Positions 1 to 64,000 of a DNA stretch of 64,000 nucleotides are shown one piece after another. A program made the position numbers and the translations under genes. The stretch comes from Alistipes sp. (lineage in GTDB: Bacteria > Bacteroidota > Bacteroidia > Bacteroidales > Rikenellaceae), in NCBI GenBank assembly GCA_017936685.1, contig JAGBFA010000008.1, positions 1 through 64,000 of the forward strand, read 5' to 3'. The notes below the pieces were generated by a model, which saw only the letters and a program-made list of their open reading frames with translations, made no database searches and was not told the origin of the DNA. Numbering within the stretch: position 1 is the first letter of the stretch; every line of letters starts with the position of its first letter.

Positions 1-107
1 AAGTAACGTAGCGGCGTCAGGATTTGGCTTCGGCAGGGATTGTAATGGCTTCACGGATTATCGCCACTTCAACCAAAACCCTTGTAACTCAATTCTATCA
101 CTATATC

Positions 108-139
108 TTTCCGCATTTCACTTTTTTGTAGTAACTTTG
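108..139 (+). promoter_or_regulatory. Predicted Bacteroidota-type promoter of nfo
   Basis: A TAACTTTG box at 132-139 fits the Bacteroidota -7 consensus TAnnTTTG. A TTTC at 108-111 lies 20 nt upstream, in the place of the -33 TTTG. The nfo start codon follows 31 nt later. The rest of 1-170 shows no coding region I can support; it may hold the tail of a feature outside the window. Confidence 0.6.
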
Positions 140-170
140 CACATTTAATAAAACGATAAATACGACCGCT

Positions 171-1016
171 ATGAAATACTTTGGAGCACATGTGAGTGCC
201 TCGGGCGGTGTGGAGAACGCTCCGCGCAATGCCCGAGAGATAGGTGCCACGGCATTTGCGCTTTTCACCAAGAACCAACGCCAGTGGCATGCGCCGCAGC
301 TGACCTCTGCACAGATCGAGGCTTTCCGCTCGGCATGCGCCGAGGCGGGCTATGCGCCCGGTGTGATACTGCCGCACGACAGCTACCTTATCAATCTCGG
401 CCACCCCGAGAGGGAGGGTTTGGAGAAGTCGCGCGCGTCGTTCGTCGAGGAGATGCAACGCTGCGAGGCTTTGGGGCTCGACCGCCTGAACTTCCACCCG
501 GGCAGCCATCTGCAAAAGATCACCTCGGTGCAGTCGCTCGACCGCATAGCCGAATCGATCAACATCGCCTTGGAGCAGAGCCGCGGCGTGACGGCCGTCA
601 TCGAGAATACGGCCGGTCAGGGATCCAATCTCGGATTCGCGTTCGAGCATCTGGCCTATATAATCGACAAGGTGGAGGACAAGTCGCGCGTGGGCTACTG
701 CATCGACACATGTCACGCCTTTGCCGCGGGCTACGACCTGCGCACGGCCGAGGCGTGTGAGCGGACGTTTGCCGAGCTTGACAGAGTGGTGGGATTGAAC
801 TACCTGCGCGGCATGCACCTCAACGATGCCATGAAGCCGTTGGGCAGCCATGTCGACCGTCATGCGCCGTTAGGCGATGGCGAGATCGGCTGGGAGTGCT
901 TTCGCTATATAGCAGCCGACAGCCGCTTCGACGATATTCCGCTCATATTGGAGACCCCCGACGAGGCCCGCTGGCCGGAGGAGATTGCGCGGCTCAAAGT
1001 CTTGGCCGGAGTATAA
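171..1016 (+). CDS. nfo: Deoxyribonuclease IV (AP endonuclease, Nfo family)
   Basis: A 281-residue protein, the usual length for bacterial endonuclease IV. It cleaves DNA 5' of abasic sites in base-excision repair, using a trinuclear zinc site in a TIM barrel. Seen in sequence: the N-terminal GAHVSASGG motif (zinc ligand His), FTKNQRQW, the LPHDSY segment, the ENTAGQG motif (Glu zinc ligand), [13 protein letters not shown] and a C-terminal LILETP. The ATG at 171 opens directly on the family N-terminus, MKYFGAHVS. It stands alone: promoter upstream, strong terminator just downstream, and the next operon convergent. Confidence 0.97.
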
Positions 1017-1026
1017 ACGCGACGAC

Positions 1027-1065
1027 ATAGTAAAAGCGCGGAGCATGCCTCCGCGCTTTTACTAT
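1027..1065. terminator. Bidirectional intrinsic terminator between nfo and cydB
   Basis: A perfect 17-bp inverted repeat (1027-1043 pairing with 1049-1065) around a 5-nt loop. The stem has a GC-rich core flanked by AAAA/TTTT, so it gives a hairpin followed by a T-run on either strand. It lies between the convergent ends of nfo and cydB and can serve both. Confidence 0.85.
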
Positions 1066-1077
1066 AAACATATCCGG

Positions 1078-2220
1078 CTAATAGAGGTGGTCGTCGCCCT
1101 CGATCTCCTGACGGGTGATGCGGGTGCGGTTCATCGACCGCCATGCGTACCAGATGTATGCCGCCACGAACGGGATCATGATCGAGACTATACTCATGGC
1201 CGTCAGCGTGAACTCGCTCGACGAGGAGTTGGCTATGGTCAGCGACGACTGCATGTCGGAGAGCGACGGGTAGTAGACCGTCGAGTTCCAGCCCGCCGCG
1301 AGCAGCAGCGCGAAGACCGTGAGCACCGTGCCCGAGCCGCTCCACCATATAGCCTTGCGCGAGCCGCGCCAGCCCAACCATACGCCACACAGCACGGCGG
1401 CAACGCCCGCAAGCAGCATGACGGCCAGATAGGGCATTGCGATGAAGTTGTGCAGATAGAGATACTCCTCCTCGACGATCACTCCGTCGGCCGTAGCACG
1501 CATGCCGCTGCCGAGAAGTATGCTCACTAAAAATACGAGAAATGCCGTGACGAAAGCTCCGGCGGCGCATAACGAACGGCGGCGCGAACGCTCGGCCAGA
1601 TCGTCGTCGTCGATGGTGTTGAGGAAGTAGTGCAGAGCCAGCATGCGCGAGAGGAATACCACGGCCAGCCCTAATGCCCAGTTGCGGTAGTCGGCCAGAG
1701 CCTCCAAGCCGTGCCACGGCGTGGTCCACTGCGAGATGGTGGTGTTGCCGCCCGCGTCGGCCAGATTGAGACGGTCGACGGTGAAGTTGGCTCCCGTGAA
1801 GAGCGTGGCCACGGCCATGCCCAGCAGCAGCGCGCCGGCTATGCCGTTGATGACCAAGAATGCGTTGTAGGTGCGCTCGCCGAAGATATTGGCCGGCTTG
1901 CGGCGATACTCGTAGGCTACGGCCTGTATGACGAACACCAGCAGTATCAGTGTCCAGACGTAGAACGCGCCGCCGAAGCTGGTCGAGTAGAAGAGCGGAA
2001 ACGATGCGAAGAACGCGCCGCCGAAGGTAACCAGCGTGGTGAACGTGAACTCCCACTTGCGCCCCAAGGCATTGACTATCATCGTGCGCTGCGCCTCGCT
2101 ACGACCCATGGCGTAGAGCAGCCCCTGTCCGCCCTGCACGAACAGCAGAAAGACGAGCAGCGCGCCCAAAAGCGATATGATCGCCCACCAGTAGTGTTGC
2201 AAAAGTTGTAAAGTATCCAT
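1078..2220 (-). CDS. cydB: Cytochrome bd quinol oxidase subunit II
   Basis: A 380-residue integral membrane protein, typical length for CydB. With CydA it forms the inner-membrane cytochrome bd oxidase, which reduces oxygen to water using menaquinol and protects anaerobes from trace oxygen. Visible: an N-terminal hydrophobic helix with a WWAIISLLGALL start, GQGLLY, about eight hydrophobic segments, and the C-terminal IPFVAAYIWYAWRSM helix. It lies 5 nt downstream of cydA on the same strand and ends at the shared terminator, so it is the last gene of a DUF4492-cydA-cydB operon. Confidence 0.96.
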   Translation of the reverse strand: MDTLQLLQHYWWAIISLLGALLVFLLFVQGGQGLLYAMGRSEAQRTMIVNALGRKWEFTFTTLVTFGGAFFASFPLFYSTSFGGAFYVWTLILLVFVIQAVAYEYRRKPANIFGERTYNAFLVINGIAGALLLGMAVATLFTGANFTVDRLNLADAGGNTTISQWTTPWHGLEALADYRNWALGLAVVFLSRMLALHYFLNTIDDDDLAERSRRRSLCAAGAFVTAFLVFLVSILLGSGMRATADGVIVEEEYLYLHNFIAMPYLAVMLLAGVAAVLCGVWLGWRGSRKAIWWSGSGTVLTVFALLLAAGWNSTVYYPSLSDMQSSLTIANSSSSEFTLTAMSIVSIMIPFVAAYIWYAWRSMNRTRITRQEIEGDDHLY

Positions 2221-2225
2221 AGTCG

Positions 2226-3794
2226 TTACCGTTTTTCGTTATCGGGACCTATTTTGATCTGCTTGAACATGATGCTCAATTCGGCGGCTAAAAGTGCCGT
2301 GAACAGTGCCAGGAAGATGAAGAATGTCACCATCACCGAGGTGCTGCCTATGCGCGAGGCGGCTGCCGATACGGGCATCATGTCCTGTATGGCCCATGGT
2401 TGGCGTCCCACCTCGGCTATGATCCAGCCGGCCTGCGAGGCCAGATAGGCGAGCGGAATGAGCAGTATCAGACAGCGCAGCAGCCACCGCTTGTCGGCCA
2501 GGCGGTCGCGGCGGTTGAGCCACCACACCAGTGCGAAGGCGAGTATCAGCAGCGTGCCCACGCCCACCATCACGCGGAACGAGTAGAACAGAAGCGGCAC
2601 GTTGGGCACCAGCTCCTCGGGTGTTGCGATATATCCGTAGCCGAAATATGCGAAGTACTCCGAGAGGAACTCCCTGCCCTCCGGGGTATCGGGGTCGAAC
2701 TTGCGCCGCACCTTGGCTATGACCTCCTCGTCGCCGGCCGTCTTGGCCTCTTTGTAGCGTTCCAGCTCGGCTACGGCCACGCGTCCGCGGCGCATCTTCT
2801 CCTCAGCCGACATGATGCCCTGCTCGGGGTTGCCGTCGAGCAGGTCGTTGATGCCGGCCACGTAGGCCTCCGAGTCGCGGAAGCTCATCACCGACAGCAT
2901 CTTGGGAATATCTATCTTGAAGTAGAACGCGTCGTCGTTCGACGTGCGCTCCTCTTCGGGGCGCACGATGCCGATGACCGTCAGCGGCGCACCCTGCTCA
3001 CCGTCGTAGAGACCCTCCATGGCGGCTAACTTCATGGGCTGGTATTTGGCCACCACGGCACCCGACCGGTCGCCCGTGAATGCCGCAACGATCGAGAACA
3101 CCAATCCGAATACCGAGGCGATGGCTATGCTGTGACGCGCCATCTTGCGTTCGCGGCCGCGCAGCAGATACCACGCGCTGATGCCTATTACCACCGCCGC
3201 CGCAAGGGCGAACGACGAGGTTACGGTGTGTGTGAACTTGTCGATGGCCACGGGCGACAGCAGCACGTCCCAGAACGAGGTCATCTCGTTGCGCACCGTT
3301 TCCAGATTGAACGTGCAGCCCGTTGGATACTGCATCCACGCGTTGGCCACTAATATCCACAGTGCCGAGAGGTTGGCTCCGATAGCCGTAAGCCATGTCG
3401 AGGCCAGATGGAATCCCTTGCTCACCTTGTTCCAGCCGAAGAACATCACGGCGATGAAGGTGCTCTCCATGAAGAAGGCCATGATGCCCTCTATGGCCAG
3501 CGGCGCGCCGAATATGTCGCCCACGAAGTGGGAGTAGTTCGACCAGTTGGTGCCGAACTCGAATTCGAGGATAATGCCCGTGGCCACGCCTATGGCGAAG
3601 TTGATGCCGAATATGCGCATCCAAAACTTGGTCGTCCGTTTCCAGAACTCGTCGCCCGAGATGTAATACTTGGTCTCCATGAAGGCTATCATGAAGCTCA
3701 GTCCCAGCGTCAGCGGAACGAACAGCCAGTGATATATGGCCGTCAGTGCGAATTGCGCCCGCGACCAGTCCACCGTTTGTAAAAAATCATTCAT
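2226..3794 (-). CDS. cydA: Cytochrome bd quinol oxidase subunit I
   Basis: A 522-residue subunit that carries the hemes and the quinol site. Seen: the N-terminal helix with His22 in YHWLF (a heme ligand in the family), the FGINFAIGVATG segment, the EGIMAFFMES block and the GRQPW motif near the C-terminus that marks CydA. The Q-loop region between helices 6 and 7 is present. The start codon overlaps the end of the DUF4492 gene by 8 nt, implying translational coupling, and cydB follows at once. Confidence 0.97.
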   Translation of the reverse strand: MNDFLQTVDWSRAQFALTAIYHWLFVPLTLGLSFMIAFMETKYYISGDEFWKRTTKFWMRIFGINFAIGVATGIILEFEFGTNWSNYSHFVGDIFGAPLAIEGIMAFFMESTFIAVMFFGWNKVSKGFHLASTWLTAIGANLSALWILVANAWMQYPTGCTFNLETVRNEMTSFWDVLLSPVAIDKFTHTVTSSFALAAAVVIGISAWYLLRGRERKMARHSIAIASVFGLVFSIVAAFTGDRSGAVVAKYQPMKLAAMEGLYDGEQGAPLTVIGIVRPEEERTSNDDAFYFKIDIPKMLSVMSFRDSEAYVAGINDLLDGNPEQGIMSAEEKMRRGRVAVAELERYKEAKTAGDEEVIAKVRRKFDPDTPEGREFLSEYFAYFGYGYIATPEELVPNVPLLFYSFRVMVGVGTLLILAFALVWWLNRRDRLADKRWLLRCLILLIPLAYLASQAGWIIAEVGRQPWAIQDMMPVSAAASRIGSTSVMVTFFIFLALFTALLAAELSIMFKQIKIGPDNEKR

Positions 3795-4014
3795 ACGTTA
3801 CAGTATCGTTATGAGTTGTAAGTTGTTGCAAAACCTCGTCGCCGCGCTCCTCCGCGTTCGACCCTTGCAATGTCGGCTGAAAGAAGAAGAGCCGCAGCAC
3901 CGCGAAAATCACCGCCAGCTTGATCAATATTATTATCCACAGCGTCCGCCCGACGGTCATGTTCCTGAATCCGTCGATGTAGAATCGTGCTATTTTCTTT
4001 ACTGCGGCCAGCAT
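3787..4014 (-). CDS. DUF4492 small membrane protein upstream of cydA
   Basis: A short protein (75 residues from the ATG at 4014; an in-frame GTG start at 4083 would add a non-hydrophobic leader and is less likely). It has one hydrophobic segment (IIILIKLAVIFAVLRLFFF) after a basic/aromatic stretch (KKIARFYIDGFRNM). This matches DUF4492, a family found next to cydAB in Bacteroidota. Its role is unknown; by position it may be an assembly or accessory subunit of cytochrome bd, comparable in place to CydX. The 3' end overlaps cydA. No confident promoter or terminator was seen in 4015-4166. Confidence 0.8.
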   Translation of the reverse strand: MLAAVKKIARFYIDGFRNMTVGRTLWIIILIKLAVIFAVLRLFFFQPTLQGSNAEERGDEVLQQLTTHNDTVTYE

Positions 4015-4166
4015 CTGTTCTTGAATATTATGGCACTGTCGAAGATACGAATAATGTGGCGCAAAAACAACTCCTGTACCCATTTTTTTACCCGATAGCG
4101 ATAAAATAGTTCATCAGCTTGGGGTGCAGGGCGTGCACGGGCGATTTGCTCATCGGCCGGACAACG

Positions 4167-5051
4167 TCAGATCACGATGCGTTTCTTGACGAACTGTTCG
4201 CGGAACTGCTGCGGGGTGAAGCCGCGCAGACGCTTGAATATACGGTTGAAGTTGGATATGTTGTTGAACCCGCATTTGTAGGCTATGTCGGCTATGGAGT
4301 TGGTCGGCTCGTCGACTAAAAGGCGTGCCACGGCACTGACGCGTATCTCGTTCAGACAGTCGATGAAGTTCTTGCCCGTGCGCAGCTTGATGAAGCGGCT
4401 GAACGACGAGGTGCTCATGTTGACTATTGCGGCCGCATCGGCGAGCGATATGTGTTCGCCGTAGTGTTGTTCGAGATACTCCATGACCATCTTCACGCGG
4501 CGTGAGTCGTAGACGGTGACACCGGAGGAGAACATCTGGTGCGAGAGCACTTCGCTGCCGTCGTCGAGCGAGAGCGTGTGCAGCAGACGCAGGAATATGA
4601 GCATCGAGTTGAACGGATCGGTCGAGGCGAGCAGTTCGGAGAGTATGGGCTTGATGTTGATGATGGTCGGGCGCGAAAAGGCCAGCCCGTGGGTGGCGCG
4701 CTCGAACATCTGACGAATGAACCGGAACTGCTTTTTGCCGAACAGACCGCCGTCGAACAGGTCGGAGTTCATCTGTATGGTGATCTCGTATATGTCTTTC
4801 GAGCGGCAGTTGTGGTCGACCCATGCGTGTTCCAAGTTGGGCGAGGTGATGAGCACCAGTTCCAGATCGTCGATCTCGGAGGTGTGGTCGCCCACGATGC
4901 GCTGCGCGCCGCGGGCATTTTCGATGTAGTTCAGCTCGTAGAGCGAATGTATGTGTATGGGAAAGTTGAACGAGGTCTTGTGTCGTTCGAATATGGCGAA
5001 ACTCTCCTCCGCATTGACGGGCGGAACCTCCGTAAGGATAGAACTTGTCAT
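4167..5051 (-). CDS. AraC-family transcriptional regulator of the mannan locus
   Basis: A 294-residue one-component regulator. The N-terminal ~100 residues look like an AraC cupin sensor (HIHSLYELNYI, then a region of alternating hydrophobic strands). The C-terminal ~100 residues hold two helix-turn-helix motifs (ISLADAAAIVNMSTSSFSRF, then NSIADIAYKCGFNNISNFNR) and the typical GFTPQQFREQF end. The ATG at 5051 shares a 4-nt ATGA overlap with the stop of the GH26 gene, so the two are co-transcribed. The open frame continues far upstream only because it shadows GH26. It probably senses a mannan-derived sugar and acts on the 6176-6428 divergent region; the ligand is inference. Confidence 0.92.
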   Translation of the reverse strand: MTSSILTEVPPVNAEESFAIFERHKTSFNFPIHIHSLYELNYIENARGAQRIVGDHTSEIDDLELVLITSPNLEHAWVDHNCRSKDIYEITIQMNSDLFDGGLFGKKQFRFIRQMFERATHGLAFSRPTIINIKPILSELLASTDPFNSMLIFLRLLHTLSLDDGSEVLSHQMFSSGVTVYDSRRVKMVMEYLEQHYGEHISLADAAAIVNMSTSSFSRFIKLRTGKNFIDCLNEIRVSAVARLLVDEPTNSIADIAYKCGFNNISNFNRIFKRLRGFTPQQFREQFVKKRIVI

Positions 5052-6175
5052 CGGCGCAGCGAGGTTTTGAGTGAGTTGTAGCCGCCGAGCATCAGCACGT
5101 CGTCGCGCGAGGCCAAGCGGCGCATGTCCTCGGCCGACGAATGCGACGGATAGCTTGCGTAGAAGTGTCCCTCGCGGTCGTGGGCGTTGCGCCACAGCAG
5201 AGCGTGACTGCAACCGGTGCCGCAGATGTATTGTGCGAGCACCTCGGTGAACCAGTCGCTTTGCGGTATGCCCTCGTAGCCGCACTCGCACACGGCCCAT
5301 ATCTTGCCGTGGCTGCGGGCGAAGGCGGCGGCCGTCTCCGATTTGGTCTTCATCTGGGCGAGGAACTCCTCGGCTGTGCCGTATTGGTATATGTCGAAGC
5401 CCACTATGTCGACATAGTCGTCGCCCGGGTAACGCTCGGCGAACTCCTCTTCGTCGGTGTAGTCGGCCATGGAGTAGGCCACGATGATGTTGTGCACGCC
5501 GCGCGAGCGCAGATGATCGATCGTCTCGCGCCACAGGGTCTTGTAATCCTCCGTGCGGCACAGCTTCGCGCCCCACCAGAACCAGCTGCCCGACATCTCG
5601 TGATAGGGGCGGAATATGACGGGTATCGGCTCGCCCCGATCGTCGGTCAGACTCAGCAGGAAGTCGGCCGCACGGTCGAGCCATGCCATGTAAGCCTCGT
5701 GCAGCTCTCCTCCCGAGATTATAGATGCCACCACCTCGTCGGACGACACGTCCCACGAGTCGCCGCCCGTCAGAGGATTGCGCGGGTGCCACGAAAAGGC
5801 GTTTATGCCGCCCTGCCGGTGGACGAAGCGTATGTTGTCGCGCATGCGGCAGAACTCCACGCCGTCGAGGTTGCGCACCGAATCGGCGCACTCGATCTGC
5901 CCCAGATCCCAGCCGAACAGAGCGGGGTAGTCGCCGCAGACATCGCGCACGTCGCTGCGGCGCGTACCCGTGTCGACCCAGCCCACTCCATACGACAGAT
6001 CGTCCTGATGTCCGAGCATCACGCCGTGCTCGGCCGAGCGCGTCATCATGTCGTATAGCTCCGTTGCGGCGGCCGTGGCCTCCGCGTCGCACAGCTTGGA
6101 AGAGTGTCGGTCGGGGGTTGAGGTGCAGGCTGCGGTCGCTGTTGCGGCTATCATGGCAAGTATGGTTTTATTCAT
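5048..6175 (-). CDS. GH26 endo-beta-1,4-mannanase, lipoprotein (first copy)
   Basis: A 375-residue GH26 enzyme that hydrolyses beta-1,4-mannosidic bonds, probably releasing mannobiose. The N-terminus is a lipoprotein signal with lipidation Cys17 (ATATAAC). Catalytic landmarks: His192-Glu193 in FRPYHEMSGSWFWW (acid/base) and Glu297 in WAVCECGYEG (nucleophile). HPRNPLTGG and [13 protein letters not shown] are further family motifs. Residues after Cys17 are not acidic (TSTPDRHSS), so a periplasmic rather than surface location is plausible. It is transcribed divergently from the rest of the locus, with the araC gene overlapping its 3' end. Confidence 0.93.
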   Translation of the reverse strand: MNKTILAMIAATATAACTSTPDRHSSKLCDAEATAAATELYDMMTRSAEHGVMLGHQDDLSYGVGWVDTGTRRSDVRDVCGDYPALFGWDLGQIECADSVRNLDGVEFCRMRDNIRFVHRQGGINAFSWHPRNPLTGGDSWDVSSDEVVASIISGGELHEAYMAWLDRAADFLLSLTDDRGEPIPVIFRPYHEMSGSWFWWGAKLCRTEDYKTLWRETIDHLRSRGVHNIIVAYSMADYTDEEEFAERYPGDDYVDIVGFDIYQYGTAEEFLAQMKTKSETAAAFARSHGKIWAVCECGYEGIPQSDWFTEVLAQYICGTGCSHALLWRNAHDREGHFYASYPSHSSAEDMRRLASRDDVLMLGGYNSLKTSLRR

Positions 6176-6209
6176 GGCAAAAATAGTATTAAAATTTAAT
6201 TACGGTTGT

Positions 6210-6230
6210 ACAAAATTACAGTAATTTTGT
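6210..6230. promoter_or_regulatory. 21-bp perfect palindrome holding two opposed -7 boxes
   Basis: ACAAAATTAC at 6210-6219 and GTAATTTTGT at 6221-6230 form a perfect 10-bp inverted repeat around one base. Each arm contains a TAATTTTG -7 box, one per strand. The leftward box sits about 36 nt before the GH26 start at 6175. The same AGTAATTTTG string recurs at 6394-6403 before the GH5 gene. Confidence 0.65.
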
Positions 6231-6395
6231 GTAACTTAGTTGTATTATTTTGACTTAATGTGATACTATTGTGGCGCACAGCATAAATTTATTGCTGATT
6301 ATCAATATGGGTTTAAAAGTTAACTATTATTTAATGATGGGATTATAGTATTATTATGTGGTAAAATAATATTAATGCGCTGTCTATATATATAG

Positions 6396-6403
6396 TAATT
6401 TTG
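6396..6403 (+). promoter_or_regulatory. -7 box of the rightward mannan operon
   Basis: TAATTTTG matches TAnnTTTG exactly and lies 25 nt before the first possible start codon of the GH5_7 gene. No good -33 TTTG is visible at the expected distance, which would fit a promoter that needs an activator such as the adjacent AraC protein. Confidence 0.6.
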
Positions 6404-6428
6404 CATTGTCGAAAAACCTAAAACTGAC

Positions 6429-7739
6429 TTGACTTTGAAACAACTGTTTGCGATCGCGGCTGCCGCATTGCTGGCGATCGGCTGCTCGACCCCCCCCCAC
6501 GATAACGGCGCAGAAGGCTTCGTCTGCGTCGATCACGGGCAATTCGTGATCGGCGGCAAACCCTATTATTTCATAGGTACCAACTTCTGGTACGGACCCA
6601 TTCTCGCCTCCGAGGGCGAGGGCGGCGACCGCGAGCGTCTCTCGGCCGAACTCGATGCCATGCAGGCTGCGGGCATCGACAACCTGCGTGTGCTGGTGGG
6701 TGCCGACGGCGATTGCGGCGTGCCGTCGAAGATCGAACCTACGTTGCAGCGCGCTCCGGGCGTCTACGACGAAGCCCTGCTCGACGGGCTGGACTACTTC
6801 ATGGCCGAGATCGGCCGCCGCGGCATGAAGGCGGTGCTCTATCTCAACAACTCGTGGGAGTGGAGCGGCGGCTATTCGCAGTATCTGGCGTGGGCGCGCG
6901 GCGATCGTGCCCCCGTGCCGAGCGTCGACGGCTGGCCGGCATATATGGCATACGCCGAGGAGTTCATGCGCGACGAGCGTGCGCAGCAGCTCTTCGCCGA
7001 CCATGTGCGTTTCATCTTAACGCGCACCAACCGCTATACGGGTGTGAAATATACCGACGATCCTGCCATCTTCTCGTGGCAGATCGGCAACGAACCGCGC
7101 GCCTTCTCCGACGACAACAAGGAGGCTTTCGCCGAGTGGATAGCCTCGACGGCGCGTCTTATCCGCGAACTGGATCCCAACCACATGATATCGACCGGCT
7201 CGGAGGGCAAGCACGGCTGCGAGCAGGACACCGCGCTGTGCGAGCGTATCCACTCCACGCCCGAAATATCTTATATCAACTGCCATATATGGCCCTACAA
7301 CTGGGGCTGGATCACAGCCGAGGGCATGGCATCGCAGCTCGACGAGGCCAAACGTCTGACTGCTGCCTATCTTGCGGAGCATATGGCAATGGGCGAGCGG
7401 TTAGGCAAGCCCGTGGTGGTCGAGGAGTTCGGCTTCCCGCGCGACGGCATGGGCTTCTCTGCCGCTACTCCTGTCGAGTGCCGCGACTCCTATTATAAAT
7501 ATATATTCTCGATGGTCGAGCGGTCGGCGGCCGAGGGCGGCCGGCTGGCCGGCTGCAACTTCTGGGGCTGGGGCGGTGAGGCCACTCCGCCGTCGGACCA
7601 CATCTTCTGGCAGCGCGGCGACGACTATATGTGCGATCCGGCGCAGGAGGAGCAGGGGCTCAACTCGGTGCTGTCGACCGACGGATCGACGATAGCCATC
7701 GTCGCCGAGTCCAACCGTAAACTGCAAGAGAGGGAGTAG
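6429..7739 (+). CDS. GH5 (subfamily 7-like) endo-beta-mannanase lipoprotein
   Basis: A 436-residue enzyme with a lipoprotein signal (lipidation Cys19, AAALLAIGC) and a GH5 catalytic barrel. It opens with the GKPYYFIGTNFWYG motif typical of GH5_7 mannanases. The acid/base is Glu222 in WQIGNEPRAFS; the nucleophile is in VVVEEFGFPRD (Glu332/333). It is predicted to cut beta-mannan backbones. No ATG precedes the signal peptide: the start must be TTG at 6429 or, equally possible, TTG at 6435 (giving MKQLFAIAA). It is the first gene of the rightward operon and is followed 6 nt later by another GH5. Confidence 0.9.
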   Translation: MTLKQLFAIAAAALLAIGCSTPPHDNGAEGFVCVDHGQFVIGGKPYYFIGTNFWYGPILASEGEGGDRERLSAELDAMQAAGIDNLRVLVGADGDCGVPSKIEPTLQRAPGVYDEALLDGLDYFMAEIGRRGMKAVLYLNNSWEWSGGYSQYLAWARGDRAPVPSVDGWPAYMAYAEEFMRDERAQQLFADHVRFILTRTNRYTGVKYTDDPAIFSWQIGNEPRAFSDDNKEAFAEWIASTARLIRELDPNHMISTGSEGKHGCEQDTALCERIHSTPEISYINCHIWPYNWGWITAEGMASQLDEAKRLTAAYLAEHMAMGERLGKPVVVEEFGFPRDGMGFSAATPVECRDSYYKYIFSMVERSAAEGGRLAGCNFWGWGGEATPPSDHIFWQRGDDYMCDPAQEEQGLNSVLSTDGSTIAIVAESNRKLQERE

Positions 7740-7745
7740 CAGACT

Positions 7746-8714
7746 ATGATAAAAACCGTTATATATATATGTACGATGCTGGTCGCCGCCGCGGCCGGCA
7801 TTGCGCCGCTTTCGGCCGTCGAGCCGCTGGCCGTGCGCGGAGGCAAGATGGTAGGTGTTGAGAGCGGCGAGCCGCGTGCACTGCACGGCGTATCGCTGGC
7901 ATGGCACCACTTCGCCGACAAATACTACAACCGCGAGGTCATATCGACGCTGCACAGCACGTGGGGTGTCGATGTGGTACGCGCCGCCATAGGCGTGGAG
8001 TTGGAGAACTGCTACGACGCCGATCCCGAGCGTGCCATGCGCGCGCTGCGCTCGGCTGTCGATGCCGCCGTCGAGGAGGATTGCTACGTGGTGGCCGACT
8101 GGCATTGTCACCATATCCGCACCGCCGAGGCCGTGGAGTTCTTCCGCACGGTTGCCTCGGAGTACGGTCATCTGCCCAATCTGATCTACGAGATATACAA
8201 CGAGCCGGAGTACGACACGTGGGACGAGGTGAAGGCCTACGCCGAGCAGGTCATAGCGGCCATACGCGAGATCGATCCCGACAATGTGATCATCGTGGGC
8301 TGCCCGCACTGGGATCAAGATGTCGACATCGTGGCCGACTCGCCGATCGAGGGCTTCGACAACCTCATCTATTCGTTCCATTTCTATGCCGATACCCATC
8401 GTCAGGCCAACATGGACCGCTGCGACTACGCGCTGTCGAAGGGCCTGCCGCTGATAATATCGGAGTGCGGGGCGATGGACCATCTGGGCGGCGGCGTGAT
8501 CAACTACGAGTGGTGGGGACGCTGGGTCGACTGGGCGCGGCGCAACTCCGTGGGCTGGATAGCGTGGTCGCTCTCGGACAAGGTGGAGACATGCTCGATG
8601 CTGCGCCACGGCGCACCGACCGACGGAGAGTGGTCGCTGGACGATCTGAAAGACTGGTCGCTGCTGGTCATCAGCTCGCTCAAACGCGAACGTAATATCG
8701 ATAACGAAAAATAA
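7746..8714 (+). CDS. GH5 family endo-glycanase (subfamily 2-like), secreted
   Basis: A 322-residue protein with an N-terminal signal peptide (about 24 residues) and a single GH5 domain. Acid/base Glu153 lies in LIYEIYNEPEY, the nucleophile Glu240 in PLIISECGAMD, and IAWSLSDK near the C-terminus resembles GH5_2 endoglucanases. In a mannan locus it may cleave glucose-containing stretches of glucomannan or act as another mannanase; the substrate cannot be fixed from sequence alone. It differs clearly from the preceding GH5 gene, so it is not a recent duplicate. It is separated by 6 and 12 nt from its neighbours. Confidence 0.82.
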   Translation: MIKTVIYICTMLVAAAAGIAPLSAVEPLAVRGGKMVGVESGEPRALHGVSLAWHHFADKYYNREVISTLHSTWGVDVVRAAIGVELENCYDADPERAMRALRSAVDAAVEEDCYVVADWHCHHIRTAEAVEFFRTVASEYGHLPNLIYEIYNEPEYDTWDEVKAYAEQVIAAIREIDPDNVIIVGCPHWDQDVDIVADSPIEGFDNLIYSFHFYADTHRQANMDRCDYALSKGLPLIISECGAMDHLGGGVINYEWWGRWVDWARRNSVGWIAWSLSDKVETCSMLRHGAPTDGEWSLDDLKDWSLLVISSLKRERNIDNEK

Positions 8715-8726
8715 ACGATCGAAGAT

Positions 8727-9956
8727 ATGAAAAGAGTGATTGCAATGCTTGCTCTGGCCGCAACGATGTGCGGTGCCGTGCAGGCGCAGAAGTTCGAGGG
8801 TATAGCCCTCACCCCGCAGATGGGCTGGAACTCGTGGAATAAGTTTGCCTGCGAGATCAACGAGGAGCTGATCCGCGAGACGGCCGATGCCATGGTCGAG
8901 AAGGGACTGGCTGCGGCCGGTTACGAGTATATCAACCTCGACGACTGCTGGCATGCCGCCGAGCGCGATGCCGACGGATTCATACAGTGCGATGCGGAGC
9001 GTTTCCCCTCGGGCATAAAGGCTCTGGCCGACTACGTGCACGAGCGCGGCCTGAAATTGGGCATCTACTCCGATGCCGGCCGTCACACGTGCGGCGGACG
9101 TCTGGGCTCGTTCGGACACGAGTACCAAGATGCGTTGCAGTATGCGCGCTGGGGTGTCGACTACCTCAAATACGACTGGTGCGAGACCGAGAACATCAAT
9201 GCCCGCGGAGCATACACGCTGATGCGCGACGCACTCTACGCCGCAGGCCGCCCCATACTCTTCTCGATGTGCGAGTGGGGCACCGACAAGCCGTGGGAGT
9301 GGGCTGCCGATGTGGCGCATTCGTGGCGCACGACGGGCGATATATGGTGCTCGTTCGATCAGATCTACCAGCACGGCACGTGGCAGGCGTTGAGCGCGAT
9401 GCACATACTCGATTTGACGGCCGATCTTCGCCGCTATGCGGGTCCCGGCCACTGGAACGACCCCGATATGTTGGAGGTGGGCAACGGCATGACGCAGGCC
9501 GAGGACCGCGCACACTTTACGATGTGGTGCATGCTGTCGGCTCCGCTGATTCTGGGCAACGACATTCGCACGGTCAGCGACCAGACCTTGGAGATACTGC
9601 TCAACGAGAGAGTGATAGCCATAGATCAGGACCCTCTGGGCGTGCAGGGTTATCGCTTCCTGCGCGACGGCGATCTGGAAGTGTGGCTCAAACCCTTGCA
9701 GGGCGGCTGCTGGGCCTTCTGCCTTCTGAACCGCGGCAGCGAGGCACGCGAATACACCGTCGACTGGGCGGCGTTCGACTGGACCGACGAGGAGGTGTCG
9801 AAGCTCTCCACCGACTTCTCGACTAAGATTTACGATATTGAAAACCTCTGGGTCGAGGGCAAAAAGTCGGCCGAGGGTACGACCCGCAAGCCCAAGAGCG
9901 TGGTGGTGGATTCGCACGATGTGGTGCTCTACCGTCTTAGCCCCAAGACCAAATAA
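8727..9956 (+). CDS. GH27 alpha-galactosidase, secreted
   Basis: A 409-residue retaining alpha-galactosidase with a signal peptide ending near QAQ (residues 19-21). Family motifs: PQMGWNSWNKF at the N-terminus, INLDDCW, the nucleophile Asp150 in DYLKYDWC, and the acid/base Asp within GHWNDPDMLE (241-250). It should remove alpha-1,6-galactose side chains from galactomannan, probably in the periplasm, so that mannanases can reach the backbone. The gene begins 12 nt after the upstream GH5 and ends 9 nt before the esterase gene. Confidence 0.95.
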   Translation: MKRVIAMLALAATMCGAVQAQKFEGIALTPQMGWNSWNKFACEINEELIRETADAMVEKGLAAAGYEYINLDDCWHAAERDADGFIQCDAERFPSGIKALADYVHERGLKLGIYSDAGRHTCGGRLGSFGHEYQDALQYARWGVDYLKYDWCETENINARGAYTLMRDALYAAGRPILFSMCEWGTDKPWEWAADVAHSWRTTGDIWCSFDQIYQHGTWQALSAMHILDLTADLRRYAGPGHWNDPDMLEVGNGMTQAEDRAHFTMWCMLSAPLILGNDIRTVSDQTLEILLNERVIAIDQDPLGVQGYRFLRDGDLEVWLKPLQGGCWAFCLLNRGSEAREYTVDWAAFDWTDEEVSKLSTDFSTKIYDIENLWVEGKKSAEGTTRKPKSVVVDSHDVVLYRLSPKTK

Positions 9957-9965
9957 CGCACGGAT

Positions 9966-11216
9966 ATGAAACGACTGTTCTTGACTGCGGTTCTGGCCGC
10001 GATGATCTTTCCCGCCGCTTTCGGCCGCGGCCTGCTGTCGGCCGAAGTGGTCTGCACGCAGAACTGGATCTACGACGACGAGGTATTTTTCAACGTCATG
10101 CTCAACGCTGGCGAGCAGCCGGCCACGGGCGTGGTGACGCTGCGCGTGGCCACCGACAAGGGTACGCCCGTGTGCCGCCTGAGCCAGAGCTATTCGGTGG
10201 CGGCAGGTGCCGTGCAGCAGGTGAGCTTCTCGCTGAGCGAGCTGCCGGCAGGATTCTACCGTGCCACGCTCGTCGACGACGAGACGGAGGTGTCGGCATG
10301 GAATTTCGGCGTGCGCCCCGACGAGGTGGTCTCGGCGGCCGATGCCCGCGACGACTTCCGTGAGTTCTGGCAGCAGACACTCGACGAGCTTTCGAAGGTC
10401 GATCCTCAGTACCGGCTCACGAAGAACCGCGCCCGCTCGGGCAAGCTGCGCGACGTCTACACGGTGGAGATGCGCTCGTGGGGCGGTGAGACCATACGCG
10501 GCTACTACGTCGTGCCGCGTGCCAAGGGTAAATTCCCCGTCATAGTGACATATATGGGCTACGGTGCCGAGCCGTGGTGCCCCGAGGCCGATTCGCGTGG
10601 CGACGTGGCCGAGTTCGTGCTCTCGCACCGCGGCCAGGGACTCAACAAGCCGACCAACACCTACGGCGACTGGGTGCGCTACGGTGTGGGCGACAAGTCG
10701 ACATTCTACTATCGCGGAGCATTCATGGACGCCGTGCGCGCCATCGACTTCGCGGCCAGCCGCGAGAAGACCGATTTGCGCAACATATTCATCGACGGCG
10801 GTTCGCAGGGCGGTGCCCTGACGCTCGTGGCCGCTGCATTGGACCATCGCGTGGCCGCCGCCGCTCCGTTCGTGCCGTTCCTGTCGGACTATCCAGATTA
10901 CTTCCGGCTGGCCGACTGGCCTGCCGCGCCTGTGAAGGCTGCGGCCGCCGAGGCTGGCATGAGCGACGGGGAGCTGTACGAGATGCTGTCGTACTTCGAC
11001 GTGAAGAACTTTACACCATATATAGAGTGTCCCGTGCTGATGGGCTTCGGATTGCAGGATCCGGTCTGCCCGCCGCATACCAACTTCGCCGGATACAACA
11101 ACATAACCACCGAAAAACGCTGGGTGGTGTTCCCCCGTCGCGGCCACAACGTCGAGCAGGAGCCTTCGTGGTGGCAGGCGCGCGAAGAGTTTTTCGCCCG
11201 ACACACGACGCGCTGA
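9966..11216 (+). CDS. CE7-type acetyl (xylan/mannan) esterase, secreted
   Basis: A 416-residue alpha/beta hydrolase with a signal peptide (about 20 residues), an extra N-terminal beta-rich domain (about 25-115) and an acetyl-xylan-esterase core. The triad is visible: Ser280 in IDGGSQGG, Asp365 in FGLQDPVCPP and His394 in RRGHNVEQ. The RGQG oxyanion motif typical of CE7 is at 222-225. In this operon the likely substrate is acetylated (gluco)mannan or its oligosaccharides, by analogy with gut mannan loci that carry deacetylases. A role on antibiotic-like or short acetyl esters is less likely in this context. Confidence 0.88.
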   Translation: MKRLFLTAVLAAMIFPAAFGRGLLSAEVVCTQNWIYDDEVFFNVMLNAGEQPATGVVTLRVATDKGTPVCRLSQSYSVAAGAVQQVSFSLSELPAGFYRATLVDDETEVSAWNFGVRPDEVVSAADARDDFREFWQQTLDELSKVDPQYRLTKNRARSGKLRDVYTVEMRSWGGETIRGYYVVPRAKGKFPVIVTYMGYGAEPWCPEADSRGDVAEFVLSHRGQGLNKPTNTYGDWVRYGVGDKSTFYYRGAFMDAVRAIDFAASREKTDLRNIFIDGGSQGGALTLVAAALDHRVAAAAPFVPFLSDYPDYFRLADWPAAPVKAAAAEAGMSDGELYEMLSYFDVKNFTPYIECPVLMGFGLQDPVCPPHTNFAGYNNITTEKRWVVFPRRGHNVEQEPSWWQAREEFFARHTTR

Positions 11217-11305
11217 TGCGTGTCGGCAAGACCGAATCCCGAAACGCAAAACTCAACGATAACGATATATGAAAAAATTTATCCTAACTAACTAAAATTA
11301 CACCT

Positions 11306-14300
11306 ATGAACAAATTTACATTATTAATGGTTGCGCTCTTTGCGAGCGTAGCCGTAATGGCTCAGGGTTATCGCGTCAGCGGTGTGGTGACATCGGCTGC
11401 CGACGGACAACCCATGCCGGGTGTCAGCATCAGTGAGCAGGGTACGAGTAACGGTGTGTCGACCAATATCGACGGTACGTACACCATTACGGTGCGCTCG
11501 GCGGGCGATGCTACGCTTGTATTCTCGTTCCTCGGTTACAAGAGCGAGCAGCGCGCGGTCAACAAGAGCGTGACCACGCTCGATGTGGCTCTTATGGAGG
11601 ACAGCGAGTCGATCGAGGAGATCGTGGTGGTGGGTTACGGTACCCAGAAGCGATCGGATCTGACCGGCTCCATCGCATCGGTCTCGGCCGACAAGCTGAA
11701 GACCTCGGCCATCACCAATGCCGACCAGATGTTGCAGGGCCGCGTTGCCGGTGTGCAGGTTACGCAGAACTCGGGTGCTCCGGGCGGTGCCGCCTCTATC
11801 CGCGTGCGCGGTGCTTCGTCGATCACCTCGTCGAACGAGCCTCTGTACGTTATAGACGGTATCCCCTTCTCGGGCGACGGTAACGATATCGGCGGTTTCG
11901 ACTGGGCAGGCGGTACCAGCGGTCAGACCAAGGTCAATCCGCTCTCTACGATCGCTCCCTCGGACATCGTCTCTCTCGATGTGCTGAAAGATGCCTCGGC
12001 CACGGCCATCTACGGTTCGGCCGGTGCCAACGGTGTGGTTATCATCACCACGCGCCGCGGTGAGAAAGGCTCGATGAAGCTCAACTACGACGGCTATGTG
12101 GCATGGCAGCAGCAGGGCACGCGCATCGACATGATGAATCTGCCGGAGTATGCACGCTTCCAGCGCGAGATTTCGGACATGTATCCCTCGATCGAGATGG
12201 ACGAGTCGCTGCTCGATCCCTCGATCTTGGGCGACGGTACCGACTGGCAGGACGAGATCTTCCGCACGGCATTCACCCACTCTCATTCGGTGTCGTTCTC
12301 GGGAGGTACCGACAAGTTCCAGTTCGCCGGTTCGGGCGGTTACATGTCGCAGGACGGTACGGTCTACGGCTCGGGCTTCGAGCGTTACAACGCCCGTTTC
12401 AACGGCGACGGCCAGATCAACAAGTGGCTGCGTGCCGGCGGTTCGCTCGCATTCACCCACACCGACGAGACCATCACGCGTCAGGACGGTAACGACGGTG
12501 TCATCATGGGTGCTCTGTCGATGATGCCCTCGGTGCCCGTCTACGACTTCAACGGTGATTTCGCCACCCCCACTTCGGTCTACGCTTCGTCGGCCTACAA
12601 CCCCTTGTGGCAGGCCGAGTCGCAGACCAACACCCTTGTGCGCAACCGCACGATGGGTAACTTCTATCTGCAAATCGATCCCGTCGAGGGACTCAACGTC
12701 CGCACCGAGTTCGGCTTCGATTTGTCGGACAACAAGAACGACAGCTTCATGCCGCGTTACGACTTCGGTACCTCGACCAGCAAGATCAACCAGATCATGA
12801 GCCGCAAGGATCACTCTATATTCTGGATATGGAAGGCCTACGCCACATACACCAAGACCTTCGCCGAGAAGCACAACCTCTCTGTCATGGCCGGTTTCGA
12901 GGCACAGAAGAGCGCGTGGGACGGCACCCAGCTCATCAAGCAGGGTCTGTCGAGCGACGACATAAAGGTGATAACGGGCGACGGCGTGTTCGGCTCGAAC
13001 AACGGCTGGAAGGACGAGACCACGAAGGCATCGGCCTTTGCGCGTGTCAACTACAACTACGACGAGCGTTATCTGCTGACCGTTACGTTCCGTGCCGATG
13101 CCTCGTCGAAGTTCGGCCCCAGCAACAAGTGGGGTTACTTCCCCTCGGCAGCCTTCGCATGGCGCATATCGAACGAGCAGTTCCTGCGCGACTCGCGTGC
13201 CGTGTCGAACATGAAGCTGCGTCTGGGCTACGGTCTTGTGGGTAACGACAACATCGGCACCTACAAGTACGGTTCGACCATGACGACGATGCTCTCGCCG
13301 TTCCCCGGCAGCAACGCCTCGTATATCCCCTCGAATATCTCGAATGCCAACCTGAAATGGGAGGCTTCGGAGCAGTACAACATAGGTCTGGATCTGGGCT
13401 TCATCAACAACCGCATATCGCTCTCGGTAGATCTCTACCAGAAGGATACCAAGGATCTGCTGTTGCAGGTGTCGACTCCCTCGTACATGGGTAACAAGAT
13501 ACAGGCACCCTTCGCCAACATCGGTAAGGTGCGCAACCGCGGTGTCGACATCGCCCTCAACTTAGTGCCGGTGGAGCGTCCCGACTTCTCGTGGAACTCG
13601 AATATCATCGTTTCGGTCAACCGCAACAAGGTGCTGGCTCTGAACGACGACTCGCAGGTCATCTACAACGGTGTGGACACCTACTTCGGCGCAGCCTTCA
13701 AGACCGCTTCGCTGATAAAGGTGGGCGAGCCTATCGGCGTATTCTACGGCTACACCACCGACGGTTATTTCCAGAACGAGGAGGACGTGCTCTCGCACGC
13801 AGTGCAGGTCGAGGACGGCAACAACCCCGGCCACAACCTCTACAACAAGATCAACGGTGTCTACGTGGGCGATATCAAGTTCAAGGATCTCGACAACAGC
13901 GGCTCGATCACCGCAGCCGACCAGTCGATCATCGGCGACCCCAACCCCGACTTCACCTACGGCTGGAACAACACTTTCCAGTATAAGAACTGGGAGTTGA
14001 GCATCGGCCTGAACGGCGTTGTGGGCGGCGATATCCTCAATATAGCACGTTTCCGCGTCGAGTCGCTCAGCAGCACCTGGGACAACCAGTCGGCACGCAT
14101 GGCTCACCGCGCGCAGATCGCGACGGACGATCTGGGCAACGACTATCTTGCCAACCCGGGCTCGGCCGTGGCTCCGCGCTTCGCTCCGAACGACATCAAC
14201 GGCAACCGCCGCATGAGCGACCGTTGGTTGGAGGACGGCTCTTACCTGCGCATACAGAACGTCACGCTGGCCTACAACTTCCCCAAGCAGTGGTTGCAGA

Positions 14301-14482
14301 AGGCCTCGATACAGAGCCTGAAACTCTACGTGACGTTGCAGAACCTCTACACGTGGACCAACTATTCGGGTTACGATCCCGAGATCGGTGCCTTCAACCA
14401 GTCGGCAGGCATGCAGAACTACGATATAGGACGTTATCCCACGCCCCGCATGTATATCGTCGGTCTGAATATCGGTTTCTAA
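11306..14482 (+). CDS. SusC/RagA-type TonB-dependent outer-membrane transporter
   Basis: A 1058-residue transporter. A signal peptide ends at AQ20. A carboxypeptidase-regulatory-like domain (about 22-100; GVSISEQGTSNG) is followed by the SusC signature VVVGYGTQKRSDLTGSI (107-123). Next come the plug (RVRGASSITSSNEPLYVIDG) and a long beta-barrel ending in an aromatic residue (VGLNIGF). It imports long manno-oligosaccharides across the outer membrane, powered by TonB, with SusD as the lid. An 89-nt leader separates it from the esterase gene; susD begins 22 nt after its stop. The substrate is inferred from neighbours. Confidence 0.97.
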   Translation: MNKFTLLMVALFASVAVMAQGYRVSGVVTSAADGQPMPGVSISEQGTSNGVSTNIDGTYTITVRSAGDATLVFSFLGYKSEQRAVNKSVTTLDVALMEDSESIEEIVVVGYGTQKRSDLTGSIASVSADKLKTSAITNADQMLQGRVAGVQVTQNSGAPGGAASIRVRGASSITSSNEPLYVIDGIPFSGDGNDIGGFDWAGGTSGQTKVNPLSTIAPSDIVSLDVLKDASATAIYGSAGANGVVIITTRRGEKGSMKLNYDGYVAWQQQGTRIDMMNLPEYARFQREISDMYPSIEMDESLLDPSILGDGTDWQDEIFRTAFTHSHSVSFSGGTDKFQFAGSGGYMSQDGTVYGSGFERYNARFNGDGQINKWLRAGGSLAFTHTDETITRQDGNDGVIMGALSMMPSVPVYDFNGDFATPTSVYASSAYNPLWQAESQTNTLVRNRTMGNFYLQIDPVEGLNVRTEFGFDLSDNKNDSFMPRYDFGTSTSKINQIMSRKDHSIFWIWKAYATYTKTFAEKHNLSVMAGFEAQKSAWDGTQLIKQGLSSDDIKVITGDGVFGSNNGWKDETTKASAFARVNYNYDERYLLTVTFRADASSKFGPSNKWGYFPSAAFAWRISNEQFLRDSRAVSNMKLRLGYGLVGNDNIGTYKYGSTMTTMLSPFPGSNASYIPSNISNANLKWEASEQYNIGLDLGFINNRISLSVDLYQKDTKDLLLQVSTPSYMGNKIQAPFANIGKVRNRGVDIALNLVPVERPDFSWNSNIIVSVNRNKVLALNDDSQVIYNGVDTYFGAAFKTASLIKVGEPIGVFYGYTTDGYFQNEEDVLSHAVQVEDGNNPGHNLYNKINGVYVGDIKFKDLDNSGSITAADQSIIGDPNPDFTYGWNNTFQYKNWELSIGLNGVVGGDILNIARFRVESLSSTWDNQSARMAHRAQIATDDLGNDYLANPGSAVAPRFAPNDINGNRRMSDRWLEDGSYLRIQNVTLAYNFPKQWLQKASIQSLKLYVTLQNLYTWTNYSGYDPEIGAFNQSAGMQNYDIGRYPTPRMYIVGLNIGF

Positions 14483-14503
14483 TCCTTAACCTGTTTGAAA
14501 AAG

Positions 14504-16321
14504 ATGAAAAATACAATAAAAATATTAGCACTCTCGGCAGCTCTGGCAACTGCGGGCTGCGAGCAGTTCCTTACGGTCAATCCGCAGGATTCGTTAGTTA
14601 AGGAGAACTATTATACCAGTGCCGAGGCCGTCCGTGCCAACACCGCGTCGCTCTATGCGTCGGTGTGGTTCGACTTCACCAGCCGTTTCCAGTACATGGG
14701 CGGCGACATGCTCTCGGGCGATCTGTTCTACACCTATTCGGACGAGGGACAGTTTTACCTCAATACGGTGACAGATAACAACCAGTATTCGAATCTGGGC
14801 TGGCAGGGTCTCTACAACGTCATCTCGTATGCCAATTCGGTGATACTCGACATGCCCGAACCGGCTCGCGCCAACGGTGTCTCGGAGACAGTCATCGAAC
14901 ATGCGCTGGGCGAGGCCTATCTGTTCCGCGCCCTGTCGTACTACATGCTCACCGAGTACTGGCACGAGGTACCCATCATCACCAATGCCGAGTCGCTTAT
15001 CACCTCGGGCAACGTGCAGGACATCTATGTGGCCAAGGCTACGCAGCGTTCGCTCTACCGCTTCATCTGCGAGGATTTGGAGCGCGCCATAGAGATGCTG
15101 CCCGAGCAGGACAACGAGGGCGGCCGCGTCAACAGGTGGTCGGCCAAGGGTCTTATGGCCAAGGTCTGCCTGACGCGTGCATGCTATGAGAAGAACAACG
15201 GCGGATATGCCGACGACGAGAACGACTACTTCGAGCTGGCCAAGCAGTATGCCAAGGAGGTCATCACCAAGGGTCCGGCTCTGAGCACCAACTTCTCGGA
15301 GTTGTTCGAGATCGCGCCCGAGAACCCCTCGGAGACGCTTATCGCCGTGCAGTGCATCACCGGCGGCTACGGCTACGGCAACAGCCGCTCGGTAGAGTGG
15401 GGCCGCAACGGCGTTATCACCGGCGTAAGCTGCTGGGGCGGAGGCAAGGCTCCCACGCTCTCGTTGCAGGAGGCCTTCGACGAGCACCCGCGCGACGGTC
15501 GCCGCCGCTGGACCTACATGCAGCAGGGCGATGTGTATCCCGCACTGGCCGTAGGCGAGTCGGACTACTACGGTACGGGCGAGGTGGACTACTCGAACGG
15601 TTACGTCTATCGCAACTCGTCGTCGGATCTGACGACCGAGTCACCCAACGAGGGTCTGTCGCACATTAAGAAATACATCATCAACTCCAACGGCGGTGTC
15701 AACATCGGCACGATGCAGGACGGTTCGAACAACCTCTACCTGCTGCGTGTGGCCGACGTCTACTTCGTCTATGCCGAGGCTTGCCTGAAAGGCGACCTGA
15801 ACGCCTCGCTGACCGATGCCGAGGCTCTGGGCTATGTCAACGACGTGCTCAACCGCGGCGGCGACTCGGACGCAGGCTATACGGTGGAGTCGCTCACCTA
15901 TACCGAGCTGTTGAAGGAGCGTAGAAAGGAGTTCGCATTCGAGGGTATCAACTGGTTCGACATACAGCGTCTGTCGTACCTGTCGAAGCAGGCCGCGCTG
16001 GATTATATCAACGGCATGTATCGCGACAAGGTGTGGGTATTCAACTGGGAGAAGTTCGGTCAGGACTATCCCGATGCCACCGATGCCAACCGCTACGAGG
16101 CCATGAACAAGTCGGGTCACGAGTATTACTCGCGCCAGTGGTACACGCGCGTCGACTCGGAGAACTACACCGACGTGGGTACGGGCAGCAATGTCGATAC
16201 GTCGAACCGTGCTGCGGCCATCGTGCTCACCGAGCGCAACCTCACCATCGCCCTGCCGGCCGATGTGGTGACCAAGGCTCCCATATTGAACGAGCCGGCC
16301 GTAGATTATTATGCACAATAA
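14504..16321 (+). CDS. SusD/RagB-type surface glycan-capture lipoprotein
   Basis: A 605-residue SusD homologue. The ATG at 14504 gives a clean lipoprotein signal with Cys19 (LATAGC); the frame stays open three codons upstream from a TTG, which is less likely. It follows the family pattern: CEQFLTVNPQDSL after lipidation, TPR-like helices (LGEAYLFRALSYYMLTEYW) and the C-terminal RRKEFAFEGINWFDIQRL. It sits on the SusC barrel as a hinged lid and delivers oligosaccharides. It is the third-sized gene of the operon and is followed 18 nt later by a glycan-binding protein. Confidence 0.96.
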   Translation: MKNTIKILALSAALATAGCEQFLTVNPQDSLVKENYYTSAEAVRANTASLYASVWFDFTSRFQYMGGDMLSGDLFYTYSDEGQFYLNTVTDNNQYSNLGWQGLYNVISYANSVILDMPEPARANGVSETVIEHALGEAYLFRALSYYMLTEYWHEVPIITNAESLITSGNVQDIYVAKATQRSLYRFICEDLERAIEMLPEQDNEGGRVNRWSAKGLMAKVCLTRACYEKNNGGYADDENDYFELAKQYAKEVITKGPALSTNFSELFEIAPENPSETLIAVQCITGGYGYGNSRSVEWGRNGVITGVSCWGGGKAPTLSLQEAFDEHPRDGRRRWTYMQQGDVYPALAVGESDYYGTGEVDYSNGYVYRNSSSDLTTESPNEGLSHIKKYIINSNGGVNIGTMQDGSNNLYLLRVADVYFVYAEACLKGDLNASLTDAEALGYVNDVLNRGGDSDAGYTVESLTYTELLKERRKEFAFEGINWFDIQRLSYLSKQAALDYINGMYRDKVWVFNWEKFGQDYPDATDANRYEAMNKSGHEYYSRQWYTRVDSENYTDVGTGSNVDTSNRAAAIVLTERNLTIALPADVVTKAPILNEPAVDYYAQ

Positions 16322-16339
16322 TTAAAACCGAAAACCATT

Positions 16340-17557
16340 ATGAAAAGCATATTTAAGAGCATCATGCTCATGACGGCGGTCGTGATGGCTGTGGGCTTTA
16401 CGGGTTGCGACGACAAGAACGTCAACGACCCTGACAGCAAGGCCACTCCGTCGATCAAGTATATCCGCCCGACCGATCCGGCTTTGGCCGACCAGCTGCT
16501 CTACGGCGGCTCGATGGGCGAGACCATCGCCATCATCGGCAGCGGCTTGGAGGGTGTCGTTTCGATCCTGTTCAACGATGTGGAGGCCGATCTGAACCCC
16601 TGCTACATTACCGAGCACTCGATAATCTGCAATATCCCGGCCGTCATGCCCACTGAGATCACCAACACGATCACCCTCACTACGGGACGTGGCAACAAGT
16701 GCGTCTACGACTTCTCGGTTGAGATCCCCGCGCCGTTCATCACTTCGACCTCGTGCGAGTGGGCCAAGGCCGGTTCGCAGATGACCCTCTACGGAAGCTA
16801 CCTCTTCCCCAAGGAGTCGACCGGCAGCTTCGATGTGATGTTCCCGGGCAATGTCGAGGCCGAGGTCGTCGCCTGCGATTCGTCGTCGATCACCGTCACC
16901 GTACCCGAGGGTGCTCTGGAAGGTGCCATATCGGTCGAGGGCGAGTACGGCATAGGCATGACCAAGTTCTCTTACAAGGAGAGCGCGGGCATGTTCATCG
17001 ACTGCGAGAGCGTATCGACATGGGACGCATGGAACTACTCGGGCAGCTTCGTCCATAACGACGACAGCAGCCTCTCGGGCAGCTATATCGAGCTTACGGG
17101 TTCGGCCGCCTCGTGGAACTGGAACACCTCGGGTCTGGCTCTCTATTTCAGCAATGTGCTCGAAGACGGTTCGTGCCGTCAGGATCTGATGCCCGCAGGT
17201 GCCGATCCGGCCGACTACCTGTTGAAGTTCGAGTGCCGCATCAACGATTGGACCGACCTGTGGGCCGCCATGTGGTTCAGCGGTCAGTACAACACCTTCT
17301 CTATCGACGGCGAGGAGGCTCAGTATCACTGGAAGCCGTTTAAGGACAGCACGGTAGCCAAGGGCGAGTGGACGACGGTGTCGATTCCTCTGAGCGATTT
17401 CAAGGTCGACAAGGAGGAGAACATCAACGACCGTTCGCTGACGCGCGCCGACATGGGCAACTTCTACATCTTCTTCTTCGGCGGTCTGGCCGACGATGCC
17501 AACGCCGGCACCCCGATCAGCGTTTATATGGACAACCTGCGCATTGTGCACAAATAA
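16340..17557 (+). CDS. Surface glycan-binding lipoprotein with IPT/TIG-like domains
   Basis: A 405-residue lipoprotein (lipidation Cys23 followed by the acidic DD, a pattern linked to surface export in Bacteroidota). Residues about 35-215 form two Ig-like IPT/TIG repeats (YIRPTDPALADQ..., then APFITSTSCEWAKAGSQMTL). The C-terminal ~190 residues form a separate aromatic-rich domain (WNYSGSFVHND, WTDLWAAMWFSG, YMDNLRIVHK) of the kind that binds glycans in SusE-position proteins. It lies directly after susD, the usual position for a surface glycan-binding protein. It is not catalytic; binding to mannan is inferred. Confidence 0.85.
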   Translation: MKSIFKSIMLMTAVVMAVGFTGCDDKNVNDPDSKATPSIKYIRPTDPALADQLLYGGSMGETIAIIGSGLEGVVSILFNDVEADLNPCYITEHSIICNIPAVMPTEITNTITLTTGRGNKCVYDFSVEIPAPFITSTSCEWAKAGSQMTLYGSYLFPKESTGSFDVMFPGNVEAEVVACDSSSITVTVPEGALEGAISVEGEYGIGMTKFSYKESAGMFIDCESVSTWDAWNYSGSFVHNDDSSLSGSYIELTGSAASWNWNTSGLALYFSNVLEDGSCRQDLMPAGADPADYLLKFECRINDWTDLWAAMWFSGQYNTFSIDGEEAQYHWKPFKDSTVAKGEWTTVSIPLSDFKVDKEENINDRSLTRADMGNFYIFFFGGLADDANAGTPISVYMDNLRIVHK

Positions 17558-17572
17558 AACACGTAGAGTCTT

Positions 17573-20041
17573 ATGAAAAGAACACTTTTTAATATAGCAT
17601 CACTGCTGCTTGCGGGAGCACTTACGCTGGTTTCGTGCAACGACGACAACGAGTTCCCGTGGGACAATACCGATAACGGCGCGACCGTGTTGGAGGCCTT
17701 CGGCCCCAAGGTCAACCGTCTGGGCGACATGACCATCATCGGCAAGAACCTGCAAAACGTGCAGGCCGTCATCTTCCCCGAGGATATCCGCGTGACGGAT
17801 ATCAACCGCACCTCGAACGAAAAGATCAGCGTCGTGGTTCCATACGAGGCTTCGGCCGGAAAACTTACGTTGGAGCTGGCCGGCGGCCGCACGCTCACCT
17901 CGAAGGCCGACATCATCTATGTGGAGACCTTCACCCCTCCCACCGTGTCGATGGGCGAGGGCAAGGAGTCGGTGCGTGCCGGCGAGGAGATCACCATCGA
18001 GGGCGACTACCTCTATAACGTGGCCACCGTATCGTTCGCCGGCAACGTCGACGTTGCCATCGACGACGAGGAGGCTGTCGTCGAGGTCGACCGCCACAAG
18101 ATCGTGGTCGTAGTGCCGAAGGCTGCGCAGAGCGGACTTATAAAGATCGCCGATGCCGAGGGTATCAACGTCTACTCTCAGAACGGCATCACGGTGCGCC
18201 AGCCTCAGATCAAATCGCTCTCTCCGTTGAAGGTCAAGGCCGGCGACAAGCTGACCGTTGCGGGCAGCGATGTCGATCTTATCGAGAGCATCACCTTTGC
18301 CGACGGCACCAAGGTATCGGACGTAGAGGTCGTCAGCGAGTCGTCGATCCGCGTCGAGGTGCCTGCCACGGCTACCGACGGTGCCGTTACGGCCACCTCT
18401 TATGCCGGCGTGGAGTGCACGAGCGAGCAGGAGCTGACCCTTACGCTGCCGGCCGTTGCCAAAGTCGAGGCCGACCGCTTCAAGGCGGGCGAGACGGTGA
18501 CCGTCACCGGTACGGATCTCGATCTGGTTACCGCTCTTGCGTTCTCGTCGGTTGCCGCCGAGTTCGAGTACGATGCAGCCAAGAAAGCCATTACGGCAGT
18601 CATTCCGGCTACGGCCGCCGACGGCGTGATCACCCTCACGCTGGCCAACGCCGCCACGGTCGAGACCGAGCCGCTGACCTTCGTCAAGGCCGTCATCACG
18701 CAGGTCGCTCCGACCGATCTTATGGCCGGTTCGACGGTGACCGTCACGGGTACCGATCTGGACCTTGTGACCGGCGTTAAGATCAACGGTGCCGATCACG
18801 AGTTCTCGGCAACCGAGACTACCATCACCATCACCACGTCGAACACCTCGCAGTCGGGCAAGATCCTCCTTTCGCAGGCCAACGGCGTGAAGACGGAGTC
18901 TTCGGAGGAGCTTCACTTCACCTACGACAGCTTCGTAGTGGTGACCTCGGCTCCTCAGAGCGCGGCCATCGGCGACGAGATAACCATCACGGGTTCGAAC
19001 TTCAACATGATCGAGGCCATCTACTTCGGTGAGGCCAAGGTTACCTCTTATACCAAGCGCGAGGACGGCGAGATGTCGTTCATGATCCCCTCGACCGTCG
19101 AGACGGGCACCTATCCCATGACCTTCCATCTGACCACGGGCGAGGTGGAGACTTCGCCCCAGACCATAGAGCTGCGCGGTGCCATCGCCACGATCGTAAT
19201 CTGGGAGGGCGAGCAGAACATAGGCATCACGTGGGACTGGAATGCCGGCGTACACATCTACGACCAGTCGCTGTGGAGCAAGGTGCCCGTGGGTGCTACG
19301 CTCAACTTCGACTTCGCGTGCGATCTGTCGACCACCGAGACCTGGTATCAGCTCAAATTGCAGGCTAACGGCGCGCTGCTGCCCTCGTTCCCCGGTAACG
19401 AGTGGGGTACGGTCGACATGGCGGCCGACGACACGACCTATTCGGTGAAACTCGCTCAGGAGGACTTCGATGCCATCTGGGCAGGCGGTCTCAATGTAGT
19501 GGGTCACGCCCTGATCATCAAGAAGATCTATGTGACCTATCAGACCTCTTCGACCGATCCCGTATGCTTCACCGATCTGATGTTAGTCGACTACGAGCAG
19601 CACGGCAACCATAACGGTTCGTTCGACGGCTCGTGGGGCGGTGTGGGCGACGTGAAGACCGACGCTGAGGGCAACTCCTACATCGAGTCTTTAGATTCGC
19701 CCGGCGAGCAGTGGCTCGTCAACTGCAACCACCAGGCCGATGGCGCGCCCGGCCCGGTTGTGGAGGAGGCTTCGCTCTACGTAGTCAAGTACGACGTGAT
19801 GATTCCCGACGGAGTGTCGGGTGCCTCTAATGCGGCCATGCAGGTCGTATTGGGCGACGGCTGGAACTGGGTAGGCACGGGCTTCTTCCCCGAGACCACC
19901 GGCGGCAAGTGGATTACTGTAACCGTCGACGCTTTGCAGCTGTCGGGCGCGCTCGACTGTTCGAGCGGCACCAACGGCATCTACGGCGGTCCGTTCCCGG
20001 CAGGCATCTGCATCGACAACATGCGTCTGTCGCTTAAATAG
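17573..20041 (+). CDS. Large surface glycan-binding lipoprotein with six IPT/TIG-like repeats
   Basis: An 822-residue lipoprotein (Cys22 followed by NDD). Residues about 37-535 contain six Ig-like IPT/TIG repeats of roughly 80-90 residues, starting near 37, 118, 209, 292, 372 and 451. A beta-sandwich-like domain follows (about 536-660, WEGEQNIGITWDWN), then a C-terminal domain with aromatic clusters ending IDNMRLSLK. The last domain resembles that of the preceding protein. The array is a long stalk that would hold the binding domains away from the membrane. Repeats four and five share TVTVTGTDLDLVT exactly 80 residues apart. It is most likely the second mannan-binding protein of the locus. 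Confidence 0.82.
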   Translation: MKRTLFNIASLLLAGALTLVSCNDDNEFPWDNTDNGATVLEAFGPKVNRLGDMTIIGKNLQNVQAVIFPEDIRVTDINRTSNEKISVVVPYEASAGKLTLELAGGRTLTSKADIIYVETFTPPTVSMGEGKESVRAGEEITIEGDYLYNVATVSFAGNVDVAIDDEEAVVEVDRHKIVVVVPKAAQSGLIKIADAEGINVYSQNGITVRQPQIKSLSPLKVKAGDKLTVAGSDVDLIESITFADGTKVSDVEVVSESSIRVEVPATATDGAVTATSYAGVECTSEQELTLTLPAVAKVEADRFKAGETVTVTGTDLDLVTALAFSSVAAEFEYDAAKKAITAVIPATAADGVITLTLANAATVETEPLTFVKAVITQVAPTDLMAGSTVTVTGTDLDLVTGVKINGADHEFSATETTITITTSNTSQSGKILLSQANGVKTESSEELHFTYDSFVVVTSAPQSAAIGDEITITGSNFNMIEAIYFGEAKVTSYTKREDGEMSFMIPSTVETGTYPMTFHLTTGEVETSPQTIELRGAIATIVIWEGEQNIGITWDWNAGVHIYDQSLWSKVPVGATLNFDFACDLSTTETWYQLKLQANGALLPSFPGNEWGTVDMAADDTTYSVKLAQEDFDAIWAGGLNVVGHALIIKKIYVTYQTSSTDPVCFTDLMLVDYEQHGNHNGSFDGSWGGVGDVKTDAEGNSYIESLDSPGEQWLVNCNHQADGAPGPVVEEASLYVVKYDVMIPDGVSGASNAAMQVVLGDGWNWVGTGFFPETTGGKWITVTVDALQLSGALDCSSGTNGIYGGPFPAGICIDNMRLSLK
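18494..18772 (+). repeat. Near-identical 39-nt coding repeat, 240-nt period, in adjacent TIG domains
   Basis: Codons for TVTVTGTDLDLVT occur at 18494-18532 and again at 18734-18772. The peptide is identical, with a few synonymous differences in the DNA. The 240-nt offset equals one TIG domain, which suggests that domain five arose by duplication of domain four or that gene conversion keeps them alike. Confidence 0.75.
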
Positions 20042-20124
20042 CAGTTTGCGGGCGGGGTGCCACCTCTGTGAGGAGTGCACTCCGCACCGCGATTTTTATG
20101 GAAATGCAATAAAATCCTATCCTG

Positions 20125-21519
20125 ATGAAGATGTTTTATAAAATGTCGGCGGCGGCACTGCTCGCGGTTGTGCTGTGGGCATGCGGCGGCGACGATAATA
20201 CGGGCGATGAACCGACGACGGTTACGCCTGCCGTGGAGTCGTCTTCGATCGAATCGGGTGCGGGCAATGTGGCTCTGTCGGTAGGTTCGGTGACCGTAAC
20301 ATACGTGCGTCCTGTGGCGGAGGCCGATGCCTCGGCCGTGACGCTCACACCGGCGGCCGAACCGTTGACTGTCAAGGTTCAGAACCGAACGCTTACCGTG
20401 GAGTTCGGCGAGTTGGAGTATGAGACTGAGTACACCCTGCGCATCGGAGCCGGTGCCGTAAAGGACAAGGCTACCGGAGGCCGCAGCGAGGAGCTGACCA
20501 TACGTTTCACCACCGTGGACAAGCCCTATACTCCGCCGACCGATCCCACGCTTGCGCTCGTTACGCCCGACGCTCTGCCCGTGGCACAGCGGGTCTACGA
20601 CTATCTGTGGGACTCTTACGGCGAGCGTATCCTGTCGGGTGCCATGGCACGCGTGGCATGGAATACCGACGAAGCCGACTGGGTGGCCAAGTGGACGGGC
20701 AAGTATCCGGCCATGGCCACGTTCGACTACATACAGCTCTATGCCTCGCCGACGGATTGGATCGACTACACCGACATCTCGGCGGTGAAGCAGTGGTGGC
20801 AGCAGGGTGGTCTGGTGTCGGCATGCTGGCATTGGGTGGTGCCGACCTCGCAAGGCTCGACCGACTACACCTACGACCCGACGAAGACCTCGTTCCGGCC
20901 GAAGAACGCTTTGAAGGAAGGCACGTGGGAGAATACGCAGATGAAGGCCGATCTGTCGAAGATGGCCGACATGCTGCTGCTGTTGCAGGCCGAGGGCATA
21001 CCCGTGGTGTGGCGTCCGCTGCACGAGGCTGCCGGCAACATCTACGAATATACGGGCGGCAAGGCGTGGTTCTGGTGGGGCTACGACGGAGCCGAGGCAT
21101 ACGTGGCCTTGTGGCGCACGATGTTCGACTACTTCCGCAGCCGCGGCGTGAACAACCTTATCTGGGTGTGGACCACGCAGACCAAGGACGATGCGTTCTA
21201 TCCGGGCGACGACTACGTCGACATTGTCGGAACCGACATCTACAACAGCCTGTCGGCAAGCGATATCGCTGCCCGATATGCCGTCATCAAGGCGCGCTTC
21301 CCGCATAAGATCGTTACCCTGAGCGAGCTGGGCAACGTGGCCGACGTGGCCGATCAGTGGGAGGCCGGTGCCGAGTGGTGCTACTTCATGCCGTGGTACG
21401 ACTACGACAACGATTGGACTTCGACCTATCAGCACCAGCACGCTACGATGGCGTGGTGGCGCAGGGCGTTGGAGTCGGAGCGTGTCGTCACGCGCGACCA
21501 GCTGCCCGATTTCCGATAA
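20125..21519 (+). CDS. GH26 endo-beta-mannanase lipoprotein with N-terminal Ig-like domain (second copy)
   Basis: A 464-residue lipoprotein (Cys20 followed by GGDDNTGDE, acidic and so likely surface-exposed). Residues about 30-135 form an Ig-like (Big_5-type) domain. The GH26 catalytic domain follows, with acid/base Glu301 in [10 protein letters not shown] and nucleophile Glu401 in [15 protein letters not shown] and [12 protein letters not shown] are shared with the first GH26 gene, but overall the two are divergent, pointing to different locations or modes of attack. It probably makes the first cuts in mannan at the cell surface. An 83-nt gap follows the glycan-binding gene. Confidence 0.92.
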
Positions 21520-21563
21520 GAGAACAGAGAGATATTAATTCAACATATTACCTTAATATTACG

Positions 21564-22727
21564 ATGAAGAGATTTGAAGAAAAGGTCGGGCTGCTGAGAA
21601 AGAGCCATGAGGAGTTGATTGCCCGTCCCAATCCCAGAGTCGAGGAGTCGAACGGAGTGTTTTGGCGTTATCGCTATCCGGTGCTGACGGCGGCGCATAC
21701 GCCGCTGGAATGGCGTTACGACCTTTCGCAGCAGAGCAATCCGCTGCTGATGGAGCGCATCGGCATCAATGCCGTGTTCAACGCCGGTGCCATAAAGCTC
21801 GACGGCCGCTACCTGATGGTGGCGCGCGTGGAGGGTGTCGACCGCAAGTCGTTCTTCGCCGTGGCCGAGAGTGCCAACGGCATCGACGGCTGGCGTTTCT
21901 GGGACTATCCCGTAACGCTGCCCGAGTGGGGCGAACCTGCCACCAATGTCTACGACATGCGTCTGACGCGTCACGAGGACGGCTGGATCTACGGCGTGTT
22001 CTGCGTCGAGCGCAAAGACCATACGGCCGAGTCAGACCTGTCGGCCGCCACTGCCTCGGCGGGCATAGTGCGCACGCACGATCTTCTGACGTGGGAGCGT
22101 CTGCCCGATCTTCGCAGCGGCAGCCAGCAGCGCAACGTGGTGCTGCACCCCGAGTTCGTCGACGGCAAATATGCCTTTTATACGCGTCCGGCCGACGGTT
22201 TCATCGACACGGGCAGCGGCGGCGGCATAGGCTGGGCATTGGTCGACGATATCGCCGATGCCGAGATCCGCGACGAGAAGATAATCAACGTGCGCCGCTA
22301 TCACACCATCAAGGAGACCAAGAACGGCGAGGGTCCTCACCCCATAAAGACCCCGCGCGGCTGGCTGCATCTGGCTCACGGCGTGAGAAACTGCGCATGG
22401 GGTCTGCGCTACGTGCTCTACATGTATATGACCGCATTGGACGACCCCTCGCGCGTGATAGCCGAGCCGGGCGGATACTTCCTCGCCCCGCAGGGCGACG
22501 AGTTCGTGGGCGACGTGGGCAACGTGGTCTTCTCCAACGGCTGGATCGCCGATGACGACGGTCGCGTGCTGATCTACTACGCTTCGAGCGATACGCGCAT
22601 GCATGTGGCCGAATCCTCTGTCGAGCGGCTTGTCGACTACTGCCTCTCGACGCCCGAGGACGGTCTGACCACGGGAGCTTCCGTTAGCCGGATAGTGGCT
22701 CTGATCGATAAAAACCGAGGATTGTGA
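21564..22727 (+). CDS. GH130 4-O-beta-D-mannosyl-D-glucose phosphorylase
   Basis: A 387-residue cytoplasmic enzyme without signal peptide. It splits mannosyl-beta-1,4-glucose with phosphate into alpha-mannose-1-phosphate and glucose, the last step of the pathway first worked out in Bacteroides fragilis. Asp131 in [14 protein letters not shown] is in the position of the known GH130 proton donor; [15 protein letters not shown] and LHLAHGVRN belong to the phosphate and sugar sites. The ATG at 21564 starts the family N-terminus; the open frame upstream is a shadow of the GH26 end. Its TGA overlaps the next ATG by one base. Confidence 0.93.
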
Positions 22728-24178
22728 TGGCACGGCTGAGCGAAAAAATAGGCTACGGCTTCGGCGACTTGTCGTCGTCGATGTTCTGGAAGATCTTTAC
22801 ATACTATTTACCGTTCTTCTACTCCAACGTGTTCGGACTTACGCTTCAAGATGCGGCGTTGCTGCTGCTCGTTACCAAGCTGTGGGACGCGGTGTCGGAT
22901 CCGCTGATGGGCATTCTGGCCGACCGCACCTCCACGCGCTGGGGCAAGTACCGCCCCTATCTGCTGTGGGTGGCGTTGCCGTTCGCCGTGGCGGGCGTGC
23001 TGACATTCACCACGCCGGCGTTCGGCTACACGGGTAAATTAGTGTGGGCCTACTGCACCTATATCCTCATGATGACCGTCTACACGGCCATCAACGTGCC
23101 CTACGGGGCCATGCTCGGCGTGATGAGTGCCGACCAGAAGGAGCGCAACGTATTCTCGTCGTACCGCATGTTCTTCGCCTACGGCGGCAGCTTCGTGGCC
23201 GTGGCCATGTTCGAACCGCTGTGCCGTATGTTCGGCAACGATGCCGCAACGGCCTCGGAGGGCGGAATGAACCTGCCTGCCGATGCGTCGGCATGGCAGT
23301 CGGCGATGATCGTCATTGCCGTGCTGTGTCTGGTGTTCTTCCTGCTCTGCTTCCTGCTCACGCGCGAACGCGTTAAGGTCGATGCCGCCGATGCCGCCGT
23401 CGAGTCGGAGGCCAGCGTGGGGCGCGACGTGAAGGCGTTGCTGCGCAACGCACCGTGGTGGATATTGTTGGGCGTGTCGATCTGTGTGCTGATATTCAAC
23501 TCTATACGCGGCGGTGCCGCGGCATACTACTTCGCCGACTATGTCGACGGCGACACCTTCATGGGGCAGATCTTCGGTCACAGCATCATGCTTTCGTGTG
23601 CCGTGTTCCTCTCGGTGGGCGAGATATGCAACATGTTGGGCGTGGTGCTCGCCGTGCCGCTGGCCAAGCGCATAGGCAAGAAGAACGCCTACATAGCCGC
23701 CATACTCGTGGCGGGCGTGTTCACGGCGATGTTCTACCTGCTGTCGGGCAGCGGAGCGGTCAACTACTGGCTGATGCTGGCCTTGCAGGCCATAATATCG
23801 GTGGGTGCGGGTGTCACGCTGCCGCTGGTGTGGAGCATGTTCGCCGATGTGGCCGACTACTCCGAGCATAAGAACGGCCACAGCTCCGTGGGTCTGATCT
23901 TCTCGTCGTCGTCGATGGCGCAGAAGTTCGGCGGTGCGTTCGGCTCGTCGTTCGTGCTGTGGCTGCTGGCCGCCTACGGCTATGTCATACCCGAGGGCGA
24001 CGCTATCGTCTTGCAGAGCGAGAGTGCCGTCGAGGGCTTGCGCTCGCTGATGAGCTGGATACCGGCTCTGGCCTGCCTGTCGGGTGCACTGGTGATGCTG
24101 CTCTATCCTCTGAGCGACAGCCGCATGACCGAGATACAGTCGGAACTGAAACTAAAACGCGGCGGAGATGTTCGATAA
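22727..24178 (+). CDS. MFS (GPH family) sugar:cation symporter for manno-oligosaccharides
   Basis: A 483-residue inner-membrane protein with about twelve hydrophobic segments. The N-terminus KIGYGFGDLSSSMFWK and the SDPLMGILADRTSTRWGKYRP block (residues 52-72) are typical of glycoside-pentoside-hexuronide cation symporters. WSMFADVADYSE in the second half is another family motif. It is expected to bring mannobiose from the periplasm to the cytoplasm, where the adjacent epimerase and phosphorylase act. The ATG at 22727 overlaps the GH130 stop, and the 3' end overlaps the epimerase gene by 11 nt, so the three are translationally linked. Confidence 0.92.
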   Translation: MARLSEKIGYGFGDLSSSMFWKIFTYYLPFFYSNVFGLTLQDAALLLLVTKLWDAVSDPLMGILADRTSTRWGKYRPYLLWVALPFAVAGVLTFTTPAFGYTGKLVWAYCTYILMMTVYTAINVPYGAMLGVMSADQKERNVFSSYRMFFAYGGSFVAVAMFEPLCRMFGNDAATASEGGMNLPADASAWQSAMIVIAVLCLVFFLLCFLLTRERVKVDAADAAVESEASVGRDVKALLRNAPWWILLGVSICVLIFNSIRGGAAAYYFADYVDGDTFMGQIFGHSIMLSCAVFLSVGEICNMLGVVLAVPLAKRIGKKNAYIAAILVAGVFTAMFYLLSGSGAVNYWLMLALQAIISVGAGVTLPLVWSMFADVADYSEHKNGHSSVGLIFSSSSMAQKFGGAFGSSFVLWLLAAYGYVIPEGDAIVLQSESAVEGLRSLMSWIPALACLSGALVMLLYPLSDSRMTEIQSELKLKRGGDVR

Positions 24179-25346
24179 GAGGGCTTTGCAGGCGGAGATG
24201 CTCTCCGTCTTGCAGGATAACATACTCGCGTTCTGGCTCGACAAGATGGTCGACACCGAGCGCGGCGGCTTCTACGGCCGCATGACCCCCGACGGGCGCA
24301 TCGAGGCCGATGCCCCCAAGGGTGCCATACTCAACGCCCGCATATTGTGGGCCTTCTCAGCGGCATATCGCGCGACGGGTCGCGAGGATTACCTCGCGGC
24401 CGCGACGCGCGCCAAGCGTTACCTCGTCGACCGCTTCTACGATCACGAGCATGGCGGCGTCTACTGGTCGCTCACGGCCGACGGCGCGCCACTCGATACG
24501 AAAAAGCAGTTCTACGCATTGGGATTTGCCATCTACGGCCTTAGCGAGTATGTGCGCGCTACGGGCGACGAGGAGGCCTTGCACTATGCCGTAGCTCTCT
24601 ACGACGACATCGAGCAGCACAGCCGCGACCGCCGTTTCGGCGGCTACATCGAGGCTCTCACGCGCGACTGGCAGCCTATCGACGACATGCGTCTGTCGGC
24701 CAAGGACCGCAATGACCGCAAGTCGATGAACACCCATCTGCACATCATCGAGCCGTACACCAATCTGCTGCGCGTATGGCGCAACGACGAACTGTTGGAG
24801 AGCGTGTGCGGCCTGCTCGACATCTTCGAGAAGCATATCATCGACCCCGAGACCTTCCACCTCCGACTCTTCTTCGACGACGAGTGGCACTCCACCTCCG
24901 ATATGATCTCCTACGGTCACGACATCGAGGCCTCGTGGCTGCTGCACGAGACGGCTTTGGTCATTGGCGACCCCGCCCTTATCGAGCACTTCGGCACTCT
25001 TGCGCGCCGCATAGCCGACGCTGCGGCCGAGGGTTTGCAGCCCGACGGCAGCATGATCTACGAGTACGACGCCCCCGCCGCACACCGCGACACCGACCGC
25101 CACTGGTGGGTCGAGGCCGAGTGCGTCGTGGGTTACTTCAACCTCTGGGAGCACTTCGGCGACTCACTCTCCCTCGAACGCTCCCTTGCAGCTTGGAGTT
25201 ACATAAAAGACCATCTTATCGACCGCTCCGGCGGCGAGTGGTGGTGGAGCGTCGACGATAATGGCAACATCAATCGCCGCGACGACAAGGCGGGATTTTG
25301 GAAGTGTCCGTATCATAATTCGCGTATGTGTTTGTTCTTTTTGTGA
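24168..25346 (+). CDS. Mannobiose/cellobiose 2-epimerase (AGE family)
   Basis: A 392-residue (alpha/alpha)6-barrel enzyme of the N-acylglucosamine 2-epimerase family. It converts the reducing-end mannose of mannobiose to glucose, making the substrate of the GH130 phosphorylase. His190 and His192 (KSMNTHLHIIEPY), His251 (SYGHDIEASWL) and His383 (KCPYHNSRMC) align with the catalytic and binding histidines of cellobiose 2-epimerases; the 132-residue spacing between the last two matches characterised members. It has no signal peptide, so it is cytoplasmic. It is the last gene of the operon; a 122-bp palindromic element starts 6 nt after its stop. Confidence 0.93.
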   Translation: MFDKRALQAEMLSVLQDNILAFWLDKMVDTERGGFYGRMTPDGRIEADAPKGAILNARILWAFSAAYRATGREDYLAAATRAKRYLVDRFYDHEHGGVYWSLTADGAPLDTKKQFYALGFAIYGLSEYVRATGDEEALHYAVALYDDIEQHSRDRRFGGYIEALTRDWQPIDDMRLSAKDRNDRKSMNTHLHIIEPYTNLLRVWRNDELLESVCGLLDIFEKHIIDPETFHLRLFFDDEWHSTSDMISYGHDIEASWLLHETALVIGDPALIEHFGTLARRIADAAAEGLQPDGSMIYEYDAPAAHRDTDRHWWVEAECVVGYFNLWEHFGDSLSLERSLAAWSYIKDHLIDRSGGEWWWSVDDNGNINRRDDKAGFWKCPYHNSRMCLFFL

Positions 25347-25352
25347 AAATAC

Positions 25353-25475
25353 TTTTTCGTGAAAAGACGTCATTTCCTGCGCCTCGTTCAAATCCGCAAA
25401 TGGGCAGTACGGTCAGTACAGCCCATCTGCGGATTTTTCACGTGCGGCTTGTAACTAACGCCTTTTGACGAAAAA
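25353..25475 (+). repeat. 122-bp-family palindromic element, copy A
   Basis: It begins TTTTTCGTGAAAAG and ends CTTTTGACGAAAAA, which are 14-bp terminal inverted repeats with one mismatch. The centre is a strong hairpin: ATCCGCA..TGGGC-A-GTAC, loop ggtca, then GTAC-A-GCCCA..TGCGGAT. It starts 6 nt after the epimerase stop codon in the sense direction, so it probably forms the 3' end of the mannan-operon transcript. Confidence 0.85.
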
Positions 25476-25511
25476 GTAGCGCATAGTTCTTTGGAGACTA
25501 TTTCCATTGCG

Positions 25512-25730
25512 CTGTCATTCTGAGGAGCGATTGAAAATCGCGACGTGAGAATCTCTGTTTTGGTGGGCAGGCGCATTTCGCACGGCGAGACTCCCACGGT
25601 CGGGCATACGCCCTCCCTCGGAGTGACAGCAAAGTGTCATTTCGAGCGCAAGCGAGAAATCTGTGCGTGACATGCCCGCTGTCCTGTCATTCTTGGCGTC
25701 GGTTCGCCTCGCTCAGAATGACGAAATTAC
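25512..25730. repeat. Cluster of ~40-bp covarying hairpin repeats after the mannan operon
   Basis: Four small hairpins fill the space between copy A and sppA. Forward: 25512-25555 (stem ATTCT/AGAAT, inner GCGATT/AATCGC). Reverse: 25587-25629 (stem ACTCC/GGAGT, inner GGGC/GCCC). Forward: 25635-25662 (stem ATTTC/GAAAT). A fourth lies near 25690-25730, with ATTCT/AGAAT flanks. No coding region was seen in 25347-25757. Confidence 0.75.
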
Positions 25731-25757
25731 ACCTTCGTTGCAGGGGATCTTTCTGCT

Positions 25758-27572
25758 CTATCGCTGCATGAACTCGATGCGTTGAGGCATCAGGGTCTGT
25801 ATGCCGTTGTCGGTGGCGATGAAGGGGTGTTCCTCGATGAGCTGTCTTAGAGCGGCGAACTGCGACTGCGACAGTCGTCCGAAGCCGCCCGAAGAGATCA
25901 TTTGCGAGGTAAGCATATTGACGAGCATCTCCAACTGCGAGGGCGGTGTGCGGAACTCGTAGATGGTGAAGTCGTCGGCTATGCCGGCCTTGTCGGCCGC
26001 CACGGCTATGGCCTCCGACAGACCTCCGTTGGCATCGGCAAGACCTATATCCACTGCATCGCGGCCGCTGTACACCCTGCCGCCGGCAAGCTCCAATACC
26101 TTGTCTAACGGGAGGTTGCGTCCGTCGGCCACCAGACGTGTGAAGGTGTCGTAGACATTATCCACGCCCTTGGTTATGGCGGCGCGCTGCGTGGCGTTCA
26201 GCTCGTGCAGCATACTCATGTCGGCGGCGGGATTGGTCGCCACACCGTCGAACGTGATGCCCAACTTCGAGGAGAGGGCATTGCCTATGTTGAACATGAT
26301 GCCGTAGACACCGATCGAGCCTGTGACTGTCAGCCGGTCGGCCATAATGACATCGGCCGGTGCCGAGATGTAGTATCCTCCGCTGGCGGCGTAGGCTCCC
26401 ATCGACACCACGACGGGCTTGCTGTCGCGCAGCAGCTCCATTTCGCGCCATACCACGTCGGAGGCTAAGGCCGAGCCGCCGGGCGAGTTGACGCGCAGCA
26501 CCACGGCCTTGGTCTGATCGTCGAGGCGTGCGGTGCGCAGCTTGTCGGCCAGCGTGGTGCCGAACACGTAGTCGTCGGCCTCCATGTCGCCGTCGACGAT
26601 CTGTCCGTCGGCATATATGACCGTTATGACGTTGCGGCTCGCGCTGCCGCCTACGGCCAGCGTCGAGAGATATGTGCCCAGCGAGATCTTGTTGTGCACG
26701 CCGTCGCTGCCGGCTGCTACGCCCAGACAGTCGTAGACCACCTCCATCTCGTCTTCGTAGATCATGTCGTCGATGAATCCTAACCGCACGGCATCGGCTG
26801 GCATCACTGCTGCGAGTTTGTCGGCCGCGTCGTTAAGCTCGGCCGCGGTAAGCTCGCGCGAGAAAGCCACGTCGTCGACGATCGTGCTCCACAGCGATTC
26901 GGCCAGAGCCTTGTTCTGCGCGCGGTTCTCGTCGGACATACGGGTCATGACGTATGGCTCCACAGCACTCTTGTAGCGGCATGCCGTGGGACGGAACACC
27001 TCGGCGCGGATATTCAGCCTGTCCATCAGATTGCGGAAGAAGGGGACGGTGATCGAGAGTCCGCGCCACTCCAATTCGCCCTGCGGCTCGATATAGACGG
27101 CATCGGCCACCGAAGCCAAGTAGTATTCGCCCTGCGTGTAGGAGTCGTTGTAGGCCACGACGAACTTGCCCGAGAGCTTGAACCGGTCGATGGCGGCACG
27201 CAGCTCTTCGAGCACGGCGGCCGATACGGTGCCCGAGCCGGAGGGATTGATGCAGATGCCGGCTATGCGGTCGTCTCCGGCGGCATACTCTATCGCCCCG
27301 AGGGCTTCGAGCAGCGTGATGGGCGCAGAGAAACTCATCGTCTGTGCATCGAAGGTTCCCAGAGCCGATATGCGCGGCGAATCCACGATGTCTTCGGCCA
27401 GATCGATGACCAGCACCGAGTTGCGCTCGACTTTGAGCGGCTCCACATCGAAGGCCGACATGACGGAGATGCCGATGCAGAGCCATACGATGGCCGATAT
27501 GACCATGCCTGCCACAACGGCGGTCATGGCTGGCCAAAAGATCTTCGAAAATTTTATGTTATTGGTATCCAT
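25758..27572 (-). CDS. sppA: Signal peptide peptidase SppA (67K type)
   Basis: A 604-residue inner-membrane protease with one N-terminal transmembrane helix (about 14-38) and two tandem S49 domains, as in the long enterobacterial form. The dyad is visible: Lys201 in CRYKSAVEPY in the first half and Ser397 in GAYAASGGYYIS in the second. LRVNSPGG and GSIGVYG are family motifs. It degrades leftover signal peptides and may process lipoproteins, which matters here given the number of secreted enzymes. It lies 30 nt downstream of polA on the same strand and may be co-transcribed. Confidence 0.95.
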   Translation of the reverse strand: MDTNNIKFSKIFWPAMTAVVAGMVISAIVWLCIGISVMSAFDVEPLKVERNSVLVIDLAEDIVDSPRISALGTFDAQTMSFSAPITLLEALGAIEYAAGDDRIAGICINPSGSGTVSAAVLEELRAAIDRFKLSGKFVVAYNDSYTQGEYYLASVADAVYIEPQGELEWRGLSITVPFFRNLMDRLNIRAEVFRPTACRYKSAVEPYVMTRMSDENRAQNKALAESLWSTIVDDVAFSRELTAAELNDAADKLAAVMPADAVRLGFIDDMIYEDEMEVVYDCLGVAAGSDGVHNKISLGTYLSTLAVGGSASRNVITVIYADGQIVDGDMEADDYVFGTTLADKLRTARLDDQTKAVVLRVNSPGGSALASDVVWREMELLRDSKPVVVSMGAYAASGGYYISAPADVIMADRLTVTGSIGVYGIMFNIGNALSSKLGITFDGVATNPAADMSMLHELNATQRAAITKGVDNVYDTFTRLVADGRNLPLDKVLELAGGRVYSGRDAVDIGLADANGGLSEAIAVAADKAGIADDFTIYEFRTPPSQLEMLVNMLTSQMISSGGFGRLSQSQFAALRQLIEEHPFIATDNGIQTLMPQRIEFMQR

Positions 27573-27602
27573 ATTGTTATATTGTAATTAAAACTCTGTT
27601 CA

Positions 27603-30521
27603 TCAGTGCGCTTCGAGCCAGTTGCCGCCCGTGCCGCAGTCGGAGATCAGAGGCACGCGCAGCGCGGCCGCACCCTCCATCGCTTCGCGCACGATGCGCT
27701 CCACGGCCGTCAGCTCGCTGCGCAGCGTGTCGACTACAACCTCGTCGTGCACTTGCAATATCATCTTCGAGCGTATGCCCTCGGCGCGGAAGCGGCGGCG
27801 TATCTCCACCATGGCGATCTTCATGATGTCGGCCGCCGAGCCTTGAATAGGTGCGTTGATGGCGTTGCGCTCGGCCAGACCGCGTGCCACGGCATTGCGC
27901 GAGGCTATGTCGTTGAGCATGCGCCGCCGGCCGAAGATGGTGGTGACGTAGCCCTGCTCCTTGGCCTTCTCGACCACCTCGGTCATATATCTCTTAACGT
28001 CGGGATACGATTCGAAGTATCCCTCTATTATATCTTTGGCCTCTTTGCGCGGTATGTCGAGCCGCTGGCTCAGGCCGAACGACGATATGCCGTAGATGAT
28101 GCCGAAGTTGGCCGTCTTGGCACGGCGACGCTCCTCCTGCGTAACGTCGGCTATCGGCTTGCGGAAGAGCAGTGCGGCCGTTGCGGCGTGAATGTCCTCG
28201 CCGCCGATGAAGGCGTCGATCAGCGCACGATCGCCGCTCAGGTGTGCCATGAGCCTCAGCTCTATCTGCGAGTAGTCGGCCGAGAGCAGCACATGGTCGT
28301 CGTCCGAGGCCACGAATGCCGCGCGTATGGGCTTGCCCAGTGCGTCGCGTATGGGTATGTTTTGCAGATTGGGGTTGGTCGACGAGAGTCGTCCGGTGGC
28401 CGTGACGGCCTGGTTGAACGAGGTGTGAATGCGCCCCGTGCGGCGGTTGACCAGCTGCGGCAGAGCCTCGACGTAGGTCGACAGCAATTTCTTCACGCCG
28501 CGGTACTCCAATATCTTTCTGACGATCTCGTGCTCGCGCGCGAAGCCCTGCAAATACTCCTCCTCGGTGGAGAACTGCTTGGTGCGCGTCATCTTGGGCT
28601 TCTCTGCGATGCGCATCTTGGCGAAGAGCACCTCGCCCAACTGACGCGTGGAGTTGACGTTGAGAGCGGGTTCGCCTGCTATGTCGCGTATCTCGCCCTC
28701 CAAGCGCGAGAGCATGGCGTTAAGCTCGACGGCGTAGTCGGCCAGCGAGCGGGTGTCGATCCTCACGCCGGCCATCTCTATGTCGGCCAGCACGTCGATC
28801 ATAGGCTCCTCTATGTCGTGATAGAGCGAGGTCATGCCCAAGCGTTCCAGCTCGGGATAGAGCACCCCTTTGAGCTGCAATGTCACGTCTGCGTCCTCGG
28901 CGGCATACTCGGCCACGCGGTCGACGCCTATCATATCCATTGTCAGCTGCTTGGCACCCTTGCCGATGAGCGTCTCGATCGATATGGGCGAATAGTCGAG
29001 ATAGCGTTCCGCCAAAGAGTCCATGTTATGCCGCGACTCGGGATCGAGCAGGTAGTGCATGATCATCGTGTCGAACTTGCGTCCCCGCACCTCGATGCCC
29101 CAGCCGCGGAGCATCATCATGTCGAACTTGATGTTCTGTCCGATCTTGGCCGTCGACTCCGATTCGAACAGAGGACGCACGATCCGGGCATACTGCTCTA
29201 TATCACCTTGACCCACCGGAACGTACCACGCCTCGTGGGCGCGCACGGCCAGCGACAGGCCTATGATGCGGTCGCAGAATATGTCAAGACCCGTTGTCTC
29301 CGTGTCGAAGCACACTTCGTCGAAGGTCATAAGCTGCTCGATTAACGCACGCAATTCCTCGGCCGAGCGCACTATGTGATATTCGTGGGGCGTGGTTGCG
29401 GCGGTTGCCATGGCGCACGATTCGCTCTCGACACTCTCGGCCGACGGCGGCGCACCGGCATCTGCGCCGGTCTCATCTGACGGCGCAACGCTCCGGGCTG
29501 CTGCCTCCGGGAGCGGACTTTGGTCGGTCATCATCGAGAACAGATCGCCCTGACCTTGAAGTGCCGCCTTGCGCTTGGCTGCCGACTTGGCGCGCGCCAC
29601 CTCGGCCAGCTGCATCTGGTCGGCCTGACGCGGCGCGTCGGTCGGCTCCTCGACGGGTGCGAGGTTTTCCAGATCGTGCAGAAACGACGAGAAGTTCAGC
29701 TCGGCATACAGAGCGCGCAGAGCCGTATAGTCGGGGCTGCACATGGTCAGTTCGTCTTCGCGGAACTCGATGGGCACGTCGAGAACGATTGTGGTCAAGG
29801 CCTTGGCGCGCCTGAGCGTCTCCACCGAGGCGGCTATGCTGCTGCCCGTCTTGCCGCCTATCTGCTCGACGTTGCGGATAATGTTCTCCACATCGCCCCA
29901 CTGCCGCACGAGCTTGCAGGCTCCCTTCTCGCCTATGCCCGCCACGCCGGGTATGTTGTCCGAGGCATCGCCCCACAGTGCCAGCACGTCGCGCACTAAT
30001 GTCGGGTCGTCGAAGCCGTAGTGTTGGCGTATGGCCTCGCAGTCGACGATCTCGATCATCTCGCCCTTCTGCTTGTAGATCGAGCAGTGCTCTCTGACCA
30101 GCTGGCCGTAATCCTTGTCGGGCGTGACCATGTAGACCTCGTAGCCCGCCTCGACACCCTTGTGCGCGAGAGTGCCTATCACGTCGTCGGCCTCGTAGCC
30201 CTCGACCTCCAATATGGGTATGCACATGGCCGAGAGCAGCCGCTTGACGTAGGGCACCGATATGATGATGTCCTCGGGCGTGGCCGGACGGTTGGCTTTG
30301 TACTCGGGGTAGATCTCGCGCCGGAACGATCCTCCCGGAGGGTCGAACGCCACGCCGATCAGATCGGGGTGCTCGCGCCGCAGCATATCGCGCAGGAACT
30401 TCGTGAAGCCGAACACCACCGAGGTGTTCAGTCCGTCGCGGTTGCGCATGGGTCGTCCCATGAAGGCGTAGTAGTATTTGAATATCAACGCGTAGGCATC
30501 GATCAGAAACAGTCTTTTCAT
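27603..30521 (-). CDS. polA: DNA polymerase I
   Basis: A 972-residue polymerase, a little longer than E. coli Pol I (928). The N-terminal 5'-3' exonuclease domain (1-~290; LFLIDAYALIFKYYYAF, EVEGYEADDVIGTLA) is followed by a low-complexity linker (about 290-380, rich in Ala/Glu/Ser). The 3'-5' exonuclease domain keeps its acidic motif (CFDTETTGLDIF), so proofreading is likely active. The polymerase domain shows LSADYSQIELRLMAHLSGD, RRRAKTANFGIIYG and QVHDEVVVD. It fills repair gaps and replaces Okazaki primers. It is transcribed leftward towards sppA. Confidence 0.97.
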   Translation of the reverse strand: MKRLFLIDAYALIFKYYYAFMGRPMRNRDGLNTSVVFGFTKFLRDMLRREHPDLIGVAFDPPGGSFRREIYPEYKANRPATPEDIIISVPYVKRLLSAMCIPILEVEGYEADDVIGTLAHKGVEAGYEVYMVTPDKDYGQLVREHCSIYKQKGEMIEIVDCEAIRQHYGFDDPTLVRDVLALWGDASDNIPGVAGIGEKGACKLVRQWGDVENIIRNVEQIGGKTGSSIAASVETLRRAKALTTIVLDVPIEFREDELTMCSPDYTALRALYAELNFSSFLHDLENLAPVEEPTDAPRQADQMQLAEVARAKSAAKRKAALQGQGDLFSMMTDQSPLPEAAARSVAPSDETGADAGAPPSAESVESESCAMATAATTPHEYHIVRSAEELRALIEQLMTFDEVCFDTETTGLDIFCDRIIGLSLAVRAHEAWYVPVGQGDIEQYARIVRPLFESESTAKIGQNIKFDMMMLRGWGIEVRGRKFDTMIMHYLLDPESRHNMDSLAERYLDYSPISIETLIGKGAKQLTMDMIGVDRVAEYAAEDADVTLQLKGVLYPELERLGMTSLYHDIEEPMIDVLADIEMAGVRIDTRSLADYAVELNAMLSRLEGEIRDIAGEPALNVNSTRQLGEVLFAKMRIAEKPKMTRTKQFSTEEEYLQGFAREHEIVRKILEYRGVKKLLSTYVEALPQLVNRRTGRIHTSFNQAVTATGRLSSTNPNLQNIPIRDALGKPIRAAFVASDDDHVLLSADYSQIELRLMAHLSGDRALIDAFIGGEDIHAATAALLFRKPIADVTQEERRRAKTANFGIIYGISSFGLSQRLDIPRKEAKDIIEGYFESYPDVKRYMTEVVEKAKEQGYVTTIFGRRRMLNDIASRNAVARGLAERNAINAPIQGSAADIMKIAMVEIRRRFRAEGIRSKMILQVHDEVVVDTLRSELTAVERIVREAMEGAAALRVPLISDCGTGGNWLEAH

Positions 30522-30684
30522 AATCTTTTCGACTTGTCCGCTATCAGGGCGGCGTATGGCTCTATTTCAAGATGTGTGTTCGGGCGGCTGCGCTGCCGTA
30601 AAGAGCATCGTCGCCGCGGTCTCGACAGCCGCGGCGGGCATCATCGGGGCGCGTTGCGACCGTCGTCGCTCTGCTCGTCCGATG

Positions 30685-31137
30685 TTAGAAGTTGTCTTCG
30701 GCATACCACTCCGCATACGACGAGGCCGTCTCGTGCAGGCGTAGCGAGTACAGCTCCACGCTGTCAGGCAGTGCGCCCAGGAGCCGTTCGGCGAAGTCGG
30801 CGAGCATGTTCTCGCACGTGGGCTGGTAGTCGACCAGAACCACCTTCGAGAAGCGTTCGGCGAGTGTGGCGTATAGCTGCTCGCTCTGCAACGTGTCGCG
30901 CATGACGAACGAGTGGTCCATCTTGTCGACGATCTGTTCGCCGACGATGCGTTTCAGAAGTCCGAAATCCATCACCATGCCCTGCTTGGGCGACGACTCG
31001 TCGACGCAGGGCTCGCCCTTGACGGTGACTAACAGTTTGTAGGAGTGGCCGTGAATCTCGCGGCACAGACCGTCGTAGCCCTCCAACATGTGGGCGGCTT
31101 CGAACGAGAACTCTTTGGTAAGTCTTATGACCGACAT
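30685..31137 (-). CDS. queD: 6-pyruvoyl-tetrahydropterin synthase / QueD-like protein
   Basis: A 150-residue protein from the ATG at 31137 (MSVIRLTKEFSFEAAHML); in-frame codons upstream carry no family sequence. The zinc histidines are in EAAHML and HGHSYK; a Cys in GLCREIHG is in the place of the catalytic Cys; KMDHSFV and PTCENMLADF are family motifs. QueD makes 6-carboxytetrahydropterin from GTP-derived dihydroneopterin triphosphate for queuosine synthesis; a folate or biopterin role is possible. Other queuosine genes are not in the window, but folE (same starting intermediate) is at 61.3 kb. The 163 nt towards polA hold nothing I recognise. Confidence 0.85.
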   Translation of the reverse strand: MSVIRLTKEFSFEAAHMLEGYDGLCREIHGHSYKLLVTVKGEPCVDESSPKQGMVMDFGLLKRIVGEQIVDKMDHSFVMRDTLQSEQLYATLAERFSKVVLVDYQPTCENMLADFAERLLGALPDSVELYSLRLHETASSYAEWYAEDNF

Positions 31138-31272
31138 AATCGAGTGTGTTGCATGTCCGACATCGGGTGGTTTTATACCGGACAATCGCAAACGGGGCAT
31201 ACCGATGCGGGGTACGACCTGTTTGCGAGTGTCGGTCACGGGCGGCGGCCGATGTCTTGCCGCCGCAGGAGA

Positions 31273-31755
31273 TTATTCGTCGAGACAGTCGACGTAGACC
31301 TGTCGCTGGAACGTCTCGCTCAGCGATATGTAGGTCTGGGTGTTCGACACGCCCTGTATGCGCAGCACGTGGTCGAAGATCGTCCGCATAAGATGCTCAT
31401 TGTCCAAACAATAGAGCTTGATCATGATGTTATAGGTGCCGGTGATGTAGTGGCACTCGACGATCTCGGGTATCTTCTTCAATTCGGCCACCGTCTGCGA
31501 CTGCAACTGCGGATCCTGTATGCGGATCGAGATGAATGCGCAGACGTCGAATCCCAACGTCTTGGGATCGACTATGAGCCGGCTGCCGAGAATTATGCCC
31601 GACTGCTCCAACTTCTTGATGCGCTGGTGTATGGCTGCTCCCGATACGCCGCACTCGCGGGCGATCTCCAAGAACGGCATACGCGCATTCTTTATCAAAA
31701 ACTTCAATATCTTGCGATCGACGGCGTCGATCCCGTTTCCCTTGCCTGTGTACAT
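31273..31755 (-). CDS. Lrp/AsnC-family transcriptional regulator
   Basis: A 160-residue feast/famine regulator. The N-terminal HTH (about 10-60; DAVDRKILKFLIKNARMPFL, ECGVSGAAIHQRIKKLEQ) is followed by a RAM effector domain with the IPEIVECHYITGTYNIMIKL segment. It starts 12 nt after kbl stops, on the same strand, so it is probably in the kbl transcript and may regulate it in response to an amino acid such as threonine, glycine or leucine. The ligand cannot be told from sequence. Confidence 0.93.
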   Translation of the reverse strand: MYTGKGNGIDAVDRKILKFLIKNARMPFLEIARECGVSGAAIHQRIKKLEQSGIILGSRLIVDPKTLGFDVCAFISIRIQDPQLQSQTVAELKKIPEIVECHYITGTYNIMIKLYCLDNEHLMRTIFDHVLRIQGVSNTQTYISLSETFQRQVYVDCLDE

Positions 31756-31767
31756 GCGTTTCGCGTT

Positions 31768-32958
31768 TTACTGTTTGAGCACACCAAGTTCCTTGCCGAC
31801 CTTGACGAACGCCTCCACGCAGCGGTCGAGCTGCTCGGTGGTGTGTCCGGCCGATACCTGCACGCGTATGCGCGCCTGACCCTTCGGCACCACGGGATAG
31901 TAGAAGCCCGTCACGAATACGCCCAGTTCCTGCAATTTGGCTGCGAAGTCCTGCGAGAGCTTGGCATCGTAGAGCATCACGGCGCAGATGGCCGACTGCG
32001 TGGGTTTGATGTCGAAACCGGCTGCGATCATCTTCGTGCGGAAGTGCTCGACATTGGCCACCAGACGGTCGTGCAGCTCGTTGCTCTCGGCGAGCATGCG
32101 GAACATCTCGATGCCGGCACCCACCACTGCGGGCGGCAGCGAGTTCGAGAAGAGATAGGGGCGCGAACGCTGGCGCAGCATGTCGATTATCTCCTTTCGG
32201 CCTGTGGTGAAACCGCCCACCGCACCGCCGAAGGCCTTGCCTAACGTGCCGGTCAGTATATCCACCTGGCCGCGGAGGTTGTACAATTCCGTGATGCCGC
32301 GTCCCGTGGCACCTAATACGCCTGCCGAGTGGCACTCGTCGACCATCACCAATGCGTCGTACTTCTCGGCCAGCGCGCAGATCTTGTCCAGCGGAGCGGC
32401 GTTGCCGTCCATCGAGAACACTCCGTCGGTGCATATTATGCGGAAACGCTGTGCCTGAGCACGTTTCAGGCAATCCTCCAACTCCTCCATATCGGCGTTG
32501 GCATAGCGGTAGCGCACGGCCTTGCACAATCTTACGCCGTCGATGATCGAGGCGTGGTTGAGCGAATCCGATATGATGGCGTCCTGCTCGGTGAGCAGCG
32601 GCTCGAATACGCCTCCGTTGGCATCGAAGCATGCGGCGTAGAGGATCGTATCCTCGGTGCCGAAGTAGTCGGCGATGGCCTTCTCCAACTCCTTGTGGAG
32701 ATCCTGGCAGCCGCAGATGAATCTCACCGACGACATGCCGTAGCCGCGCTGGTCCATGGCAGCCTTGGCCGCCTCTATCAGACGCTTGTTGTCCGACAGA
32801 CCGAGGTAGTTGTTGGCGCAGAAGTTCAATACGCTCTTGCCTGCCACCTCTATCTCTGCGCGCTGCGGCGAGCAGATCACGCGTTCGGTCTTATACAGAC
32901 CCGCTGCCTTGATCTCGGCAAGCTCGCGTTGCAGGTGTTCCTGAAATTTTCCGTACAT
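31768..32958 (-). CDS. kbl: Glycine C-acetyltransferase (2-amino-3-ketobutyrate CoA ligase)
   Basis: A 396-residue PLP enzyme of the alpha-oxoamine synthase family, the usual length. It splits 2-amino-3-ketobutyrate with CoA into glycine and acetyl-CoA in threonine breakdown. The PLP lysine is Lys241 in LTGTLGKAFGG; DSLNHASIIDG, VDECHSAG and RPYLFSNSLPP are family motifs. The partner threonine dehydrogenase (tdh) is not in this window. Glycine made here could feed the glycine-cleavage genes gcvH and gcvP located 1 and 7.5 kb away. Its ~185-nt leader has a long purine-rich tract. Confidence 0.93.
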   Translation of the reverse strand: MYGKFQEHLQRELAEIKAAGLYKTERVICSPQRAEIEVAGKSVLNFCANNYLGLSDNKRLIEAAKAAMDQRGYGMSSVRFICGCQDLHKELEKAIADYFGTEDTILYAACFDANGGVFEPLLTEQDAIISDSLNHASIIDGVRLCKAVRYRYANADMEELEDCLKRAQAQRFRIICTDGVFSMDGNAAPLDKICALAEKYDALVMVDECHSAGVLGATGRGITELYNLRGQVDILTGTLGKAFGGAVGGFTTGRKEIIDMLRQRSRPYLFSNSLPPAVVGAGIEMFRMLAESNELHDRLVANVEHFRTKMIAAGFDIKPTQSAICAVMLYDAKLSQDFAAKLQELGVFVTGFYYPVVPKGQARIRVQVSAGHTTEQLDRCVEAFVKVGKELGVLKQ

Positions 32959-32984
32959 AATTCAAAGTTTTCTATTGATTTGTT

Positions 32985-33105
32985 ATCTGTTTTCTTCTCT
33001 TCTCACTCTTTCTCCTCTTGCCTTCCGCGCCTATTCACCTCTTCTCTCCTTTCACCTTTTTACCTCTCTCCTCTTTTCTCACTGCGCTTCTTCCTCTTTT
33101 CGGTT
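32985..33105 (-). other. Long purine-rich tract in the kbl leader
   Basis: For about 120 nt the plus strand is almost entirely C/T, broken by scattered A and G, so the kbl transcript leader is nearly all A/G. Runs such as CTCTTCTCTCCTTTCACC give it a microsatellite look. It is not coding. Nothing comparable appears elsewhere in the window. Confidence 0.7.
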
Positions 33106-33148
33106 ACATTCACCCCCGAAAAGGCACCTCGGATCTTATAATTTATTA

Positions 33149-33180
33149 CAAAGATAATAATTTATAATATAAATAACAAT
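33149..33180 (-). promoter_or_regulatory. Predicted kbl-lrp promoter
   Basis: On the reverse strand TATCTTTG (33156-33149) matches TAnnTTTG, with TTG (33180-33178) 21 nt upstream. This predicts a leader of about 185 nt that includes the purine-rich tract. The surrounding DNA is AT-rich, as is usual for promoters in this genome. Confidence 0.5.
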
Positions 33181-33189
33181 ATTTTTTGT

Positions 33190-33311
33190 TTTTTCGTGAA
33201 AAGACATCATTTACTGCCGCTCGCTCCATTGTCCGAACGGGCAGTACAATTAGTACAGCCCGTCCGCCCAATGTTCGTTGCGCGTTGTAACTAATGCCTT
33301 TTGACGAAAAA
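33190..33311 (+). repeat. 122-bp-family palindromic element, copy B
   Basis: Terminal repeats TTTTTCGTGAAAAG and CTTTTGACGAAAAA are present. The core hairpin is CGGGC-A-GTAC, loop aatta, GTAC-A-GCCCG, with CATTG/CAATG outer pairs. It lies between the divergent kbl and gcvH genes, the one place where no sense-strand gene ends just before the element. Confidence 0.85.
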
Positions 33312-33334
33312 ATGCGGTTGTGGTGCTTTGGAGG

Positions 33335-33454
33335 TTTTCCGCGAAAAGGTGTATTTGCTTCCGCGCGCTCGTTCGTCCGAATAGGCAGTACGACGAGTAC
33401 AGCCTATCCGCCCTCACATCGTTTGCGTGGCAACTAATGCCTTTTGACGAAAAA
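33335..33454 (+). repeat. 122-bp-family palindromic element, copy C
   Basis: Tandem to copy B after a 23-nt spacer containing TTGTGGTGCTTTGG. The left end is TTTTCCGCGAAAAG and the right end CTTTTGACGAAAAA. The core is ATAGGC-A-GTAC, loop gacga, GTAC-A-GCCTAT: compared with copy B, bases on both arms changed together, keeping the stem. Confidence 0.85.
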
Positions 33455-33491
33455 ATGGTGCATAGTACTTTGGAAACGATTTCCTCTGTTT

Positions 33492-33607
33492 TGTCATTCT
33501 GAACGGAACATAGTGGAGTGAAGAATCCGGTTGTGGGCTATGTGCGTGGCCGATATACACACCCTGTCATTCTGAGGAGCGTGCTATGCACGCGACGTGA
33601 GAATCTC
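33492..33607 (+). repeat. Two covarying ~40-bp hairpin repeats before gcvH
   Basis: 33492-33530 has the outer stem ATTCT/AGAAT. 33564-33607 has ATTCT/AGAAT plus an inner stem GCGTGC/GCACGC. Both belong to the same family as the repeats near 25.5, 35.5 and 52.4 kb. The remaining 33608-33723 holds no feature I can name. Confidence 0.75.
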
Positions 33608-33723
33608 TCTCTCGGTCGACAAACTCACCTGCGCCAAACCGCGCTCCCGCCCGCAATACTCCCGTGTCGCGTGCGGCTGCACGCCCTGTTTTTTTGCGGA
33701 GGATCAAAAAATAACGGAAAAAA

Positions 33724-33756
33724 TTTGCGTTGTTATAAAAATAACACGTATATTTG
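33724..33756 (+). promoter_or_regulatory. Predicted gcvH-mdh promoter
   Basis: TTTG at 33724-33727 and TATATTTG at 33749-33756 are separated by 21 nt, a close fit to the Bacteroidota consensus. The gcvH ATG is 86 nt downstream of the -7 box. Confidence 0.7.
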
Positions 33757-33842
33757 TGTTCGGATAAGCTCATGGCTGCGTGCGGCCGTGGGCGTGTCGT
33801 GTGCCGACGGATATTTTTAACAACAGATAAACAATCGAAACT

Positions 33843-34223
33843 ATGGCAAATGTACCTGCTAATTTGAAGTACTCTAACGACCACGAGTGGTGCCGTGTAG
33901 AGGGTGATGTAGCCGTTATCGGCATTACCGACTTTGCTCAGAGCGAGTTGGGCGACATCGTGTTTGTCGATGTGCCGACCGTGGGCGAGACTCTCGATGC
34001 CGGTGAGGTATTCGGCTCGATCGAGGCCGTCAAGACTGTGAGCGACGCATTCCTGCCCGTGGGCGGCGAGGTGATCGAGTTCAACGAGGCTGTCGAGGCC
34101 GACGCTTCGCTGGTCAACCGCGACGCATACGGCGAGGGCTGGCTCGTCAAGGTGCGCATGAGCAATCCCGCAGAGGTCGATGCTCTGCTCGACGCTGCCG
34201 CATACGAGGCTCTTATCGGATAG
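33843..34223 (+). CDS. gcvH: Glycine cleavage system H protein
   Basis: A 126-residue lipoyl carrier protein that shuttles the aminomethyl group between GcvP, GcvT and lipoamide dehydrogenase. The lipoylated residue is Lys64 in [11 protein letters not shown], with the family motifs [22 protein letters not shown] and GEGWLVKV. It is full length. It is followed 32 nt later by malate dehydrogenase, probably in one transcript. gcvP lies separately at 40.5 kb, and gcvT is not in the window. Confidence 0.96.
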
Positions 34224-34255
34224 GAATAACTTAATTGCTTAAATTTAATAGACCA

Positions 34256-35185
34256 ATGTCAAAAGTTACGGTTATCGGTGCCGGCGCAGTAGGTGCGACG
34301 TGTGCCAATGTGCTGGCTTGTCGCGAGGTTGCCAGCGAGGTTGTATTGATCGACATCAAGGAGGGATTGTCGGAGGGCAAGATGCTCGACATGTTTCAGG
34401 CTTCGGCCACGATGGGCTACAAGACCAAGCTCACGGGCGTTACCAACGACTACAAGCAGACGGCCGGTTCGGACGTCATCGTCGTTACGTCGGGTATTCC
34501 GCGTAAGCCGGGCATGACGCGCGAGGAGCTGATCGGCACCAACGCCAACATCGTCCGCAGCGTTGTGGGCCAGGCTCTCAAATACTCTCCCCGCGCCATC
34601 TTCATCATCGTATCGAACCCCATGGATACCATGACCTACCTGACGCATAAGGCTACGGGCCTGCCCAAGAGCCGCATCATCGGCATGGGCGGTGCTCTCG
34701 ACTCGTCGCGCTTCCGCTGCTACCTGTCGAAGGCTTCGGGCTGCCACATTCAGGACATCGAGGGCATGGTTATCGGCGGTCACGGCGATACGACCATGAT
34801 TCCTCTGGCCTCGAAGGCATCTATCAAGGGTGTTCCGGCATCGAAGTTCATCTCAAAGAAGAAGATGGATCAGGTCGTAGCCGACACCATGGTGGGCGGT
34901 GCCACTCTCACGGGCCTGCTCGGCACCTCTGCATGGTATGCTCCGGGTGCTGCCGCAGCTTCGGTGGTGGAGTCGATCCTCAAAGACGAGAAGCGCGTTA
35001 TCCCTTGCAGCTGCATGCTCGACGGCGAGTACGGCCAGAGCGACATCTGCATAGGTGTCCCCGCCGTTATCGGTCGCAAGGGTGTGGAGAAGATCGTCAA
35101 GATCGATCTCACCAAAGATGAGGAGGCCAAGTTCGAGGCATCGGCTGCTGCCGTGCGTAAGGTTAATGGACTCCTTACCTTGTAG
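34256..35185 (+). CDS. mdh: Malate dehydrogenase (LDH-like type)
   Basis: A 309-residue NAD-dependent dehydrogenase from the ATG at 34256. The Rossmann motif VTVIGAGAVGATCANVLA starts at once; LIDIKEG supplies the NAD-specific acidic residue; SGIPRKPGMTREEL is the substrate loop with its Arg; VIGGHGDTTMIPL holds the catalytic His. It interconverts malate and oxaloacetate; in gut Bacteroidota it runs towards malate in the branch that makes fumarate and succinate. A palindromic element begins 2 nt after its stop. Confidence 0.95.
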   Translation: MSKVTVIGAGAVGATCANVLACREVASEVVLIDIKEGLSEGKMLDMFQASATMGYKTKLTGVTNDYKQTAGSDVIVVTSGIPRKPGMTREELIGTNANIVRSVVGQALKYSPRAIFIIVSNPMDTMTYLTHKATGLPKSRIIGMGGALDSSRFRCYLSKASGCHIQDIEGMVIGGHGDTTMIPLASKASIKGVPASKFISKKKMDQVVADTMVGGATLTGLLGTSAWYAPGAAAASVVESILKDEKRVIPCSCMLDGEYGQSDICIGVPAVIGRKGVEKIVKIDLTKDEEAKFEASAAAVRKVNGLLTL

Positions 35186-35187
35186 CC

Positions 35188-35309
35188 TTTTTCGTGAAAA
35201 GCGGCATTCTGCTGCCGCTCACTCAAATGTCCGAACGGGCAGTACGACGAGTACAGCCCGTCCGGACATTTTTCGCTGCGCGTTGCATAATACCGCTTTT
35301 GACGAAAAA
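35188..35309 (+). repeat. 122-bp-family palindromic element, copy D
   Basis: The best-formed hairpin of the set: AATGTCCG-AA-CGGGC-A-GTAC, loop gacga, GTAC-A-GCCCG-TC-CGGACATT. Ends are TTTTTCGTGAAAAG and CTTTTGACGAAAAA. It begins 2 nt after the mdh stop codon in the sense direction, where a terminator would be expected. Confidence 0.88.
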
Positions 35310-35342
35310 GAGGTGCATAATTCTTGGGAGGCTATTTCCACC

Positions 35343-35618
35343 CTGTCATTCTGAATGGAGCAATGCGAAGTGAACCGACGCCAAGTCGAGAGCAGAAGAA
35401 GTTTACTTCTTATGCCGAGACGCGAAGGAGGAAGACCGAAGGTCAAGAATCTGGTTGGGGAATATGTGCGTTGTTGATATGCCCGCTCCGTCATTCTGAG
35501 GAGCGGCCGATGCCGCGACGTGAGAATCTCTACTTTGGTTGGCAAACTCCTGTTCGGCAACTGCACTTCCGGCTGCGAGACTCCCACGTCGCAACTGCGT
35601 TGCTCCTCGGAGTGACAG
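35343..35618. repeat. Covarying hairpin repeats after mdh
   Basis: A diverged TGTCATTCTGAA unit begins at 35343, then carries an insertion before its AGAATCTGG end near 35456. 35489-35530 is a forward copy (ATTCT/AGAAT, inner GCGGC/GCCGC). 35577-35618 is a reverse copy (ACTCC/GGAGT, inner GCAAC/GTTGC). No coding potential was seen in 35310-36062. Confidence 0.7.
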
Positions 35619-35815
35619 ACCACCTGCCAACGACCCACCCGAAACACGGAATAAGTCTGCCACGCCCCACATGGAGCGCGATATATCGCGCGACCCAAGT
35701 CCCCTCCGAGGAGGGGATTTACGCCGCGTCGCTGCGCGACTTATTGCGTCGTGACTGCTTTGGCGGCTCGGCAATTCGCAAGCGATTGCACTCGCCTGTC
35801 GCAGCAGTTATGGGA
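35619..35815. other. Non-coding stretch with short inverted repeats
   Basis: This contains CCCCTCCGAGGAGGGG near 35700, a G/C-rich hairpin common in Bacteroidota intergenic DNA, and GCAATTCGCAAGCGATTGC near 35770. Frames through it lack any recognisable protein family. It looks like decayed repeat material rather than a gene. Confidence 0.5.
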
Positions 35816-36059
35816 GGGTCAGAATTGTATAACGGCGTAAGCCGTAGTTCTGTGGTCGATATTGGTTTTCCCTCCCTCGGGAGGGGCTTGGGGTGGGGTC
35901 AAAATTATATAACGGCGCAAGCCGTAGCTCTGTGGTCGACGTTTGTTTTGGGGTCAGAATTATATAACGGCGTAAGCCGTAACTCTGTGGCCGACGTTTG
36001 TTTTGGGGTCAGAATTATAAAACGGCGCAAGCCGTCGCTCCGTGGCCGACGTTTGTTTA
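35816..36059. repeat. 55-bp tandem repeat, four units, each with an ACGGC/GCCGT hairpin
   Basis: Units start at 35816, 35896, 35951 and 36006. Units two to four are spaced by exactly 55 nt; unit one is followed by a 25-nt insertion (CCTCCCTCGGGAGGGG hairpin). Each reads GGGTCAGAATTATATAACGGCGTAAGCCGT, then a conserved CTCTGTGGTCGACGTTTG tail. The array abuts the stop of the DUF4932 gene, so it lies in that gene's 3' region. Confidence 0.85.
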
Positions 36060-36062
36060 CCG

Positions 36063-37163
36063 TTACATGACGGCTGCGTCGATGGCGGCGCGGCGTGCGG
36101 CGACGTAGGATTCGAAGAGGTCGATTATCTGAGGATAGTACGACTCGAATGTCGGATAGAGGTCGCGCTGCCGCTGATACTGGCGCAGCTTGCCGACAAG
36201 TTCGGGTGTCCATACGAATCCGACGCGTATCTCGTCCATAACGGCTTCGCGGACGCTCTCGGCCGGTGCCCCGTTGTCTATGAGATAGCAGATGACGGCG
36301 GCGCGCACGAGCGATTCGTTGATCACCGTCGCCCAGTTGTCGTAGGCCTGCCAGCCCATGATCTGACTGCACAGATCGAACAGTCCTTCGCCGGCGTGCC
36401 GCGTCTTCTCCCGCAGCTCGCTGCCCTCGCCGATAAGATGGTTGATGAACGAGTGGTTGAACTCGTGCACGAGTATGTTGAGATAGATGTCGGGCTGTGC
36501 CACGTATGATGTCCGTCCGTCGCTGGTGCGTTTGACATATCCCATTATGGCGAACACCTCGCTTTTCTGGCCGGGCAGAGTGCGCTTGGGACCGTAGTTG
36601 TTGCCGCCGTTGAGGAAGCCGATGGCTATGCGGAACGTCTCGTCGGCTTCGGTTCCGTAGAACCCGCCGTACCACTTCTCGTTGAAGCGGGGCAGCACCG
36701 ATTCGGTGAACTGTCGGCATATATCGTCGTAGAAGGGGCGGTGCGCCTCGAAGAACTCATAGAAGCGCGACTCCCGTGCGAACTCCGATACGGCCTGGGT
36801 GACGGCTTCGATGTCGACACCCTCGAACCGCTCGTCGAGGCTGTGCTCTTCGCCCGCATACTCCACGCCTCCGTCGGGCAGCAGCCGGAGGTATAGCGCG
36901 AGGCTCATCGGGGCATCGTATCCCACGCCGTTCGAATCGCGCAGCTGCTGCATGATGCCCACGGCGCGGTGATTCTTATAGGGTGCGAACCACTCCGTCA
37001 CCTCGTCGCAATATTCGCGGCCGTAGCCGTGGTTGTACTCCTCGTAACCCGATATGTTGCACAATATGCTCATAAGCTCGATGGGCGCGTGCAGCTCGGG
37101 CTTGATGGCGTATGTCTCGGCAGCGATGCAGAGCATACACAGGGCGGCAATCAGTCGTTTCAT
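36063..37163 (-). CDS. DUF4932 family secreted putative zinc metalloprotease
   Basis: A 366-residue protein with a signal peptide (about 19 residues, IAAETYA). His233-Glu-Phe-Asn-His237 (ILVHEFNHSF) is an HExxH zinc motif, and Glu283 (VINESLVRAA) is a good candidate third ligand in a gluzincin arrangement. This fits DUF4932, a Bacteroidota family of putative metallopeptidases with no assigned substrate. It starts 15 nt after the stop of the upstream 5'-nucleotidase gene, on the same strand, so they are likely co-transcribed. It is periplasmic by prediction. Confidence 0.8.
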   Translation of the reverse strand: MKRLIAALCMLCIAAETYAIKPELHAPIELMSILCNISGYEEYNHGYGREYCDEVTEWFAPYKNHRAVGIMQQLRDSNGVGYDAPMSLALYLRLLPDGGVEYAGEEHSLDERFEGVDIEAVTQAVSEFARESRFYEFFEAHRPFYDDICRQFTESVLPRFNEKWYGGFYGTEADETFRIAIGFLNGGNNYGPKRTLPGQKSEVFAIMGYVKRTSDGRTSYVAQPDIYLNILVHEFNHSFINHLIGEGSELREKTRHAGEGLFDLCSQIMGWQAYDNWATVINESLVRAAVICYLIDNGAPAESVREAVMDEIRVGFVWTPELVGKLRQYQRQRDLYPTFESYYPQIIDLFESYVAARRAAIDAAVM

Positions 37164-37178
37164 ATTCTGTCGTATGAT

Positions 37179-38705
37179 TTAATCCTGCCCGCTGCGCTGG
37201 CTCTGGCGCACGGTGTTGTCGGGCTTGACACCGCCCTCGGCCGTATGGCGCACGACGTAGTCGCGCAGCAGATCCGTAACTTTGCTGTCGGTGACGGTGA
37301 TCTTGCGCTTTACTATCTCCTGATCGATGTAATTTTCGGTTATATAGTTGCACAGCACAACGTTGTACTCCTTGTCGTCGTCGAGATCGAAGACGACATC
37401 GACGGCATCGGGAAGCTCGGCTGGTGTCGTCCCGAGTACCACCTCGTAGGGCAAATTGGAGCGGAAATAGAGGTAGTGCGACTCCTTGTCGGGATTGCCG
37501 TTGTCGGCATAGGCGTTGTATTTGTCGAGTATCATGCGGCGTATCTCGCGGCCGCTGAGAGTGCCTATGCAGGCGGTCGATTCGAACGGATCGGTATTCT
37601 CGACATCGCCCAATGTGATATCGCCGGGCAGCAGCGAGGCAAGACGCACGCCTCCGAAGTGGTAGAACGACAGCTCGGGCGTGAATGTCTTCGTTTTGCC
37701 TTCAACGTCGTATTCGGTGGTCTCCAACAGCGCGTCGACCATCATATTGGCAACGCCGTCGTGCGTGGCGGCCGCAGCGGCCTCTCCCACCTTCTCGTTC
37801 AGCTGGGGCATGCGCGACTTGATCTCGTTGACCATATCCATATACTCCCCGTCGATCTCCACTTCGCTCAGATCGATCTGCGTGTACTCGACGCCCGTGA
37901 TGCGACCCTGCCCGACGCTTATGTCGGCAACTGTCACGAAGCCGAGATTCTTGCCGTTCTGCGAGATGTGTATGCCCTCGACATCGTCGGCGACAATGGT
38001 ATGGCTGTGTCCTCCGGCTATCCAGTCGCAAGCGGGACGCTCGGCTGCGAACATGCGGTCGGTATCGTATCCCATGTGCGAGAGCACTATCGTGAAGTCG
38101 CTGCGCTCTGCGAGCGAGTCGCACCATGCGGCGGCCGTCGCGACATCGGGACGGAACCGGAAGTCGACGAAGCCTACCGGCTTGCCTGCCGGACGGCAGC
38201 CCTCGTATTCGGTGTCGACCACCCCCGTAACACCTATGCGCACGCCCTCGCACTCGAACAGGGCGTAGGGCACCACCTCGGGAAATTCGACCCCCTCGCG
38301 CACGGCGACATTGGCGCAGACGGTGGCGAAATCCGACATCTCGATCAGTGCGGCCAGATTCTCGCGCAGCTTGTCGAATTCGTGATTGCCCAGACCGACA
38401 GCATTGTAGCACAGTCGTTTGAATATCTCTATCATAGGCGCGCCGGCCGGCTCGGCCTTGTCGACGAAGGCGTTGCCCACAACGCGGTCGCCCGAGTCGA
38501 AGAGCAGAGTGCAGCCCTTCGAGCGGTAGTTTCCGACTACCGTCGCCAAACGGGGTATGGCATTGATGTTGGCGTGTATGTCGTTGGTGGTGATTATATA
38601 TATGTGCCGCACCTCGCCGCTCGGCTGCCGCACGCTGTCGCCACTGCCGTAATATGCCATGCCCAAGCAGAGCAGCGTGGCTAATAACAGATAGAGTTTT
38701 TTCAT
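37179..38705 (-). CDS. Secreted 5'-nucleotidase / UshA-like metallophosphoesterase
   Basis: A 508-residue protein with a signal peptide. The N-terminal calcineurin-like domain carries TTNDIHANI, LLFDSGDRVVGN, LGNHEFDKL and GGHSHT, the metal-binding motifs of UshA/5'-nucleotidases. The C-terminal domain (about 300-490) matches the 5'-nucleotidase substrate domain (HFGGVRLASLLPGDITLGDV). It probably dephosphorylates nucleotides in the periplasm for salvage. It is transcribed divergently from the kinase-like gene at 38777; the two share a 71-nt gap. Confidence 0.9.
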   Translation of the reverse strand: MKKLYLLLATLLCLGMAYYGSGDSVRQPSGEVRHIYIITTNDIHANINAIPRLATVVGNYRSKGCTLLFDSGDRVVGNAFVDKAEPAGAPMIEIFKRLCYNAVGLGNHEFDKLRENLAALIEMSDFATVCANVAVREGVEFPEVVPYALFECEGVRIGVTGVVDTEYEGCRPAGKPVGFVDFRFRPDVATAAAWCDSLAERSDFTIVLSHMGYDTDRMFAAERPACDWIAGGHSHTIVADDVEGIHISQNGKNLGFVTVADISVGQGRITGVEYTQIDLSEVEIDGEYMDMVNEIKSRMPQLNEKVGEAAAAATHDGVANMMVDALLETTEYDVEGKTKTFTPELSFYHFGGVRLASLLPGDITLGDVENTDPFESTACIGTLSGREIRRMILDKYNAYADNGNPDKESHYLYFRSNLPYEVVLGTTPAELPDAVDVVFDLDDDKEYNVVLCNYITENYIDQEIVKRKITVTDSKVTDLLRDYVVRHTAEGGVKPDNTVRQSQRSGQD

Positions 38706-38721
38706 AATAATCGGAAATTAG

Positions 38722-38754
38722 TTTGCTCAAAAATACAAAAAATTATTATCTTTA
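38722..38754 (+). promoter_or_regulatory. Predicted promoter of the uridine-kinase-like gene
   Basis: TTTG at 38722-38725 and TATCTTTA at 38747-38754 (one mismatch to TAnnTTTG) are 21 nt apart, 22 nt before the ATG at 38777. Confidence 0.55.
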
Positions 38755-38776
38755 CACACCGATTGTATTAAAATTT

Positions 38777-40447
38777 ATGGGAGACGTTATCAAAGTCGTA
38801 TGCAAAAACACCTCTGCCGAGATCGAGGCGGAGATGGGGCGTTCGCTGCTCGAAGTGATGCAGATGGCCGGCATCGTCGGCCGATATCCGTATCTTGCGG
38901 CCTATGTCAACAACCGCTTCAAGGAGCTGAACTACAAGATATACACTCCCGTTACGGTGGAGTTCATCGACATCACGCATTTCGAGGGCTACCGCATCTA
39001 CCAGCGCACCATATCGTTCATACTGCAAAAGGCCGTGTGGGATCTCTTTCCCGGCCGCAAGCTCCACATACGCCATACGTTGGGCAGCGGCTTCTACTGC
39101 GAGTTCGATGACAGCGACGAGCTGTCGACGGGCGATATAGCCCGCATAAAGAGCCGCATGGCCGAGATCGTGGCCGAGAACATACCCATCGTGCGCGGCA
39201 AGCTGCCCACTTCGGAGCTGCGCCGCGAGTATGCCGCATTCGGCTTCGACGACCGCATAGCCCTGCTCGACACGCGCCCGCGGCTGTACAGCACCTGCCA
39301 CCGCATGGGCGGCATGGTGGGATACTTCTACGGTACGCTCGCCCCGTCGACCGGATATATCGGGGCGTTCGATCTGATGCGTTACGGCAACGGCTTCTAC
39401 GTGGCACTGCCGCAGCACTCCGACCCCGACCGCGTGTCGTCGTCGGTGCAGCTCGACAAGATGTTCGACATATTCCACGAGTATCAGATGTGGGTCAACA
39501 TCATGGGCGTGCCTACTGTCGGCGAGCTGAATGCCAAGGTGCTGTCGGGCGACGCAAGCGAACTTATCAAGATCGCCGAGGCCTTCCACGAGAACAAGAT
39601 CGCCGGCATAGCTTCGGCCATACAGCAGGCCAACCTCTCGTCGGGCACGCGCATGGCACTAATATCGGGTCCCTCGTCGAGCGGCAAGACCACATTCGCC
39701 AAACGGCTGGGCATACAGCTGCGCATATTGGGTCTCGATCCGGTGCTGATCTCGCTCGACGACTATTTCGTCGAACGCGACCGCACGCCGCGCGACGAGA
39801 ACGGCGACTACGATTTTGAGGCCTTGGAGGCCATCGACTTGGAGACGCTCAACTCGCATCTCAAACGATTATTCGCCGGAGAGAGCGTGGAGATCCCGCG
39901 CTACGACTTCATCTCGGGCAAGCGTCAGTGGCACGACCGCCCGCTGCGCCTGAACGACCGCTCGATACTGATCATGGAGGGCATACACGGCTTGAATCCG
40001 CGCCTTACGCCGGCCATACCCGACTCGGCCAAGTTCAAGATCTACATATCGTGCTTCACGTCGGTGGCCATGGACAACTTCTCGCGCATACCGACGACCG
40101 ACAACCGTCTGCTGCGCCGGTTGATACGCGACAACGCCACCCGCGGCTACAAGGCTCTGCCCACGCTGCAACGCTGGCCGAGCGTGCGCCGGGGCGAGGA
40201 GCGGCACATATTCCCCTATCAGGAGAATGCCGACGTGATGTTCAACTCGTCGCTCTTCTACGAGATCTCGGTGCTGCGCGCCAAGGCCGAGCCTATATTG
40301 CGCGAGGTGCCCGACACCGAACCCGAATATGCCGAGGCGCGGCGGCTGTTGAAGTTCCTCGACAACTTCATACCCATCGATCCCGACGAGATACCGCCCA
40401 CGTCGCTCCTGCGCGAGTTCATAGGCGGCAGTTCGTTCAAATATTGA
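38777..40447 (+). CDS. Uridine-kinase/phosphoribulokinase-like protein with TGS/threonyl-tRNA-synthetase-like N-terminus
   Basis: A 556-residue protein from the ATG at 38777 (the frame upstream overlaps the promoter). The N-terminal ~60 residues resemble a TGS domain. Residues about 60-270 resemble the second additional domain of threonyl-tRNA synthetase (HIRHTLGSGFYCEF). The C-terminal half is a P-loop kinase with GPSSSGKTTFAKRL (Walker A), ISLDDYFVERD, and YDFISGKRQWHDRPL. Such fusions are usually annotated as uridine kinase; the true substrate is uncertain. gcvP follows 30 nt later, probably in the same transcript. Confidence 0.85.
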   Translation: MGDVIKVVCKNTSAEIEAEMGRSLLEVMQMAGIVGRYPYLAAYVNNRFKELNYKIYTPVTVEFIDITHFEGYRIYQRTISFILQKAVWDLFPGRKLHIRHTLGSGFYCEFDDSDELSTGDIARIKSRMAEIVAENIPIVRGKLPTSELRREYAAFGFDDRIALLDTRPRLYSTCHRMGGMVGYFYGTLAPSTGYIGAFDLMRYGNGFYVALPQHSDPDRVSSSVQLDKMFDIFHEYQMWVNIMGVPTVGELNAKVLSGDASELIKIAEAFHENKIAGIASAIQQANLSSGTRMALISGPSSSGKTTFAKRLGIQLRILGLDPVLISLDDYFVERDRTPRDENGDYDFEALEAIDLETLNSHLKRLFAGESVEIPRYDFISGKRQWHDRPLRLNDRSILIMEGIHGLNPRLTPAIPDSAKFKIYISCFTSVAMDNFSRIPTTDNRLLRRLIRDNATRGYKALPTLQRWPSVRRGEERHIFPYQENADVMFNSSLFYEISVLRAKAEPILREVPDTEPEYAEARRLLKFLDNFIPIDPDEIPPTSLLREFIGGSSFKY

Positions 40448-40477
40448 TTATCGAAAAACTTAAATACGACAACTCAA

Positions 40478-43312
40478 ATGGAACAATTCGACAAGTTCGT
40501 AAACCGCCACGTGGGCGTTAACGATCCCGCCGACCTCGATGCCATGCTCGGCGTCATAGGCGTAAGCTCTGTTGAGGAGCTGATATCGCAAGTCATACCT
40601 CAATCCATCAGACTGAAACAACCGCTGCGTCTGCCCGCTCCCATGACCGAATGGGAGTATGCGGCTCACATAGAGGCTCTTGCCGCCAAGAACCGCGTCG
40701 TGCGCTCGTTCATAGGCATGGGCTACTATCCGACGGCCGTGCCGGCCGTGGTATCGCGCAACGTCTTCGAGAATCCGGCGTGGTACACCTCTTACACGCC
40801 CTATCAGGCCGAGATCTCGCAGGGACGTTTGGAGGCTCTTCTCAATTTCCAGACGGCCGTGCTCTCGCTCACGGGCATGGAGGTGGCCAACTGCTCGCTT
40901 TTAGACGAGGCAACGGCTGCGGCCGAGGCCATGCTGATGATGTTTGCAATGCGTTCGCGCGAGGCGGTCAAGCAGGGACGCAACTATCTCTTCGTCGATG
41001 AAAACATATTCCCACAGACGCTCGACGTGCTGCTCACGCGCAGCGAGCCGTTCGGCATAGAGATCATTCGCGACGACTTCGCCTCGTACACCTTCACCGG
41101 CAAGGAGTTCGGTGCCGTGGTGCAGTATCCGGCCGCCGACGGCCAGGTGCGCGACTACGCCGACTTCACCGCTGCGGCGCATGCCGCCGGCGTGACGGTG
41201 ACGGCCGTGGCCGATCTGCTGTCGTTAGTACTGTTGAAGTCGCCCGGGGAGTGGGGTGCCGACATAGCCGTGGGCACGACGCAGCGTCTGGGCTGCCCCA
41301 TGGGCTTCGGCGGTCCGAGCGCGGGTTACATGGCCACGCGCGACAGCTACAAGCGTCAGATGCCGGGACGCATCATCGGCGTGTCGGTCGACCGTCTGGG
41401 CAACAAGGCACTGCGCATGTCGTTGCAGATGCGCGAGCAGCATATCAAGCGCGAGAAAGCCACCTCGAACATCTGTACGGCTCAGGCTCTGATGGCCTCG
41501 ATGGCGGGCTTCTACTGCGTATACAACGGTGCCGAGGGTCTGCACCGCGCCGCCATGACGGCACACACGGCAGCCCTGACCGTGGCCGAGGCATTGGAGT
41601 CGATAGGCTACGTGCTGACATCGAAGTCGGTATTCGACACTATCGAGGTGGAGGCCGAAGCTGCCGTCATACAGAGCATCGCCCTGTCGCGCGGCATCAA
41701 CTTCTACTACCCCTCGGACAACCGCGTGCGCATGTCGTTCGACGAGCTGACAACCGACGAGGAGTTGCAGAGCGTCGCCGCGATCTTCGCCGAAGCCAAG
41801 GGACGCAAGCCGCGTAGCGTGAAGCGCGTGGAGAAGAGCAACCTTGCCGCGAGTCTCTGCCGCCGCTCGGAGATACTCACCGAGCAGGTGTTCCGCTCGT
41901 ATCGCACCGAGACCGAGATGATGCGTTATATCAAGCGTTTGGAGATGCGCGACATCTCGCTGATGAACTCGATGATATCGCTGGGTTCGTGCACCATGAA
42001 GCTCAATGCGGCGGTGCTGATGCAGCCGCTGTCGCTGGCGGGCTTCCAGAACATACACCCGCTGGCCCCTGCCGACCAGACCGAGGGCTACCGCGAGCTG
42101 ATCTCTTCGTTGGAGGGCTATCTTGCCACGATCACCGGCTTTGCCGGCTGCACGCTGATGCCCAACTCGGGCGCGGCGGGCGAGTACACGGGTCTGATGG
42201 TCATTCGCGCCTATCATCAGAGCCGCGGACAGGGCTATCGCAACGTGATTCTGATCCCGTCGTCGGCACACGGCACGAATCCTGCATCGGCAGCCATGGC
42301 CGGCATGAAGATCGTCACGGTGGCGTGCGACTCCAACGGCAACATCGATGTCGACGACCTGCGCGCCAAGGCCGAGGAGTACAGCTCGGAGCTGTGCGGA
42401 CTGATGGTGACATACCCCTCGACGCACGGTGTGTTCGAGAGCCGCATACGCGACATCGTCGATGCCGTGCACGATGCCGGCGGACAGGTCTACATGGACG
42501 GTGCCAACATGAACGCACAGGTTGCGCTGACCAATCCGGGATATATCGGAGCCGATGTCTGCCACCTGAATCTGCACAAGACCTTCGCCATGCCTCACGG
42601 CGGCGGCGGCCCGGGCGTGGGTCCCGTCTGCGTGGCCGAACATCTGGTTAAGTTCCTGCCGTCGCACCCGATCGTGGAGACCGGCGGCGACGAGGGCATA
42701 ACGGCCGTGAGCGCATCGCCGTGGGGATCGGCCATGCTGCTGCCCATCACCTACGGCTATATACGCATGCTCGGCGAGGAGGGTCTGCGCCGCGTCACGG
42801 AGCTGGCCATCGTCAATGCCAACTACATGTCGTCGGCTCTGAAAGATGAGTTTCGCACCTACTACTCGGGCGAGACAGGCCGCGTGGGTCACGAGATGAT
42901 TCTCGATCTGACGCACTTCAAGCACGACTTCAACATCGATTGCGGCGACATAGCCCACCGCTTGATGGACTACGGCTTCCATGCACCCACACTCTCGTTC
43001 CCCGTGCACGAGACGCTGATGGTGGAGCCGACCGAGAGCGAGTCGAAGGCCGAGATGGACCGTTTCATCGAGGCTCTGGTGGCCATCAAGCGCGAGTGCG
43101 AGGCCGCAGCCGCCTCGGGCGAGAAGGACAATGTGGTGGTCAATGCACCCCACACGGCTTTGGAGCTGGCAGGCGAGTGGTCGCACCCCTACACGCGAAT
43201 GCAGGCCGCATTCCCGTTGGAGTGGGTGGCACGCGCCAAGTTCTTCCCCTATGTGACCAAGATCGATAACGGCTACGGCGACAGAAATTTGGTGTGCCGT
43301 TGCTCGGAATAG
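40478..43312 (+). CDS. gcvP: Glycine dehydrogenase (decarboxylating), full-length P protein
   Basis: A 944-residue fused P1-P2 glycine decarboxylase. It releases CO2 from glycine and passes the aminomethyl group to GcvH. PLP binds Lys701 in HLNLHKTFAMPHGGGGPG, and the glycine-rich stretch after it is the family hallmark. MGYYPTAVPAVVSRNVFENP and NSMISLGSCTMKLNA are further conserved blocks. The gene is intact. gcvH is 6.3 kb upstream, so the system's genes are scattered here rather than in one operon. Confidence 0.97.
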   Translation: MEQFDKFVNRHVGVNDPADLDAMLGVIGVSSVEELISQVIPQSIRLKQPLRLPAPMTEWEYAAHIEALAAKNRVVRSFIGMGYYPTAVPAVVSRNVFENPAWYTSYTPYQAEISQGRLEALLNFQTAVLSLTGMEVANCSLLDEATAAAEAMLMMFAMRSREAVKQGRNYLFVDENIFPQTLDVLLTRSEPFGIEIIRDDFASYTFTGKEFGAVVQYPAADGQVRDYADFTAAAHAAGVTVTAVADLLSLVLLKSPGEWGADIAVGTTQRLGCPMGFGGPSAGYMATRDSYKRQMPGRIIGVSVDRLGNKALRMSLQMREQHIKREKATSNICTAQALMASMAGFYCVYNGAEGLHRAAMTAHTAALTVAEALESIGYVLTSKSVFDTIEVEAEAAVIQSIALSRGINFYYPSDNRVRMSFDELTTDEELQSVAAIFAEAKGRKPRSVKRVEKSNLAASLCRRSEILTEQVFRSYRTETEMMRYIKRLEMRDISLMNSMISLGSCTMKLNAAVLMQPLSLAGFQNIHPLAPADQTEGYRELISSLEGYLATITGFAGCTLMPNSGAAGEYTGLMVIRAYHQSRGQGYRNVILIPSSAHGTNPASAAMAGMKIVTVACDSNGNIDVDDLRAKAEEYSSELCGLMVTYPSTHGVFESRIRDIVDAVHDAGGQVYMDGANMNAQVALTNPGYIGADVCHLNLHKTFAMPHGGGGPGVGPVCVAEHLVKFLPSHPIVETGGDEGITAVSASPWGSAMLLPITYGYIRMLGEEGLRRVTELAIVNANYMSSALKDEFRTYYSGETGRVGHEMILDLTHFKHDFNIDCGDIAHRLMDYGFHAPTLSFPVHETLMVEPTESESKAEMDRFIEALVAIKRECEAAAASGEKDNVVVNAPHTALELAGEWSHPYTRMQAAFPLEWVARAKFFPYVTKIDNGYGDRNLVCRCSE

Positions 43313-43416
43313 AAAATTTTTCGTTCCTTTGCAGGACGCAATCCGTCGGGGCGGCCTTACTGAGGTCGCCGCAGTGGGGCGGAATGTGTAATAATTATCG
43401 TATATAATTGAAATAG

Positions 43417-44037
43417 ATGAAAGTAGAACAGAACAAAATGGTGGCGGTCGACTACACTCTGACCGTCGACGGCAAGATTGCCGACCGATCGCAGCCCGGC
43501 AAGCCGCTCGAATTTATCTGCGGCATGGGCATGTTGCTGCCCAAGTTCGAGGCGGCGATCATGGGTAAGGAGCCGGGCGAGAAGGTGGCCTTCACGCTCG
43601 AAGCCAAGGACGGCTACGGAGAGGTGATCCCCGAAGCTGTCGTCGAGCTGCCCAAGACCGTATTCATGATGGAGGGCAAGATCGCCGAGGAGATACTCTT
43701 CGTCGGCAGCCAGATACCTATGGCCGACGCTCAGGGCAACCGCATGGTCGGTGTTGTCAGGGAGGTCAAGGCCGACAGCATCATGATGGACTTCAACCAC
43801 CCGATGGCGGGCAAGACGCTCAACTTCGAGGTCGAGGTGGTGTCGGTGCGCGACGTTACGCCCGAGGATCTGGCCAGCCAGGGCGGCTGCGGCTGCGGCT
43901 GTCACGACTGCGACGGCGATTGCGGCGGTGAGCACGAGTGCCACGGTGACCATGATTGCGGCGGCGAGCACGAGTGCAAGCACGGACATCACGGCGAGCA
44001 CGATCACGGCTGCGACTGCGGCTGCGACCACAAATAA
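43417..44037 (+). CDS. slyD: SlyD-like FKBP peptidyl-prolyl isomerase with Cys/His metal-binding tail
   Basis: A 206-residue protein. Residues 1-~150 form an FKBP fold with an inserted chaperone (IF) domain, as in SlyD (VDYTLTVDGKIADRS, LPKFEAAIMGKEPGEK, then FNHPMAGKTLNFEVEV). The last ~50 residues hold 11 Cys and 11 His among Gly/Asp/Glu, a metal-binding tail like that of E. coli SlyD, which binds nickel for hydrogenase maturation. This tail is unusually regular (GGEHEC twice). It acts in the cytoplasm as a foldase. No hydrogenase genes are in the window. Confidence 0.93.
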   Translation: MKVEQNKMVAVDYTLTVDGKIADRSQPGKPLEFICGMGMLLPKFEAAIMGKEPGEKVAFTLEAKDGYGEVIPEAVVELPKTVFMMEGKIAEEILFVGSQIPMADAQGNRMVGVVREVKADSIMMDFNHPMAGKTLNFEVEVVSVRDVTPEDLASQGGCGCGCHDCDGDCGGEHECHGDHDCGGEHECKHGHHGEHDHGCDCGCDHK

Positions 44038-44090
44038 AGCCCGACGGGCACTATCGAGCGGCAGAAGTCAACGGGCTTTTGCCGCTTTTC
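44037..44090 (+). terminator. Terminator after slyD with two interlocked stems
   Basis: AAGCCCG (44037-44043) pairs with CGGGCTT (44072-44078), and GCGGCA (44058-44063) pairs with TGCCGC (44080-44085), which is followed by TTTT. The stems interleave, so they are either alternatives or a pseudoknot-like fold. The second stem plus the T-run looks like an ordinary intrinsic terminator. Confidence 0.6.
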
Positions 44091-44112
44091 GTTTGAAATA
44101 CACAGGTGTTAT

Positions 44113-45282
44113 ATGTCCATCTGCATATCGCAAATCGCTGCCACGCTGCGCAGCGACCATATAGTGTGCCGACGGCTGCCGCGGCCGCGGCTCTGCATCG
44201 GGCCCGATGGATCGGTGCCGCTCCATGCCGGCAACAGCGCGGTGGTGGCCAAGGTGACGCTGGGCGACGATCCGAAGCCGTGGGCTATGAAGTGCTACAC
44301 GCGTCGCAAGGAGCGTCTGAGCGAGATCTACGGCCGCGCTTTTTTTGCCGGCGAGCTATTCGTCTACGACATATCGGGGCGCGGCGAGTGGGTCGACGTG
44401 GTGATAAGGGAGTGGATCGATGGCGTGACGCTCGACGAGGCTCTGCGCGAGGCCGTGGCGGCATGTTCCCGGCCGCGATTGGCCGCTTTGAGCCGCAGCT
44501 TCGATAGCATGGCCGCCCGTCTGCTGCGCTCGGAGCGTGCCCACGGCGATCTGAAACCCGAAAACATCGTGCTCGCGCCGGAGGGCATGACACTCGTGGA
44601 TTGGGACGCGGCGTGGCTGCCGGCCATAGGCGAAAGCAGAGCCGTGGAGACCGGTACGCCCGACTGGCAGCACCCCGCGCGCACGGCAGCCCTCTACGAC
44701 AAGAGCCTCGACGACTATCCGGTGGCACTCGTCTCCTCGATGCTGGCCTCGCTTGCCGCCGACTGCCGCGCGCTTGCTCCCCGGCTCGATGCCGGAGGCC
44801 GCCTGTTTTCGCCTGCGGCCGCCGTGGCGGGCAGAGATCCTGTGCTCGATCTTGCGGAGGATATACTCGCTCGCGCGGCCGATGCCGTCCACTACCGCAT
44901 AGCACGCCTTTTGCACTCGCCTATGCCGCAGCTGCCTCTGCTCGCCGAGCTACTCGCATACGCTCTGCGCGAGCCGGAGGACGATCCCTGTTTCGACGGA
45001 GCCGAGCTTGCCCGCAGCCGCACCACGTCGCATTGGGGATATGTGCGCGGCGGAGAGTGGATCACTCCGCCGCTCTACGACATGGGCTTCGAACCCTCCG
45101 ACGGCGTGGCTCTGGTGGAGATAGGCCGCTGCCGCCACTTCATCGATGCGGGCATGCGCTCGGTGGTGGAGTGCTCCTCCTTCGACAGCGTGAAGCCCAT
45201 GCGCTCGGGTTGCGCCGCGGCTGTCAGAGACGGCGAACGCTATACGATATATCTTGACGGCGGCATAGAGCGGACGTTTTGA
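44113..45282 (+). CDS. Ser/Thr protein kinase with C-terminal WG-repeat-like segment
   Basis: A 389-residue eukaryotic-type kinase. Lys60 (WAMKCY) is in the place of the ATP-anchoring Lys; H144-GDLKPEN-151 is a complete catalytic loop with Asp146, Lys148 and Asn151; Asp163 (LVDWDAAW) replaces DFG. TGTPDWQHPA (181-190) resembles the activation/P+1 region. After a helical segment, residues from 308 (HWGYVRGGEWITPPLYD) look like a degenerate WG repeat, seen again in the last gene of the cluster. No membrane segment is present, so it is cytoplasmic. It is the first of four same-strand genes of unknown process; the target is unknown. Confidence 0.8.
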   Translation: MSICISQIAATLRSDHIVCRRLPRPRLCIGPDGSVPLHAGNSAVVAKVTLGDDPKPWAMKCYTRRKERLSEIYGRAFFAGELFVYDISGRGEWVDVVIREWIDGVTLDEALREAVAACSRPRLAALSRSFDSMAARLLRSERAHGDLKPENIVLAPEGMTLVDWDAAWLPAIGESRAVETGTPDWQHPARTAALYDKSLDDYPVALVSSMLASLAADCRALAPRLDAGGRLFSPAAAVAGRDPVLDLAEDILARAADAVHYRIARLLHSPMPQLPLLAELLAYALREPEDDPCFDGAELARSRTTSHWGYVRGGEWITPPLYDMGFEPSDGVALVEIGRCRHFIDAGMRSVVECSSFDSVKPMRSGCAAAVRDGERYTIYLDGGIERTF

Positions 45283-45308
45283 ATATTGGTGAAAAAACAC
45301 TAATTTTG
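45278..45308 (+). promoter_or_regulatory. Predicted internal promoter before the DUF4954 gene
   Basis: TTTG at 45278-45281 (over the kinase stop codon) and TAATTTTG at 45301-45308 are 19 nt apart. The DUF4954 ATG at 45336 follows 28 nt later. This is a close consensus fit and means the last three cluster genes can be transcribed without the kinase. Confidence 0.65.
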
Positions 45309-45335
45309 TCGGGTATACAATTATCATCGAAGCCG

Positions 45336-47063
45336 ATGTGCAAATTAAGAGATATTACCGCCGATGAACGCCGCGCATTGCAGGCGGGCGGCTCGACGGC
45401 CGAGTGCTGGGACACGATCAGGGTGAGCGAGGATTTCTCGCCGCAGCAGGTGTCGCGCAGCCGTTTCGAGGGGCGGGTGGAGATAGGCAGCCGTGCCGTT
45501 ATCGTCGACTCGTGCGTGGCCGATTACCGCATAGGCGACTGCGCCGTGGTAGAGTCGGTCGGACGCATGGAGTGCCGCCGCCGCACCGCGTTCGGCAACG
45601 GCGTGCGCGTGTCGACGATCAACGAGAACGGAGGCCGCGCCGTGGCCATATACGATCGGCTGAGTGCTCAGACGGCATATCTGGCCGCTGTCTGCCGCCA
45701 TCGCCGCGAGGCTGTCGGGGCTATCGAGCGTATGGTCGATGCCTACGCCGAGAGCCGCGCCGACGATATGGGCAGCGTGGGCGAGGGCGCACGCATATCG
45801 GGCGTGAAGTTCATTCGCGAGGTGCGCATAGGCAGCCGCGCCACCGTCGAGGGTGCGTCGTGGCTCGTGGAGGGCACCGTGGGCGACGATGCCTATGTGG
45901 GTGTCGATGTCAAGGCCGAGGAGTTCATATTCGATGCAGGCTCGCACGTGGGCGGAGGAGCCACCGTCGAGCGTTGTTTCGTGGGCGAGGCGTGTATCCT
46001 GGACAAGGGATTCACCGCAGCCGATTCGCTCTTTTTCGCCAACTCGCACTGCGAGAACGGCGAGGCGGCGGCCATATTCGCCGGACCCTACACCGTATCG
46101 CACCATAAGTCGTCGCTGCTGATTGCGGGCATATTCTCGTTCTTCAATGCCGGCAGCGGCTCCAATCAGTCGAACCATCTGTTCAAGAGCGGTGCCGTGC
46201 ATCAGTCGGTGCACCCTCGCGGCTGCAAGTTCGGCAGCGGCGCATATATCATGTCGCCGGCCATCGAGGGGCCGTTTACGGTGGTCATAGGCCATCACTC
46301 GCGGCATCACGATACGCACGACATGCCGTTCTCGTATCTTATCGAGAGCGACAATACGTCGATGCTGATGCCGGGTCTGAATCTGACCAGCTACGGCACG
46401 GTGCGCGACGTGGAGAAGTGGCGCAAGCGCGACCGCCGCAAGATATGCCGCGACAGGATCAACTTCGAGGAGTTCAACCCCTTTTTGACGGGCAAGATGG
46501 CACGCGGCGTCGATGCGCTCAACTCGCTGCGCGACGGCGACCCCGATGCCGCGCTATATCACTACAACCGCACCACGATCAAGTCGACGATGCTTGCCCG
46601 CGGACTGAAGCTCTACAACCGCGCCATAGCCGCCTCGCTTGGCGAGATGCTGCGCGCGGGCTCTCCGAGCGCGGACGGTGCAGGCCGCGGCGAGTGGATC
46701 GACGTGGCCGGACAGTATGTCACGCGCGCCGCGGTCGATGCCATACTCTCCGACTTGGAGAGCGGAGCGATAGATCGTTTGGAGCAGGTCGACGAGCGTT
46801 TTTCCGCCTTTGCCCAAGACTACACTTCATACGCCTACGACTATGCCTATGACTTCCTCTATGCACTGCTCGGGCATCAGCCCTCGGAGCAGGAGGTGGC
46901 CGAGACCGTTGCCGCGGCCGAAAACATCGTGCGCACGATGCGCGAGCAGACCGAGGCCGACCGCCGCCGCGATTGCAGCGACGATATGTCGATAGGCTAC
47001 GGCTACGACTACCCCTCCGGGGAGGAGCGGCGTGCCGATTACAGGAATGTCCGCGGTCTGTGA
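45336..47063 (+). CDS. DUF4954 family protein, left-handed beta-helix (hexapeptide) type
   Basis: A 575-residue protein from the ATG at 45336 (an in-frame TTG at 45279 lies on the predicted promoter). Residues about 50-340 show repeating short turns with V/I-G-x-x-A/G patterns (VEIGSRAVIVDSCVADYRIG, EGTVGDDAYVGVDVKAE), typical of a left-handed beta-helix as in acyl- and nucleotidyl-transferases. IFSFFNAGSGSNQSNHLFKSG and HHSRHHDTHDMPFSYL are strongly patterned and probably functional. The C-terminal ~180 residues are helical. It fits DUF4954, common in Bacteroidota and of unknown function. The vWA gene begins at or just after its stop. Confidence 0.8.
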   Translation: MCKLRDITADERRALQAGGSTAECWDTIRVSEDFSPQQVSRSRFEGRVEIGSRAVIVDSCVADYRIGDCAVVESVGRMECRRRTAFGNGVRVSTINENGGRAVAIYDRLSAQTAYLAAVCRHRREAVGAIERMVDAYAESRADDMGSVGEGARISGVKFIREVRIGSRATVEGASWLVEGTVGDDAYVGVDVKAEEFIFDAGSHVGGGATVERCFVGEACILDKGFTAADSLFFANSHCENGEAAAIFAGPYTVSHHKSSLLIAGIFSFFNAGSGSNQSNHLFKSGAVHQSVHPRGCKFGSGAYIMSPAIEGPFTVVIGHHSRHHDTHDMPFSYLIESDNTSMLMPGLNLTSYGTVRDVEKWRKRDRRKICRDRINFEEFNPFLTGKMARGVDALNSLRDGDPDAALYHYNRTTIKSTMLARGLKLYNRAIAASLGEMLRAGSPSADGAGRGEWIDVAGQYVTRAAVDAILSDLESGAIDRLEQVDERFSAFAQDYTSYAYDYAYDFLYALLGHQPSEQEVAETVAAAENIVRTMREQTEADRRRDCSDDMSIGYGYDYPSGEERRADYRNVRGL

Positions 47064-47086
47064 CCGAAAAAATAGCGATTTACGAT

Positions 47087-47953
47087 ATGTACACCCGTCC
47101 CATAACCCATCTCGACCGCACGCTGTTTCTGTTCGCCATCGACTGCTCAGGCTCGATGCGCGAGACGATACGCTTCAACGGCATGACCATGTCGAAGGCC
47201 GAGGCCGTGGCACTGGTCACCAACTACATGATCGACGAGCTGGTGGAGCGTGCGCGCCGCCGCGACGGTGTACGCAACTATTACGATATAGGCGTGATAG
47301 GGTATTCGGGCGAGGGTGTGCGCCCGATGCTCGGCCAAAGCGGCGGGGACGACTGCACGGTGGCGGTCGACCGTCTGGCCGCCCAGATGCCGCCCGTGTG
47401 CCGCATGGACTTCGACCAACGGCTTCCCGACGGCAGCCGTTCGGCGGCTTCGTTCGATCTGCATCGCTGGATCGAGCCTTTCAGCTCGGGTCTTACACCC
47501 ATGTACGAGGCTCTGATGGAGGTGCGCGACACGCTGCGCCGCTGGTGCCTGCGGCCGGAGAATGCCGCGAGTTTTCCGCCCGTGGTGTTCAACATCACCG
47601 ACGGCGAGAGCAGCGACGGCAGCTGCGAGGAGCTGTGCGACATGGCTGCGCAGATACGCCGCACGGGTACTGCCGACGGTAGCACGCTGCTTATCAACAT
47701 ACATCTGTCGACCGACTCCGAGCGCGGCAGCATCATGTTCCCGTCGAGCGAGGAGGCCTGCGGCGAGGACCGCTATTCGCGCCTTCTGTACGAGATGGCC
47801 AGCACCATGCCCGAGGTGTTCGACGATGCCATACGCTCGTCGGTGGGCGGAGTGTCGCTGCCGCCCTACAAAGGCATGGCCTACAACGCATCGGTGGCAC
47901 AGCTGCTGACGGTGCTCGACATAGGGTCGCGGAGTGTCAACAACATATTCTGA
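47087..47953 (+). CDS. von Willebrand factor A (vWA) domain protein with intact MIDAS
   Basis: A 288-residue protein made almost wholly of one vWA domain. The metal-ion-dependent adhesion site is complete: Asp19-x-Ser-x-Ser23 (FAIDCSGSMRE), Thr137 (SSGLTPMYEAL) and Asp172 (FNITDGESSDG). There is no signal peptide, so it is intracellular, like TerY-type and other vWA proteins that partner kinases or AAA ATPases. The ATG at 47087 is chosen; a GTG at 47060 overlapping the DUF4954 stop (GTGA) is an alternative adding nine residues. The pseudokinase gene starts 13 nt after its stop. Confidence 0.85.
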   Translation: MYTRPITHLDRTLFLFAIDCSGSMRETIRFNGMTMSKAEAVALVTNYMIDELVERARRRDGVRNYYDIGVIGYSGEGVRPMLGQSGGDDCTVAVDRLAAQMPPVCRMDFDQRLPDGSRSAASFDLHRWIEPFSSGLTPMYEALMEVRDTLRRWCLRPENAASFPPVVFNITDGESSDGSCEELCDMAAQIRRTGTADGSTLLINIHLSTDSERGSIMFPSSEEACGEDRYSRLLYEMASTMPEVFDDAIRSSVGGVSLPPYKGMAYNASVAQLLTVLDIGSRSVNNIF

Positions 47954-47966
47954 TCGAAAGGGGCTT

Positions 47967-48950
47967 ATGAACATCTGTACGATAGTGGATTTCAGAGGTG
48001 CGGTCGACGATCCCGGCCGCAGGCTGCGACATATGGCCGATGCCCGCCGTGCCGCCGAGGCCGGAGTGTGCCGCTCGACGCTCTTCGCCGAGTGCCGCAT
48101 GGAGTGGCGCGGGCAGCTGTGGCTGTTCTATGCTCCGATCGCATTGCGCTCCATCGAGCGTGCCGAACGTGCCGCCATGGCATTGCGGCGGCTCACGTCG
48201 GATCCTATGGGCGCATACCGCATACTGCGCGACGAGATCGTCACCGATCCCGTTGCGGGCGTTGCGAGCGACGCAGTCGTAGAGCCTCTGCCTGCCGTGC
48301 AGACCCTCTTGCAGGCGGTTGCCGGCATGGACGCCAGCCGGTTGGACGGCTCTTTGGAGAGACTGCGCCGACGGCTGCAATGTCTCGACATAAGCCACAA
48401 CAACCTCTCGCCCGACAACATCGTCGTCGATACGGCCGGCGAGCTGCACCCCATACGTCTGCACTACGTCACGCAGGGCTTCGGCGGCGATGAGGAGGCT
48501 TTCGAACGCTTGGAGAGCTATATCGCCGAGCACGCGCTCGATGCCGCCGGCTGTCTGCACGACACCACGGCCGCATACCGCGCCGCAAGCGGCTGCCGTC
48601 CGGCGGAGTGGCTGTGGGCGGGCAATATGTTCGAAGACCGCGTGCGTGTGCGCGGCCGGGGCGGTTACGGATTCGTCGACGGTGACGGCCGCACGGTAGT
48701 GAAGCCTATATATTTCTGGGCCGACGACTTCCGCGAGGGTCGTGCCGCGGTGCAGGACTTCGACTCGCGCATGGGGCTTATCGACAAGAACGGCCGCGAG
48801 ATCATAGCCCCGCTATACGACATTGTGGAGTACGATGCCGACACGGGACGCTCGTGGGTGTCGCTCGACTCTCTGTGGGCGCAGTTCGACTATGCGGGCT
48901 GCCGCATCACCGATTGGCTGCCGCGCGAAGAGTGCGATATAGAGCTGTAA
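47967..48950 (+). CDS. Pseudokinase-like protein with C-terminal WG repeats
   Basis: A 327-residue protein from the ATG at 47967, preceded by a good AAAGGGG ribosome site. Residues 144-151 read HNNLSPDN, the layout of a kinase catalytic loop (HxDLxxxN) but with the catalytic Asp changed to Asn146, so phosphotransfer is unlikely. The N-lobe is reduced. Residues about 225-320 hold two clear WG/KWG repeats (GGYGFVDGDGRTVVKPIYF, MGLIDKNGREIIAPLYD) and a partial third. WG repeats usually mediate binding. It may be the non-catalytic partner of the kinase at 44113, with which it shares the kinase-plus-WG plan. Confidence 0.75.
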   Translation: MNICTIVDFRGAVDDPGRRLRHMADARRAAEAGVCRSTLFAECRMEWRGQLWLFYAPIALRSIERAERAAMALRRLTSDPMGAYRILRDEIVTDPVAGVASDAVVEPLPAVQTLLQAVAGMDASRLDGSLERLRRRLQCLDISHNNLSPDNIVVDTAGELHPIRLHYVTQGFGGDEEAFERLESYIAEHALDAAGCLHDTTAAYRAASGCRPAEWLWAGNMFEDRVRVRGRGGYGFVDGDGRTVVKPIYFWADDFREGRAAVQDFDSRMGLIDKNGREIIAPLYDIVEYDADTGRSWVSLDSLWAQFDYAGCRITDWLPREECDIEL

Positions 48951-48981
48951 ACAAGAATATTAACTAAAAACCTATTATATC

Positions 48982-49908
48982 ATGGAAAAAGTAAGATGTC
49001 TTATCATCGGCAGCGGCCCTGCGGGCTTCACGGCTGCCATATACGCTTCGCGTGCCAACCTCTCGCCCGTACTCTACGAGGGTATCGAGCCGGGCGGCCA
49101 GCTGACCACCACCACGCAGATCGAGAACTTCCCGGGTTATCCCGAGGGTATCGGCGGCACTGAAATGATGGAGGACCTGCGCCGTCAGGCGCAGCGTTTC
49201 GGCGCGCACGTGCGTCGCGGTATCATCACTTCGGTCGATCTTCGGCAGCGTCCGTTCCACGTGACGGTCGACAACGAGCATGAGATCGAGGCCGAGTCGC
49301 TGATCGTGGCCACGGGTGCCTCGGCGCGCTATCTGGGTCTGGAATCGGAGAACCGTTTTCGCGGCATGGGTGTCAGCGCATGCGCCACGTGCGACGGCTT
49401 CTTCTATCGCCGCAAGGACGTGGCCGTAGTGGGCGGCGGCGATACGGCGTGCGAGGAGGCCACCTATCTGGCATCGTTGTGCCGTCAGGTCTATATGATC
49501 GTCCGCAAGCCCTATCTGCGTGCCTCGAAGGCCATGCAGGAGCGTGTGTTCGCCACCGAGAACATCAAGGTGCTGTTCGAGCAGAACACGGCCGAGGTGT
49601 TGGGCGACGACAACGGTGTGACCGGCGCGCGTCTGCGTCACAGCACTACGGGCGAAGAGACCCAGATCGCCATCGACGGCTTCTTCCTGGCCATAGGCCA
49701 TCACCCCAATACCGAGCTGTTCAAGGGTCAGTTGGAGCTGGACGACGAGGGCTACATCAAGGTGTGGGGCGCATCGTCGAAGACCAGCGTCGAGGGCGTG
49801 TTCGCTGCGGGCGACGTGAAAGACCCGTCGTACCGCCAGGCCATCACGGCTGCCGGTTCGGGCTGCATAGCCGCACTCGACTGCGAACGTTTCCTTTTGG
49901 CGCAATAG
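48982..49908 (+). CDS. trxB: Thioredoxin-disulfide reductase
   Basis: A 308-residue flavoenzyme that reduces thioredoxin with NADPH. The FAD motif GSGPAGFTAAIYASRA is at 10-25, the redox pair Cys134/Cys137 in ACATCDGF, and the NADPH motif GGGDTACEEA at 151-160; the C-terminal FAAGDVKDPSYRQAITAAGSG completes the FAD site. It is cytoplasmic and central to redox balance in an anaerobe. It begins 31 nt after the WG-repeat gene; whether it shares that transcript is unclear. Confidence 0.97.
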   Translation: MEKVRCLIIGSGPAGFTAAIYASRANLSPVLYEGIEPGGQLTTTTQIENFPGYPEGIGGTEMMEDLRRQAQRFGAHVRRGIITSVDLRQRPFHVTVDNEHEIEAESLIVATGASARYLGLESENRFRGMGVSACATCDGFFYRRKDVAVVGGGDTACEEATYLASLCRQVYMIVRKPYLRASKAMQERVFATENIKVLFEQNTAEVLGDDNGVTGARLRHSTTGEETQIAIDGFFLAIGHHPNTELFKGQLELDDEGYIKVWGASSKTSVEGVFAAGDVKDPSYRQAITAAGSGCIAALDCERFLLAQ

Positions 49909-49937
49909 GGTGTGAACGACATTAGAATAAGGCTGTT

Positions 49938-50348
49938 ATGAAACGCTATCTTGTCATGATCCTGTCGGCCGTGCTGCTCACGGCCTGCGGCGTGTCGGTC
50001 TCGTATGTGGGCAAGTCCTACGCTCCGGTGCAGAGCGTCGATCTGTGGTTCGACTGGCGCGACGTGCCGTGCGACTACGAGACTATGGGGCATATCGACG
50101 CTTCGCCGGGTCTGTTCACCAATATCGAAGACGCACAGGCCGCCATCGAGGCGCGCGCCCGCGAGGCGGGAGCCGATGCCGTGGTCTTCGAGGGTGTGCG
50201 GCGCAATGCCTCTGCGCCCGAGTACAAAACCACCGAGCGCAGCGAGAAGAATATCGACGGTTCGGTGACGCGCACCACAACAACGACCAAGGAGCAGGCC
50301 ATATCGCACACGCTCATGGCGACCTTCATCAAATACAAACGACCTTAA
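49938..50348 (+). CDS. Small lipoprotein of unknown function
   Basis: A 136-residue protein with a lipoprotein signal (AVLLTAC, Cys17) followed by a compact domain: a VDLWFDWRDVPCDYETMGHI core, then EARAREAGADAVVFEGV, and a Thr-rich tail (RTTTTTKEQ). The AREAGADAVV segment resembles small periplasmic proteins that sort heavy or odd substrates by redox or folding state, but I do not recognise a named family. It lies between trxB and rnz on the same strand with short gaps (29 and 4 nt), so it is likely co-transcribed with them. Confidence 0.7.
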   Translation: MKRYLVMILSAVLLTACGVSVSYVGKSYAPVQSVDLWFDWRDVPCDYETMGHIDASPGLFTNIEDAQAAIEARAREAGADAVVFEGVRRNASAPEYKTTERSEKNIDGSVTRTTTTTKEQAISHTLMATFIKYKRP

Positions 50349-50352
50349 CGAT

Positions 50353-51276
50353 TTGAGCTTCTCGGTAACCATACTCGGCAATGCGTCGGCCAAACCTACG
50401 GCCGACAGCCACCCCTCGGCACAGGCGGTCAACTTCAACGAGCAGTACTATCTGGTCGATGCAGGCGAGGGCGTGCAGCAGCAGCTGGTGCGCCGCGGCA
50501 TCAACCCGCTGCGGCTGCGCGGCGTATTCATCTCGCATCTGCACGGCGACCACGTCTACGGTCTGTTCCCGCTCATCGCCACGCTCGGGCTGTACGGCAA
50601 GCGCACGCCGTTGGACGTTTACGCCCCTGCGCCGTTAGGCGAGATATTGGAGGGGCACAAACGCTGGTTTGCCGCCGATCTGCCCTACGAGGTGGTGTGG
50701 CACAGGGTCGATACGACGCACCACGAGCTTGTATTCGAGAACAATACGCTCGAAGTGTGGAGTCTGCCGCTGCGTCACCGCGTGCCTGCGTCGGGCTATC
50801 TGTTTCGCGAGAAGACCCCGCAGCTCAACGTCGAGAAGTACAAGATCGTGAAATACGGGCTCGACATAGGACAGATCGTGGCGGCCAAGCGCGGCGAGGA
50901 TATCACGCTCCCGACGGGCGAGGTGATCCCCAATTCCGAGCTGACCTACATGCCGCACCTGCCGCGGTCGTATGCTTACTGCTCCGACACCAACTTCTCG
51001 GCACGGCTGGCCGAGATGGTGCGCGGTGTCGATCTGCTCTATCACGAGACCACATACGCCGATGCGGAGCGTCGTCAGGCGCGCGACAGAGGACACTCGA
51101 CCACCGTCGAGGCGGCCGAGGTGGCGTTGCGTGCCGGCGTGGGACGACTCATCATCGGGCACTTCTCGTCGCGATACAAAGACCGCGAGGCGTTGCTGGC
51201 CGAGTGCCGCAGCCGTTTTGCCGAGAGCTACATAGCCCGTGAGGGCGAGAAATTCGAAATAGAAGAGAGACGATGA
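50353..51276 (+). CDS. rnz: Ribonuclease Z (tRNA 3'-endonuclease)
   Basis: A 307-residue metallo-beta-lactamase-fold nuclease that trims tRNA 3' trailers. Motifs: the HLHGDHVYGL zinc motif, YCSDTNF, LLYHETTYA with AGHST-like GHSTTVEAAEVA, and LIIGHFSSRY. The start is a TTG at 50353 (MSFSVTILGNASA): no ATG or GTG in frame fits, and the first strand VTILG is standard for the family N-terminus. The stop overlaps the next ATG by 4 nt. Confidence 0.94.
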   Translation: MSFSVTILGNASAKPTADSHPSAQAVNFNEQYYLVDAGEGVQQQLVRRGINPLRLRGVFISHLHGDHVYGLFPLIATLGLYGKRTPLDVYAPAPLGEILEGHKRWFAADLPYEVVWHRVDTTHHELVFENNTLEVWSLPLRHRVPASGYLFREKTPQLNVEKYKIVKYGLDIGQIVAAKRGEDITLPTGEVIPNSELTYMPHLPRSYAYCSDTNFSARLAEMVRGVDLLYHETTYADAERRQARDRGHSTTVEAAEVALRAGVGRLIIGHFSSRYKDREALLAECRSRFAESYIAREGEKFEIEERR

Positions 51277-52013
51277 CAAAGGCCGAGATACAATTCGTCC
51301 GCTCGTTAGCGGACAAGCGTGCGCGCGACGAGCAGTCGCTGTTCGTGGCCGAGGGTGAGAAACTCGTCGGCGAGATACGTTCGTCGTACCTGCGCATAAG
51401 AAAGATATACACCTCGACCGACAGCCTGCCGTGGCCCGAGGCCGAACATGTCACTGCCGCCGAGATGGGGCGCATCTCGATGCTCAAAACACCCTCCTCG
51501 GTGCTTGCCGTGGTCGAAAAGCCGCACTCTCGGCTCGACCGCAGCACGCTCGGCTCGCGGCTGACCCTGGCTCTCGACGGTGTGCAGAACCCCGGCAATC
51601 TGGGCACCATAATACGTCTGGCCGACTGGTGGGGCATAAGCGATGTGATATGCTCCGAGGATTGCGCCGACTGCTTCAACCCCAAGGTCGTGCAGGCCAC
51701 CATGGGTGCCATACTGCGCGTGCGCGTGCACTACACCTCTCTCGATGCCCTGCTTGCCGAGGCCTCGGCCGGCGGCGTTCCCGTCTACGGAACCTTCCTC
51801 GACGGCGACGACATCTACGCCGCCGATCTTACGCCCAACGGCATCATCGTCATGGGCAACGAGGGGCGCGGCATCTCCGACACCTGTGCCCGTCACATCA
51901 CCCGCCGCCTCTTCATTCCTCCCTATCCGCGCGATTGTCGCGGCTCCGAGTCGCTCAACGTAGCCATAGCTACGGCGGTGGTGTGTGCCGAGTTCCGCCG
52001 ATCTTTTTCGTGA
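51273..52013 (+). CDS. SpoU/TrmH-family RNA 2'-O-ribose methyltransferase
   Basis: A 246-residue SPOUT methyltransferase. An N-terminal substrate-binding segment (1-~85; SLFVAEGEKLVGE) precedes the knotted catalytic domain, with motif 1 LDGVQNPGNLGTIIRLADW, motif 2 IVMGNEGRGIS and motif 3 SESLNVAIATAVV. It likely methylates rRNA or tRNA; the exact nucleotide is unknown. It overlaps rnz by 4 nt. Its last residues (RRSFS) and stop codon fall inside repeat element E, so the element's insertion or growth set the C-terminus. Confidence 0.9.
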   Translation: MTKAEIQFVRSLADKRARDEQSLFVAEGEKLVGEIRSSYLRIRKIYTSTDSLPWPEAEHVTAAEMGRISMLKTPSSVLAVVEKPHSRLDRSTLGSRLTLALDGVQNPGNLGTIIRLADWWGISDVICSEDCADCFNPKVVQATMGAILRVRVHYTSLDALLAEASAGGVPVYGTFLDGDDIYAADLTPNGIIVMGNEGRGISDTCARHITRRLFIPPYPRDCRGSESLNVAIATAVVCAEFRRSFS

Positions 52014-52125
52014 AAAGCGGCATTCTGCTTCCGCTCGCTCCATTGTCCGAACGGGTAGTACGTCAAGTACAACCCGTCCGTCCAATGTTCGTTGCGCGTT
52101 GCATAATACCGCTTTTGACGAAAAA
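52004..52125 (+). repeat. 122-bp-family palindromic element, copy E
   Basis: Starts TTTTTCGTGAAAAG over the last codons of the methyltransferase gene; the TGA at 52011-52013 is part of the terminal repeat. Ends CTTTTGACGAAAAA. The core is CGGGT-A-GTAC, loop gtcaa, GTAC-A-ACCCG, a paired change from the CGGGC/GCCCG of copies B and D. Confidence 0.88.
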
Positions 52126-52147
52126 GCGGGTAGTGGTGCTTGGGTTG

Positions 52148-52269
52148 TTTTCCGTGAAAAGCAGCATTCTGCTTCCGCTCGCTCCATTGTCCGAACGGGT
52201 AGTACGTCAAGTACAACCCGTCCGTCCAATGTTCGTTGCGCGTTGCATAATACCGCTTTTGACGAAAAA
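52148..52269 (+). repeat. 122-bp-family palindromic element, copy F
   Basis: Nearly identical to copy E and tandem to it after a 22-nt spacer with GTGGTGCTTGG. Left end TTTTCCGTGAAAAG, right end CTTTTGACGAAAAA. The high identity to E suggests a recent tandem duplication or gene conversion. Confidence 0.88.
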
Positions 52270-52302
52270 GCGGGTAGTGGTGCTTTGGTGGCTATTCCAC
52301 CT

Positions 52303-52728
52303 GTCATTCTGAACGAAGCTATGCGGAGTAAAGAATCCGGTTATGGACGATAAGGCAAAAAGACTGTCACTCCGAGGAGCAACGTAGTTGCGACGTGGGA
52401 GTCTCGCCACACAAAACTGTCACTCCGAGGGAGGACATTGCCCGACCGTGGGAGTCTCGCGGTCGGGAGAGTGGCGGTCGTACAGGAGCGTGTTTGCCGC
52501 CCAAAAGAGAGATTCTCACGTCGCAGTCATTCGACTGCTCCTCAGAATGACAGGACGGTGGAAATAATCGCGCACAGATTTCTCGCTTGCGCTCGAAATG
52601 ACAATCTCGACGTGTCATGCTGAGCGGAGCAATGCGGAGTGAAGCATCTGGTTGGGGTAGACATGGTGTATTATCCTCTCACGTCGTCCCCAACAAGATT
52701 CTTCACTTCGTTCAGAATGACATGGCTG
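52303..52728. repeat. Dense array of covarying ~40-bp hairpin repeats
   Basis: Forward units: one near 52303-52340 (ATTCT/AGAAT), 52364-52405 (ACTCC/GGAGT), 52417-52458 (ACTCC/GGAGT) and about 52614-52652 (ATGCT/AGCAT). Reverse units: 52509-52553 (ATTCT/AGAAT, inner GCAGTC/GACTGC), 52576-52603 (ATTTC/GAAAT) and about 52690-52722 (ATTCT/AGAAT). No gene is supported in 52014-53034. Confidence 0.75.
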
Positions 52729-52759
52729 TGGAAATAGTCTCCAAAGAATTATGCGCCGC

Positions 52760-52879
52760 TTTTTCATCAAAATGCCGCAGATGCGACTCTCCGACAGAGC
52801 GAGACGATGGGCTGTACTGGTGTACTGCCCATTGGCGAGCGACGAGGAGAGGAAGCAGGTGCGGTATTCTCACGGAAAA
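52760..52879 (-). repeat. 122-bp-family palindromic element, copy H (diverged)
   Basis: Reverse orientation. The ends are altered (TTTTTCATCAAAA and TTCTCACGGAAAA), but the core hairpin TGGGC-A/T-GTAC is kept. It follows copy G, read on the reverse strand, after a 22-nt spacer. Confidence 0.75.
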
Positions 52880-52901
52880 CTTTCCAAGCACCACAACCCA
52901 A

Positions 52902-53023
52902 TTTTTCGTCAAAAGCGGTATTATACCACGCGCAACGAACATTGGACGGACGGGTTGTACTTGACGTACTACCCGTTCGGACAATGGAGCGAGCGGAAGC
53001 AGAATGCCGCTTTTCACGAAAAA
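52902..53023 (-). repeat. 122-bp-family palindromic element, copy G
   Basis: Reverse orientation, with TTTTTCGTGAAAAG at 53023 reading leftward. It begins 11 nt after the mqnC stop codon in that gene's sense direction. Very similar to copies E and F, including the CGGGT/ACCCG core. Confidence 0.87.
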
Positions 53024-53034
53024 GACACGGAAAA

Positions 53035-54126
53035 TTAGCGGTAACGGTAGAGCTGATCCCTTAACCGTGGCGTGAAACCCATCTCGCGTATGGCCTGCTG
53101 TATGCCCTCGCTGTCGAAACGGTTGCGGGCACCGGCCGAGGAGACGACATTCTCTTCGATCATGATCGAACCCATGTCGTTGGCACCGCTGCGCAGAGCC
53201 ATCTGCGCCGTGGCCTTGCCGACGGTGAGCCACGAGGCCTGTATGTTGCGTATGTTATTGAGTATAAGTCGGCTTACGGCTATTATGCGCAGATACTCTA
53301 TCGACGAGAAGTGCGAGGCGACACCCTCGCGTTCGAGCTGCGTGCCGCTCGAACAGAAGACCCACGGTATGAATGCTATGAAGCCGTAGTTGCCCTCGGG
53401 ACAGTGCGCCTGCAAGTCGCGTATGGTGAGCAGGTGATCGACCCTCTCGTGGGGTGTCTCCACATGGCCGTACATCATCGTGGCCGAGGTGGGGAGGTTC
53501 ATCTCGTGCGCCTCGTGCATGACGCGGATCCACTCTTCGGCCGAGGGTTTGGCCGGCGATATGCGGCGGCGCACACGGTCGCAGAGGATCTCGGCACCGG
53601 CACCGGGCAGCGAGTCGAGCCCCGCTTCGCGCAGACGTTCGAGCGTGCGGCGCGTGGTGAGTCCGCTCACGCGGGCTATGTGCGAGATCTCGGGGGCACC
53701 CAAGGCGTGCAGACGCAGCGAGGGGTACTCTTGTTTGAGGTGGCGGAAGAGCTGCTCGTAGAAGTCGATGCCCAAGCGCGGGTGCAGGCCGCCCTGCAAC
53801 AGCAGCTGGTCGGCCCCCAATTCCAGTGCCCGGTCGATTTTGGAGCGATACTCGGCCAGCGTGGTGATGAAAGCCCGCTCGGTGTCGTGGGGCTTGCAAT
53901 GGAAGTTGCAGAACTTGCAGCCCGAGATGCAGACGTTGGTTATGTTGACGTTGCGGTCGATCTGCCATGTCACCACATCGGGATCGTCGACCACCTCGCG
54001 GCGCAACATGTCGGCCGTCTCGGCCAGCTCCTGCAACGGAGCCTCGTCGTAGAGGCGGTAGGCCTCTTCGCGCGTCAGCGACTCGCGCTGCAAACACTTT
54101 TCGTAAATAGGTTTCAGGCTTATCAT
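53035..54126 (-). CDS. mqnC: Cyclic dehypoxanthine futalosine synthase (radical SAM)
   Basis: A 363-residue radical SAM enzyme. The cluster motif Cys-x3-Cys-x2-Cys lies in NVCISGCKFCNFHCK, followed by LLLQGGLHPRLGIDFYE and LPGAGAEILCDRVRRRISPAK, which separate MqnC from the related MqnE and CofG/CofH. It cyclises dehypoxanthine futalosine in the futalosine route to menaquinone, the quinone used by the cytochrome bd oxidase at the left end. Other mqn genes are not in the window. Its ATG overlaps the rnr stop by one base (TAATG), so it is coupled to rnr. Confidence 0.9.
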   Translation of the reverse strand: MISLKPIYEKCLQRESLTREEAYRLYDEAPLQELAETADMLRREVVDDPDVVTWQIDRNVNITNVCISGCKFCNFHCKPHDTERAFITTLAEYRSKIDRALELGADQLLLQGGLHPRLGIDFYEQLFRHLKQEYPSLRLHALGAPEISHIARVSGLTTRRTLERLREAGLDSLPGAGAEILCDRVRRRISPAKPSAEEWIRVMHEAHEMNLPTSATMMYGHVETPHERVDHLLTIRDLQAHCPEGNYGFIAFIPWVFCSSGTQLEREGVASHFSSIEYLRIIAVSRLILNNIRNIQASWLTVGKATAQMALRSGANDMGSIMIEENVVSSAGARNRFDSEGIQQAIREMGFTPRLRDQLYRYR

Positions 54127-56315
54127 TATTTCAGTATCAGTTCAAAATCCAATGTCCGGCGGCGCAGGTCGGCACCCTTGACACGCACACGCACGGGTGT
54201 GCCGAGCGTGAACGTGCGTCCCGTGGAGCGTCCCTCGATCTGGTAGCGCGCCTGGTCGAACACATAGAAATCGTCCTCTATGTCGCGCAGGAAGGCCATG
54301 CCCTCGATGTGCGTATCGTTCAACTCGACATAGATGCCCCACTCCGACATGCCCGACACGCAGCCGTCGAACTCCTCGCCGATCTTGTCGCGCATGAACT
54401 CCACCATCTTGTACTTGATGCTGGCGCGTTCGGCCTCGGCAGCTACGATCTCGCGGTCGGAGGCGTATGCGCAACGCTCCTCCAACTCGTTCCGATCGGC
54501 CGACTTGCCGCCGGCAAGGTAGCGTGCCAGCAGGCGGTGCACCATCATGTCGGGGTAGCGGCGTATGGGCGAGGTGAAGTGGGTGTAGTATGGGAATGCC
54601 AGACCGTAGTGGCCTATGTTGTCGGTAGTGTAGTATGCCTTGGCCATGCTCCTCACGGCCAGCGTCGAGACGGCATTGGCCTCGGGGCGGTCGTGCACCT
54701 GTCGTATGAGCTTGTTCATCTCCTTGGCTACGGCGCGCCCCTTCGAGGCGCGGAACGAGTAGCCGAAGCGCGTGATGAACTCGCGGAAGCGCGTGAGCTT
54801 CTCCTCGTTGGGCTCGTCGTGGACGCGATAGACCATCGTGCGTGCCACCTTGCGGCCGTTTTGCATGCGGCGGCCGCAGAACTCGGCCACGCGGCGGTTG
54901 GCCAGCAGCATGAACTCCTCGATCATCTGGTTGGCCTCCTTCTGCTCCTTGACGTAGACACCCAACGGGCGACCATTCTCGTCGAGACGGAAACGCACCT
55001 CCTCGCGCTCGAAGCTGATGGCACCGCGGCGGAACCGCTCGCGGCGCAGACCCTGTGCCAGACGGTTGAGCGTCAATATCTCTTCGGCATAGTCGCCGCG
55101 GCCGGTCTCGATGACCTGCTGCGCCTCTTCGTAGGCGAAGCGGCGGTCGGAGTAGATCACCGTGCGGCCGAACCACTCGTCCAAGAGCTCCAACTCCTCG
55201 TTGATGGTGAATACGGCCGAGAAGCAGAGACTCTCCTCCTTAGGCCGCAGCGAGCACAGCTCGTTGGAGAGGCGTTCGGGCAGCATCGGCACCGTGCGAT
55301 CCACCAGATAGACCGACGTGCCGCGGTCGTATGCCTCCGTGTCGAGCACCGAGCCGGGCGTGACATAATGCGTCACGTCGGCTATGTGCACGCCCACCTC
55401 CCACACGCCGTCGCTCAGGCGGCGCACCGAGAGTGCGTCGTCGAAGTCCTTGGCATCGGCCGGATCTATGGTAAAGGTGGTCACCTGCCGGAAGTCGCGA
55501 CGCTCGGCGTAGTCGGCCTCGGTGATGGCCGCAGGTATGGCCGCGGCAGCACCCAGCACCTCGTCGTCGAAGCGGTAGGGCAGGTCGTATTCGGCCAGTA
55601 TGGCGTGCATCTCCGTATCGTTGTCGCCCGCCGGACCCAGTATGTCGACTATCTCGCCCACGGGCAGACGCGTGCCCTCGTCCCACGAGACGATGCGCAC
55701 GGCCACCTTGTCGCCGTCGCGGACATCGGCGTAGAGCTTCTTGGGCAGATATATGTCCATGCCCAAACGCTTCGAGTCGGGCGTGACGAAGATCGAGGTA
55801 TGGGTAAGGCTGGCCACACCCACGTATGGCTTGCGGCTGCGCTCGACGATCTCCACCACCACGCCCTCGGGCGAAGCACCCGAGCGCACGCGGCGCGACA
55901 TGACGATGCGCACATGGTCGCCGTCGAGTGCGTTGTGCGCATTGCGGCGGCTTATATATACCTCCTGCTGCTCGTCGCCGTCGAGCCGAACGAACAGCGC
56001 GCCCGACGAAGCTCCGCACACCACACCCTCGAACCGCGGCTGATGGCGCGACGAGAGACGGTAACGGTCGCGCGAGCACTCCTCGATGAAGCCGTCGGAG
56101 AGCATCTGCACAAGCACGTCGCGCGTCGTGTTGCGCCCCTCGCGGTCGGCACCGCCCGAAGCGGCTGCCAGCTGTTTGAGCGAGAACTTGCGGTCGGAGA
56201 ACTCGCGGAACATATCGGCGATGAATGCCGCACGGTCGCGCGAGCGCGACTCACGGCGCACCTCGCGGCGCGAGTCCTTATTGTTTTCTTTTCTGTTTTT
56301 TCTACTCATTTTCAA
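54126..56315 (-). CDS. rnr: Ribonuclease R (3'-5' exoribonuclease)
   Basis: A 729-residue RNB-family exonuclease that degrades structured RNA. Order of domains: a very basic N-terminus (about 1-30, Lys/Arg/Ser), a winged-helix-like region, two cold-shock domains (about 80-230), the RNB core with IDPADAKDFDDALSV (catalytic Asp cluster), and a C-terminal S1 domain (GEEFDGCVSGMSEWGIYVEL). ATG at 56315 or 56309 are both possible starts. It begins immediately after the M20 gene's stop and overlaps mqnC by one base, forming an operon. Confidence 0.95.
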   Translation of the reverse strand: MKMSRKNRKENNKDSRREVRRESRSRDRAAFIADMFREFSDRKFSLKQLAAASGGADREGRNTTRDVLVQMLSDGFIEECSRDRYRLSSRHQPRFEGVVCGASSGALFVRLDGDEQQEVYISRRNAHNALDGDHVRIVMSRRVRSGASPEGVVVEIVERSRKPYVGVASLTHTSIFVTPDSKRLGMDIYLPKKLYADVRDGDKVAVRIVSWDEGTRLPVGEIVDILGPAGDNDTEMHAILAEYDLPYRFDDEVLGAAAAIPAAITEADYAERRDFRQVTTFTIDPADAKDFDDALSVRRLSDGVWEVGVHIADVTHYVTPGSVLDTEAYDRGTSVYLVDRTVPMLPERLSNELCSLRPKEESLCFSAVFTINEELELLDEWFGRTVIYSDRRFAYEEAQQVIETGRGDYAEEILTLNRLAQGLRRERFRRGAISFEREEVRFRLDENGRPLGVYVKEQKEANQMIEEFMLLANRRVAEFCGRRMQNGRKVARTMVYRVHDEPNEEKLTRFREFITRFGYSFRASKGRAVAKEMNKLIRQVHDRPEANAVSTLAVRSMAKAYYTTDNIGHYGLAFPYYTHFTSPIRRYPDMMVHRLLARYLAGGKSADRNELEERCAYASDREIVAAEAERASIKYKMVEFMRDKIGEEFDGCVSGMSEWGIYVELNDTHIEGMAFLRDIEDDFYVFDQARYQIEGRSTGRTFTLGTPVRVRVKGADLRRRTLDFELILK

Positions 56316-57422
56316 TCACTTGTTTAATACATGAAGCGCAATGCGCTCCATCAACCGCTCACCCACGGCCATGGCCCGCTCGTCGGGCATGAAAGCAGAG
56401 GTGTGCGAGCGGCCTGCCGCGCTACCCACGCCTAAGCGCAGGAAGAGCGACGGATAACGCTGCGTGTAGTAGCCGAAATCCTCGGCCGTGGGGCGCGGCT
56501 GCAATTCGCGTACCGTAAAGCCCTCGGCCGCAGCCACGATCATCGACTCGTAGCACAGTGCCACGTCGTTGACCACGCACGGGTATCCGCGGTCGATATC
56601 CACGTCGATACGCACGCCGTACATGCCGCCGATCTCTTCGGCGGCCTTGTAGAGGCTGTTCCACGTCATGCGGCGCACGTCCTCGTCGAATGTACGCATG
56701 GTACCCTCGGCGTAGGTCTCGTCGGGTATGACGTTGGTGGCACCCTCCGATACGAGCCGTCCCACCGACACCACGCACTGGGCCGAGTTCAGTTCGTTCA
56801 TGCGCACCACCATGCGGCACAATGCCGCCACAGGGTCGCACAGCTGCGACCGCCATGCGGCATGACCTCCGCGGCCGTACACCCTCAATCGCAGCTCGTC
56901 GTTGGAGGCCATGAAGCGGCCGGGGCAGAAACCTATCTCGCCCACCTCCAAGGCCGAATCGACATGCTGGCCTATGACGGCCGCCACGTCGTAGCCGTCG
57001 AAAGCCCCCTCTTCGAGCACCTTCACCGCACCGCCCGGATTGCACTCCTCGCCGGGCTGGAACAGACCTATGAGCGTACCCTCGAAGTTGCGGTCGGCAG
57101 CCATCGACGACAACACGCCGTAGAGCATCGCCGCGTGCATATCGTGGCCGCAGGCGTGCATCACGCCCCTGTTCTGCGAGGCGAACTCCACGCCGGTGGC
57201 CTCCTCGATGGGCAGGGCATCGATGTCGGCGCGCAGCACCACCGCACGGCGCGGATTGCCTCTGCGCCCCTCGATCACGGCCATGACACCCGTGCCGGCC
57301 ACCGGCCTGCTCTCCAAGCCTATTTGCCGGAGCGATTCGATGATGAAGCGTTGCGTGGCGTGCTCCTCGAACGAAAGCTCGGGGTGGCGGTGCAGCTCTC
57401 TGCGAAATTCGATGCTTGTCAT
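56316..57422 (-). CDS. M20 family amidohydrolase/aminoacylase
   Basis: A 368-residue cytoplasmic metalloenzyme of the M20D group. Landmarks: RRELHRHPELSFEE, LRADIDALPIEE, MHACGHDMHAAML (metal ligands), FQPGEECNPGG (catalytic Glu pair) and RSHTSAFMPDE (last ligand). Such enzymes hydrolyse N-acyl amino acids or similar amides; the exact substrate cannot be named. It lies 4 nt after the homocysteine methyltransferase stop and directly before rnr. Confidence 0.9.
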   Translation of the reverse strand: MTSIEFRRELHRHPELSFEEHATQRFIIESLRQIGLESRPVAGTGVMAVIEGRRGNPRRAVVLRADIDALPIEEATGVEFASQNRGVMHACGHDMHAAMLYGVLSSMAADRNFEGTLIGLFQPGEECNPGGAVKVLEEGAFDGYDVAAVIGQHVDSALEVGEIGFCPGRFMASNDELRLRVYGRGGHAAWRSQLCDPVAALCRMVVRMNELNSAQCVVSVGRLVSEGATNVIPDETYAEGTMRTFDEDVRRMTWNSLYKAAEEIGGMYGVRIDVDIDRGYPCVVNDVALCYESMIVAAAEGFTVRELQPRPTAEDFGYYTQRYPSLFLRLGVGSAAGRSHTSAFMPDERAMAVGERLMERIALHVLNK

Positions 57423-57426
57423 GACT

Positions 57427-58314
57427 CTATATTTTGCGTGGTTGGTAACGGCGGCACACCTCGGCCAAAGCCGCGATATGATCGGGCGTGGTGCCGCAGC
57501 AGCCGCCAGCTATATTGAGCAGGCCGCGGCTTGCGAGCGACTTCATAGTCTCTATGAAATGCTCCTTCGACTCGGGGAACACGCCCCCACGGTCGGGCAC
57601 ACCGGCCGATGGCATGGCGGCAAGGGCGATGTCGCAGCCGTCGGCCACAAGCGCGATGTTGTCGGCCACGTTGGCGGCACCGTATGAGCAGTTGAAGCCC
57701 ACGGCCGCAGGCGCGAAGGGACGCATGTCGTCGATGAAACGCTCCGTCGGCCGTCCCGAGGCCAGATGCCCCTTTATCTTCGAGAGCGTGGCCGTCACCA
57801 CCAGATCGATGTCTGTCGACAGGCGGCGGCACTCCTCGGCCGCAATGGCCGCGTTGCGCACGTCGCATACGCTCTCGATGAGCAACACATCGACTCCCGA
57901 TTCCAGCAGGGCGGTTATCTGTCGGGCGTATGCCTCGCGCAGCTGCCGCTCGGTGATGTCGGTCGAGAGCGAGATGTTGCGCACGGTGGGACCGACCGAT
58001 CCGGCTACCAGCACCCTCCGCGGAGCCTTGTCGGCAGCACGGCGCGCCGCAGCGACGGCCGCACGCACTATCTCTTCGCACCGATCCTGCAAGTGCCACA
58101 CCTCCAAGGTCAGAGGGTCGCTGCAAAAGGTGTCGGTGGTAATCATATCGGCTCCGGCCGATATGTAGGCGGTGTGCAGAGCCTCCACCGCATCGGACTG
58201 CTCGACAGCCAGCAGATCGCAACACTTCGCGCCGGCGCGGGCGGCAAGCATGGTGCCCGTAGCTCCGTCGGCCACGACGATGCGCTCGCGCATCATATCT
58301 TTCAATAATCCCAT
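57427..58314 (-). CDS. Homocysteine S-methyltransferase domain protein
   Basis: A 295-residue protein equal to the N-terminal homocysteine-binding module of MetH, or a stand-alone BHMT/MmuM-like enzyme. The zinc ligands are seen as a Cys in GFNCSYGA and the Cys-Cys pair in NIAGGCCGTTPDHI. DGATGTMLAARAG and TTDTFCSDPL are family motifs. It may transfer a methyl group to homocysteine in methionine synthesis. No folate- or cobalamin-binding modules follow it, so it either uses another donor or works with separate subunits. Confidence 0.85.
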   Translation of the reverse strand: MGLLKDMMRERIVVADGATGTMLAARAGAKCCDLLAVEQSDAVEALHTAYISAGADMITTDTFCSDPLTLEVWHLQDRCEEIVRAAVAAARRAADKAPRRVLVAGSVGPTVRNISLSTDITERQLREAYARQITALLESGVDVLLIESVCDVRNAAIAAEECRRLSTDIDLVVTATLSKIKGHLASGRPTERFIDDMRPFAPAAVGFNCSYGAANVADNIALVADGCDIALAAMPSAGVPDRGGVFPESKEHFIETMKSLASRGLLNIAGGCCGTTPDHIAALAEVCRRYQPRKI

Positions 58315-58322
58315 AACTCTCT

Positions 58323-59141
58323 CTATTCGAATATATCTATCTCGAACAACTTGTTCCAGTTCTTTCCCGTAACGAATATGCGCCCGCGCTCAGCATCGTA
58401 GGCTATGCCGTTCAGAACGTCGGTCGTGGAGTCGATCTCTATGCGATCCGACAGATCCGACAGATCGACGATGCCCTCGACGCGTCCCGTGGCGGGATCG
58501 ATGATGACTATGGTCGAGGTCAGATAGACATTGGCCCAGATGCGGCCCTCGATCCACTCCAATTCGTTGATGTTCTCCACGGGGCCTCCCTGCGACATGA
58601 CGGCTACGCCGCGCCGCGGCTTGAATGTCACGGGATCGATCTCGTAGATCATGGCCGAGCCGTCGGACATGAACAGACGCTCGCCGTCGGAGGTGATGCC
58701 CCACCCCTCGCCGCGATAGTCGACGCTGCGGTGCAGACGCCCGCTGCGGTCGTACAGATGCGCCTTGCCCGAGGTCCATGTGAGCTGGTAGATCGTGTCG
58801 CCCATTATGGCTATGCCCTCGCCGAACTCCGAGCGAGGCAGCGAGGCGAGCACCTTACGGCTCCCCGTAGCCGGATCGAGAGTCTGCAAATGCGACTCGC
58901 CCCACTGTCCGGTGCCCTCCCACAGAAGGCCGTCCGAGAAGAAGAGTCCCTGCGTATAGCTCGTCTTGGAGTGGGGATATTCGGCCACCACGCGATGACG
59001 GTAGTAGACCGGAGCGGCAGTCTGTGTCGCAGATGCCGAGGGCTGCTCCGAGGCAGCCTGCCCGCCGTTTCTGCCCGAAGCTCCGCCGCATGCCGCGGCA
59101 GCCGAACAGATCAGCAGCAATATGATATATATGTTTTTCAT
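58323..59141 (-). CDS. Glutaminyl-peptide cyclotransferase, lipoprotein
   Basis: A 272-residue beta-propeller protein with a lipoprotein signal (CSAAAAC, Cys18) and a linker rich in Ser/Ala/Gln. SYTQGLFF, LWEGTGQWGES and NELEWIEGRIWANVY are the signature of the bacterial glutamine cyclotransferase family, which turns N-terminal Gln of exported proteins into pyroglutamate. This fits Bacteroidota, where many lipoproteins and secreted proteins expose N-terminal Gln after cleavage. It lies 8 nt upstream of the methyltransferase gene. Confidence 0.9.
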   Translation of the reverse strand: MKNIYIILLLICSAAAACGGASGRNGGQAASEQPSASATQTAAPVYYRHRVVAEYPHSKTSYTQGLFFSDGLLWEGTGQWGESHLQTLDPATGSRKVLASLPRSEFGEGIAIMGDTIYQLTWTSGKAHLYDRSGRLHRSVDYRGEGWGITSDGERLFMSDGSAMIYEIDPVTFKPRRGVAVMSQGGPVENINELEWIEGRIWANVYLTSTIVIIDPATGRVEGIVDLSDLSDRIEIDSTTDVLNGIAYDAERGRIFVTGKNWNKLFEIDIFE

Positions 59142-59162
59142 AACCGCACTTTATGTCGGTTA

Positions 59163-59170
59163 CAAAAGTA
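59163..59170 (-). promoter_or_regulatory. Possible -7 box for the glutaminyl cyclase operon
   Basis: TACTTTTG on the reverse strand (59170-59163) matches TAnnTTTG and lies 22 nt before the start at 59141. No well-placed -33 box is seen, so confidence is limited. Confidence 0.4.
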
Positions 59171-59246
59171 GTCAAAATTTTGCGAATATTCTCCTGCAAG
59201 GAGGATCGTTATGGCCGATAGCGGCTATAAAGTGTCGCGGCGGCCG

Positions 59247-60425
59247 CTATCGCCTCTCTATCGAGGCGAACAGACTCTCCCACTGGGCACCTATGCGGTC
59301 GATATTATACAGGTCGTGGCAGGCCGCGATCCTTTTCAGATGTTCGGCTCTGAGCTCGGGCGACGACATCAGACGGCGCAGAGCCTCGGCGTAGGACTCT
59401 TCGTCGAACGGCTCGACGAGTACGCCTCCGCAGCTGTCGATCACTTCATGCACGCCGGCCGAGCAGTCGAAAGCCACGGGAATCACCCCGCGCTGCTGCG
59501 CCTCGACGATCACCATGCCCCAGCCCTCGTATGAAGAGGTCATGCAGAGTATCGAGGCATGCTCGTATGACGGAGTCGGATCGGTGGTGGCACCGCAGAA
59601 GTTGACGCGTCGCAGCGACATGCTTGCGGCCATACGCTCCAATTCGGCACGCTCCTCGCCGTCGCCCACTATGTCGAGCGACCAGTCGGCGAACTCCTCC
59701 TGCAAGCGCGCCCATACCCGCAGCAGACGGTCTATGCGTTTGTCGGCATAGGAGAGACGGCCGACGAACAGCAGACGCTTCTGTTTCTTCGACATGTCGG
59801 GCAGAGCAGCTGCCGAGGCGGTGGGGTTATAGATGGCAACGGCCTTGCTCCGGTCTGCATCGATGCCCAGCGCATTGCAGAACTCACCGACATAACCCTT
59901 GCACAGCAGTACATAGCGGTCGACACTATCGTAGAGCGAACGGTAGCGGCGCAAGATGCGTCGGCGGGTCTTCCACTTCTTGTAGGCACGGCTGAGATGA
60001 TAGAAGGGTGTTATATGGCGGTGGAAACGGTCGTATCCGGCCAGTGAACGGGCTACTTCCCAGAAGGGCTGCGAGTGATTGCAGTAGAGGATCGGTGCAT
60101 CGGTCATGCTGCGCAGCACGTCTATTTTGCGGAGGTAGCCGCCCTGGCATATTATCAGGTCGATATCGTATTTGCGGCAGCACTCGCCCGCATGCAGACA
60201 GTAGTCGCGATAGGAGATCTTGCGGCGAGGCGTGGGCAGCCACACCACCTGTTGGCGGTAGCGTTCGGGAATGGCGTCTGCATCGACGGCATTGGCCACG
60301 ACATAGACCTTGATACCGCGGCTGCGGAACCACTCGGAGAGCATAAGCGTGACGCGTTCGATGCCTCCGTAAGAGAATGGCGCATGACGCGGATTATGCA
60401 GAAACAGTATGCTTCGGGGCTGCAT
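59247..60425 (-). CDS. Glycosyltransferase family 4 protein
   Basis: A 392-residue GT-B fold transferase. The N-terminal domain starts SILFLHNPRHAPFSYGGIERV with the glycine-rich loop; the C-terminal domain shows RLLFVGRLSYADKRIDRLL, LDIVGDGEE, and the nucleotide-sugar motif SSYEGWGMVIVEAQQRG (EX7E-type). It adds a sugar from a nucleotide donor, probably for a surface polysaccharide or lipopolysaccharide. The ATG at 60425 is preferred over 60455, because a good -7 box lies between them. It stands alone, without other glycan-synthesis genes nearby. Confidence 0.88.
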   Translation of the reverse strand: MQPRSILFLHNPRHAPFSYGGIERVTLMLSEWFRSRGIKVYVVANAVDADAIPERYRQQVVWLPTPRRKISYRDYCLHAGECCRKYDIDLIICQGGYLRKIDVLRSMTDAPILYCNHSQPFWEVARSLAGYDRFHRHITPFYHLSRAYKKWKTRRRILRRYRSLYDSVDRYVLLCKGYVGEFCNALGIDADRSKAVAIYNPTASAAALPDMSKKQKRLLFVGRLSYADKRIDRLLRVWARLQEEFADWSLDIVGDGEERAELERMAASMSLRRVNFCGATTDPTPSYEHASILCMTSSYEGWGMVIVEAQQRGVIPVAFDCSAGVHEVIDSCGGVLVEPFDEESYAEALRRLMSSPELRAEHLKRIAACHDLYNIDRIGAQWESLFASIERR

Positions 60426-60442
60426 GTTCGTTAATTTTTCCA

Positions 60443-60450
60443 CAAAAATA
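60443..60450 (-). promoter_or_regulatory. -7 box of the GT4 gene
   Basis: TATTTTTG on the reverse strand (60450-60443) matches TAnnTTTG. It is 18 nt upstream of the ATG at 60425 and therefore argues against the longer start at 60455. Confidence 0.5.
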
Positions 60451-60518
60451 GTCATAATGCGACCATTCGCAAAATTTATTTAGTAAATTGCGTCCCAATT
60501 CGAAATAGTGCTAAGATT

Positions 60519-61250
60519 ATGATATACCGCATCGACAAAACCACCTCGACAAACGACGACGCGCGCGAGGCGCGCTACCGGCACGGCGACGTCATCTGGG
60601 CCGAGGAGCAGACCGCAGGCCGCGGCCAGCGAGGCCATAAATGGGAGAGCCGCACGGGCGACAACCTCACATTCTCGGTGGTGCTCACGCCCGAGTTTCT
60701 GCCCGTGGCCGACCAGTTCCTGCTCTCGGAGGTGGTGACGCTCGCTCTGGTGGAGACATTCGCCGACTACGGCATCTCCACGCGCATAAAGTGGACCAAT
60801 GACATATATGCCGGCGACGGCAAGTTGGTGGGCATACTCATCGAGCACATGCTCTCGGGCGAGCGGTTCGACCGCACCATAGCCGGCATCGGCATCAACG
60901 TCAACCAGGAGGAGTTCGGCCCCGTGCTGCCCAATCCCGTATCGATGCGGCAGCTGAGCGGCATGAAGTATTCGCGCGAGGAGGTATTAAACCGATTCGT
61001 CGCACATCTGACCGCGCTCTACGAGGAGTTGCGCAGCGGCGGCCGCGAGCGTATCCAACAGCTCTACCGTCTCAACATGTATCATCTCGACGAGGAGCAC
61101 ACCTACGCCCTGCCCTCGGGCGAGCAGTTCCGCGGCACGATTCGCGGCGTGGAGCCTTCGGGGCATCTTCTGTTGGAGCACACCGACGGCACACTGCACC
61201 GCTACGCCTTCAAGGAGGTGGAGTTCGTGCTGCCCTTCCGCAAACGATAA
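60519..61250 (+). CDS. birA: Biotin-[acetyl-CoA-carboxylase] ligase, short form
   Basis: A 243-residue biotin protein ligase that attaches biotin to carboxylase carrier lysines. The biotinyl-AMP motif GRGQRGHKWES and KWTNDIYAGDGKLVGILIE are clear, and IAGIGINVNQ completes the site. There is no N-terminal helix-turn-helix, so unlike E. coli BirA it should not repress biotin genes itself. It is an isolated gene between the divergent GT4 and convergent folE. Confidence 0.94.
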   Translation: MIYRIDKTTSTNDDAREARYRHGDVIWAEEQTAGRGQRGHKWESRTGDNLTFSVVLTPEFLPVADQFLLSEVVTLALVETFADYGISTRIKWTNDIYAGDGKLVGILIEHMLSGERFDRTIAGIGINVNQEEFGPVLPNPVSMRQLSGMKYSREEVLNRFVAHLTALYEELRSGGRERIQQLYRLNMYHLDEEHTYALPSGEQFRGTIRGVEPSGHLLLEHTDGTLHRYAFKEVEFVLPFRKR

Positions 61251-61272
61251 CGGCTTGGAGACAAGCGGCAAC

Positions 61273-61316
61273 AAAAAATGACGGCGACTCAGCTTTCGGG
61301 CTGAACCGCCGTCATT
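61273..61316. terminator. Intrinsic terminator between birA and folE
   Basis: AATGACGGCG (61277-61286) pairs with CGCCGTCATT (61307-61316), with an inner TCAGC/GCTGA stem. On the reverse strand the hairpin is followed by a T-run (complement of 61273-61278), so it mainly serves folE. The birA transcript arrives from the other side. Confidence 0.75.
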
Positions 61317-61333
61317 CGATAATACGGGCCGTC

Positions 61334-61936
61334 CTATCTGCGGATAAGCTGCATGAACTCGTCGCGCGTGCGCGGGTCCGAGAGGAATATGCCCGTGAAG
61401 GCCGACGTGGTGGTCGACGATCCCTGCTTCTCCACACCGCGCATCTGCATGCACGTGTGGCTCGCCTCGATGACCACGGCCACACCCACCGGATTCAACG
61501 CCTGCTGTATGCTGTCGCGGATCTGCACCGTCAGCCGCTCCTGCACTTGCAGACGGCGGGCGAAGCACTCCACAACGCGCGCTATCTTCGATAGTCCGGT
61601 GATATATCCGTTGGGGATATAGGCCACGTGCGCCTTGCCTATGAAGGGCAGCATGTGGTGCTCGCACACCGAAAACAGCTCTATATCCTTTACCACCACC
61701 ATCTGCTTGTACTCCTCCTTGAACATTGCCGAGCGGAGTATGGCGATGGGGTCTTCCGAGTAGCCTTTTGTGATGAACGACATGGCCTTTGCCACGCGCT
61801 CGGGGGTCTTCACAAGCCCCTCGCGCTCGGGGTCCTCGCCCAGCAGCCGCAGTATCTCGCGGTAGTGCACCATCAGTGCCTCTATCGTCTGCTGCGAGTA
61901 ACGATCCTCGCGCTTGTAGTTTGTCAGTTGTTCCAT
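61334..61936 (-). CDS. folE: GTP cyclohydrolase I
   Basis: A 200-residue enzyme that converts GTP to dihydroneopterin triphosphate, the first step of folate synthesis and of the queuosine route (see the QueD-like gene). Zinc and active-site motifs: [20 protein letters not shown] and [13 protein letters not shown], with [16 protein letters not shown] near the N-terminus. It is full length. It follows rdgB by 18 nt on the same strand and ends at a clear terminator. Confidence 0.97.
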
Positions 61937-61954
61937 AGCGGCTGCAAATGTAGG

Positions 61955-62536
61955 CTATTTTACCCGATTGTGCAAAAATTCCACGAGTTTTGCCACGGCG
62001 CGTCCGCGGTGCGAGATGGCGTTCTTCTCGTCGGCCGACATCTCGGCGAAGGTGCGGTCGAAGCCCTCGGGAATGAACAGCGGATCGTAGCCGAAGCCGC
62101 CGCCGCCCGACTCGCACTGGGCAATATGTCCCTCGACGATGCCCTCGAACAGATGCTCCTCGCCGTCGATGATGAGCGATATGACGGTGCGGAAACGCGC
62201 ACGACGGTTGCCCACGCCATGCAGCTCTTTGAGCAGCCGGCGGTTGTTGGCCGCGAAGTCGTGGCCGTCGGTGGCATATCGCGCCGAGTGTACGCCCGGT
62301 GCTCCGCCCAATGCCTCGACCTCCAAGCCCGTGTCGTCGGCGAAGCAGTCGCGGCCGGTGCGGTCGTAGATGTAGTGCGCCTTCTGCGAGGCGTTGCCCT
62401 CCAAGGTGGGCTGCTCCTCGGGTATATCCTCCGTGATGCCGCACTCGCGCGGCGTGGAGAGCGAGAATCCCTCGCCCAAGACGGACTCTACCTCGGCTAT
62501 CTTGTGGGCGTTGTTGGTTGCGAATATTATCTTCAT
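61955..62536 (-). CDS. rdgB: dITP/XTP pyrophosphatase (RdgB/HAM1 family)
   Basis: A 193-residue nucleotide sanitising enzyme that hydrolyses non-canonical purine triphosphates. The start at 62536 gives the family N-terminus IIFATNNAHKIAEV (SHR-like loop); FADDTGLEVEALGGAPGVHSARY, GGGGFGYDPLFIPEG and ISHRGRA are all present. The open frame upstream belongs to the overlapping neighbour. It lies 4 nt from the preceding envelope-protein gene and probably shares its transcript. Confidence 0.95.
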   Translation of the reverse strand: MKIIFATNNAHKIAEVESVLGEGFSLSTPRECGITEDIPEEQPTLEGNASQKAHYIYDRTGRDCFADDTGLEVEALGGAPGVHSARYATDGHDFAANNRRLLKELHGVGNRRARFRTVISLIIDGEEHLFEGIVEGHIAQCESGGGGFGYDPLFIPEGFDRTFAEMSADEKNAISHRGRAVAKLVEFLHNRVK

Positions 62537-62540
62537 CGTA

Positions 62541-63284
62541 TTACATATATTCATAAGTGGCATAACCCCTGTCGACGGTGACTCGCACACGGTCGGTGGT
62601 GTGCCCGATGAAATCGTCGTAGACGATCTCCACCTCGGCACTCATAAGCGAATAGCTCGAATCGTATTTCAGCGGGGCTGCAATGTCGTAGGCGATAGTG
62701 TAGGAGGGGTTGTCCTCCATGTCGCCGATGCGGCCCTCACCGCCGCCGACCGTGACACCGATGCGTGCGCGGTTCTTGTCCACGGTGTAGTTCAGATCGA
62801 TCGCAGCACGATGATAGCACTCCCGTCTGTGGTAGTCGGCGGCAAGATCGAGGTGCAGTCCGGCATCGTCGCGCGTAAGCACCATGTCGGCTTCGGCGAG
62901 GTCGGCGGTATAGATCACCTGCCACGGATTATCCTCCGAGGCGGGTTGTCCGGCCGTGGCGATACGGTAGTGTGCCGCCACGCGGTCGTATGAACCGAAT
63001 ATGCTGATGTCGTAGTTGCCCTCTTCGTCGACGGTTATCGTCGCGTCGTCGAAATAGCGCACTTCGAGTTTGTCGGCAATATCGCTCCACTCGGGGCTGA
63101 GCATGGCATCTAATGCGGCCAGATGCCGGCATATCGGCATCATATCGTCCATATACCACGACACCTCGCGCCACAGCGTGCGTGCCGGACGGTCGGTATC
63201 CCGCGAGGTGCCGTCGTCGAGTTTGCAGCCGACAACCGACAGTGCCGCAGCCGCTACGGCCAAACATATGGCTATGTGTCTCAT
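62541..63284 (-). CDS. Putative lipoprotein of unknown function
   Basis: A 247-residue protein from the ATG at 63284 (RHIAICLAVAAAALSVVGC, lipidation Cys20). After a short linker it is rich in beta-strand patterns (NYDISIFGSYDRVAAHYRI, then YTIAYDIAAPLKYDSSYSLM) and ends in an aromatic (YATYEYM). I do not recognise a family. The start overlaps the stop of the upstream outer-membrane gene by 4 nt (ATGA), so the pair is coupled and may act together in the envelope. The long frame upstream of 63284 is a shadow of that gene. Confidence 0.7.
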   Translation of the reverse strand: MRHIAICLAVAAAALSVVGCKLDDGTSRDTDRPARTLWREVSWYMDDMMPICRHLAALDAMLSPEWSDIADKLEVRYFDDATITVDEEGNYDISIFGSYDRVAAHYRIATAGQPASEDNPWQVIYTADLAEADMVLTRDDAGLHLDLAADYHRRECYHRAAIDLNYTVDKNRARIGVTVGGGEGRIGDMEDNPSYTIAYDIAAPLKYDSSYSLMSAEVEIVYDDFIGHTTDRVRVTVDRGYATYEYM

Positions 63285-64000
63285 TTCATACCTCCTTTCC
63301 CTGCCGAAGCGTTGAACCTGTAACCGATACCCACTCTGAGCATTCCGCTCATGCCTGCGCCCAACTCCGCGAAGCCGAACAGCCGGCGGCCGAACGTGCA
63401 GCCTAAGAGCGACAGATCGTACCAGGGCAATACGCGCGTCTGCCCACAGTCGACGGTGAGCACGATGCCCAGACCCACCGACGAATAGAGCGATACGTTC
63501 TTGCGATGCAGCCACAGCAGCCGCACCATGGGCAGCACCGAGGCCGCGTAGCGGTTGTAGCTCTCGACGGTGCGGTCGGTGGCGATATCCTTGCGCCGAT
63601 AGGTGGAGGCGGCGAAGGTGGCCATCACACCGGCCTCGACACGCCGCCGTCCGTGATAGGCGTAACTCAGCGAGAAGGTGCCCCAAAGCCGTTCGGGCGT
63701 GAGATAGGTGCGCGTGAGAAGCATCTGGTCGCGGAAGCTGTCGGGGTAGTATACGTCGTCGCAACAGCTGCCGAACCACTCGTCGGTGAGCATCAATCCG
63801 GTCGAAAGATTGATCGACCCGATGCCCAATCTTATGTCGTGCATGTCGACTCGCTCGCGCCAGTACTCTCTGCGCATGGCGCGCACATCGTCCATATCGC
63901 GCATGGAGGCCATGCGGCGATACTCCTCGGCACCGACCACCACCACGGTATCCTGCGCCTGAGCGGCAGCCGCCGTATCGTGCGGCGGCGCGGTGCCGTC
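63281..64000 (-). CDS. Putative outer-membrane beta-barrel protein, 5'-partial
   Basis: The frame stays open to the window's right edge; its 5' end and signal peptide lie beyond 64000. The visible 240 residues have many short amphipathic strands (SLSYAYHGRRRVEAGVMATF, VSLYSSVGLGIVLTVDCG) and end in VGIGYRFNASAGKGG, with the aromatic strand end typical of outer-membrane barrels. Near the visible start there is a Pro/Ala/Asp-rich linker (APPHDTAAAAQAQD). The family is not recognised. It is translationally coupled to the lipoprotein gene downstream. Confidence 0.65.
   Translation of the reverse strand, partial: DGTAPPHDTAAAAQAQDTVVVVGAEEYRRMASMRDMDDVRAMRREYWRERVDMHDIRLGIGSINLSTGLMLTDEWFGSCCDDVYYPDSFRDQMLLTRTYLTPERLWGTFSLSYAYHGRRRVEAGVMATFAASTYRRKDIATDRTVESYNRYAASVLPMVRLLWLHRKNVSLYSSVGLGIVLTVDCGQTRVLPWYDLSLLGCTFGRRLFGFAELGAGMSGMLRVGIGYRFNASAGKGGMK

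Follow-up and report, generated by a model that had tools for sequence, protein, structure and literature searches.

TerY-type triads of a vWA protein, a kinase, and a phosphatase are poorly understood, and few functions are known for bacterial Ser/Thr pseudokinases. As outlined in passages of PMC11090510 (citing Anantharaman 2012 and Gao 2020), the TerY-P triad consists of a TerY vWA protein, a PP2C phosphatase, and a Ser/Thr kinase fused to a Zn ribbon or an OB fold. The same passages (citing Gao 2020) place TerY-P-like modules with OB-fold kinases among the stand-alone antiphage systems. Here we consider a locus in an Alistipes sp. contig (JAGBFA010000008.1, positions 1 to 64,000, hereafter the window) in which a related kinase and vWA protein are encoded next to a pseudokinase. 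The features discussed below are:

44056-44087, + strand: weak terminator-like hairpin in the FKBP/K1 intergenic region
44113-45282, + strand: K1, Ser/Thr-type protein kinase by sequence, 389 aa; HGDLKPEN loop, DxD metal motif, beta3 Lys, C-terminal WG-like region
45336-47063, + strand: DUF4954+DUF6819 left-handed beta-helix-type protein, 575 aa; a neighbor that we judge to lie outside the system
47087-47953, + strand: vWA, TerY-type von Willebrand A protein with complete MIDAS, 288 aa; alternative GTG start possible at 47060
47967-48950, + strand: K2, predicted pseudokinase with HxN for HxD and no DFG Asp, 327 aa; C-terminal WG repeats

Our favored reading, held with moderate confidence, is that K1, vWA, and K2 form a phosphosignaling trio that derives from TerY-P and has become fixed in one family, where a pseudokinase occupies the position of the phosphatase; the DUF4954 gene would be a passenger.

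The locus and its proteins

An earlier note on this DNA had described four closely spaced genes on one strand, and the layout is as it said, with gaps of 53, 23, and 13 bp between K1, DUF4954, vWA, and K2. The flanking genes are nearly as tight (FKBP at 75 bp, TrxB at 31 bp), so these four cannot be delimited by their spacing alone. Terminator-like sites in the region number 7 against 4.5 (sd 2.2) in shuffled sequence, a promoter scan gave 3 candidates against 2.7, and an Rfam search of positions 40000-53000 returned no match. Neighbors in the window are GcvP, FKBP, TrxB, a tRNase Z-like gene, and a SpoU methylase-like gene.

The note's description of K1 as an active-looking Ser/Thr kinase agrees with both its conserved residues and its match to the PADLOC model STK_OB (E 8.5e-18). 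HGDLKPEN occupies residues 144-151, and the catalytic Asp of HxD, the Asn, and the metal Asp of DxD are retained in 50/50 aligned rows, a set that contains locus L088 twice as two genes; the beta3 Lys is present in 36 of these rows and replaced by Arg in 13. The Pfam kinase match is weak (18 bits, cut-off 31.7), while a profile of the kinase half matches solved kinases with a best E of 2.5e-8. No Pfam match to an OB fold or Zn ribbon appears in K1 at E up to 1. Its dN/dS is 0.26. By sequence, then, K1 is a kinase with intact catalytic residues and is predicted to be active.

The vWA protein matches the PADLOC TerY model at E 1.3e-52, although its vWA domain falls below the Pfam cut-off, and no solved structure is close to it (best E 0.006). 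The full MIDAS reported for it holds up over 35 aligned rows, in which the five positions read D in 34, S in 35, S in 35, T in 32, and D in 35; dN/dS is 0.14. Together with the grouping of K1 among TerY-P kinases described below, the TerY match upholds the proposed likeness of the kinase-vWA pair to TerY-type systems.

K2 carries HNNLSPDN at the position of K1's HGDLKPEN, and the loop is indeed catalytically dead by sequence: the catalytic Asp occurs in 0/43 well-aligned rows (Asn 35, Arg 3, Ala 2, His 2, Gly 1), and Asp occurs at the DFG column in 0/54. The 43 are the 54 K2 rows minus the second frame of L120 and ten other-genus rows unalignable at the loop (L113, L115, L117, L119, L121, L123, L125, L126, L127, and L132). 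The kinase fold of K2 is predicted from profiles: Pfam alone lists no kinase domain in it, whereas its kinase half matches that of K1 (hhalign probability 99.9, E 4.5e-37) and solved kinases (best E 3.5e-6). An AlphaFold2 model from a 3-sequence input was poor (mean pLDDT 48), with most of the kinase half below 50 and the WG part alone confident. By sequence, K2 is a pseudokinase that has lost its catalytic motif residues. A decaying pseudogene was considered and rejected for the window, because the frame is open there and in L039 and dN/dS is 0.22. WG repeats had been noted in both kinase-like proteins; they are clear in K2 (Pfam E 3.7e-14), while in K1 the match stays below threshold (21.8 bits against 25.6).

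The two kinase-like proteins are related to one another. Their full-length profiles cross-match with E down to about 1e-11, and the suggestion that one evolved from the other gains support from the homology of the kinase halves and from a quick tree, in which K2 forms one side of a 99% branch and TerY-P kinases from other families group with K1. For the tree, 13 rows of K2 and 6 of K1 were set aside as fragments, gapped or divergent sequences, or apparent duplicates. Because the other-family TerY-P kinases group with K1, K2 looks like the derived copy and K1 like the counterpart of the TerY-P kinase.

Conservation and linkage in the family

Of 150 genomes from the window's family, which is probably Rikenellaceae to judge by the named records, 136 carry the vWA gene; they span 22/22 genera, and 132 of them have a single match. 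If only genomes with a completeness of 90% or more are considered, the count is 93/99. Elsewhere in the order, a profile search finds the gene in just 6 of 292 genomes. Profiles are needed to find these relatives, as a single-sequence search outside the genus returned none in 24 genomes. A K2-type gene adjoins vWA in 30 of 35 vWA-bearing genus genomes and in 22/22 loci of other genera, and K1 adjoins it in 22/35 and 13/22, respectively; in those 13 loci the three genes stand in the order K1-vWA-K2. The exceptions in the genus include vWA alone in four genomes and K1-vWA without K2 in one. For these counts, profiles built from A1-A4 replaced a first iterative K2 HMM that had taken in K1 rows; L131 was assigned by manual reading, and L040, the same contig as L068, was counted once. 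At 10 of the 22 other-genus loci the protein in the K2 position keeps its WG repeats, and often its N-terminus, with a kinase half that is shortened or unalignable (that of L113 has an unaligned HxD-like string), so the label of pseudokinase is not established at those loci.

Presence across genomes points the same way as adjacency. In the family genomes of 90% or higher completeness, the profile of the K2 kinase half matches 93/93 with vWA and 0/6 without it, and the K1 profile matches 90/93 and 1/6, bearing in mind that the two profiles partly cross-match and that the K2 one also matches K1. We conclude that K1, vWA, and K2 are a conserved unit, core and vertically kept in one Bacteroidales family. 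Of the four-gene signaling system that the earlier note proposed, the part that is supported is the conserved grouping of these three genes.

A looser arrangement, in which K1 is a unit of its own apart from vWA-K2 and K2 serves vWA as a scaffold or sensor without regulating K1, seems unlikely to us. It would account for vWA-K2 pairs without an adjoining K1 in 9/35 genus genomes (one with DUF4954) and 9/22 other-genus loci, and for K1 often lying elsewhere in such genomes; in many genomes K1 is not linked to vWA-K2, and 6 of the 136 with vWA give no K1 match. Yet the close tracking of vWA by K1, and the fixed order wherever the three genes adjoin in other genera, argue against it.

We regard as a little less probable still the idea that the trio serves in antiphage defense as a version of stand-alone TerY-P. 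PADLOC defense models match both K1 and vWA, TerY-P-like OB-fold-kinase modules are among the antiphage systems introduced above, and vWA relatives in other families are fused to or near DarT and occur with DUF6939/NADAR-like genes. Defense genes usually have a patchy distribution. Against the defense reading, vWA is near-universal in the family, in every sampled genus and mostly in one copy; the chromosomal neighbors are conserved; and the Pfam-scanned neighbors in the window include no effector, nuclease, or mobile-element match except the tRNase Z-like housekeeping gene. The role of the trio is probably in stress or housekeeping signaling rather than mobile defense.

The DUF4954 gene (Pfam DUF4954 E 9.4e-141, DUF6819 E 4.1e-19) is the part of the original proposal that fell. 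That all four genes act in one pathway is very improbable: 14 of the 35 genus genomes with vWA, the window included, do have them side by side, and DUF4954 is strongly constrained (dN/dS 0.10), but it accompanies the trio in 0/22 other-genus loci, is unmatched in 8/34 sampled genus genomes with vWA (some of them drafts less than 80% complete), occurs in 10/24 other-family genomes in none of which a single-sequence search matched vWA, and in G004, G007, and G017 lies beside trxB with no trio there. Its presence shows no association with that of vWA (Fisher p = 1, a value that counts related genomes as independent). We accordingly rejected it as a partner and judge it a local passenger, which drops out of the proposed system.

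The phosphatase position and a possible circuit

Outside the family, a PP2C-like gene adjoins vWA in 14/15 loci (6/6 in other families of the order, 8/9 in other orders or classes), and K2 is the best match in 0/15. PF13672 exceeds its cut-off in 0/6 scanned partner PP2Cs, being either absent or below it, so the search was redone with a profile built from the partners. Its sources are the six order-level PP2Cs themselves; leave-one-out profiles recover 6/6, and the full profile picks up 8 further ones beyond the family. Within the family this partner-type PP2C was found in 0/150 genomes, the window's included, and the profile gave no match at E up to 1e-3 on either strand of 57 family loci (22 from other genera and 35 from the genus, one of these a duplicate contig). 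PF13672-type PP2Cs do occur elsewhere in 7/37 genus genomes, the window's among them. The claim that no phosphatase is present and that a pseudokinase takes its place is supported as regards a partner phosphatase in the family genomes searched.

In the trio as we picture it, K1 would be the working kinase. The MIDAS of the vWA protein may hold a divalent metal, and the protein may bridge the kinase modules or a substrate; K2, a kinase copy that no longer catalyzes, would take the PP2C position. Most likely K2 would dock on vWA and K1 and set K1 activity, through an allosteric effect or through competition for the vWA site, and the WG repeats may act as sensors that bind a ligand or a protein. 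Such a switch would be tuned by pseudokinase binding and have no dedicated phosphatase. What the sequences show is the make-up of the trio, its conservation and co-occurrence, the missing catalytic residues of K2, and the lack of a partner-type PP2C in the genomes searched; the physical contacts, the kinase activity, the direction of regulation, and the biological role are what we infer. More tentatively, the phosphatase of a TerY-P switch may have been displaced family-wide by a pseudokinase, leaving a core phosphatase-free circuit in which the dead paralogue is a brake (or activator) of its active sister via a metal-dependent vWA adaptor. In these common gut bacteria the trio amounts to a natural swap experiment, in which the adaptor and kinase lineage are unchanged and a pseudokinase stands in for the phosphatase; it makes testable both the role of vWA and whether a pseudokinase can replace a phosphatase.

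Comparison with described systems

Among the titles listed in literature searches, which did not cover subscription journals, none described a K1-vWA-K2 trio, and no paper joined 'Alistipes' with 'TerY'; an earlier description is possible. The bacterial Ser/Thr pseudokinases of PMC12599244 resemble K2 in being kinase homologues without canonical motifs, and differ from it in that K2 occurs in Bacteroidales and is linked with a vWA gene and with a paralogue whose motifs are intact; the main text of that paper makes no mention of vWA, WG repeat, TerY, PP2C, or Bacteroid.

As the TerY-P triad is presented in those passages of PMC11090510, the trio shares with it a TerY-type vWA with full MIDAS and adjacent genes. 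K1 has relatives among the kinases encoded at vWA-PP2C loci, and its gene, like the kinase gene in L088 and L090, lies upstream of vWA. The trio differs in lacking a PP2C partner and having a WG-repeat pseudokinase in that position, in the WG-like region of K1 where TerY-P kinases have an OB fold or Zn ribbon, and in being near-universal in its family where TerY-P is patchy.

The closest relatives are the TerY-P-like loci L087-L090 of other Bacteroidales families, which have a vWA homologous to that of the trio; two of them, L088 and L090, also have a K1-type kinase. There, however, a PP2C-like gene adjoins vWA, a DarT domain is fused to vWA (L088-L090) or lies on the PP2C-like protein (L087), and a DUF6939 (NADAR-like) gene adjoins vWA (by Pfam in L087, L088, and L090, by eye in L089); none of the three was seen beside the family loci that were read. 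A locus from another order of the class, L139, is like the trio in having a WG-repeat kinase near a TerY-type vWA; the loop of this kinase, HGDLKADN, is intact, and its WG repeats number 7 (Pfam E 6e-100). The locus differs in that it keeps a PP2C-like gene, has no K2, and carries the kinase on the opposite strand.

Gene order and membership of the locus

The locus comprises four open reading frames:

44113-45282, + strand, ORF: K1, a Ser/Thr-type kinase
45336-47063, + strand, ORF: DUF4954/DUF6819 protein
47087-47953, + strand, ORF: vWA, a TerY-type protein with a MIDAS
47967-48950, + strand, ORF: K2, a WG-repeat pseudokinase by sequence

The reading frames and their intergenic gaps of 53, 23, and 13 bp confirm the four tightly spaced plus-strand genes that an earlier note had proposed as one signalling system, and the flanking genes are spaced almost as closely, FKBP lying 75 bp before K1 and TrxB 31 bp past K2. 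Elsewhere in the window, at 52002-53025, a 142-nt direct repeat with 98% identical copies at 52004 and 52148 and an inverted copy of 159 nt (52867-53025, 94% complementary) lie between a SpoU methylase-like gene and a minus-strand gene.

We infer that the family of the compared genomes is Rikenellaceae (Bacteroidales), which includes Alistipes. The vWA profile matched 136 of 150 family genomes and 22/22 genera, with a single match in 132 of the 136. Across the order it matched 9 of 295 genomes, three of them from the family, leaving 6/292 outside it, as a kinship-ordered listing showed no family genome without a vWA match; across the phylum, with a cut-off of E 1e-15, it matched 18/395, a count that includes the window's genome. 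Among 99 near-complete family genomes (at least 90% complete, at most 5% contaminated), 93 carry vWA. The K2 kinase-half profile (E 1e-5) matched 93/93 of these versus 0/6 genomes without vWA (Fisher 8.9e-10), and the K1 kinase-half profile (E 1e-10) 90/93 versus 1/6, a partial match (p = 4.6e-6); because the two profiles cross-match in part, this is a joint test of kinase-type partners, and the p values overstate the association since the genomes are related. Over all 150 genomes, K1 was matched in 130/136 with vWA versus 5/14 without. No full K1 or K2 was found in the three genus genomes without vWA (G007, G009, and G036, the last two incomplete drafts), and in G007 the locus (L110) reads FKBP-DUF4954-TrxB, with the trio of K1, vWA, and K2 missing.

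Gene order was compared at loci selected by vWA. Among 35 vWA-bearing genus genomes (33 relatives, L039, and the window), we observe K1-DUF4954-vWA-K2 in 14, K1-vWA-K2 in 7 (with K2 split by a stop in L043 and cut at a contig end in L055), vWA-K2 in 8, vWA alone in 4, and DUF4954-vWA-K2 and K1-vWA in one each. Beyond the genus, in loci representing 21 further genera of the family, a K2-type protein adjoins vWA in 22/22 (upstream in L127), 10 of these proteins being assigned mainly by WG repeats and N-terminus, with the kinase half shortened or unaligned, and K1 is also present in 13/22, in the order K1-vWA-K2. The trio appears to have changed place as one block, because several outgroup trios lie near aromatic-pathway genes (DAHP synthase-chorismate mutase in L114 and prephenate dehydrogenase in L116, by Pfam; L115, L118, and L130, by eye), whereas FKBP and TrxB often flank it in the genus of the window.

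DUF4954, the fourth proposed member, probably does not belong to the system. It is found in 0/22 trio loci of other genera, its presence is not associated with that of vWA (p = 1), and it adjoins TrxB without the trio in G004, G007, and G017. In a set of 24 genomes of the order, one per family, 10 contain it and a single-sequence vWA search gave 0 matches; it went unmatched in 8 of 34 vWA-positive genus genomes (some <80% complete). We regard it as a gene that is simply resident here.

An active-looking kinase and a predicted pseudokinase

Pfam alone gives weak matches for K1 and vWA, while PADLOC identifies vWA as TerY (E 1.3e-52) and K1 as STK_OB (E 8.5e-18), and the K1 kinase-half profile matches solved kinases (E 2.5e-8). 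In an alignment of 50 K1 rows, five of them from other families, the HxD Asp, the Asn, and the metal-binding Asp are kept in every row, the alphaC Glu in 45, and the beta3 position is Lys in 36 and Arg in 13. The vWA MIDAS is similarly preserved over 35 rows (D 34, S 35, S 35, T 32, D 35).

K2 lacks the catalytic Asp in all 43 well-aligned rows (Asn 35, Arg 3, Ala 2, His 2, Gly 1), a further 11 being unaligned at the loop, one of which, L113, has an unaligned HxD-like string; the DFG-column Asp is found in 0/54 rows. An alphaC-type Glu (residue 90 of the window protein) is retained in 53/54 rows despite the lost catalytic motifs, perhaps for a structural or nucleotide-site role. Shared ancestry of K1 and K2, as the earlier note had suggested, is borne out at the profile level: the kinase halves alone align with an hhalign probability of 99.9 (E 4.5e-37), pairing HGDLKPEN of K1 with HNNLSPDN of K2, and by this comparison the proteins are homologous across the kinase half. 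The K2 kinase-half profile also matches solved kinases (best E 3.5e-6), among them the pseudokinase ROP5 (2.3e-4). A K2 structure model from three sequences (mean pLDDT 48) was poor outside the WG part. Single in-frame stops occur in the L043 K2 and in K1 matches of G006 (C8) and G021 (C34), all draft genomes, and reflect either sequencing error or decay.

Absence of the partner-type phosphatase and possible origin of K2

Outside the family, vWA is accompanied by a PP2C-like protein in 14 of 15 loci. Within the order, the other families have it next to vWA in 6/6 loci (L087-L092), where it was identified by motifs read by eye, sub-cut-off PF13672 matches in 2/6 scanned, and mutual profile similarity, and a PP2C profile match lies beside vWA in 8/9 loci of other orders or classes, all but L141. 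Kinases occur in 8 of these nine, every one with an intact HGD....N loop, and across the 15 loci no ORF has K2 as its best match. Within the family, the partner-type PP2C profile matched 0/150 genomes, while leave-one-out controls recovered 6/6 members (E 1.7e-8 or better) and the eight new matches served as a second control. Generic PF13672 PP2Cs are encoded elsewhere in 7/37 genus genomes, including the window's own, beside a kinase array, which leaves room for a general phosphatase acting on the system.

Two regions of the same genome outside the window (C16:44000-63900, L133; C10:256500-271465, L134) carry tandem Hanks-type kinases of ~490-850 aa with a PP2C, and are a true or an assembly duplicate, as ORFs of 821, 492, 345, and 343 aa and matching ends are found on both contigs. 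A different cluster (L135 in G003, L136 in G028) pairs vWA-like and kinase-like proteins, assigned by eye, with a PF13672-matching PP2C; its hosts, members of the genus, lack K1 and have a divergent solitary vWA, and it is a possible functional substitute.

A quick tree built from 85 kinase halves, with SH-aLRT support only, sets K2 apart by a branch with 99% support and clusters the four TerY-P-type kinases from other families with K1. A kinase with an intact loop and seven WG repeats lies near a vWA-PP2C pair in another order of the class (L139), and thus the joining of WG repeats to a kinase is probably older than K2. Most simply, a WG kinase would have been duplicated, its catalysis lost, and PP2C lost, all before the family radiated, though the long branches leave the details unsure.

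Function and comparison with TerY-P systems

The trio is under constraint, with dN/dS against L039 of 0.26 for K1, 0.14 for vWA, and 0.22 for K2, versus 0.03-0.10 for DUF4954 and the flanking genes. K2 might tune K1 through vWA as an adaptor. Among the titles listed in literature searches, none describes such a trio, and the main text of PMC12599244, a review of bacterial Ser/Thr pseudokinases, showed no mention of TerY, vWA, PP2C, WG repeats or Bacteroid names.

In other Bacteroidales families, the TerY-type vWA either carries a fused DarT-type ADP-ribosyltransferase domain (L088-L090, Pfam E 1.4e-35 or better) or has one nearby (L087). These four loci also encode a DUF6939 protein and a PP2C-like protein; this TerY-P-linked DarT module may be undescribed, and the papers listed in a search on it did not mention TerY. 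Such fusions, the NADAR-like genes that accompany vWA relatives, and the TerY-P modules (TerY vWA, PP2C, and Ser/Thr kinase) reported in defence by PMC11090510 would fit a mobile defence module, but the trio is near-universal across the family, which favours a core function rather than one in mobile defence.
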